30,726 bases of DNA, taken from assembly GCA_030698575.1 (NCBI GenBank), contig JAUYMQ010000256.1, positions 1 to 30,726 on the forward strand, given 5' to 3'. The notes below the pieces were generated by a model. The model was not told where the DNA came from, did not search any database, and saw nothing but the letters and a program-made list of their open reading frames with translations. Origin of the DNA: Deltaproteobacteria bacterium. Lineage in GTDB: Bacteria > JAUYMQ01. Below, one piece after another: positions 1 to 30,726 of this stretch (position 1 is the stretch's first letter; each line of letters begins with the position of its first letter). The translations under genes were made by a program, and so were the position numbers.

Positions 1-388
<388 letters not shown>

Positions 389-457
389 TGCGTCCCTTTA
401 TTCAGCAAAAACGCGGGGCGACCAGACGCCCAGCATGGGCCGGTCTCGCTCCGCTAG

Positions 458-481
458 AACCCCGCGGCCCGCCGCGGGGTT
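458..481. other. Perfect GC-rich hairpin between rpsG and fusA
   Basis: A perfect 10-bp stem (AACCCCGCGG / CCGCGGGGTT) closes a four-base loop in the gap between the rpsG stop and the fusA ribosome binding site. No U-rich tract follows in the direction of transcription, so it is not a standard intrinsic terminator. It is more likely an RNA processing, stability or partial attenuation element. The role is inferred; the symmetry is seen directly. Confidence 0.6.
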
Positions 482-490
482 GACCCACTC

Positions 491-961
491 CTACCAGCGG
501 TAGTGGGCGAACGCCCGGTTGGCTTCCGCCATCCGGTGCGTGTCTTCCTTCTTCTTAATGGTCTCGCCTTCACCCTTCGAAGCGAGGATCAGCTCGGCGG
601 CCAGGCGCTCCGCCATCGTCTTCTCTTTGCGCGCGCGGCTGTACTGAATGATCCAGCGCATGCCCAGCGCCGTGCGCCGCTCCGGCCGCACTTCGACCGG
701 CACCTGATACGTCGCGCCGCCCACGCGGCGCGACTTCACTTCCAGCGCCGGCTTCACGTTCGACAGCGCCTGCTTGAACACGTTCACGCCGGGCTGCCCC
801 GTGCGCTGCTCGATCAGATCCATCGCCGAATAGAAGATCCGCTCCGACAGCGACTTCTTGCCGGCCGACATCAGGTTGTTCAGAAACTTCGACACCGTCT
901 GGCTGTCGTAGCGCGGATCCGCCGGCACCGGCCGGCGCACCGCCTTCTTGCGACGACTCAC
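491..961 (-). CDS. rpsG: 30S ribosomal protein S7
   Basis: S7 nucleates assembly of the 30S head and contacts the E-site tRNA. The 156-residue product starts with the usual [10 protein letters not shown] basic segment, carries the S7 core ([31 protein letters not shown]) and ends with AFAHYRW, the full family length. The start codon is GTG at 961. It overlaps the rpsL stop by four bases (GTGA), and a strong AAGGAGG lies about seven bases upstream, inside the end of rpsL. This implies translational coupling between S12 and S7. Confidence 0.98.
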
Positions 962-1341
962 TTCCCGGCCTCCTTGGGACGCTTGGCGCCGTACTTCGAC
1001 CGCGACTGCTTGCGCTCGTTCACCCCGGCCGCGTCGAGCGTCCCGCGGATGATGTGGTAGCGCACGCCGGGCAGGTCCTTCACGCGGCCGCCGCGGATCA
1101 TGACGATCGAGTGCTCCTGCAGGTTATGCCCTTCCCCGGGGATATACGCCGTCACTTCGAACCCATTCGTCAGCCGGACGCGCGCCACTTTGCGCAGCGC
1201 GGAATTCGGCTTCTTCGGCGTGGTGGTGTACACGCGGGTGCACACGCCCCGCTTCTGCGGGTTGCCGCGCAGGTGCGGCGCCTTTTCCTTCTTCTCGACA
1301 TCCCTGCGTCCATGCCGGACGAGCTGATTGATGGTCGGCAA
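958..1341 (-). CDS. rpsL: 30S ribosomal protein S12
   Basis: S12 sits at the decoding centre. The 127-residue product contains the invariant segment [19 protein letters not shown], with the streptomycin-determining lysine (Lys43 here) in the sensitive form, followed by [11 protein letters not shown] and [13 protein letters not shown]. The start is TTG at 1341, giving MPTINQL. The nearby ATG at about 1355 is in another frame. A GAGGGG about six bases upstream acts as the ribosome binding site. It is the first gene of the operon; a transposon-like element begins about 90 bases upstream. Confidence 0.97.
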
Positions 1342-1389
1342 AATACCCCTCGCGCATGCTGCTCCAAAAAGTCCCGCTCAAGCCCGCGA

Positions 1390-1418
1390 AATCAAGCCGG
1401 TATCTCGACTTAGGTCAA
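1390..1418 (-). promoter_or_regulatory. Candidate str operon promoter
   Basis: On the minus strand a TTGACC box (1413-1418) is followed after 17 bases by TTGATT (1390-1395). This would start transcription about 40 bases upstream of rpsL. The -35 match is good and the -10 match is weak. The call rests on position and spacing only. Confidence 0.35.
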
Positions 1419-1433
1419 GGGTGCGCCCCGGCG

Positions 1434-1460
1434 GGTAGTGGCCCAGTTTGATCCGTGACA
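1434..1460 (+). repeat. Left terminal inverted repeat
   Basis: Begins GGTAGTGGCCCAGTTTGATC. It is the inverted partner of 5701-5727 and lies 16 bases upstream of the -35 box proposed for the str operon. A GTG inside the repeat (1455) would open the next reading frame, but the better start lies just outside the repeat. Confidence 0.7.
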
Positions 1461-1481
1461 AACCTTGTAGAGGAACCCCGA

Positions 1482-1712
1482 GTGGAACTATATAGACGCC
1501 TCATAGAGGAACAGTATGAGGCGCGGCCTACCGGCTGTGGGGCCAGTTTCGGGGAGATTCTGTGTTGGGAGATTCACTCAAACGGGCTGACGTTCGTCCA
1601 GCTAGCCGAAAAGTGGGGAGTGTCGCTCCCCACCCTCGGCGTCCTGATCGCGGATCACTGCGACCGGCTAGAACGCACTCCGCATGTCACCCACGGGTAC
1701 CAAGCCCGTTAG
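1482..1712 (+). CDS. Small putative helix-turn-helix protein
   Basis: A 76-residue product. The central segment LTFVQLAEKWGVSLPTLGVL reads as a helix-turn-helix, with the LAxxxGVSxxTLxxLI spacing. This suggests a DNA-binding regulator, perhaps of the adjoining restriction genes or the transposase. I chose GTG at 1482 because GAGGA lies seven bases upstream. The in-frame GTG at 1455 lies inside the transposon end and has no ribosome binding site. The stop TAG overlaps the stop of the opposite-strand zinc-knuckle gene. The family is not recognised with certainty. Confidence 0.5.
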   Translation: MELYRRLIEEQYEARPTGCGASFGEILCWEIHSNGLTFVQLAEKWGVSLPTLGVLIADHCDRLERTPHVTHGYQAR

Positions 1713-1876
1713 CAGGTACCAAGGCGATCACGTTCCGCACAGTTCTTACACCGAGGCAGATTGCCGGTACCAGCGGTCTTGTACTGGGGCTCGATGTTGT
1801 TCCCCTCGGTACAGGTGTTACAATCGTGGTAGACGTCCTTAGTCTTACTGCTATGGAAGGGCGCGACTTTTGCCAT
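1709..1876 (-). CDS. 55-residue zinc-knuckle protein
   Basis: On the minus strand an ATG at 1876 follows GGAGG with five-base spacing. It opens 55 codons with two CxxC pairs: HDCNTCTEG near residues 18-24 and PRCKNCAER near 41-49. The spacing suggests one zinc-binding fold. The segment between the pairs (GNNIEPQYKTAGTGNLPRC) resembles small conserved proteins I associate with phage and defence regions, but I cannot name the family. It is convergent with the HTH gene, sharing the bases TTA/TAG at 1709-1712. The strong ribosome binding site and paired cysteines argue that it is real. Confidence 0.6.
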   Translation of the reverse strand: MAKVAPFHSSKTKDVYHDCNTCTEGNNIEPQYKTAGTGNLPRCKNCAERDRLGTC

Positions 1877-1957
1877 ACCGGCCTCCGGTTAGGGGTGCGT
1901 TTTGTCCAACCTACAGCCGGTACCGAACCCCGCTAGATAGGAAAAAATTCTTAGCCC

Positions 1958-2236
1958 ATGCCACGGCAACGCAAGTTCCGCGATTCGGACGATTCTAAGC
2001 TCCGCGAGGATACCGCCGAGACGGCCTTCCGCACGCTCCAAGAGGCCATCGGGGAGCGGCCCAAGACTGTGCCTGGCTCCGAACCTGCCGAGAAGAACGC
2101 GGCGGCAGTCGAGCGCGGGCGGAAGGGCGGGAAGAAGGGCGGCAAGGCACGCGCGGCGGCGCTCAGTCCCCGGCGGCTCACGGCCAGCGCGAAGAAAGCC
2201 GCGCGCAAACGATGGGCGAAGCCCCGCAGCGAGTAG
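1958..2236 (+). CDS. Small basic Gly/Lys-rich protein, upstream partner of vsr
   Basis: A 92-residue, strongly basic protein. The N-terminal half is acidic and helical (FRDSDDSKLREDTAETAF). The C-terminal half is a histone-H1-like run, GRKGGKKGGKARAAALSP, followed by KKAARKRW. This GRKGGKKGGKARA...AARKRW pattern recurs in many small bacterial proteins of unproven function and probably binds nucleic acid. The ATG at 1958 follows a weak GGAAAA. It ends 10 bases before the vsr start, so the two are probably co-transcribed. Confidence 0.6.
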   Translation: MPRQRKFRDSDDSKLREDTAETAFRTLQEAIGERPKTVPGSEPAEKNAAAVERGRKGGKKGGKARAAALSPRRLTASAKKAARKRWAKPRSE

Positions 2237-2246
2237 GACCCCTCAG

Positions 2247-2666
2247 ATGGCCGACGTGTTCAGCCCTGCCAAGCGTTCAGCGATCATGTCCCGCGTTCGG
2301 AGTCGCGGCAACGCGAGTACCGAATTGCGGGTTGTGCGCGCCCTGCGGCAAGCGGGCATTACCGGATGGCGGCGGCATCTTCCCCACGTCCCCGGAAGCC
2401 CCGACTTCGTATTCCCCAAGGCGCGCGTGGCGCTGCACGTTCACGGGTGCTTCTGGCATGGGTGTACGCGATGCAGTGCAGGCGACGCTCCCGCGACGAG
2501 ACGCAACTACTGGATTCCAAAGGTCGCCCGGAACCGAGCGCGGGATGCGCGCAATCGGCGCGCCCTTCGGCGAGCTGGCTACCGGACTCTGCAAGTTTGG
2601 GAGCACGAGCTAAGAGAGAATGGCTGGCTTCGCCGACTGCGCCGTCGCCTTAGCGCCGCCGGATAG
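2247..2666 (+). CDS. vsr: Very short patch repair endonuclease (Vsr)
   Basis: Vsr nicks DNA at T:G mismatches left by deamination of 5-methylcytosine and usually accompanies C5-cytosine methyltransferases. The 139-residue product has the N-terminal FSPAKRSAIMSRVRSRG, the catalytic VPGSPDFVFPK with Asp53, and HVHGCFWHGCTRC, which supplies the mismatch-wedging aromatics and the zinc/metal histidine and cysteine ligands. The length fits the family. It is convergent with the restriction gene, overlapping it by 17 bases. The methyltransferase in the same element would create the lesions this enzyme repairs. Confidence 0.93.
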   Translation: MADVFSPAKRSAIMSRVRSRGNASTELRVVRALRQAGITGWRRHLPHVPGSPDFVFPKARVALHVHGCFWHGCTRCSAGDAPATRRNYWIPKVARNRARDARNRRALRRAGYRTLQVWEHELRENGWLRRLRRRLSAAG

Positions 2667-3507
2667 GCGTCGCGGTTGACCGCTGCTGCATCACGCCGCC
2701 CCGCTCAACTGTTGTCGTCCGGACCAGTTCCTTCCCCTTATGGGCAACGAAAAACCTGACGCGGTTGACCTCGGCGTCGTCGCCGCCGAAGCACTGATGG
2801 ATGGCCGCGAGAAATCGAACGTCTGCCAGATGGTGCGGCTCCGGGTTGGGGTTGTTTCGGACGCTCGGAATGGTCGCAGGGAACAGGTAGATGCATGGGG
2901 GCGTGAGGAGATACGGTCCCACTTCTGTTTGACGCCCCTCGCGGAGGGCCAGCTTCGGACAGGGACGCGCCACCGTCCCGCAGAGCCAATCCCACACGAC
3001 CAGCCCGTCCACCTGCTTTTCGTTCGCAATGATCTCTGCGCTCAACCGTGTGTGAATGCCAGACCAGACGTTCCGCCGAGGATCGCCGCCCGGGTTTTCG
3101 CAAATACTCCACAGAATGAACTCCTGGGCGTGGGCTGGGCGCTCGAAGATCGTCGTGTTGTTACCATCGAGGCAGCCCTTAAGCTCAATGACGCACACAC
3201 GGCCATCGGGAAGGGTGACGGTGTAGTCGTGCCTGTTCGCGCCGCCGGACGATTCCCAATTGTAAATAAGCGCACGGTCCTGCATATGGTTCAGGACCAA
3301 CCGCACGAAGTCGCGCTTCGGGTTCATCGTCGCAGCGAACTGCCCGCGGAGACGTTCAATCACGCCACGAAACAGGCCGCCTTGGTAGAAATCCCTCTCG
3401 GACAGGCCATGAGTGCCGAGCGTGTGAGCCTCGGTCCGAAACACCTCGGCCAACTCGACGATTTGCTTCTTGAGATCCTTGTTCCGCTGGCAGGGAATGA
3501 CGCTCAT
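2650..3507 (-). CDS. Putative type II restriction endonuclease (PD-(D/E)XK)
   Basis: A 285-residue protein encoded directly downstream of the cytosine methyltransferase. Its ATG overlaps the methyltransferase stop (ATGA), so the two are translationally coupled. Around residues 94-110, HDYTVTLPDGRVCVIELKG fits the D...ExK nuclease signature (Asp94 or Asp101, Glu108, Lys110). Position and motif argue that it cleaves the site protected by the methyltransferase. I do not recognise its recognition sequence or named subfamily. No frameshift or stop is visible. Confidence 0.75.
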   Translation of the reverse strand: MSVIPCQRNKDLKKQIVELAEVFRTEAHTLGTHGLSERDFYQGGLFRGVIERLRGQFAATMNPKRDFVRLVLNHMQDRALIYNWESSGGANRHDYTVTLPDGRVCVIELKGCLDGNNTTIFERPAHAQEFILWSICENPGGDPRRNVWSGIHTRLSAEIIANEKQVDGLVVWDWLCGTVARPCPKLALREGRQTEVGPYLLTPPCIYLFPATIPSVRNNPNPEPHHLADVRFLAAIHQCFGGDDAEVNRVRFFVAHKGKELVRTTTVERGGVMQQRSTATPIRRR

Positions 3508-4751
3508 GCGACCAGGTGAATCACTGTCGCTTTCGGTGCCAAGATCGGTTCGAGGATTTGATCGGCTAAGTGCCGAACGACCGGGAGAACCACACCGTCG
3601 CCCGTGAGGTGATACGCCTCGTTGTAGTTCTCTGGCAAAGCGTAGCTGTCGGGCAAGCCCATCAAGCGGGCTGTCTCTCGACTAGAGAGCAAGCGCGAGC
3701 GCACCTTCTCGCCTTTCACGACGACGATTAATTGTCGGCTGGACCCGCCCGACGACGTGCGGAGACAGCCCGCCACCCCGTCAAATCGGACTTCGGCCCG
3801 CTGCACCTTATCCCCGTCATCGTCATGGCGGGTGCGCTTGTAGACAGTACCGACCGTGAGCTTGCCCGCCTTCTTCGCGTCACGGACCTTGTCCATGTTG
3901 CGCTTGTTCATCATGCCGAGGAGTTTGGCCGTTTCGTCCCGCGTGTGCCACGCAACGCTCGACGGTTCATCCTCAATGAGGTCCTTCAACCGAATCGTGC
4001 GCCGCGCGGGGGCGGCCATATTCCACCACACCCAATGCTGGCGCGTTTCCTCGTCCAGCCGGCCGTGCGCCGTGCGCAGTGCGCGCGAATGCCAGCGGGC
4101 CGTTGGCTCCGCCGCGACCAGAGCGGGCGGTATGGCAAGGTCGCCCGCCACGGCCACGATGAACAAGCGCGGCCGTGACTGCGGGACGAAGAGGGCGGCG
4201 TCAATTACCAGTGCGCCGAAGTGGTAACCGGCATCCGCGAGCGCCTTGGCGATGGCGGTGAAGTCCTTCCCGCCGTGCGACGTGAGCGTACCGCACACAT
4301 TTTCCAAGGCGACGACGCGAGGACCGCGACCCGCGCCGCTCAGTTTGGTGACCAGCTCCCAAAACGGCCAAAACGTCCCGGACCGGTCGCCCTTCAACCC
4401 CGCTCCCATGCCAGCCAGCGAGAGGTCCTGGCACGGGAAGGACGCCCAAGCCAAGTCCGCGGAATCCCGAACCTCGGCGGCCTCAACGGTGCGCACGTCC
4501 TTCGTGAGAAGCGCGCCATCTCCCCAGTTCTGCCGGTAGATCGCGCTCTTCTTGAAGTCGAAATCATTGGCAAAGACGCAGCGCCATTGAGGACCGAGGC
4601 CAGCCCGGACCATGCCGCCGCCGGCAAAGAACTCAGAGAACGTGAACTGGTGGGCTTGGGCGGGAGCTAGTTCATGCGTGCTTGCAGTCACGGGCACCCC
4701 GAAGTCGAAAGTCACCGCTTTGGTGGCGCTAAGATACCACGAATCAGGCAC
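3504..4751 (-). CDS. DNA (cytosine-5) methyltransferase
   Basis: Transfers methyl from S-adenosylmethionine to cytosine C5. In order along 415 residues: motif [17 protein letters not shown] (38-53), motif IV with the catalytic cysteine [11 protein letters not shown] (Cys107), motif VI ALENVCG (Glu150), motif [13 protein letters not shown] (191-199), a target-recognition stretch of about 150 residues, motif IX around [15 protein letters not shown], and motif X with [17 protein letters not shown]. All catalytic motifs are intact. The start is GTG at 4751; a shorter start is possible because the first 35 residues are not conserved motif sequence. The target site cannot be read from sequence. It leads a two-gene operon with the putative restriction enzyme. 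Confidence 0.93.
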
Positions 4752-4813
4752 TTACGCAATGCCCGGACGACGATTGACAGGCCGAACCGGCCCGCCTAGC
4801 TTCGGGTCCTATT

Positions 4814-4840
4814 CGGGGGTGGCCTTGCCTATGCGTGAGC
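4814..4840 (+). repeat. Possible degenerate internal left end of the IS
   Basis: GGGGGTGGCCTTGCCTATGC lies about 50 bases before the transposase start, where a simple IS1-like element would begin. About 18 of 28 positions can be aligned with the outer left end, including GTGGCC, AT and CGTGA. The match is weak enough to be chance. If real, the insertion sequence alone is about 910 bp and the outer end at 1434 belongs to a second copy or a recruited boundary. Confidence 0.25.
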
Positions 4841-4863
4841 GTTTGAGTAGATTGCCTGTTACA

Positions 4864-5712
4864 ATGAACGTCCTCACGACTGCTAAACGCGCCGCGATAC
4901 TGGCGGCCCTCTGTGAAGGCTCCTCCGTCCGGGCAACCGCTCGGATCGTCCGCGTGTCGCGGACCACGGTCCTCAAGCTGCTGGTTGAAGTCGGGAAACT
5001 GTGCGCGATCTATCAGGACCACACGCTGCGCAATCTGCCAGCGAAGCGGCTGGAGATTGACGAGTTGTGGGCGTTCGTCGGCGCGAAGGCGCGGCGGGCC
5101 ACGCAGCCGGGCCATGGCGATATCTGGACGTTCACGGCCATTGACCCCGACTCGAAGCTGCTGGTCTCATGGCTAGTGGGAAATCGGACGCCGGAAGCTG
5201 CTGGCGAGTTCATGCGCGACGTAGCGTCGCGGCTCGCCAACCGCGTACAGGTAACCACGGACGGCCACCACATGTACCTGACCGCCGTGACGCAGGCTTT
5301 CCACTTCGACGTGGATTACGCCATGCTGGTGAAGCGGTACGGGCAGGCCGTGGGCGACGATACGAAGTACAGCCCGCCCGTGTGCGTCGGGGCGGACAAG
5401 ACGTGGGTCAGCGGGAAGCCGGCCAGGGCGTTTGTGTCCACGTCCTACGTCGAGCGGTCCAACCTTACGGTGCGGATGCAGTCGCGCCGCTACACCCGAC
5501 TCACCAATGCGTTCAGCAAGAAGGTCGAGAATCACGCCCACGCCTTCGCCTTGTTCGCCATGCACTACAACTACTGCCGGGTCCACCAGACGTTGACCAA
5601 GCAGGTGGGCGGGATTCACACCACGCCAGCGATGGCGGCGGGGGTGACGGATCGGGTCTGGCGGGTGGAGGACATAATCTCCCTGCTGGACCCCGCTCGG
5701 CTGTTACAATGA
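4864..5712 (+). CDS. IS1-family DDE transposase
   Basis: A 282-residue transposase. The N-terminal half has a helix-turn-helix ([20 protein letters not shown]). The catalytic core shows [14 protein letters not shown] (first Asp), [11 protein letters not shown] (second Asp) and [15 protein letters not shown] (Glu), then [17 protein letters not shown] and a C-terminal NYCRVHQTL. This matches the single-frame IS1-like transposases. I start at ATG 4864 ([13 protein letters not shown]); the open frame extends back to 4612 but that part lies antisense to the methyltransferase and shows no domain. The stop TGA at 5710 is inside the right inverted repeat. Confidence 0.92.
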
Positions 5713-5727
5713 AACTGGGCCACCACC
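5701..5727 (-). repeat. Right terminal inverted repeat
   Basis: Inverted partner of 1434-1460. It includes TGTTACAATGAA, which also occurs exactly at 4856-4867, straddling the transposase start codon. That 12-base direct repeat may be a remnant of end duplication or a transposase-binding site. Confidence 0.7.
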
Positions 5728-5739
5728 GGGGGCGCGCTC

Positions 5740-5768
5740 CCGTTCCCAGGCTTCAGCGTGTGGTCCGG
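5740..5768. repeat. Truncated copy of the triple-palindrome repeat
   Basis: Reads CCGTTCCCAGGCTT then directly CAGCGTGTGGTCCGG. It is the two outer edges of the repeat seen at 6521-6606 with the middle removed, joined at the shared bases GCTT. It abuts the right end of the transposon. Confidence 0.7.
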
Positions 5769-5780
5769 AGCGGTGATGCC

Positions 5781-6125
5781 CTAAAGGGAGAGGACGAGTC
5801 GGAGTCCGGTATTCACCGCGGCCAGCGTGTCTGCCGAAACCCCGCCGGCCCGGTCAGTCAAGTCTCGTCGATCCAGCGTCAGGATCTGGGAGACGTTCGC
5901 GACCGAGTCCTTCGGGAGCCCCGACTCGCGCTTCGGCACCAGCGCATTCCCGGGCGCGTCCAGCAGGCGCAGGTTGGAAGTCAAGGCCACCGCCATCGTG
6001 GTATCGATGCGGCTTCGATTAAAAGCATCGGATTGCACGATCAACAGGGGACGACGGAACCCCGGCTCGGAGCCTTGTGGCTCCCCGAGGTCAGCCCACC
6101 AGACCTCACCACGCTGGATTACCAC
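5781..6125 (-). CDS. mazF: MazF/PemK-family endoribonuclease toxin
   Basis: MazF toxins cut single-stranded mRNA at short sites. The 114-residue protein has the family opening QRGEVWWADLGEPQGSEPG, then RRPLLIVQSDAFN, the TTMAVALTSN segment holding the conserved Thr, and VANVSQILTLDRRDL. The length is standard. The start is GTG at 6125, overlapping the antitoxin stop by seven bases, so translation is coupled to the antitoxin. All key regions are intact. Confidence 0.92.
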   Translation of the reverse strand: MVIQRGEVWWADLGEPQGSEPGFRRPLLIVQSDAFNRSRIDTTMAVALTSNLRLLDAPGNALVPKRESGLPKDSVANVSQILTLDRRDLTDRAGGVSADTLAAVNTGLRLVLSL

Positions 6126-6355
6126 TCGGAACGCGCGGCGATACGTCGCTGCCTGCGGCGGACGGGTTCGTCGAGTTGACTCGGTTCGGCCGCGTAGACC
6201 GCATTCAGCCGCTCAGTCACTTTCGCCGTCCGGTGCTTGGCCAGGTACTCAGTCAGCGCGACGACGAACAGCCGGCTGCGTGAAATGCCGAGCTTCCGTG
6301 CCAGCGAGTCGGCTGAGCTGAAGAGCTCGTCTGGCAGGGAAATGGCGGTTTTCAT
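6119..6355 (-). CDS. Ribbon-helix-helix antitoxin for MazF
   Basis: A 78-residue protein starting MKTAISLPDELFSSADSLAR. This is the MazE/CopG-like ribbon-helix-helix DNA-binding domain (beta strand TAISLP, helices to about residue 45), followed by a basic C-terminal tail (VRRRQRRIAARSEW) that would wrap the toxin. I use ATG 6355, not the longer open frame to 6505, because the family begins here and a promoter lies directly upstream. Autoregulation is expected for this family. Confidence 0.88.
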   Translation of the reverse strand: MKTAISLPDELFSSADSLARKLGISRSRLFVVALTEYLAKHRTAKVTERLNAVYAAEPSQLDEPVRRRQRRIAARSEW

Positions 6356-6361
6356 ACCAGC

Positions 6362-6390
6362 AGTATACCTGAGTAATACTACCTGGGCAA
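6362..6390 (-). promoter_or_regulatory. Promoter and operator of the mazEF pair (probably leaderless mRNA)
   Basis: On the minus strand TTGCCC (6385-6390), a 17-base spacer, then TATACT (6362-6367) stands six bases before the antitoxin ATG. Transcription would begin at or next to the start codon. AGTAT (6362-6366) and ATACT (6376-6380) are inverted around the -10 region, a plausible site for the antitoxin. Confidence 0.6.
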
Positions 6391-6480
6391 GCCGGCCACG
6401 AAGCACCTTGACTCGGCGCGCTCGCCGACCTCGGCCATGCGGTGGTACTCGTCCACGGTGAAGCGCCGGTGCGCGAGCGT
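6379..6480 (-). pseudogene. N-terminal remnant of a Uma2-family nuclease gene
   Basis: On the minus strand the translation reads HRRFTVDEYHRMAEVGERAE before running into unrelated residues and a stop. This matches the start of the intact Uma2 protein at 28647 (HRFTVDEYHRMGEAG). The start codon is missing; about 12 bases appear lost relative to the intact gene. The body is replaced by the mazEF pair, whose -35 box lies at the break. Confidence 0.75.
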
Positions 6481-6505
6481 GCGCTCGGCTCGGCCGCCGA
6501 GTCAA
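6476..6505 (-). promoter_or_regulatory. Promoter/dyad module, copy 1 (before Uma2 remnant)
   Basis: TTGACT, an 18-base spacer, then CACGCT (minus strand). The spacer starts with CTCGGC-N-GCCGAG symmetry, partly overlapping the -35 box, and ends GCCGAGCG. The same block occurs at 7078, 7766 and 8282. Here the -10 is poor, consistent with a dead gene behind it. Confidence 0.45.
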
Positions 6506-6520
6506 TGGTGGCGGGCGCGC

Positions 6521-6606
6521 CCGTTCCCAGGCTTAAGCCGGGGCCCGACCCGGCACTGTGCCTAGGCACAGTGATGTACCGGGCCCACGCTTCAGCGTGT
6601 GGTCCG
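6521..6606. repeat. Triple-palindrome intergenic repeat, copy A
   Basis: About 86 bases holding three successive inverted repeats: CCCAGGCTTAAGCCGGGG, the perfect 20-base palindrome at 6554-6573 (core CTGTGCCTAGGCACAG), and CACGCTTCAGCGTG at 6586-6599. The outer GGGCCCG and CCGGGCCC blocks can also pair. It stands between the first coiled-coil gene and the Uma2 remnant, and could form a large folded RNA or cruciform. Confidence 0.8.
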
Positions 6607-6635
6607 GCGCGGAGGCAAAGGGCTTTCCGTGGTGA

Positions 6636-6980
6636 TTAACTGCGCAGCAGCAACGCGCCGACGGCGATGGCGGTGCCGATGATCCCTACGGCGGTGGGGA
6701 CCCAGAATGTAAACAGCCATTTGAGCGTGACCTGCTGGGCGTGCGAGAGCTCGCTCAGCGTGGCCTGCTGGGCGTGTGAGATCTCGATCGAGAGATCACG
6801 CCGGAGCTCGGCCAGGCGCTGCTCGAGCTTGGCCTCGAACCGCACGAAGTTCGCTTCGTTCAGCTCGCGCAGGTCCCCACGGTAGGTGTGCACGCTATTC
6901 AACAAGTCCACGAGCTCGTTCGTGTCCTCGTCCCCGAACGTCTCGTAGAGTTTGCGGGACAGTTTCGCGGTGACGGGCAC
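6636..6980 (-). CDS. Coiled-coil protein with C-terminal membrane helix (paralogue A)
   Basis: A 114-residue protein. The N-terminal block VPVTAKLSRKLYETFGDEDT is shared with paralogues B and C. The middle is a charged coiled coil (RFEAKLEQRLAELRRDL). The C-terminus is one membrane helix in the shared pattern FTFWVPTAVGIIGTAIAVGA ending LLLRS. It would be a small inner-membrane-anchored protein with a cytoplasmic coiled coil. I choose GTG at 6980 because homology with B and C begins there; the open frame runs to 7082. An 11-residue duplication (SHAQQATLSEL / SHAQQVTLKWL) precedes the membrane helix. No known function. Confidence 0.75.
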   Translation of the reverse strand: MPVTAKLSRKLYETFGDEDTNELVDLLNSVHTYRGDLRELNEANFVRFEAKLEQRLAELRRDLSIEISHAQQATLSELSHAQQVTLKWLFTFWVPTAVGIIGTAIAVGALLLRS

Positions 6981-7077
6981 GTCCTGGTCCGTGAAGGGGG
7001 ACCCGCAATGTGTCGTGGGCTGATGCCCGAGCGAGCATCCAATCATTGCGGCAGGGGTCCGATTGACGCATGGGCCG

Positions 7078-7107
7078 AGCATACGCTCGGCTCGGCGGCC
7101 GAGTCAA
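7078..7107 (-). promoter_or_regulatory. Promoter/dyad module, copy 2 (before paralogue A)
   Basis: TTGACT (7102-7107), an 18-base spacer carrying the CTCGGC-N-GCCGAG dyad, then TATGCT (7078-7083). This is the best -10 of the four copies. It lies about 100 bases upstream of the paralogue A start. Confidence 0.55.
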
Positions 7108-7124
7108 TGGTGTGGGGCGCGCGG

Positions 7125-7211
7125 CCGGTCCCAGGCTCAAGCCTGGGCCCGACCCGGCACTGTGCCTAGGCACAGCGATGTACCGGGCCCACGCTTCAGC
7201 GTGTGGTCCGG
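7125..7211. repeat. Triple-palindrome intergenic repeat, copy B
   Basis: Nearly identical to copy A. Here the first palindrome is better paired (CCCAGGCTCAAGCCTGGG) and the central one is CTGTGCCTAGGCACAG. It lies between paralogue B and the promoter module of paralogue A. Both copies therefore stand in the gaps of the coiled-coil tandem. Confidence 0.8.
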
Positions 7212-7243
7212 CCAGGGCACGCGCCCTGAAGGGCGACGCGGGT

Positions 7244-7690
7244 TTAGCGGCGCAGCAGCAGGGCGACGACACCGATGGCGGTGCCGATGATGGCGATGGC
7301 GGTCGGGGCCCAGAAGGTGAACATCCACTTGATGGTGGCGGACTGGGCGCGTCCGATCGCCGCCGTCGTGTCACCTCGGAGGTCCCCGATCTGCGCGAGC
7401 AGCTCACCCTTGAGCATGGCCAACTCTGCCTTTATTTCTCCGCGCAACTCGGCGATGCGTTCGCCCAGCTTCGCGTCCAGTCCCGTCCAGCGGACGATCC
7501 ACTTGGCATCGAGTTCCGCGAGCCGCTGCTCGAGTTTGGCATCGAAGCGCCCGAAGTTGAGCTCGTTGAGCTCGCGCAGATCACCGCGATACGTCGCGTC
7601 CACGCTATTGAACCAATCCACGAGCTCGTTCGTGACGTCCTCCCCGAACGTTTCGTAGAACTTGCGCGACAACCGGGCAGTGACGGGCAT
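7244..7690 (-). CDS. Coiled-coil protein with C-terminal membrane helix (paralogue B)
   Basis: A 148-residue protein, the longest of three. It opens MPVTARLSRKFYETFGEDVT, continues with NELVDWFNSVDATYRGDLRE, then a long coiled coil of heptad-like Leu/Ala/Ile spacing (LDAKLGERIAELRGEIKAEL). It ends in the membrane helix FTFWAPTAIAIIGTAIGVVA followed by LLLRR. The extra 34 residues relative to A lie in the coiled coil. ATG 7690 is chosen by alignment with the paralogues. The short N-terminal domain conserved in all three could bind a partner. Function unknown. Confidence 0.78.
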   Translation of the reverse strand: MPVTARLSRKFYETFGEDVTNELVDWFNSVDATYRGDLRELNELNFGRFDAKLEQRLAELDAKWIVRWTGLDAKLGERIAELRGEIKAELAMLKGELLAQIGDLRGDTTAAIGRAQSATIKWMFTFWAPTAIAIIGTAIGVVALLLRR

Positions 7691-7765
7691 GGGGGAATCT
7701 GGCGCTCCCGGGCGGGAAGGGGGGGACCGGAAACGCACGAATGGGACCGAAACGTCGCATGGTCC

Positions 7766-7795
7766 ACGCTACGCTCGGCTCGGCGGCCGAGTCAA
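7766..7795 (-). promoter_or_regulatory. Promoter/dyad module, copy 3 (before paralogue B)
   Basis: TTGACT (7790-7795), an 18-base spacer identical in layout to copy 2, then TAGCGT (7766-7771). It lies about 75 bases upstream of paralogue B. Confidence 0.5.
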
Positions 7796-7845
7796 TGGGG
7801 TCTTGGCCGTTTCGGGTCATTTTTAACCGTGTCCTGAAGAGCTTG

Positions 7846-7865
7846 CCCTGAGCGCAGCGAAGGGA
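7846..7865. repeat. Short REP-like palindrome
   Basis: CCCTGAGCGCAGCGAAGGG is an imperfect inverted repeat of a type dispersed in many high-GC genomes. It follows the end of paralogue C and may form a hairpin at its transcript end. No U-tract follows it. Confidence 0.4.
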
Positions 7866-7891
7866 CCGGCTTAGCTGGTGTGATGTGTGGT

Positions 7892-8206
7892 TCAGCGACG
7901 CAGCAGCAGACTGATCACGCCCGCGCTACTGCCGATGACGGCGAGCGCCGTAGGCGCCCAGAACGCGAACATCCGCCAGGTGAGGCGGGACTCGAGTTGT
8001 GCAAGGCGGTCCGCCAGGTCACGGGCGAATTCGGCAAGCCGCTGCTCGAGCCTGGCTTCGAAGCGCGAAAAGTGATGCTCAAGAGTGTCCCGGAGTTCCG
8101 AGCGATAGGCGGCGTCCACGCTATTCAGAGCGTCCACGAATTCGTTCGTGACGTCCTCCCCGAGGGCCTCGTAGAACTTGCGGGAGAGTTTGAGGGTTAC
8201 GGGCAT
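7892..8206 (-). CDS. Coiled-coil protein with C-terminal membrane helix (paralogue C)
   Basis: A 104-residue protein, the shortest of the three. It opens MPVTLKLSRKFYEALGEDVT, followed by NEFVDALNSVDAAYRSELRD. A coiled coil (RFEARLEQRLAEFARDLADR) precedes the membrane helix FAFWAPTALAVIGSSAGVIS, then LLLRR. ATG 8206 is set by alignment. It lies back-to-back with the polysaccharide locus, which begins on the opposite strand about 240 bases away. The paralogues differ mainly in coiled-coil length. Function unknown. Confidence 0.78.
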   Translation of the reverse strand: MPVTLKLSRKFYEALGEDVTNEFVDALNSVDAAYRSELRDTLEHHFSRFEARLEQRLAEFARDLADRLAQLESRLTWRMFAFWAPTALAVIGSSAGVISLLLRR

Positions 8207-8281
8207 GCGGGCACGATACGGGACGGCGGTGCCGATCGGTAACCAAATAAACGCGGGGGGAAGCGGGCGACTGCATGCACC

Positions 8282-8311
8282 AGGGTACGCTCGGCGCGGC
8301 GGCCGAGTCAA
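8282..8311 (-). promoter_or_regulatory. Promoter/dyad module, copy 4 (before paralogue C)
   Basis: TTGACT (8306-8311), an 18-base spacer with the same dyad (one change in its right part), then TACCCT (8282-8287). It lies about 75 bases upstream of paralogue C. Confidence 0.5.
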
Positions 8312-8444
8312 TGGGCTCCGCAATGTCACACCCCGAGGCCATATCTGCTCTAGTCAGGTGCTTGGGCGCGGGCTATATTCGCGATCCCTTGGCGCCCTAA
8401 CGCGCGGAGTCAGCCTAGTCACTTTTTGCGTTCGGAGTGGGTTG

Positions 8445-10025
8445 GTGGAAGCCGAAGCCGAGTCTTTCCACATCACAAATCCGGTCCCCGCGTCGCACAC
8501 GGAGACGCCGACCCCGTCCCGCACGGGATCGCGCGGCGTCGCGCCGTCGTCGGGCGAGCGGCGCCGCACGCCCGTCAACGTGCGGATGGGGCTGCAACGG
8601 CGGGCGCAGGTCAATCTCCGCCGCCATCTGTATCGCGCCGTTCGTCGCTTCGCGATTCTCCTAATCGCGGATCTCGCCTCCTTCTACGTCATGCGCGCGC
8701 TGCTGCGCGCGATTCGCGATGAGTCGGTGCTCGGCACCGTGATCGCCACGCCGTTTGTGGAGATCCTCCCCAAAGGCATTCTGAACGGCTGGCAGTTCGC
8801 CGTCGCGCTCCTCGTCGGGCTGTTCGTCACTGGCAACTACGGCCCTGGCGACCAGCGCAAGGATGCGAAGCGTCTGTTCTACGCCTGCGCCCTCGCGACC
8901 TCGCTGCCGCTCTGGGCGACGATCTGGACGCGGGGCATGGAGGTCGTGGCCCTTCAGTACTCGCTGACGACTGTCCTCGTTTGGCTCGGCTTGCTGTCGC
9001 AGCGGCTGCTGCTCGATCGGGTGATCGAGCTGGTGGCGCCGCGGCGCAACACGGCGCTGCGGACGTTGTTCGTGGGTCCCGCCGAGGACTGCGCCGAGGC
9101 GGTGCGCGGCCCGGCGTTCACCAACGGCTCGGAGCACCAGGTGCTCGGCTTCCTCGATGTACACGTCCCGCCGTCGACGGCGGCGCTCGGCCACATCGTG
9201 GACTTCGCGGCGGTGCTGCACGAGTCCGGCGCCGAGACGGTGGTGGTGTGCGGATATCTGAGCGACGGGCGATTCCATGACGTCGTGGACGCGGCGCTGA
9301 CGGCGGGATGTCAGGTGTTCTCGGTGCCGCGCGCGATCGAGCTGGCGGGCGTGCAGCCGACGGTGATCTGGCGCCATCATCAGCCGCTGGTCGAGCTGTC
9401 GGCGCCCACGCTGCGCGGCGGCCAGCTATTCGTTAAGCGCTTCGTGGACATCGTAGCCTCGACGCTCGGATTGGTCCTGATCAGTCCGCTGCTTGCCGTC
9501 ATCGCGCTTGCGGTGAAGCTCGACTCACGTGGGTCGGTGCTGTTCCGCCAGGAGCGGGTGGGGCGGGGCGGGCGGCGGTTCAGGATCATCAAGTTCCGGA
9601 CGATGGTGCCCGGTGCGGAGGAGCAGCGCGAGGGGCTAATGGCGCAGTCGATCTACCCTGATCGCCGCCTGTTCAAGCTCCACAGTGACCCGCGCGTCAC
9701 CCCGCTCGGCCGCTGGTTGCGCCGCACGAGTCTGGACGAGTTGCCGCAGCTGTTCAACGTGCTGCAGGGCGCGATGTCGCTCGTGGGTCCGCGGCCGCCG
9801 CTGCCGAGCGAGGTGGCGTTGTACGAGCAGCATCACTACGCGCGATTCGACGTGAAGCCGGGGATCACGGGGCCGTGGCAAGTGGCGGGCCGGAATGAGA
9901 TCACGGACTTCGAGCAGATCGTCTTGCTGGAGACGGACTATATCCGCAACTGGTCGCTGCTCCGGGATGTGACCATTCTGCTCAAGACGATTCCCGTCGT
10001 GGTTTGGATGCGGGGGGCGGTGTAG
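8445..10025 (+). CDS. Polyprenyl-phosphate sugar-1-phosphate transferase (WbaP/WcaJ type)
   Basis: Starts a polysaccharide by moving a sugar phosphate from a nucleotide sugar to undecaprenyl phosphate at the inner membrane. The 526-residue protein has four N-terminal membrane helices (for example FAILLIADLASFYVMRALL), a Rossmann-like middle, a fifth hydrophobic helix (IVASTLGLVLISPLLAVIAL) and the catalytic C-terminus: FRIIKFRTMVPGAE, RRTSLDELPQLFNVLQG, SLVGPRPPLPSE and PGITGPWQVAGR. I start at GTG 8445 because GGAG lies seven bases upstream; the open frame back to 8178 crosses the coiled-coil paralogue and is not credible. A TATATT at 8374 could be its -10. The exact sugar is unknown. Confidence 0.92.
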   Translation: MEAEAESFHITNPVPASHTETPTPSRTGSRGVAPSSGERRRTPVNVRMGLQRRAQVNLRRHLYRAVRRFAILLIADLASFYVMRALLRAIRDESVLGTVIATPFVEILPKGILNGWQFAVALLVGLFVTGNYGPGDQRKDAKRLFYACALATSLPLWATIWTRGMEVVALQYSLTTVLVWLGLLSQRLLLDRVIELVAPRRNTALRTLFVGPAEDCAEAVRGPAFTNGSEHQVLGFLDVHVPPSTAALGHIVDFAAVLHESGAETVVVCGYLSDGRFHDVVDAALTAGCQVFSVPRAIELAGVQPTVIWRHHQPLVELSAPTLRGGQLFVKRFVDIVASTLGLVLISPLLAVIALAVKLDSRGSVLFRQERVGRGGRRFRIIKFRTMVPGAEEQREGLMAQSIYPDRRLFKLHSDPRVTPLGRWLRRTSLDELPQLFNVLQGAMSLVGPRPPLPSEVALYEQHHYARFDVKPGITGPWQVAGRNEITDFEQIVLLETDYIRNWSLLRDVTILLKTIPVVVWMRGAV

Positions 10026-10032
10026 GCTTGGG

Positions 10033-11130
10033 TCAGTGGCAGGTACCGGTACCGGAATCAAGCATGCGACCGCCAGGTGCTTGGACGAACTCCCATTGAT
10101 AGCTTGAGTCGTTCAGAGCGAGGCGCAGCACCCCCCATCGGCCCGTCTGCACGAATTCGCTGGTCGGCAGCCGCAAACGAATCCCGGTCAGCAGGGCTCC
10201 GCCAGTGCCGACCGTGAACTGACGAATGCCCTGGGCTGGATCGGGAGTGCCATCGGGCCTTTGCGGGACGAAACGTTCGTAGAGGTGGTCGTGTCCGGAG
10301 ATGACAACCTCGGCGCCAGCGGCGTAGAGCATTTCCCAAATGGGCTGCATCGCCGCTACGCTGCCATGCTGCCCAGAGCTGAAGCGTGGATGATACACGT
10401 AGGCGAGGAGGCAGTGCTTGTGGTTGGCGGCGAGGTCAGCGCGTAACCATGCGAACTGCGGCGAGCTCGAGTCTCGTGGAATGTTGCTGTTGAGAGCCAC
10501 CACGTGCCACGCGCCCACTTCGTAACTGTAGTAGCCCTGGCCGGGTGTGCCGGCGCTCGGGCCAAAGTAGGCATAGTAGCCGGCCCCGCCGGGCGTTCTG
10601 TAGTCGTGTCCGCCGGGCGTCGGCCGGGTGCGCGTACGGAACCTACCCCAAGATGGATCGTAGCAGTCGGCGAAGTCTAAGGCCGTACCGTCTTGGTACG
10701 CGTTGTCACCAGCCGTGAAGACGAAACCGGGGATCGCCTGGACGAGAGCGGCCGTCGCGTCGTCGCCGTCAAGAGCACAATCAGCTATGTCGCCAGCACC
10801 GACGAGGACCGGCGGCATCACGGCGATGGTCGCCTCCAACATGCGGCCACTTCGCGTTCCGATTATGGTGTACCCATACCCCACCCCGCGCACAAGGCCG
10901 GTCGAATCCACCGTCGCGACTGATGGATCCGAAGTGCGCCACACGCCCGGGCGCGCCGTGGTGTCTTCGGGCGCGAACCGAACCGTGTCTCCTGGGTTAA
11001 GCACCGCCCATCGCGGGACGAGCCCTCGAGGGCTCCGCGCGGGCGCCGTGTTGTCTAGGCAGGCGGCAGCGACGAGTGCCGCCGTGGCGCCAAAGAGACG
11101 GGTCCCGCACTCCTTCAACAGGAGGGGCAC
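10033..11130 (-). CDS. Exported metallophosphoesterase with bacterial Ig-like domain
   Basis: A 365-residue exported protein. The N-terminal hydrophobic segment ends ALVAAAC with Cys24, a weak lipoprotein signal. Residues about 40-105 form a Big_2-type Ig-like domain (VWRTSDPSVATVDSTGLVRG). From 110 the calcineurin-like fold shows GAGDIADC, FTAGDNAYQDG, NSNIP, YHPRFSSGQHG and VISGHDHLYERF, supplying the two-metal site. It resembles purple-acid-phosphatase-like enzymes acting outside the cytoplasm. The start GTG at 11130 is immediately after the upstream methyltransferase stop. Its substrate is unknown; polymer or phospholipid modification is a guess from context. Confidence 0.85.
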   Translation of the reverse strand: MPLLLKECGTRLFGATAALVAAACLDNTAPARSPRGLVPRWAVLNPGDTVRFAPEDTTARPGVWRTSDPSVATVDSTGLVRGVGYGYTIIGTRSGRMLEATIAVMPPVLVGAGDIADCALDGDDATAALVQAIPGFVFTAGDNAYQDGTALDFADCYDPSWGRFRTRTRPTPGGHDYRTPGGAGYYAYFGPSAGTPGQGYYSYEVGAWHVVALNSNIPRDSSSPQFAWLRADLAANHKHCLLAYVYHPRFSSGQHGSVAAMQPIWEMLYAAGAEVVISGHDHLYERFVPQRPDGTPDPAQGIRQFTVGTGGALLTGIRLRLPTSEFVQTGRWGVLRLALNDSSYQWEFVQAPGGRMLDSGTGTCH

Positions 11131-11131
11131 A

Positions 11132-12130
11132 TTAGACCCGCACCATCCAGAAAGACCCTGGCTCCGCGTTGGGTTTCGTTGCCAGCATTGGGCACGCGTG
11201 CAGCAAGGTGCTTCTGTGGTGGTGCCAGAGAAAATTGAGGGCGGCGATCACGTTGTACTCTCTGTTGAAGCACAGATAGGCCTCAAGCAGATACTGCTCG
11301 TTCCAGAGTCGTTGTTTTCGGAGTACCCAGTCCTCTGGGTAGTCTCTGGGGGTGAAGATGTCATGGACGTGCAAGAGCACGCCCCGGCCCAAGTGCCCGA
11401 GTACTTCTAGGTATTCGTAGATGACGTCTCCCTGCGGTCGGATCACATGGGACGAGTCGATGAAGAGGATGTCGTTGCTCGCCAACTGATTGAACACTCC
11501 TAGCGAGACCCGCTCTACTCGTTCTCGAATGACTCGTGCTCCCGTTGCTTCAAGCCATTTGTTCTCGTAGGGCTCGATGCACACATGATCGCAGTCGTAG
11601 GAAAGCTCCTCTAGTCGATTGTGCTCGATGGCTTTGCGTGCCATCAGGGTTGAGAAGCCCGCACCGATCTCGACTAGGCGACGCGGCTTGAAGTGCCGTA
11701 TGACCGCGTACAGAAATTCGGCATCACCTTGCTCGAAGGCGCCATTCTCGTAGTAGTAGCTCGTCGCTCCAGTCGGCCTGAGTGGAATCTGCGCAAGCTC
11801 CTCTGCATAATTGAGCCGCCTCAGGAGCCTCAGCTGGTCTTCCTCTCGAAGATCCAGTCCCACGATGGAGCGCTCGCTGCTGAGAGGTTGTCTGAGATCG
11901 TGCGGGTAGACGACGGGCTCATGATAGTGGTGACGCACGGGGAGCACGCCGACGATCCTGAAGACTGCTCTGGTCGCCGGCAGCCGATCGATGCCATACC
12001 GACGGACGAAAACTGAGCAGATCGCCGAGATCAACGCTGCCGGAAGCATCAAGATGTCGACTAGTGGGCCGACCAATCCCAGCACCTTCTTGAGGGCGCG
12101 TCTGGAACTGTCCACGGAGAATGTGACCAC
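11132..12130 (-). CDS. Class I SAM-dependent methyltransferase
   Basis: A 332-residue protein. The SAM-binding motif RRLVEIGAGFSTLMARKAIE lies in the middle, followed by the acidic motif II region and NDILFIDSSHV, then HVHDIFTPRDYPEDW, the pattern of the Methyltransf_24 group. A hydrophobic stretch near the N-terminus (VDILMLPAALISAICSVFV) could anchor it to the membrane. The start is GTG at 12130. It forms an operon with the phosphoesterase. Only 33 bases separate it from the divergent glycosyltransferase. It probably methylates a sugar of the polymer; the substrate is unproven. Confidence 0.82.
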   Translation of the reverse strand: MVTFSVDSSRRALKKVLGLVGPLVDILMLPAALISAICSVFVRRYGIDRLPATRAVFRIVGVLPVRHHYHEPVVYPHDLRQPLSSERSIVGLDLREEDQLRLLRRLNYAEELAQIPLRPTGATSYYYENGAFEQGDAEFLYAVIRHFKPRRLVEIGAGFSTLMARKAIEHNRLEELSYDCDHVCIEPYENKWLEATGARVIRERVERVSLGVFNQLASNDILFIDSSHVIRPQGDVIYEYLEVLGHLGRGVLLHVHDIFTPRDYPEDWVLRKQRLWNEQYLLEAYLCFNREYNVIAALNFLWHHHRSTLLHACPMLATKPNAEPGSFWMVRV

Positions 12131-12163
12131 AGCTACGAAGGCCCGGGAAAAGGGGCTCTAAAG

Positions 12164-13309
12164 TTGGCGTCAAAGGGACTCCGTGTCACGCACGTCGTCG
12201 AGGCCGCCGCAGGCGGTGTGCGTCGGCACATCTTCGACCTAGCGCGTGGCCTTCGTGACCTCGGCTTCGTACAGTCTGTGGCGTACTCTCCAGCCGGCGC
12301 GGACGGCGCCTTTCTCAACGGCATGAGTGAGCTCGAGCGGACAGGTGTTACATTCGTCCCGTTCCCACTTCAGCATCGCGTGGGATTGGCTGATGTCGGT
12401 GCGGTGTACCGTCTGCGGGGGGAACTCCGTCGTTTGCGGCCAGACGTGCTACACCTACACAGCAGTAAGGCTGGTGCCGTCGGTCGCTTGGCCGCGATCG
12501 GCGCCTTCGCCGGTGCGGTCGTCTACACACCGCACGCGATGGGATCGCACGTTGGTTGGCACTACGGAGCGGTGGAGTGGGTGCTGGGACGCCTCACCCG
12601 CGCAACCATCGTGGCGGTATCGCCTTCGGAATACGACGAACTTCGCCGATGGCGTGTCAGTTCGGCCGCGCGGCTCCGCCAGATCACGAGCGGGATCGAC
12701 GTCGAGGAGGTCGAGCGTCTAAGTCGGGACGGCGACGTCGCCCCCGAACCGGTGGACGTTTCCGTGTGCGGCAGGATATCTAGACAGAAGGATCCCCTGA
12801 CCGTTGCGCGTGCGTCCGCACGCGTCATCAGCGCCCGCCCTGACACTCGGTTTCGATGGATCGGCGACGGCGACATGCGCGTGCCGTTCGAGCGTGTTCT
12901 GGCTCGGGCAGGCATTCGAGATCACTGGTCCATTACGGGCTGGGTGAAATCGGCATACGGCTACCTTGCCGCCACCCGGGTGCTATGGCTCGCGTCGCTC
13001 TACGAGTCGTTCGGCTATGCCACCTTGGAAGGGATGGCCCTCGGTGTTCCGACCATCGGAACTCATGTTGCTGGCACGAGAGATCTCATCGTGGATGGAG
13101 AGACCGGATTCCTCGTTCCCGTTGGCGATGCTTCTGCCTTGGCCGAGCGCACCCTGACGTATCTGAGCGACCCAAGTCTCCAGAAGAGCTTCTCTGAGCG
13201 TGCCCGGGCGCGTTGTGTCCGGTTCACGAACTCCGGCATGATCCGGGAAACTGCAGCGCTCTACCTACTATTGCATGAAGGGAGAACTAGTGGCCTTCAG
13301 CTACCGTGA
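12164..13309 (+). CDS. Glycosyltransferase family 4
   Basis: A GT-B retaining glycosyltransferase of 381 residues. The N-terminal domain begins RVTHVVEAAAGGVRRHIFDL with the acceptor-side glycine loop, and HLHSSKAGAVGRLAA follows. The donor domain shows VCGRISRQKDPLTVARA and the nucleotide-sugar EX7E motif in ESFGYATLEGMALGVPTIGT. No membrane helices are evident. The start is TTG at 12164. It leads a plus-strand run with the CDP-alcohol transferase homologue and a methyltransferase. It would add a sugar to the lipid-linked repeat unit; the linkage cannot be read from sequence. Confidence 0.9.
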   Translation: MASKGLRVTHVVEAAAGGVRRHIFDLARGLRDLGFVQSVAYSPAGADGAFLNGMSELERTGVTFVPFPLQHRVGLADVGAVYRLRGELRRLRPDVLHLHSSKAGAVGRLAAIGAFAGAVVYTPHAMGSHVGWHYGAVEWVLGRLTRATIVAVSPSEYDELRRWRVSSAARLRQITSGIDVEEVERLSRDGDVAPEPVDVSVCGRISRQKDPLTVARASARVISARPDTRFRWIGDGDMRVPFERVLARAGIRDHWSITGWVKSAYGYLAATRVLWLASLYESFGYATLEGMALGVPTIGTHVAGTRDLIVDGETGFLVPVGDASALAERTLTYLSDPSLQKSFSERARARCVRFTNSGMIRETAALYLLLHEGRTSGLQLP

Positions 13310-14066
13310 CGTTCGCGCGAGCTTCTCTGGAGAGAAGGCGGCGCAGGAGCGCCACGACCTGATGTTTCGGTGGTTCGCGAGACCTCTGTCATTCCCTGTC
13401 GCCTGGTCTGCACTAAAACTTGGTCTCGTGCCGAACCACGTGACGTATGCCTCCCTCGTGGCCAACTGCACGGCATTGGTCCTGCTGGGGACAGGTTCTC
13501 GATCTGCGATGAGCCTTGGGGTCGTCCTAGCGCTCGCAGCCCTGATCCTGGACGCGGCTGATGGTAACATGGCTAGGACGTCGCGCCGGTTCAGTCCTCT
13601 TGGGGAGTGGCTCGAGGGCGTGGGTGCGTATCTCTTGTACGCCGGTTTCCACCTGGCTGGGGGGACCGGTGCGTGGCTCAGTGTGGTGCGAGGGGACGCG
13701 GTCGTGAGCTGGCCCGCCGATCCCCATGTGTCTGGCGTCCTGGCAGTCATGGGAGGCGTGGCTGCCGCCGCCATAACCCTGAGCGTGCTCATTGCCATCA
13801 AGTTTGCTGCCACGTTCCCGACGGTAGAACGTGGGCAGGTGATAGCGCGCTCAGGTGGCGGATTCTACGGCATGCTTTTCACGATTGGCCGGAACCTGTC
13901 GTTCCCGTCCGGGTTGGTGCTCCCGCTGACGCTACTCGGAATCGTGGTGAACCGCTATGAGATGGTTCTAGGTGCCTATGCTGTGATGAATGTCACGGCA
14001 CTTTGCATAGTCCTAGGGCGGTGCTATATCCTTGGTGCCCGTGCCGCTCGTGCGGGACGGGGATAG
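13290..14066 (+). CDS. CDP-alcohol phosphatidyltransferase homologue with altered active site
   Basis: A membrane protein of 258 residues with about six hydrophobic helices. The family motif is D-x2-D-G-x2-A-R-x8-G-x3-D-x3-D. Here residues 88-113 fit exactly in spacing (LDAADGNMAR, then G105) but the third Asp is Glu109 and the fourth, the catalytic base, is Ala113. It may therefore use different chemistry or be inactive as a transferase. I prefer GTG 13290 (GGGAG upstream) over ATG 13275; both overlap the glycosyltransferase end. In this locus it might attach an alcohol phosphate to the polymer. Confidence 0.8.
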   Translation: MAFSYRDVRASFSGEKAAQERHDLMFRWFARPLSFPVAWSALKLGLVPNHVTYASLVANCTALVLLGTGSRSAMSLGVVLALAALILDAADGNMARTSRRFSPLGEWLEGVGAYLLYAGFHLAGGTGAWLSVVRGDAVVSWPADPHVSGVLAVMGGVAAAAITLSVLIAIKFAATFPTVERGQVIARSGGGFYGMLFTIGRNLSFPSGLVLPLTLLGIVVNRYEMVLGAYAVMNVTALCIVLGRCYILGARAARAGRG

Positions 14067-14123
14067 CAAGGGGAGGGTAGCACGGTTCCCACCACGCGGA
14101 AGCGGTGGATCAGAACGACGCTA

Positions 14124-14489
14124 GTGGTAGCCGCGGTCGGCGGGGCGTCGGCCTGTCTGGATATGGGTCTTACCGCCGTTCAGGCGCCGCTGCGGGGTAT
14201 CGCTCCGCCGGCGGGGCGCGCGGTCCGGCGCTCGGTCTCGGCTGCGCTGCACCTCCACGGCTGGTCGAACCACAGTGGGAATTCTCGGCCCGCGTCCATT
14301 GCGTGGCATACACAGCAGTACGCAGCCGCCGGCGTGGAGTTGCTCTGGTGGAGCGACCATTCAGACGTGTACTACCGCGTTCCGGACTTCATGGTCACAC
14401 CACAAACACGGGCACTGCTGGCCACCAATCCTTGGCACGGTCCGAGATCCATGACTTGGTCGGCGGGCCCCCCTCAGCTTCTCAATTGA
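14124..14489 (+). pseudogene. Truncated PHP-domain-like exported protein
   Basis: The 121-residue frame contains LHLHGWSNHSG, a metal-binding HxH-type start, then ELLWWSDHSDVYY, the SDH/TDH motif of PHP-type phosphoesterases. It stops after only about 120 residues, where such proteins usually run several hundred. A signal-peptide-like run (TRKRWIRTTLVVAAVGGASA) extends in frame upstream of the GTG at 14124 to the preceding stop at 14064, yet has no ATG, GTG or TTG start. Both ends therefore look damaged. It sits between the CDP-alcohol transferase homologue and a methyltransferase. Confidence 0.55.
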
Positions 14490-14496
14490 ACGTCTG

Positions 14497-15297
14497 ATGC
14501 CGCGAAACCAGGCGGGCTCGGCGTATTCGGCACAGGTTGCTGAGCACTACGATCGGCACGTTTCGGCGTCGGATAAGCTTCCTCCGTACTTCCGACACTG
14601 CGTGGATTATCAAGTCCCACGGGCCCTTGTGGGCCAACCGCTCAACGCTCTCGAACTAGGTTGCGGGAACGGCCGCCTCTCGATTCTACTTGCGAGACAC
14701 TACGGCTTTCGGATGACCGCTGTAGATGTATCCCCAAGGGCCGTCGAGTTGGCCAGGGTGAATGCTGCCCGTCACCGTGCGGTTGTCAGGTTCGTAAACG
14801 CAGACATTCTCGGCGAAGCAACCCTCCCGGAGCAGTACGACCTGATTATCGGGCATTTCATCCTTCACGAGGTGGTCGGGGACGATTTCGAGCGTCTTGC
14901 CCGGTTTCTCGTCGCCCATCTGGCTCCCCAGGGATACTGCTCCTTCCTGGAGAACAGCTACTTTAACCCTGTATTCCGCTGGATCCGTGAGGCCCTGCCG
15001 CCCGACCGGCGAGTCTCACATCCATTCGAATACCCCTTCGACCCGCAGCGGTACGCCGCGCTTAAGAGGCATTTCGCCTTTGTGCGACGCGACGTTCCAA
15101 TAGTCAATCTTGCCGAACGGTTCTACAGGCAGTTCTGGCCATGTTGGGGCCGCTCGCCGTGGTTCTACAAGGGGGCTGTCGGCCTCGACACCTTGCTAAC
15201 GTTCGCGTTGCCACCCCGAGCAAGGAGGTGGGTGAGCTACTTCCAGCTCATCTCTTTCTCGCAGGTGGCTCTTGAGCCACGTCTGGGCCTTAAGTGA
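14497..15297 (+). CDS. Class I SAM-dependent methyltransferase
   Basis: A 266-residue enzyme. Motif I reads ALELGCGNGRLSILLARHYG (GxGxG form), followed by motif II TAVDVSP and motif III VRFVNADIL, then EQYDLIIGHFILHEV. The C-terminal part is rich in aromatic and basic residues (FYRQFWPCWGRSPWFYKG) and may bind membrane or a lipid-linked glycan. It begins with ATG eight bases after the truncated PHP gene and ends the plus-strand run. It presumably methylates the glycan or a lipid carrier; nothing in the sequence fixes the substrate. Confidence 0.82.
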   Translation: MPRNQAGSAYSAQVAEHYDRHVSASDKLPPYFRHCVDYQVPRALVGQPLNALELGCGNGRLSILLARHYGFRMTAVDVSPRAVELARVNAARHRAVVRFVNADILGEATLPEQYDLIIGHFILHEVVGDDFERLARFLVAHLAPQGYCSFLENSYFNPVFRWIREALPPDRRVSHPFEYPFDPQRYAALKRHFAFVRRDVPIVNLAERFYRQFWPCWGRSPWFYKGAVGLDTLLTFALPPRARRWVSYFQLISFSQVALEPRLGLK

Positions 15298-15320
15298 GCA
15301 CGTGGACCACACTTGCGGAG

Positions 15321-16286
15321 CTACTTCCGGAGTAGTGCCGAGAGGCGGGCTACTGAGCTTCCTGCGGTCGCCCCCTGGATCGCCGCTCGATCCCGCAGGA
15401 GTCTCCCGCGCTCTTTCCAAATGAGGCACCAGGCTGCCGCCCAGTTGACGAGACTTCGGGGACGGCGTAGGAGCAAGTAGCCCGGGATCAAGAGCTCCGT
15501 AGCAACTAACGTAGCAATGCGCCTCCAGATCAGCGACATCGGTAGCGTCTTGATGATGGTGGCCAGCCGATTCTTTAAATGGTGCACCTGCGTCGCGTCC
15601 GGCTTCTCATAGAACCGGGACCGTGGTTTGGTCGAGGCGGAGCGCACATGCCACGCGTGCATGTCCGGAACGAAGCGGACTCTCCATCCTGCGAGATTAA
15701 GGCGAAGCATGACGTCAACATCCTCGCCGTAAGTGAAGTACCACGGGTCGAGCACGTAGCCCGCGGTGGCGCGCAGGTCCTCCAGCGCCTTGCGGCGGAA
15801 GACAGGACAACTACCAGACACACCCACGACGTCCATTTCCCGTGTCGTAGGGAGAAGCACTGTCCGGTGGGTCGCGCTGAGGGTATAGCCGCACGCGTCA
15901 ACCACCGACGTTCTCGAGCCGTCTATTAGGAGATACACGGACCCGCCAACCGCACCGAGCGCCGACTCTGCTCTCATGGCGGCTACGGCGCGAGTGCAAT
16001 AGTCCTCAGAAAGGATCAAGTCAGCGTTCTGCCAGAGCACGAACTCTCCGTGCGCCTCGTCCGTGCCAACGTTCATACCGCCCGTGAAGCCGGAGTTGAA
16101 GCCCATCTCAAGGAAACGCGCGTCTGGAAAGCGTCGCTTGAGTTCCTCCAGCGATCCGTCTTTAGAACCATTGTCCACAATGAGCAATTCCACCGACGTG
16201 CCCTTCTGGGCAAGAGCCGAGGCGGCGGCATCCAGCACAACGGCACTGCTGTTCCAATTGAGAAGGACGATCGAGACGTCGATCAC
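15321..16286 (-). CDS. Glycosyltransferase family 2 (rhamnosyltransferase-like)
   Basis: A GT-A inverting glycosyltransferase of 321 residues. It begins VSIVLLNWNSS, followed by LLIVDNGSKDGSLEEL, GFNSGFTGGMNVG and the metal-binding region VLWQNADLILSEDY. It continues with GVSGSCPVFRRKALEDL and the acceptor-site DPWYFTYGEDVDVMLRLNLA. This order matches WbbL-like rhamnosyltransferases, which fits the dTDP-rhamnose genes nearby. The C-terminal hydrophobic helices (LVATELLIPGYLLLRR) likely attach it to the membrane. The start is GTG at 16286, three bases after the flippase stop, so the two genes are co-transcribed. Confidence 0.88.
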   Translation of the reverse strand: MIDVSIVLLNWNSSAVVLDAAASALAQKGTSVELLIVDNGSKDGSLEELKRRFPDARFLEMGFNSGFTGGMNVGTDEAHGEFVLWQNADLILSEDYCTRAVAAMRAESALGAVGGSVYLLIDGSRTSVVDACGYTLSATHRTVLLPTTREMDVVGVSGSCPVFRRKALEDLRATAGYVLDPWYFTYGEDVDVMLRLNLAGWRVRFVPDMHAWHVRSASTKPRSRFYEKPDATQVHHLKNRLATIIKTLPMSLIWRRIATLVATELLIPGYLLLRRPRSLVNWAAAWCLIWKERGRLLRDRAAIQGATAGSSVARLSALLRK

Positions 16287-16289
16287 GAG

Positions 16290-17816
16290 CTAGTCTGCCC
16301 CGCGGACGAGCGCCTTCAGTGCCAGTCGTTCGGGGGCCGAGGCGAATCCGTACATGATGGTGAACGCTACGATCGATCCACCCAGGCCAACGGCGAATCG
16401 TACCGCAATCGGCAGGGCGTTGCCGGCTGGCAGCAAAGCCGCGACGAACACGGTGCCGCCGCAGGCAAGGCCTGAGCGGCCGACAGTCGCAAGTGGGATA
16501 GACACACGAAACAGATGCCAGATTTGTAAGGCGCGGACGCCGTTCAGGAGTACCACAGCACCGGTGTACGCCAATGCAACGCCAAGAAGGCCGAAGTGCC
16601 AGCCCAGGAGGGTTCCGCCGATCGCCGTTAGGCCCAGGGCGACGGCGTTGTTGGCCAGAGCCAGGTAACTCCGACCTGAGAGTGGCAGGAAGTCTTCGGC
16701 GAGCGCAGTCGCCGAGTTCGCCCACTGGCCGACCGCGAGGACGCCCATGAGGGCGGCTCCGCGGACGAATTCTCCACCAAACAGGGCGAGAATCCCGGGC
16801 GCGGCCAGGACCAACCCCACGAGGAACGGCCCGTTGAACCACAGCACCGACGTAACCACCCTGTCATACATCGCCTGCAGAGCATCGTGTTGGTTGGGAT
16901 TCTCGAGAAGTCGGGGGATACGCGGCAGAAACGGTGTCGCGTACGCGAGCTGAATCCACGACGCCAACATCACGACTCGGGTCGCGGCCGCGAGGAGCCC
17001 GGCGTCGCTTGGTGAGCCAACGGACCCTGCTACCGTCAGGGCTCCAAACATCATCGCGGTCTGCAGCGCGGCGGATATCGTCGTGAGGCTGCTGAACGTG
17101 ATCACCTTCAGATGCTCGCCGGGTGCGGCAACGTGAGCTGGAAGCCCTCGGAGCGAGTGTTGCAGGAGAACGATCGTGGTTCCAAGTGAGGCCACCCCTC
17201 CAAGGATGAAAGCCGACATGCCCCACCACCACGGGCCCCCGAGGATGACGGCGGCGCCCAACGTCACAAGTCGCACCAACGGATCGAGCAATGTCACGAC
17301 TAACGCGTAGGCCCCGAAACGATCTTGCCGCTGCAGGCCTGCGCCGAGGGGAAAGAGAAGCGTGGCTGGTGGGACGGCAGCCGCTGCCAGACCGAACGCG
17401 ATCAGCGGCGCCGCGTTCTGCTGCCCCTGTGCGAAGAAGGTGCCCCAGCTGGCGAGGGCCAGGGCAGCCGCGAGGCCTCCCAACAAGGACAGTGTCGTGC
17501 CTCTTACAAGATGATCCTCGTCGTGACCCCGCAACACGACGGTATCACCGGCTGCCCGCCCCAGCATGGTGGCGGTCTGCATGCCAGCCTGGGCTGTGTT
17601 GCAGAGGCCAAAGATGCTCACGCCGTACGCGCGGGCGAGCAGCCACTGGAACGCGAACAGTACGGCAGAGCGAGCCACCGTTATGAGGAACTGGAGCCGG
17701 GCGGTTGAGGCGATCGACGCGCGGGCGCGCTCTTCCAGCGGCAGAGGTGCGGGCACGAACCGAAAAGGTAACCGTGACGTGCCTTGCGGCAATGCCGTCG
17801 GTCGTTGTTTGAGCAC
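16290..17816 (-). CDS. Lipid-linked oligosaccharide flippase (Wzx-like, MOP superfamily)
   Basis: A very hydrophobic protein with roughly twelve to fourteen membrane helices over about 450 residues (for example FLITVARSAVLFAFQWLLAR, LGGLAAALALASW, LAVGQWANSATAL). It would move completed undecaprenyl-linked repeat units across the inner membrane for Wzy. The start is uncertain. I use GTG 17816; a GTG at 17756 is equally possible. The open frame extends to 18002 but overlaps the divergent ATP-sulfurylase-like gene. It forms an operon with the GT2 gene downstream. Confidence 0.87.
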   Translation of the reverse strand: MLKQRPTALPQGTSRLPFRFVPAPLPLEERARASIASTARLQFLITVARSAVLFAFQWLLARAYGVSIFGLCNTAQAGMQTATMLGRAAGDTVVLRGHDEDHLVRGTTLSLLGGLAAALALASWGTFFAQGQQNAAPLIAFGLAAAAVPPATLLFPLGAGLQRQDRFGAYALVVTLLDPLVRLVTLGAAVILGGPWWWGMSAFILGGVASLGTTIVLLQHSLRGLPAHVAAPGEHLKVITFSSLTTISAALQTAMMFGALTVAGSVGSPSDAGLLAAATRVVMLASWIQLAYATPFLPRIPRLLENPNQHDALQAMYDRVVTSVLWFNGPFLVGLVLAAPGILALFGGEFVRGAALMGVLAVGQWANSATALAEDFLPLSGRSYLALANNAVALGLTAIGGTLLGWHFGLLGVALAYTGAVVLLNGVRALQIWHLFRVSIPLATVGRSGLACGGTVFVAALLPAGNALPIAVRFAVGLGGSIVAFTIMYGFASAPERLALKALVRGAD

Positions 17817-17868
17817 GTTGTGGATGGTATCTTGCGGTCCCTGCTGCGAGACTGTCGAGGGAGCTGCG

Positions 17869-19023
17869 TTGATACGACCGCACGGCGGTACGCTAATCGA
17901 TTGCACGGTGACTGCGGCCGCGCGCGCTGAGGTCGAGCGCCTCGCGGACGAAGCGCCACGCCTCCCCGTGGATCGCTTCACTGCCATGGACGCCCTGAAC
18001 ATCGCGATCGGCGCCTATAGTCCGCTGCGCGGCTTCATGGCGGAGGCAGACTACCTGAGCGTTATCCGGCAAAGCGCGCTGGCAGCCGGCTCCACGTGGA
18101 CCGTGCCCGTCCTCCTCCACGTCCCGGCAGGCATGGCGACCAAACTCCGCCCCGACGGCCGACTCACTCTCGTGGACAGCGAAGCACAGCCGTTTGCCCT
18201 CGTACAGGTGGAGTCGGTTTTCGAGGTCGCGAAGCGCGAGTACGCCAAGCTGGTGTTCGGGACCGCCGACCAGAGCCACCCCGGAGTGGATCGTCTCACC
18301 TCACTGCCGAGCACCTGCGTCGGCGGCGCGCTCACACTGCTCCGCGAACCGGAGCTCGAGAACCGACAGTATTTCATCCGCCCGAGCGAGACGCGCAAGC
18401 TGTTCGCCGAAAGAGAATGGAAATCCGTGGCGGCATTCCATACCCGCAACGTTCCCGACCGGGCTCACGAGTACCTCCAAAAGCTGGCGCTTGAGTCTGC
18501 GGACGGGCTATTCGTGCATCCCATCGTCGGCTGGAAGAAAGCGGGCGACTTCTCCCAGCGCGCCCAGTTTGAGACGTACGAGGCGCTGTTCGAGCATTAC
18601 TATCCACGCGACCGGGTGCTGCTCGGTGGCTTCTACTGCCAGGTGCGCTACGCGGGGCCGCGCGAAGCGGTGTTCCACGCCATCGTGCGGCAGAACTTTG
18701 GTTGCTCCCACATCATCATTGGACGCGATCACGCCGGGGTGGGGCGGTTCTACGGTGTGTACGATGCGCATCGTGCGTTCGACGCCGTGAGCGATCTTGA
18801 GATCGTGCCGCTTCGCTTCGCGGGACCGTTCTACTGCCGCCGCTGCGGCGGGATCGTCACCGACCGTACCTGCCCGCACGGCGGCGACGACGTGAGCGAG
18901 ATCTCCGGCACACTCGTGCGCAAGCACGTTGTGAACCGGGAAGCCGTGCCCGAATACCTGCTCCGTCCCGAAGTGTTCGACGTGCTGGAGCGACTGGCCA
19001 CCGAGGAGGCGTTCGTCCGATGA
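17869..19023 (+). CDS. ATP sulfurylase (Sat)-like protein with substituted active-site residues
   Basis: Canonical Sat makes adenylyl sulfate from ATP and sulfate. The 384-residue product has the full architecture: N-terminal IRPHGGTLI, a PUA-like first domain, the catalytic domain with IIIGRDHAGVGRFYG (285-299), and a C-terminal zinc-type FYCRRCGG...TCPH and ISGTLVR. However, the ATP-binding motif usually written QTRNxxHRAHE reads HTRNVPDRAHE here: Gln is His191 and the first His of HxxH is Asp197, while Arg193, Asn194 and His200 remain. Canonical activity is therefore doubtful. The start TTG at 17869 follows GAGGGAG. No APS kinase or sulfotransferase is nearby. It leads a three-gene operon. 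Confidence 0.85.
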   Translation: MIRPHGGTLIDCTVTAAARAEVERLADEAPRLPVDRFTAMDALNIAIGAYSPLRGFMAEADYLSVIRQSALAAGSTWTVPVLLHVPAGMATKLRPDGRLTLVDSEAQPFALVQVESVFEVAKREYAKLVFGTADQSHPGVDRLTSLPSTCVGGALTLLREPELENRQYFIRPSETRKLFAEREWKSVAAFHTRNVPDRAHEYLQKLALESADGLFVHPIVGWKKAGDFSQRAQFETYEALFEHYYPRDRVLLGGFYCQVRYAGPREAVFHAIVRQNFGCSHIIIGRDHAGVGRFYGVYDAHRAFDAVSDLEIVPLRFAGPFYCRRCGGIVTDRTCPHGGDDVSEISGTLVRKHVVNREAVPEYLLRPEVFDVLERLATEEAFVR

Positions 19024-19745
19024 CCGGCGTTCTCTGTACGATCAGTCCTCAGAACGGTCTCGTCCCCGGAGCGGACATGGTCCGCTGGAACGGAGCCTTC
19101 GGGAATCCGATGGAGGTACAGCGCTATTTCGACCGGCTGGCGGTGCCTCGGCTGCTCGATTTGCCGGGCGCCCGTAGTAAGCCACGCACGAGTACCATCA
19201 GCGACGACGAGTGGCTCGAATTCGCGCAGAGCACGGCGTACGAGTACGTGGGGCTCTCCTATGTCAAGTCGGCGGACTGGATCTTTGACGTCAAAGGCCG
19301 CCTACGGGGGAGTCGGACCGGTGTGATCGCCAAGATCGAGACGCGCGAGGCGGTGGACAACATCGAATCGATCGTGGAGGCGAGCGACGGCGTCATGATC
19401 GATCGCGGTGACCTCAGTCGCGCGATTGGCGTGCTCGCCCTCGGCGCGGTCCAAAAGCGTGTGGCCCAGTCGTGTCGGCGAGGGGGGAAAGTGCTGATCG
19501 TTGCGACGGGCGTATTCGCCTCGATGCGGGCAGACGATCAGCCAGGTATCTCAGAGGTAAGCGACGCCTTCAATGCCGTGTTGGACGGCGCGGATTACCT
19601 GATGCTGGCGGAGGAAACGGCGATCGGAAAGCATCCGGAGCTCGTTGTCGCGGCGCTGCGGAAGGTTGTGGACGCCGCGGTTTCCTACCAGGCGCTGACG
19701 ACAGCCGAGCCGGAGGAAGGCGGCCACCTGCGGAGCCTGGCCTAG
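19020..19745 (+). CDS. Minimal pyruvate-kinase-like barrel protein
   Basis: A 241-residue protein matching the central barrel of pyruvate kinase: GVIAKIETREAVDNIESI (Lys105, Glu107), ASDGVMIDRGDL (Asp131), VATGVFASM (Thr163, where the family has ATQMLxSM) and AVLDGADYLMLAEETAIGKHP. The B domain is missing (LLDLPGARSKP joins straight on to the barrel) and the C-terminal regulatory domain is absent. The N-terminal RLNFSHG is replaced by RWNGAFG. It is thus about half the usual length, but internally intact. Its ATG overlaps the Sat-like stop (ATGA), implying coupled production and perhaps a complex. The reaction is unknown. Confidence 0.75.
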   Translation: MTGVLCTISPQNGLVPGADMVRWNGAFGNPMEVQRYFDRLAVPRLLDLPGARSKPRTSTISDDEWLEFAQSTAYEYVGLSYVKSADWIFDVKGRLRGSRTGVIAKIETREAVDNIESIVEASDGVMIDRGDLSRAIGVLALGAVQKRVAQSCRRGGKVLIVATGVFASMRADDQPGISEVSDAFNAVLDGADYLMLAEETAIGKHPELVVAALRKVVDAAVSYQALTTAEPEEGGHLRSLA

Positions 19746-19751
19746 CTGGTC

Positions 19752-20273
19752 GTGCGCCGGATCTTGCGGTGGGTTCGTGGACTCCCCGCGCTGCGGTCGC
19801 TGTGGTTGGTGTGGCTTCGGATCCGCAACGAGGCGCCTAACCGGTGCCCCGTGGAGGTGGAGCCGGGGGTTTTCATCGGAGGGATTTGGACCGCGCGGCG
19901 GTGGCGGGCGCTCAGGGCGGTCGGCGTCAGGAGGGTCCTTGCGCTCACGGCCGAAGCCTGGTCCGATGCGTGGTTCGCCGATGCGGAGACCATCCTTTGG
20001 CTGCCGGTTCCTGACACGGAAGCCCCGTCGGCTGACCAACTGCGTGAAGGGTGCGCGTTTCTGGATGCGGCACGCGCTCAAGGGCAGGCCGTGATAATCG
20101 TTTGCGGTTCGGGGATCGGCCGAGCGCCCACCATGTACCTGGCGTGGGCGTTGCGTCGTGACGCTCAGGACGTCGCTCGTGGGATGGAAATCGTACGCAG
20201 TGCTCGCCCGATCATCGACCTATCACGGGCCCAGCGGGAGGGGTTGAGGTCCTGGCTGACAGCGGGGCGCTAG
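19752..20273 (+). CDS. Dual-specificity/tyrosine phosphatase-like protein
   Basis: A 173-residue protein. The phosphatase P-loop CX5R appears as VCGSGIGRAPT (Cys118, Arg124); the usual His before the Cys is Val117. A candidate general acid lies in PVPDTEAP (Asp88). The family segment VEPGVFIGGIWTARRWRAL precedes. A hydrophobic basic N-terminus (LRSLWLVWLRIR) may contact the membrane. The start GTG at 19752 is six bases after the PK-like stop, completing the operon. It converges with wzy, overlapping by four bases. It could dephosphorylate a protein, lipid or sugar phosphate. Confidence 0.78.
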   Translation: MRRILRWVRGLPALRSLWLVWLRIRNEAPNRCPVEVEPGVFIGGIWTARRWRALRAVGVRRVLALTAEAWSDAWFADAETILWLPVPDTEAPSADQLREGCAFLDAARAQGQAVIIVCGSGIGRAPTMYLAWALRRDAQDVARGMEIVRSARPIIDLSRAQREGLRSWLTAGR

Positions 20274-21592
20274 GAGGAGTGTCGGGCGAGCAGGTGGGAG
20301 GGTCGCGCAGAGATACAGAACGCAACGGTGAAGAACACGCCGCCAATCAGTGAGAACCAAATCGTTCGGCTCGGGTCACCTACCCGCGTGAAGTCGAAGA
20401 TGAAGAAACAGAAGGCCAAGTACAGGGTTGCATCCCCAACTCCCCGGCGGTGCTGGCGCCACTCCCAACCGATTCGTCCAAACCACCCGAGCCCGAAGAA
20501 CCCGAGCACTACCGCGAACGGTCCGCCTGCGGCGTACAGTTCGCCTATCGCCATTGGTGGATAGCCCGTGCGACCGAGCTCCGGTAGATAGCGAGACACG
20601 ATGACCTCGCCCAAGGTAACCGGCTTGTCTGTCCAGATCCGCCTGGGGATAATCATCCAGGGAACGCGGACGAATGTCACCCCGTGGTTGAGTGGCAGTT
20701 CCTGTGGAACGTCTCGCACGACGATCGTGGCGGCGTCGAAGATCTTGAGTTCGCCCGTCGCACTGAACGCAAAGTGCACGGCGGCCTGCGGTTGCCTGAG
20801 AAAGACTTGCACGGCTCGTACGAGACGCTCGGGACCGAGCAACCGAATGAAGTTGTAGGAGAAGAGGAGCGTGCCCAGGGCCAACAAGCCGAATAGCATT
20901 CTAGCCACGCGGATTGGTCGGATCGTGAGGTGATACAGCACAATCGGGTATGCGATGGCGAGGACCAGGAATGAGCGACGCCCAAGTGGAAACAGAGCTA
21001 ATGCGGTTGCGAACGCCGCTACCCAGACCCACGACCGCGTTCGGCCTCTGACGGGGTCCACGAGCAGTAATGCCGTAGGAACCATCAACAGTCGTGCAAG
21101 TTGAAACAGGGGCTGCTTGCCCTGTAGCCGAAAACCGAGTTCGACCTGGTGGCCAAGCGCATAGACCAGGCCCCCTCCTGCGTGGAGCAGCAAGGCCAAC
21201 GCCAATACACCGATGGCGCCCAAGCCGCCGGCGATCCAAATCGCTCGCACGGGATCAGGGTTAGGGAGCGTGAACCGAAGCCGCTGCGCGACTGCTTTCG
21301 CCGATCGTGCGCCGTGACCAGCTACGAAGGCGAGCACTCCTGCGGTTGACAGGGCGACGGTCTCTCCGATGAGCGCTGTCTGGTCGTTGAGCGTGAGCGC
21401 CCCAGACGTGAGTGGGGCACGACCAAACCATAAGAGGTAGGCTGCGCGCGGCAGCACGTAGAGGCCGATGACTCCCAGGCAGATCGGGAGGGGAGCAACG
21501 AGCTCGCCTCTTCGTCGGAGCCAAAACCAGAAGGCACCGAGGATTGTGAGCGCGAGCAAGCCCCAGCTGATCCAGGCGATCGCCTGGGTCAC
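20270..21592 (-). CDS. wzy: O-antigen/exopolysaccharide polymerase (Wzy-like)
   Basis: A 440-residue membrane protein with about ten hydrophobic helices and large periplasmic loops, the layout of Wzy polymerases that join lipid-linked repeat units. Features include ALFPLGRRSFLVLAIAYPIV, a long loop around IWTDKPVTLGEVIVSRYLPE, and AIGELYAAGGPFAVVLGFFG, typical of the oligosaccharide repeat unit polymerase group. I use GTG 21592, which overlaps the wzz stop as GTGA; the open frame to 21703 lies inside wzz. Last gene of the rfbA operon. Wzy proteins are poorly conserved, so the call rests on topology and context. Confidence 0.82.
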   Translation of the reverse strand: MTQAIAWISWGLLALTILGAFWFWLRRRGELVAPLPICLGVIGLYVLPRAAYLLWFGRAPLTSGALTLNDQTALIGETVALSTAGVLAFVAGHGARSAKAVAQRLRFTLPNPDPVRAIWIAGGLGAIGVLALALLLHAGGGLVYALGHQVELGFRLQGKQPLFQLARLLMVPTALLLVDPVRGRTRSWVWVAAFATALALFPLGRRSFLVLAIAYPIVLYHLTIRPIRVARMLFGLLALGTLLFSYNFIRLLGPERLVRAVQVFLRQPQAAVHFAFSATGELKIFDAATIVVRDVPQELPLNHGVTFVRVPWMIIPRRIWTDKPVTLGEVIVSRYLPELGRTGYPPMAIGELYAAGGPFAVVLGFFGLGWFGRIGWEWRQHRRGVGDATLYLAFCFFIFDFTRVGDPSRTIWFSLIGGVFFTVAFCISARPSHLLARHSS

Positions 21593-22527
21593 GACCCGCG
21601 ACCCCGCGGTAGTAATAGAGGAGACAACACATAGATCCAAGCCGCCATAATCGTGAACGCACCGATCCCGGAGAACAGGGCCCAGACCGACGCCCGCGGC
21701 CACACCTTCTTGGGACTCGCTTGCGGCGGCTGAATCAGCGAGATCGACGGCGTGTTCCGCACTTCTCGCAGCTTTGCCGCCTGCGCCTGATTCGTCAGCG
21801 CGAGAAACACATCCTGCCGGATCTGGATCTGGCGCCGCAGGCGCGCATCCTCAAACTGGAGGGCAGGGGAAGACGCGATGCTGCGGTTTGCGCTCAAGAA
21901 GTCGCGATGCTGATTCTCGGCAGCCCGCAGCGCCCCCTGCGCGCTGTCGGCCTGTGCTTCCGCGAACCGACGTTCCGCTGACCCGCCCGAGCGAATGCTA
22001 GCCGTCGTCACGGTGTTCAATGCCTCGAGCACCGCGGCCGTGAGCGCGGCCGCCGTCGCGGGCGAAGGAGCCCGCGTCCGCAAAGTCACGAGATCGGCCT
22101 GGTCATCAGTTCGCACGATGAGCTTGTCCTTCAACCGGCGAATCCCTTTCTCGATGCTCTGCGCGGTCGTGTCGTCGACGTCCAGCAACGCGAGCACGGG
22201 TACCCGTTGACCGTCCGCCTCGAGCGTATCGCTCGCCACCAGACGCAACACCTCGCGCGATTGCGCCACCTGCGCGAAGTAATAGACGTTGTAACCCTTG
22301 GTGCCGGCGCTCACGCCAAATTGGGCGGCGATGGACTGGAGATTGCCCGGCAACGTCGGACTGACATCCTCGGCCGGACTGAAAATCGCCACGCCCTCGT
22401 ACTGCTTGGGCACGACGAAGGTCAGGAGTACCCCAACAACCGCGGCGAGCAGCGGCAGCGCGATCAGCGCACGCCAGCGCCGCATCAGCTCCTGCACGCC
22501 GTCGCGCAGCGGATTCGGATCGTCCAT
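21589..22527 (-). CDS. wzz: Polysaccharide chain-length regulator (Wzz-like)
   Basis: Controls polymer length together with Wzy. The 312-residue protein has the expected topology: a short cytoplasmic start, membrane helix 1 (ALIALPLLAAVVGVLLTFVV), a large periplasmic coiled-coil domain, the proline-rich QPPQASPKKVWPRA, and membrane helix 2 (GIGAFTIMAAWIYVLSPLLL). No tyrosine-kinase domain is fused. ATG 22527 (MDDPNPLRDG) is chosen over the longer frame because it sits four bases after the lhgO stop. Confidence 0.86.
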   Translation of the reverse strand: MDDPNPLRDGVQELMRRWRALIALPLLAAVVGVLLTFVVPKQYEGVAIFSPAEDVSPTLPGNLQSIAAQFGVSAGTKGYNVYYFAQVAQSREVLRLVASDTLEADGQRVPVLALLDVDDTTAQSIEKGIRRLKDKLIVRTDDQADLVTLRTRAPSPATAAALTAAVLEALNTVTTASIRSGGSAERRFAEAQADSAQGALRAAENQHRDFLSANRSIASSPALQFEDARLRRQIQIRQDVFLALTNQAQAAKLREVRNTPSISLIQPPQASPKKVWPRASVWALFSGIGAFTIMAAWIYVLSPLLLPRGRGS

Positions 22528-22531
22528 GGGA

Positions 22532-23752
22532 TCAGCCGGCACGGCCAAGTAACGCCTCCCCACCCAGTTTCCGGTGACACTCGCCCGCCAAATGCTCCCC
22601 GAACGGCAAGCTGCACGTCAAACCCGGCGACACCGCATTGAGCACGTGCACCGTCCGCTCGGTCTCGCGTACGACGATGTCGTCCACCATGTGCCCATCC
22701 CGCGATACCACCGTCGCCCGATTTCCCGCAAACGAGCGGACCAGATCTGCACGCTCGAGCGCCGGAATCAAGAACCGCGCCTCCCGCCAAACCGCCCCGA
22801 GCGACAGGCTCTTGCGGACCTCGCTCACGACGAGTGAGCGAAACCGCGGCTCCCGAAACAGCCGGTAGAACCCCGGCCAAGATAGCGTGCCCGAGAGATC
22901 CCGCAGATTCATCTGGGCGAAGCGGTACGCTTCCCGCCCAAACGCGAGCATCGCCCCGGGACCCACGATCACCCGCCCATCCACGCGCCGGGAAAGGTGC
23001 ACTCCCAGAAACGGAAACGTGAGGTCCGGCACCGCATACACGTGGCTGCGAACCAGCCGTCGGCTGTCAGCCGTCAGTTCGGCGTAGTAACCACGAAACG
23101 GGATGATCCGCAGGTCCGCCGCCACCGCGCCCGCGATCCGGTCGGCGTGCAGCCCGGCGCAGTTCAAGAGGGCAGGGGCCGCCAGCGTTCCCCCCGAGGT
23201 GTCCACCTCGACCACGCGCCCTTCCCGGAAGCCCCGCACAGCCGTTCCATACCGGACCTGCACGCCCAACGCCTCGGCGTCCGCCAGCAGCGCGCGCACA
23301 TACGCCGGCGCGTCGAAGCTCGCTCCCTCAGGCGCGTGCAGCCCCTCGACACCCCGGGCATGCGCCTCGATCGCCGCGATGTCATCGCCGCTGACGATCC
23401 GGCTCTGCACGCCGTTGCCCTGCGCCCGCCGGTGCAGCTCGGCCAGCGTCGCCCGCTCGGCCTCCGTCCGAGCGACGATGAGAATCCCGCCCTCGTCCAC
23501 GGGAATGCCGCGCTCCCGGCAATAGGCGCGCAGCCGCCGGCTCCCCTCGACGCAATACTTTGCCTTCAGACTGCCTGGCTTGAGGTTGTAGCCGGAATGG
23601 ATGACGCCGCTGTTGCGGCCGCTCTGATGCTGTGCCGGCTGCGTTTCCTTCTCCACCACCAGGACCCGCGCGCCCAGCTTGGCCAGATGCAGCGCGGCGC
23701 TCGCGCCAATCGCCCCCGCGCCGATGACGATGACGTCGGGAGAAGCCGTCAG
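22532..23752 (-). CDS. lhgO: L-2-hydroxyglutarate oxidase-like FAD enzyme
   Basis: An FAD-dependent oxidoreductase of the DAO/LhgO group, about 406 residues. The dinucleotide loop VIVIGAGAIGASAALHLAKL is at the N-terminus, followed by QSGRNSGVIHSGYNLKPGSL (LhgO signature), LNCAGLHADRIAG, the substrate-side FRGYYAEL and the C-terminal HVLNAVSPGLTCSLPFGEHL. The conserved N-terminal fold has no ATG, GTG or TTG ahead of it in frame. The best start is CTG at 23752, which overlaps the rfbD stop as CTGA, like the other coupled junctions here. The first canonical start (23659) would delete the FAD loop. It may oxidise L-2-hydroxyglutarate or another 2-hydroxy acid. Confidence 0.85.
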   Translation of the reverse strand: MTASPDVIVIGAGAIGASAALHLAKLGARVLVVEKETQPAQHQSGRNSGVIHSGYNLKPGSLKAKYCVEGSRRLRAYCRERGIPVDEGGILIVARTEAERATLAELHRRAQGNGVQSRIVSGDDIAAIEAHARGVEGLHAPEGASFDAPAYVRALLADAEALGVQVRYGTAVRGFREGRVVEVDTSGGTLAAPALLNCAGLHADRIAGAVAADLRIIPFRGYYAELTADSRRLVRSHVYAVPDLTFPFLGVHLSRRVDGRVIVGPGAMLAFGREAYRFAQMNLRDLSGTLSWPGFYRLFREPRFRSLVVSEVRKSLSLGAVWREARFLIPALERADLVRSFAGNRATVVSRDGHMVDDIVVRETERTVHVLNAVSPGLTCSLPFGEHLAGECHRKLGGEALLGRAG

Positions 23753-24633
23753 TTCAGGTGGCCCTTTGCGGCGAGATAGGCCCGCAGCGCGTCACGCCAC
23801 CGGGGCAACGGCGCACCCAGCAGCTTGCTGAGCCGTCCGGTATCCAGGGCCGAATTCCGCGGGCGACGGACCTTGGACGGAAACGTTGCGGCAGGGACCG
23901 CTTCGACAGGGACGGTGAGTCCGGCGAGCGCGACGGCCTCGCTGGCGAAAGCGTGCCACGTACACTGCTCGGGGTTCGTGACGTGTACCACGCCGCGCGC
24001 GTCTCCGGTCGCGAGCCGGATGATCGCGGCCCCCGCGTCCGCTGTCGAGGTCGGCGTCATCCACTGATCGTTGACGACCTTCAACGGTCCGCCCTCGCGC
24101 GCCTTCTTGAGAATCGTCTCAATGAAGTTGCCGCCCTTGCCCCGCGCGCCGGCAACACCAAAGAGTGACGAGACCCTAACGACGAGATGGTCCTCGAGCG
24201 CCTGCGCCACCAGCTGCTCGCCCGCCGCCTTCGATGCGCCGTAGACATTGAGCGGCGCAACAGGATCGTCCTCGTCATACGCGCTTCCCGCTTCCCGCTT
24301 CCCGTCAAACACGTAGTCGGTACTGACGTAGACGCACCGCGCCCCCGCCGTTCTCGCCGCCCGCGCCACGAGCAGCGCGCCGACGGCGTTGACGCGATAG
24401 GCCTCGGCGGGATCCTCCTCGCAGCGGTCCACCTGGTGAAACGCGGCGCTGTTAACGACGACGGAAGGCTGCAGCCGGGAGAACGCCCGTTCTAATGAAG
24501 GGAAATCGGTGACATCCACCTCATCGTGCCCCAGCGCAGCATGCTCCACGCTGGCCGCGGCGGCCGCCCGCACGATGTCGCTGCCCAGCTGACCTGTGGC
24601 GCCGAGGATCGCGACCGGCTTAGAGGACGACAT
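23749..24633 (-). CDS. rfbD: dTDP-4-dehydrorhamnose reductase
   Basis: Final step of dTDP-L-rhamnose synthesis, reducing dTDP-4-keto-L-rhamnose with NAD(P)H. The 294-residue protein shows VAILGATGQLGSDIVRA, NSAAFHQVDRCEEDPAEAYR, VYVSTDYVFDGKR, the catalytic YGASKAAGEQLV and the substrate-binding RVSSLFG. The length is standard. It starts with ATG at 24633, overlapping the SDR gene by 14 bases. Confidence 0.95.
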   Translation of the reverse strand: MSSSKPVAILGATGQLGSDIVRAAAAASVEHAALGHDEVDVTDFPSLERAFSRLQPSVVVNSAAFHQVDRCEEDPAEAYRVNAVGALLVARAARTAGARCVYVSTDYVFDGKREAGSAYDEDDPVAPLNVYGASKAAGEQLVAQALEDHLVVRVSSLFGVAGARGKGGNFIETILKKAREGGPLKVVNDQWMTPTSTADAGAAIIRLATGDARGVVHVTNPEQCTWHAFASEAVALAGLTVPVEAVPAATFPSKVRRPRNSALDTGRLSKLLGAPLPRWRDALRAYLAAKGHLN

Positions 24634-25639
24634 CGCGCTGCACGACGTCCTTCAGCGTCCGGTGCCACTGCATCAGGCTCTTGTACCACTCCACCGTGCG
24701 CGTCGTCGGGCCGTCGGTGAGACTGCCTTTACGGAGCGCGGCGAAGATCTCGCGGGCCCCAATTTCCGGCGTCTCGCACGTGGCGTAGCCGAGGCGCTCA
24801 CCAATCTTCTTGAAGCTCACCTGATAGGACCGGTGATCGGGGTCGCCGTACCAGTCCTCGACGTATGGCATGTCGAGCGCGTGGCACAATCGCTGGGCGA
24901 GCGGCTGGACCTGGAGGTTCTGGTCGTCCGATCCGACGTTGAAGATCTCGCCGTTCACCGCCGCGGGGTCGGCCTCGAGCACCGTGATGAAGGCGCGGCT
25001 GGTGTCCCGGATGTGCACCATGGGCCGCCACTGCGTGCCGTCGCGCAGAATCTTCACGCTGCCCTGTTTGTGCAGCGCCAGCGTCATCCCGTTGATCGCC
25101 AGATCGAAGCGCATGCGCCGCGAGGGGCCGTACACCGTCGCCTGACGCACCGCGGTGACGGTGTAGTTCTTTGACGCAAGGCCGAGCGTCGACTCCTCGG
25201 CGCGGCGGTTCGCGACGGCGTAGGTCGTCAGCGGGTTGATGGCGCTGGTCTCGTCCACCACGTCGTCCTGGAAGCCGTAGATACTGCACGACGAGGCCAG
25301 CACGTAGCGCCGCACGCCCGCCTGTTTCGCTATCCGGCAGATACGCGCCCGACCCTCGTGATTGATCTCCAGCGTCTTCTCGGGATTCAGCTCGCCCGCC
25401 GGATCGTTGCTCAACGCCGCGAGATCGCAGACGGCGTCGATTCCCTTGAACACGCTGTCGGGACACCAGCGGATGTCATCCTGGATGACGTGGAGCTTTT
25501 GGTTGTTCCGCAGATCGGCCAGCGTGTCGCCAAAAAACATCCGGTCGAGGACGGTGACTTCGTAGCCGCGCTCCAGCAGGAGACCGGTCAGGACCGAGCC
25601 GATGTAGCCGGCGCCGCCGGTGACGAGCACGTGGGTCAT
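24620..25639 (-). CDS. Extended SDR (NAD-dependent epimerase/dehydratase)
   Basis: A 339-residue nucleotide-sugar-type SDR. It begins HVLVTGGAGYIGSVLTGLLL, and has LAALSNDPAGELNP and SSCSIYGFQDD. At the catalytic YxxxK site it reads TTYAVANRRAEE, so Lys is replaced by Asn; a related SDR subgroup also has Asn there as I recall. It lacks the TDEVYG motif of RfbB, so it is not a dTDP-glucose 4,6-dehydratase. ATG 25639 overlaps the rfbC stop (ATGA). It sits between rfbC and rfbD, suggesting a role in a second sugar or a variant of the rhamnose path. Confidence 0.85.
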   Translation of the reverse strand: MTHVLVTGGAGYIGSVLTGLLLERGYEVTVLDRMFFGDTLADLRNNQKLHVIQDDIRWCPDSVFKGIDAVCDLAALSNDPAGELNPEKTLEINHEGRARICRIAKQAGVRRYVLASSCSIYGFQDDVVDETSAINPLTTYAVANRRAEESTLGLASKNYTVTAVRQATVYGPSRRMRFDLAINGMTLALHKQGSVKILRDGTQWRPMVHIRDTSRAFITVLEADPAAVNGEIFNVGSDDQNLQVQPLAQRLCHALDMPYVEDWYGDPDHRSYQVSFKKIGERLGYATCETPEIGAREIFAALRKGSLTDGPTTRTVEWYKSLMQWHRTLKDVVQRDVVL

Positions 25640-26208
25640 GACGATTGCTTCCACTGGAAGTTGTTCTCGGCGTCGGCCAGGGCAGGGGCCTCTGCATCCT
25701 TGGGGGACAACAGCGGCGTCCGCGTCGGCCAGGTGATAGCGAGCTGGGGATCGTCCCACCGCACGATGCGCTCGTGCGATGGACTGTACTCAGCCGTCGT
25801 CTTGTAGACGACCTCGGTCACGTCGCTGAGCGTGCAGAAGCCATGCAAGAAGCCGGGAGGCACCCAGAGAATCTTGCGGTTCTCGGCGCTCAGCTCGACC
25901 GCGACCCATTTGCCGTAGGTGGGCGATCCGCGGCGGATGTCGGCGGCGACGTCGAACACGGCCCCCACCGTGCAGCGCACGAGCTTGCCCTGTGCCAACG
26001 GGTCCTTCTGATAATGCAGGCCGCGAATAACGCCCTTGCCCACGGAGCGCGAGTGGTTGTCCTGCCGGAACTCGTGCGCGATGCCCTTAGCCTCGAACTC
26101 ACTGCGCTTGTAGGTCTCCATGAACCAGCCGCGATCATCCCCAAACGCCCTCGGCTCGAGCACCAAGACGTCGGGAAGTTTGGGATGGGGCTGAAACGCG
26201 ACCGGCAT
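25636..26208 (-). CDS. rfbC: dTDP-4-dehydrorhamnose 3,5-epimerase
   Basis: A cupin-fold epimerase of 190 residues in the dTDP-L-rhamnose path. Motifs: DDRGWFMETYKRSEFE, RQDNHSRSVGKGVIRGLHYQ (catalytic His), VGAVFDVAADIRRGSPTYGK, WVPPGFLHGFCTLS and VVYKTTAEYSPSHE. All are typical and intact. It lies between rfbA (three-base gap) and the SDR gene (ATGA overlap). Confidence 0.96.
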   Translation of the reverse strand: MPVAFQPHPKLPDVLVLEPRAFGDDRGWFMETYKRSEFEAKGIAHEFRQDNHSRSVGKGVIRGLHYQKDPLAQGKLVRCTVGAVFDVAADIRRGSPTYGKWVAVELSAENRKILWVPPGFLHGFCTLSDVTEVVYKTTAEYSPSHERIVRWDDPQLAITWPTRTPLLSPKDAEAPALADAENNFQWKQSS

Positions 26209-26211
26209 GAC

Positions 26212-27129
26212 TCAGTCTTTCTCCTTAATGATGGCCTGCAGGTACTGGGCGTACGGATTGTTCTTGAGCGGCGCGGCCAGCCGCTCCACCTGCGCCGCGT
26301 CGATGAACCCCATCCGCCAGGCGACTTCCTCGATGGCACCCACCTTCAACCCCTGTCGCTGCTCGAGCGCCGCCACGTAATTGGCCGCCTGCAGCAGCGC
26401 GTCGGGATTGCCGGTGTCGAGCCAGGCGATGCCACGGCTCAGCACCGTCACGTTGAGCGCGCCGCGCTTCAAGTACGTGGCGTTCACATCCGTGATCTCC
26501 AGCTCGCCCCGCGCCGAGGGACGCAGCCCAGCAGCGATGTCGAGCACGTCGCGGTCGTAGAAATAAAGTCCGGTCACGGCGTATGAGGACTTGGGAGACT
26601 TCGGCTTCTCCTCGATGCTCTTGGCCCGCCGCTCGGCGTCGAACTCGACCACGCCGTAGCGCTCGGGATCCTTCACGTGGTAGGCGAATACGGTGGCGCC
26701 CGTCGTCCGGCTCGCGGCCTGCTCGAGCAGCGGCCGCAAGCCGCCGCCGTAGAAAATGTTGTCGCCCAGCACGAGCGCCGACGGTGCGCCAGCGACGAAA
26801 TCCCGCCCGATCACGAATGCCTGCGCCAACCCCTCCGGCCGCGGCTGCTCGGCATAGTGAAAGCACATACCGAACTGCTTGCCGTCGCCGAGCAGCATCT
26901 CGAAGCGCGGCAGGTCCTGCGGCGTGGAGATGACCAGCACGTCCCGAATCCCCGCCAACATCAAGGTGGAGAGGGGATAGTAGATCATCGGCTTGTCGTA
27001 GACCGGCAGGAGCTGCTTGCTGACGCTGAGCGTGAGGGGATGGAGCCGTGTCCCGGCGCCACCGGCGAGAATGATGCCCTTACGACCGTGCTCGACCTTT
27101 CCCCTTTCCCCATTCCCCGCAGTTTTCAC
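26212..27129 (-). CDS. rfbA: Glucose-1-phosphate thymidylyltransferase
   Basis: Makes dTDP-glucose from dTTP and glucose-1-phosphate, the first step to dTDP-rhamnose. The product shows [53 protein letters not shown] (metal Asp), [11 protein letters not shown] and [20 protein letters not shown]. The start GTG at 27129 gives 305 residues, about 15 more than usual, with a low-complexity extension ([13 protein letters not shown]). No canonical start lies closer to the conserved core. It heads the seven-gene minus operon. The gap upstream (27130-27379) holds two heptamer arrays and no other gene that I can support. Confidence 0.95.
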
Positions 27130-27172
27130 CGCGTCGCTACCACGATCAGCGCCACTGTGCTCGCGAGGGTCT

Positions 27173-27199
27173 GAGCACGGAGCACGGAGAACGGAGCAG
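27173..27199. repeat. Heptamer array 1 (CGGAGCA units)
   Basis: About four degenerate copies of the 7-base unit, GAGCACGGAGCACGGAGAAC continuing to 27199. First of seven arrays between here and the right edge. Confidence 0.85.
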
Positions 27200-27262
27200 T
27201 ACACATGAGGGCGAAAAGATGGGAGCTAACTACTGCGGTGTCAACGAGAAACGAGATACTGA

Positions 27263-27314
27263 CACGGAGCACGAAGCACGGAGCAGGGAGCAGGGAGCAC
27301 GGAGCACGGAGCAG
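27263..27314. repeat. Heptamer array 2 (CGGAGCA units)
   Basis: About seven copies, with variants GAAGCAC and GGAGCAG. It is followed about 20 bases later by the motif AATTGCCAC (27333-27341), which also follows arrays 3 and 5. Confidence 0.88.
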
Positions 27315-27379
27315 TGTGGCTTGGACTCGCAAAATTGCCACGCGCGATAACATGCCCCGTCATGCATCACTTCGGTGAC

Positions 27380-27520
27380 ATGCCCAGCCTCCCGGTGCAC
27401 CAGGTTCGCCCGCGTGCCCGAGAGATGTACTATGACGATCATCCGCCACCGCACTTCCACGTGCGATACGGCGAGCATCGGGCTATACTCGAGATCGAGA
27501 CTGCTGCCGTGCTAGAGTGA
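27380..27520 (+). CDS. Truncated DUF4160 protein
   Basis: A 46-residue product with the DUF4160 signature MYYDDHPPPHFHVRYGEHRA and then ILEIETAAVLE. Full-length members are about 80 residues or more and continue with an aromatic helix; here a stop follows directly. ATG 27380 is a reasonable start; an upstream ATG at 27362 is also in frame. DUF4160 is commonly paired with DUF2442, as here, and the pair has been suggested to act as a toxin-antitoxin-like unit. The truncation may have inactivated it. Confidence 0.6.
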   Translation: MPSLPVHQVRPRAREMYYDDHPPPHFHVRYGEHRAILEIETAAVLE

Positions 27521-27524
27521 GGTC

Positions 27525-27809
27525 ATGCTGAAGGATATCGTAGAAGTAAAGCCCTTGGGTGGCTACCGGCTCTACTTGCGCTTCGAGGATGGGGTCGCGG
27601 GTGAGCTGGATTTCGCCGGTCGCCTGCGGTTCGACGGAGTCTTCGCACCGCTGCGCGATCCCGCCGTCTTCGCCCAGGTGCGAGTCCACCCCGAGCTCGG
27701 GACGGTCGCCTGGCCCAACGGGGCAGACCTCGATCCCGATGTCCTCTACGCAGAGCTGTCAGGAACTGCCATCGCCGTGCCGCCAGCGCCGACCCGCCGA
27801 ACGCGTTAA
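27525..27809 (+). CDS. DUF2442 protein
   Basis: A 94-residue product with the family pattern VKPLGGYRLYLRFEDGVAGE, FAPLRDPAVFAQVRV and GTVAWPNGADLDPDVLYAEL. The length is typical. It starts four bases after the DUF4160 stop, so the two are an operon. Its biochemical role is unproven. It is intact while its partner is truncated, as expected if it were the antitoxin-like half. Confidence 0.85.
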   Translation: MLKDIVEVKPLGGYRLYLRFEDGVAGELDFAGRLRFDGVFAPLRDPAVFAQVRVHPELGTVAWPNGADLDPDVLYAELSGTAIAVPPAPTRRTR

Positions 27810-27810
27810 A

Positions 27811-27839
27811 CGGAGTACGGAGCACGGAGCACGGAGCAG
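27811..27839. repeat. Heptamer array 3 (CGGAGCA units)
   Basis: Four copies starting CGGAGTACGGAGCACGGAGC just after the DUF2442 stop. Followed by GCGCGAAATTGCCACCGCC, containing AATTGCCAC at 27848-27856. Confidence 0.88.
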
Positions 27840-27903
27840 ATGCGCGAAATTGCCACCGCCTAGTGCCGGCCAGCTGCAAGCCCGAGCGCGCGTGCTCCGT
27901 GCC

Positions 27904-28191
27904 CTACCGTCCCGCTCCCCGGTTCCCCTTCGCCGCTCGCCGTCGCGCCCCCCTGATCGCCCGCACGATCCGGCTGATCGTCCGGACCGTGGGATTGCCC
28001 CGCCCGTGCTCCAGGCGCGACAACGTCTCGGGCCGCATACCGGCCCGCCGCGCGACCTCCGCCTGCGTCAGGCCGGCCGCGCATCGCTGCTGACGGAGCC
28101 CCTTGGCGATGGACACGCTCGCGTAGGCGATGGCGTCCACGTACCACTGGCGCCCAACACGAATCTTCGGCACACGCATGTTATTGCTCAT
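27904..28191 (-). CDS. XRE-family antitoxin-like DNA-binding protein
   Basis: A 95-residue protein whose C-terminal half is a helix-turn-helix of the XRE/Cro type: LTQAEVARRAGMRPETLSRL followed by EHGRGNPTVRTISRIVRAI. It starts with ATG at 28191, inside the last codons of the RelE-like frame (ATGAGCAATAA overlap), the usual toxin-first HigBA-like order. The helix-turn-helix is intact while the toxin is broken. The continuous frame to 28368 is not a real fusion; see the pseudogene entry. Confidence 0.82.
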   Translation of the reverse strand: MSNNMRVPKIRVGRQWYVDAIAYASVSIAKGLRQQRCAAGLTQAEVARRAGMRPETLSRLEHGRGNPTVRTISRIVRAIRGARRRAAKGNRGAGR

Positions 28192-28368
28192 AGAAGCGAT
28201 CCCGATGTCCAATCCTGACGACGAGGATGAGGCACCCCTGAGGGGCTTCGCACCACTGACGCGGGGCCACGAGCCCAGTCGCACCAACAACCGGCGAACC
28301 CGCGTCTGGATGACCGACGGGAGCGCGTCGAACTCCTGCTCCGCGCTCTGGGCAAGGGCAACCCTCAT
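28181..28368 (-). pseudogene. RelE/HigB-like toxin with internal deletion and frameshift
   Basis: The minus strand starts MRVALAQSAEQEFDALPSVI with RelE-like helices and SWPRVSGAKPLRG. After that the family should continue through the central beta strands, but the C-terminal signature LILVVRIGHRDRFYEQ appears almost at once in another frame. About 20-25 residues are missing and the frame is shifted. The toxin's core strands are gone, so it should be inactive. Confidence 0.8.
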
Positions 28369-28372
28369 GGAG

Positions 28373-28402
28373 AGTATCGGGTGCGCATGACATAAAAGTC
28401 AA
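28373..28402 (-). promoter_or_regulatory. Promoter of the RelE-like/XRE pair, probably leaderless
   Basis: TTGACT (28397-28402), an 18-base spacer, then GATACT (28373-28378), ending four bases before the toxin ATG. The layout parallels the mazEF promoter in the same window. Confidence 0.5.
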
Positions 28403-28480
28403 GCCAACCGGCGGCGGGGGAGTAACCGGACTGCCGCTCACCGGAGCTGAAAAATGCGATCTGACTCGACGCCCGGGACG

Positions 28481-28532
28481 CACGGAGCACGGAGCACGGA
28501 GCACGGAGCACGGAGCAGGGAGCACGGAGCAG
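28481..28532. repeat. Heptamer array 4 (CGGAGCA units)
   Basis: The longest run, about seven copies, with one GGAGCAG variant. It lies between the RelE promoter and the first Uma2 gene. The AATTGCCAC motif is not evident after this copy. Confidence 0.9.
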
Positions 28533-28610
28533 CGCCAGAATGGTCCGCCGCGCGGTCGTTCGATGACGGTGCGGCACGGCGCCGGCTCCATCATGGGTCG
28601 TGCCGGGCAC

Positions 28611-28642
28611 TTGCCTCTCGCATCGCCGAGGACCGATAGTAT
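28611..28642 (+). promoter_or_regulatory. Promoter-like block of Uma2 gene 1
   Basis: TTGCCT, 20 bases, TAGTAT, then four bases to the ATG. The same spacing is found before Uma2 genes 2 and 3. The spacer contains CGCCGAG near its middle in all three. The 20-base gap is longer than the sigma-70 optimum. Confidence 0.45.
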
Positions 28643-28646
28643 GGCC

Positions 28647-29204
28647 ATGCCGCTCGCCGCGCACCGCTTCACGGTGGACGAATACCACCGCATGGGAGAG
28701 GCCGGGGTCTTCCACGAGGACGACCGGGTCGAGCTCATCGATGGTCACGTGGTCGCGATGACGCCCATCGGCCCCGCCCACGGCGGCTGCGTAAACCGTT
28801 TGACCATGCTGTTCGCGCCGCCGCTGGCGGGCCGCGAGGCGACGCTGAGCGTCCAAAACCCGCTGGTCCTGGCCGAGCACCAGGAACCGCAGCCTGACGT
28901 CGCCGTGCTCCGCTACCGGGCCGACGGCTACCAGACCGGCCACCCGCGCGCGCTCGACACGCTGCTGGTCGTCGAAGTCGCCGATACCTCGCTCGCCTAC
29001 GACCGCGACGTCAAGCTCCCGCGCTACGCCCGCGCCGCGGTGCCCGAGGTGTGGCTCGTGGACCTGGCAGGCGACGCCATCGTCGTCCATCGCGAGCCGA
29101 GCCCGGACCGCTACCGCGACATCGTCACCCTCACCCGAGGTGACACCTTGCGCCCACTGCTCCTGCCCGGGGTGGCTATCGCCGCCGCCGACATCCTCGG
29201 GTAG
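28647..29204 (+). CDS. Uma2-family PD-(D/E)XK nuclease, copy 1
   Basis: A 185-residue protein of the Uma2 (DUF820) family. It begins with HRFTVDEYHRMGEAGVFHED and RVELIDGHVVAMTP. The putative catalytic residues are in QEPQPDVAVLRYR (Asp), LLVVEVADTSLAYDRDVKLP (Glu and Lys), followed by PRYARAAVPEVWLVDL. I use ATG 28647, which aligns with copies 2 and 3; ATG 28641 is also in frame. The family is widely expanded in cyanobacteria, Chloroflexi and related soil bacteria; its biological role is not settled. Confidence 0.88.
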   Translation: MPLAAHRFTVDEYHRMGEAGVFHEDDRVELIDGHVVAMTPIGPAHGGCVNRLTMLFAPPLAGREATLSVQNPLVLAEHQEPQPDVAVLRYRADGYQTGHPRALDTLLVVEVADTSLAYDRDVKLPRYARAAVPEVWLVDLAGDAIVVHREPSPDRYRDIVTLTRGDTLRPLLLPGVAIAAADILG

Positions 29205-29208
29205 CACG

Positions 29209-29233
29209 AGCACGGAGCAGAGAGCACGGAGCG
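29209..29233. repeat. Heptamer array 5 (CGGAGCA units)
   Basis: About three and a half copies after the Uma2 copy 1 stop, followed by GATGCGCGCAATTGCCACCG with AATTGCCAC at 29253-29261. Confidence 0.8.
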
Positions 29234-29317
29234 GTACAGCTTCGATGCGCGCAATTGCCACCGCCGGCAGCGCCAGGGTACTGGTTATCGCCGGCGGGAT
29301 CCCAATTTCGGTACATG

Positions 29318-29381
29318 CTGCGCGCCCGGTTGCGACGGGCGTAAGTCGGTCCTTACCTTAGCAAGGGTTGCGAATGCCGGA
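29318..29381 (+). repeat. 64-base leader repeat, copy 1 (promoter and RBS of coiled-coil gene)
   Basis: Nearly identical to 30406-30470. It contains TTGCGA, 17 bases, TTACCT as a possible promoter, then AAGGG six bases before ATG 29374. It therefore looks like the complete expression signal of the small coiled-coil gene. Confidence 0.75.
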
Positions 29382-29706
29382 GTCCGGACTCGACGAACGG
29401 GTGGCGAGATTGGAAGGCCGGGTGGAGGGATTCAACGATCGGTTCGATGGGCTGGAACGCCGAATCGACGGCCTGGCGCGGCGAGTCGAGGAGTCGACGG
29501 TACTTCTGAGCACTCGTATCGATACGCTCGATGCCAAGGTGGACCGCTTCCGCGAGGAGCTGCGCGCCGATCTCGGCGGGCGCATCGCGGGCCTGGGCGG
29601 CCGCCTCGACACCCTCGACCAAAAGGTCTCTCGCCAGTTCACCTGGACCACCGGCATCCAGGTCGCCGTCCTGCTCGCCGTCGTCGCCGCGCTGGCCGGC
29701 CGCTGA
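29374..29706 (+). CDS. Small coiled-coil protein with C-terminal membrane helix
   Basis: A 110-residue protein. Residues about 5-85 are a charged coiled coil with repeated RLE/DG spacing (ERVARLEGRVEGFNDRFDGL, LDAKVDRFREELRADLGGRI). The C-terminus is a membrane helix (GIQVAVLLAVVAALAGR). The architecture resembles the 6636-8206 paralogues, but the N-terminal MPVT...LSRK domain is absent. ATG 29374 is chosen by the AAGGG upstream; TTG 29368 is the alternative. Function unknown. Confidence 0.72.
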   Translation: MPESGLDERVARLEGRVEGFNDRFDGLERRIDGLARRVEESTVLLSTRIDTLDAKVDRFREELRADLGGRIAGLGGRLDTLDQKVSRQFTWTTGIQVAVLLAVVAALAGR

Positions 29707-29709
29707 CAA

Positions 29710-29750
29710 CGGAGCACGGAGCAGGGAGCACGGGCCGACGGAGCACGGAG
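29710..29750. repeat. Heptamer array 6 (CGGAGCA units)
   Basis: Two short runs split by GGGCCGA, between the coiled-coil gene and Uma2 copy 2. Confidence 0.85.
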
Positions 29751-29780
29751 ATGACGCGTGGCCCGCATTCCCGCCCCAGA

Positions 29781-29812
29781 TTGACCCGACACTCTCGCCG
29801 AGCCGATATTGT
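29781..29812 (+). promoter_or_regulatory. Promoter-like block of Uma2 gene 2
   Basis: TTGACC, 20 bases, TATTGT, then four bases to ATG 29817. The spacer ends CTCGCCGAGCCGA, sharing GCCGAGCC with the promoter/dyad modules at 6476-8311. Confidence 0.5.
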
Positions 29813-29816
29813 GCCC

Positions 29817-30374
29817 ATGGCGCTGCACATACACCGAGGCCCCTTCACCGTGGACGCCTACCAGCGGCTGGGGGAGTTGGGGGTCCTCCCGCACGGCGCC
29901 CGCGTCGAGCTCATCGACGGCCAGGTCGTCGAGATGACCCCCAGCGGGGACGACCATGCAAGCTGCGTGCGGCGCCTCAACCACCTGCTGGCGCGCGCCG
30001 CCGGCGGCCGAGCCATCGTCGACGTCCAGAACCCTGTGGTCCTCGGGCCCTACGACGCGCCGCAGCCCGACCTCGCGCTCCTCAGGCCGCAGGCCGACCT
30101 CTACCCGCGGCACCCCCGCCCCGGCGATGTGATCCTCGCGATCGAAGTCGCGGACACCTCGCTCGCGTACGACCGCGACGTGAAGATCCCCCGCTATGCG
30201 GCGGCTGGTATTCCGGAGATCTGGCTGGTGGACCTCGGCGCCGACACCGTCGGCGTCTACCGAAGACCGGGCCCGGATGGGTACAGCGAGGTGGTGATGC
30301 ACGGCCGAGGTGAAACGCTGCGACCGCATTTGCTGGCTGGGATCGCCGTCCTCGCGGACGAGGTCCTCGGTTAG
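29817..30374 (+). CDS. Uma2-family PD-(D/E)XK nuclease, copy 2
   Basis: A 185-residue protein, the same length as copy 1 and clearly paralogous: GPFTVDAYQRLGELGVLPHG, RVELIDGQVVEMTPSGDDH, APQPDLALLRPQ (Asp), LAIEVADTSLAYDRDVKIPR (Glu, Lys) and GIPEIWLVDLG. ATG 29817 is aligned with the other copies and lies four bases after the -10-like TATTGT. It is closer in sequence to the partial copy 3 (MALH start) than to copy 1, pointing to a recent local duplication. Confidence 0.9.
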   Translation: MALHIHRGPFTVDAYQRLGELGVLPHGARVELIDGQVVEMTPSGDDHASCVRRLNHLLARAAGGRAIVDVQNPVVLGPYDAPQPDLALLRPQADLYPRHPRPGDVILAIEVADTSLAYDRDVKIPRYAAAGIPEIWLVDLGADTVGVYRRPGPDGYSEVVMHGRGETLRPHLLAGIAVLADEVLG

Positions 30375-30405
30375 GGCCGCGACCGCCGCGTCACCGCGTC
30401 ACCAC

Positions 30406-30470
30406 CTGCGCCGCCCGGTTGCGACGGGTCCAAGTCGGTCCTTACCGTAGCAAGGGTTGCGAATGCCGGA
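30406..30470 (+). repeat. 65-base leader repeat, copy 2
   Basis: Matches 29318-29381 with about five differences. Its ATG (30463) no longer begins a coiled-coil protein, but the frame stays open through array 7 and joins Uma2 copy 3 in frame after 59 codons. Confidence 0.75.
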
Positions 30471-30503
30471 ACCCGCACCGCTTCCCAACCACGGGCCTGA
30501 GCG

Positions 30504-30526
30504 TCCTGCTCCGTGCTCCGTGCTCC
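30504..30526. repeat. Heptamer array 7 (opposite orientation)
   Basis: TCCTGCTCCGTGCTCCGTGC continuing to 30526: about three units, inverted relative to arrays 1-6. Confidence 0.85.
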
Positions 30527-30603
30527 ATCAGGCTTCCACCCGCATGAACCCGTCCCCCTCCGGCGCGAAAACGATGACGGTTGGCCCGCAGTCCCGCCCC
30601 ACA

Positions 30604-30635
30604 TTGCCCCGTCCCTCTCGCCGAGCCCATATTGT
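30604..30635 (+). promoter_or_regulatory. Promoter-like block of Uma2 gene 3
   Basis: TTGCCC, 20 bases, TATTGT, four bases, ATG. Almost the same as the block before copy 2, including CTCGCCGAGCC. The preceding 30 bases also match those before copy 2 (GATGACG...CCCGCCCCA). Confidence 0.5.
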
Positions 30636-30639
30636 GCCG

Positions 30640-30726
30640 ATGGCGCTGCACATGCTCCGGGGCCCCTTCACCGTCGAGTCCTACCAGCGGCTCGCCGAGC
30701 TGGGCGTGCTCGGCGCGGACGAGCGC
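30640..30726 (+). CDS. Uma2-family nuclease, copy 3 (runs off right edge)
   Basis: Twenty-nine codons: MALHMLRGPFTVESYQRLAE then LGVLGADER, aligned with the start of copies 1 and 2. ATG 30640 is the start homologous to the others; an in-frame ATG at 30463 could give a product 59 residues longer. The catalytic part lies outside the window. Confidence 0.85.
   Translation, partial: MALHMLRGPFTVESYQRLAELGVLGADER

Follow-up and report, generated by a model that had tools for sequence, protein, structure and literature searches.

We found that a Sat-like gene and a pyruvate-kinase-like (PK-like) gene, lying next to each other in a 30,726-nucleotide stretch of DNA (the window, meaning the whole stretch that was analysed), belong to an association that is real and recurs near polysaccharide genes. 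We give a probability of about 0.6 to the reading that the pair is an unfused and divergent form of a PAPS-supply module that is widespread and has a PK-derived protein acting together with Sat and the APS kinase CysC; the PK would drive ADP-to-ATP recycling in intact members and would be a regulatory or scaffold protein without a B domain in the window. The coupling itself is seen as PK fused to Sat (type I), as PK fused to APS kinase (types I and II, type II being the unfused Sat-PK pair) and in CysC-Sat-PK operons. The natural PK-Sat fusions also lend weight to the Sat/PK complex that had been suggested in an earlier note on this DNA.

A coupled gene trio in a polysaccharide locus

The Sat-like ORF (positions 17869 to 19023, plus strand, 384 aa) has a TTG start at a conserved PHGG N-terminus. 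It overlaps by ATGA with the PK-like ORF (19020 to 19745, plus strand, 241 aa), and six bases past the PK-like stop the GTG start of a dual-specificity-type phosphatase ORF follows (19752 to 20273, plus strand, 173 aa), an arrangement that had been described correctly in the earlier note. All three frames are open and have a coding-like GC3 of 0.76-0.80. The trio is flanked by minus-strand genes: a divergent wzx-like flippase ORF (16290 to 18002), which matches Polysacc_synt_3 at 22.7 bits, slightly below the 23-bit cut-off, and whose true start probably lies below 17869; and, on the other side, wzy/wzz-like genes, beginning with a convergent wzy-like membrane protein ORF (20270 to 21703) that was assigned by its sequence character and for which the Pfam scan returned zero families. 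The Pfam families around the trio agree with its placement in a polysaccharide locus and include a Bac_transf priming transferase, glycosyltransferases, wzx- and wzz-like genes and dTDP-rhamnose genes. At the edge of this locus lie a C-5 cytosine DNA methylase gene and an IS1-like transposase ORF (3504-5712), and within it a DAO-family FAD-dependent oxidoreductase, which we take to resemble L-2-hydroxyglutarate oxidase, adjoins wzz (22532-23659). An Rfam scan of the window gave no matches.

The Sat-like identity was borne out by profile searches, in which both the catalytic domain (PF01747, 4.5e-80, 268.5 bits against a cut-off of 24.3) and PUA_2 (4.4e-40, 137.3 bits, cut-off 27) scored above their curated cut-offs, as did NF003166 (435.4 bits, cut-off 387) and TIGR00339 (328, cut-off 323). 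The closest solved structure is 8a8d, a Methanothermococcus enzyme (4e-102), and the window protein has the fold, the PUA domain and the TRN, GRDH and ISGT motifs in common with homo-oligomeric Sats of the 8a8d/1v47 type. Unlike these, it carries an altered active-site motif, seen in the sequence and in alignments at positions 18436 to 18471 of the plus strand (FHTRNVPDRAHE; canonical FQTRNPxHRAHE): the sulfate-binding Gln is replaced by His (HTRN), and the first His of HxxH is replaced by Asp (DRAH) with the second His retained. The GRDHAG loop (GRDHAGVG) and the remaining Sat motifs are intact. In the ATPS of A. vinosum (Allochromatium), the Gln of this motif binds the sulfate group of APS and HxxH lines the pyrophosphate region (PMC3779200). 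With these two active-site residues lost, the window Sat may have impaired activity.

The PK-like protein contains a PF00224 barrel (1.6e-34 in a profile search) and scores 152 bits against the TIGR01064 equivalog, below the cut-off of 306. Its AlphaFold2 model (pLDDT 90, pTM 0.88) is a complete eight-stranded barrel that superimposes on pyruvate kinases of the PDB with a Z of 31 and an rmsd of 1.4 over 217 residues. The description as a minimal pyruvate-kinase-like protein is apt: the A-domain barrel is complete, and domains B and C are missing. When the protein is aligned with PykF and type II PKs, the junction of B-domain loss falls between DLPGARSKPRT and STISDDEW (19170 to 19199, plus strand), and a low-confidence loop of the model, residues 54-56, lies at this junction. 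R32, N34, D66, K220, E222, D246 and T278 (E. coli PykF numbering) are retained in the alignment, and we take these to be the PEP/Mg residues; S36 and H37 are not retained, the ATP-binding H37 being replaced by Phe, and the B-domain lid is absent. The canonical ARGDLG of pyruvate kinases reads DRGDLS here (19401 to 19418, plus strand), as it does in the Sat- and CysC-linked PKs. Compared with pyruvate kinase (PykF, PKM; PF00224), the linked PKs share the A-domain barrel and the PEP/Mg residues but lack the C domain and carry DRGDLS, and the window copy lacks the B domain as well. That a B-less barrel can fold is illustrated by human liver PK with its B domain deleted (PDB 7qdn), which the window model matches, although 7qdn is engineered and not natural. 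Because the B domain and H37 are lost, phosphotransfer by the window protein is unlikely, and its PK activity is doubtful.

The third gene encodes a protein with the CGSGIGR loop (C-x5-R signature), which matches DSPc (1.8e-10; PF00782 41.2 bits, cut-off 33.5), PTP-SAK above its cut-off, and DSP structures. The loci related to the Sat/PK pair yielded no homologue of this phosphatase. Recurrence of the trio elsewhere thus holds for the pair, which is widespread, and fails for the phosphatase; conservation of the trio as a whole is ruled out and the phosphatase is no recurrent third partner, being by this comparison a local, window-specific addition.

Fusions, operons and the source genome

PK-Sat fusions were first seen in two genomes (G043 and G065) in a sample of other phyla. 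A pattern taken from PK (K-[IVM]-E, 20 residues, DRGDLSR) was then found in at least 117 stretches of the genome collection, from proteobacteria, planctomycetes, Chloroflexota, Omnitrophota, Elusimicrobiota, Actinomycetota, Thermoplasmata and others. Of these, 80 loci were fetched, and 36 of the 80 encode a PK-Sat fusion of about 730 aa, spread over many phyla; the others hold standalone or cut-off PKs and one unfused pair (L059). The fusion also occurs on Sinorhizobium and Ensifer plasmids. In 30/80 loci CysC is encoded on the same strand, and in 23/80 within 300 nt; L087 has PK and CysC in one ORF of type I, and a ranking of neighbour families by Pfam puts APS_kinase (18+6) and Sulfotransfer_3 (13+9) in the top two places. 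In phages, the PK part alone was matched, at less than 60% identity, among the matches listed, whose records carry no annotation.

The C domain is missing throughout the linked PKs, most of which keep the B domain, and their PK parts score under the NCBIfam PK cut-offs. Every linked PK that was seen has A243D, beside the PEP site, and those of types I and II have G248S too; the search pattern fixed K220, E222 and DRGDLSR, so that the conservation of these positions among type I proteins reflects how they were selected. The columns outside the pattern and the Sat signature are independent of that selection. Among these columns, R32, N34, S36, H37, D66, R73 and T278 are retained in 72-73 of 73 type I PKs, with the nucleotide-handling H37 and R73 in all 73, and the type I pocket carries N279. 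In the Sat partner, the site of the sulfate-binding Gln holds His in 37 of 38 PK-linked proteins, counting that of the window, whereas Gln is found there in 23 of 23 ordinary Sats.

Type II comprises five relatives of the window: L059 came first, and four more emerged when 290 genomes from its phylum and 395 from a second phylum were searched. As in the window, where Sat lies directly upstream of PK on the same strand and is coupled to it, the stop and start of Sat and PK overlap by ATGA in L176, and an overlap is present in L178 too. L175 and L186 are CysC-Sat-PK operons, and L177 has Sat followed by a PK-CysC fusion (PF00224 1.5e-52, PF01583 3.9e-42) and a sulfotransferase, with a CysQ-like phosphatase nearby. 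CysC is therefore in the operon in 3/5 relatives, whereas in the window's genome it lies on another contig. The other type II Sats keep Gln and HxxH, and L059 has GRDQ for GRDH. In quick trees the window fell within type II and apart from the type I fusions (SH-aLRT 87 for Sat and 89 for PK, the PK placement being the weaker of the two because the window branch is long). The trees rule out a single clade of window and fusion Sats drawn from their common HTRN, and the His-for-Gln exchange in the two looks convergent. When 298 Gemmatimonadota genomes were searched for closer relatives, no more than two gave a match, in each case partial and near 1e-32, covering P0002 residues 45-217 within frames of 512-555 aa.

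Several other genes were seen in these surveys. Komagataeibacter xylinus plasmid pA (L164:213-2055) encodes a 337-aa 'pyk' without a C domain, reading MIDRGDLA, that overlaps a sulfotransferase gene, and a K. saccharivorans plasmid (H62) likewise has a C-domain-less 'pyk' with a sulfotransferase; cultured bacteria, too, thus have a PK that is linked with sulfation. In Pelagibacter-type genomes, CysC and a DRGDLSR PK adjoin an HxGH nucleotidyltransferase of about 118 aa with the motifs GRFQPFHDGH and ISATNIRKK (L050:5563-5913, L068:5960-6313, L088:108-458, L079:1873-2229). No PF01747 Sat was found in the four Pelagibacter genomes searched, three of which have the HxGH gene, and one copy of the HxGH protein gave a weak PF01747 match (19.5 bits); the protein is a candidate minimal ATP sulfurylase in SAR11. 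TauE/SafE-like transporters, which may move sulfate or a sulfur oxyanion, also recur near PK genes (L033:12430-13167, L049:1056-1772, L178:8015-8746; PF01925 confirmed for L178).

The window Sat is the only PF01747 protein of its genome. The earlier note had seen no APS kinase or sulfotransferase nearby, and the Pfam scans of window proteins gave neither; the genome does, however, encode an APS kinase (217 bits) in a second polysaccharide locus on contig C569. The further claim that ordinary sulfate activation does not explain these genes is not supported: CysC is present in the same genome and adjoins relatives in 23/80 type I loci, and CysC-Sat-PK operons, PK-CysC fusions (L177, L087) and frequent sulfotransferase neighbours speak against it. 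Sulfotransfer_3 has four matches in the genome, and no sulfotransferase-family gene lay near polysaccharide genes in the stretches read. PAPS-reductase/CysD (PF01507) was not found in this assembly and was present in 14/14 control genomes; at 91.6% completeness, absences from the assembly are provisional. Activated sulfate would then feed sulfation and not cysteine synthesis by the usual route. The 241-aa barrel is also the sole PF00224 match of the genome, and no canonical pyruvate kinase was found; either this gene is missing from the assembly or another PEP-to-pyruvate enzyme is used.

A proposed route to PAPS and its competitors

In the proposed mechanism, the module would make PAPS for the sulfation of a surface polysaccharide. 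The PK domain of intact members would use PEP to turn ADP from APS kinase into ATP on site, and this recycling would relieve product inhibition and pull the unfavourable sulfurylase step. It has been reported that human PAPSS1 in vitro yields almost no PAPS without recycling of ADP by PK and PEP, and much more with it (PMC9885120). In the window, Sat would make APS for the APS kinase encoded on C569, and the B-less PK, with its PEP/Mg site kept, would serve as a regulatory or scaffold subunit that binds PEP. Counting against the PAPS-supply reading, the residues lost from the window Sat, and the B domain and H37 lost from its PK, cast doubt on both activities; CysC and sulfotransferase are both missing from the window locus, and in the stretches read the sulfotransferase-family genes elsewhere in the genome did not lie near polysaccharide genes. 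In addition, the change from ARGDLG to DRGDLS (DRGDLA in Komagataeibacter) may mean that the reaction is not plain PEP plus ADP, because A243D and G248S lie beside the PEP site. A broader proposal, which we advance tentatively and at somewhat less than even odds, is that a PEP-driven PAPS synthase arose in bacteria and archaea, perhaps repeatedly, through fusion of a PK-derived domain to Sat or CysC, with on-site ADP recycling or a modified PEP reaction, and that the window would hold a reduced form with a B-less partner subunit.

Alternatively, the PK-like protein could be a PEP-sensing regulatory subunit and not a kinase, tying sulfate activation to carbon status. The window PK would suit such a role, having lost the B domain and H37 yet kept R32, N34, D66, K220, E222, D246 and T278; the C domain is missing from all linked PKs, and there is a precedent in fungi, whose ATP sulfurylase carries an APS-kinase-like domain that regulates it through a ligand of its own (PMC2275785). 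We nevertheless consider it unlikely for the family, as a pure sensor would have no need of the B domain that most members keep, nor of the H37 and R73 found in 73/73 type I proteins.

It is also conceivable, though distinctly improbable, that the window pair is decaying or consists of pseudoenzymes and that the locus no longer activates sulfate. Both proteins have lost normally conserved residues, the PK has lost a whole domain, and its branch is long. Against decay stand the three open, tightly coupled frames with their coding-like GC3, the intact remaining Sat motifs, the well-formed barrel of the PK model, and the position of this Sat as the only one in a genome that also has an APS kinase. 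Least probable is a non-PAPS product, in which a His-type Sat would adenylylate another anion or a phosphate ester and the altered PK barrel would catalyse a novel reaction of PEP, so that the polymer would be built from an activated donor of an unusual kind: the prevalence of His over Gln in PK-linked Sats and a PK pocket with D243, S248 and, in type I, N279 speak for it, but type II Sats except that of the window keep Gln with identical partners, and PAPS is the product to be expected from neighbours such as APS kinase, sulfotransferase and the CysQ-like protein.

Known systems and what the coupling would mean

The PAPS-supply reading has partial parallels. Bifunctional Sat/APS kinases and PAPS synthases (2gks, PAPSS1/2; NF004040) likewise couple Sat and CysC for PAPS, but they have no PK part, and in type II CysC is instead separate or fused to PK. 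In the Sat-pyrophosphatase fusion of stramenopiles and haptophytes (Patron et al. 2008, PMC2275785) a helper also pulls the unfavourable sulfurylase step; there it removes pyrophosphate, whereas the bacterial and archaeal helper described here is a barrel derived from PK and is linked to CysC too. The open-access literature, in which absence is not proof, held accounts of PK recycling in vitro and of other Sat fusions only and none of a natural coupling of PK to Sat or APS kinase, in keeping with the earlier note, in which the set was not recognised as a known pathway. NCBIfam and Pfam describe the separate parts only.

Sulfation needs PAPS, whose synthesis is energetically poor and product-inhibited. 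If the PAPS-supply reading is true, PK coupling would be a third drive for this synthesis beside the fused pyrophosphatase and GTP hydrolysis by CysDN. It would occur across many phyla yet escape notice in databases, where its proteins are called 'pyruvate kinase' and 'sulfate adenylyltransferase'. Counting linked PKs as glycolytic, or linked Sats as sulfur assimilation, would then be misleading annotation. The pairing would furthermore allow sulfated surface polysaccharides to be recognised from the genomes of uncultured microbes, and would offer a ready-made enzyme for PAPS-dependent biocatalysis.
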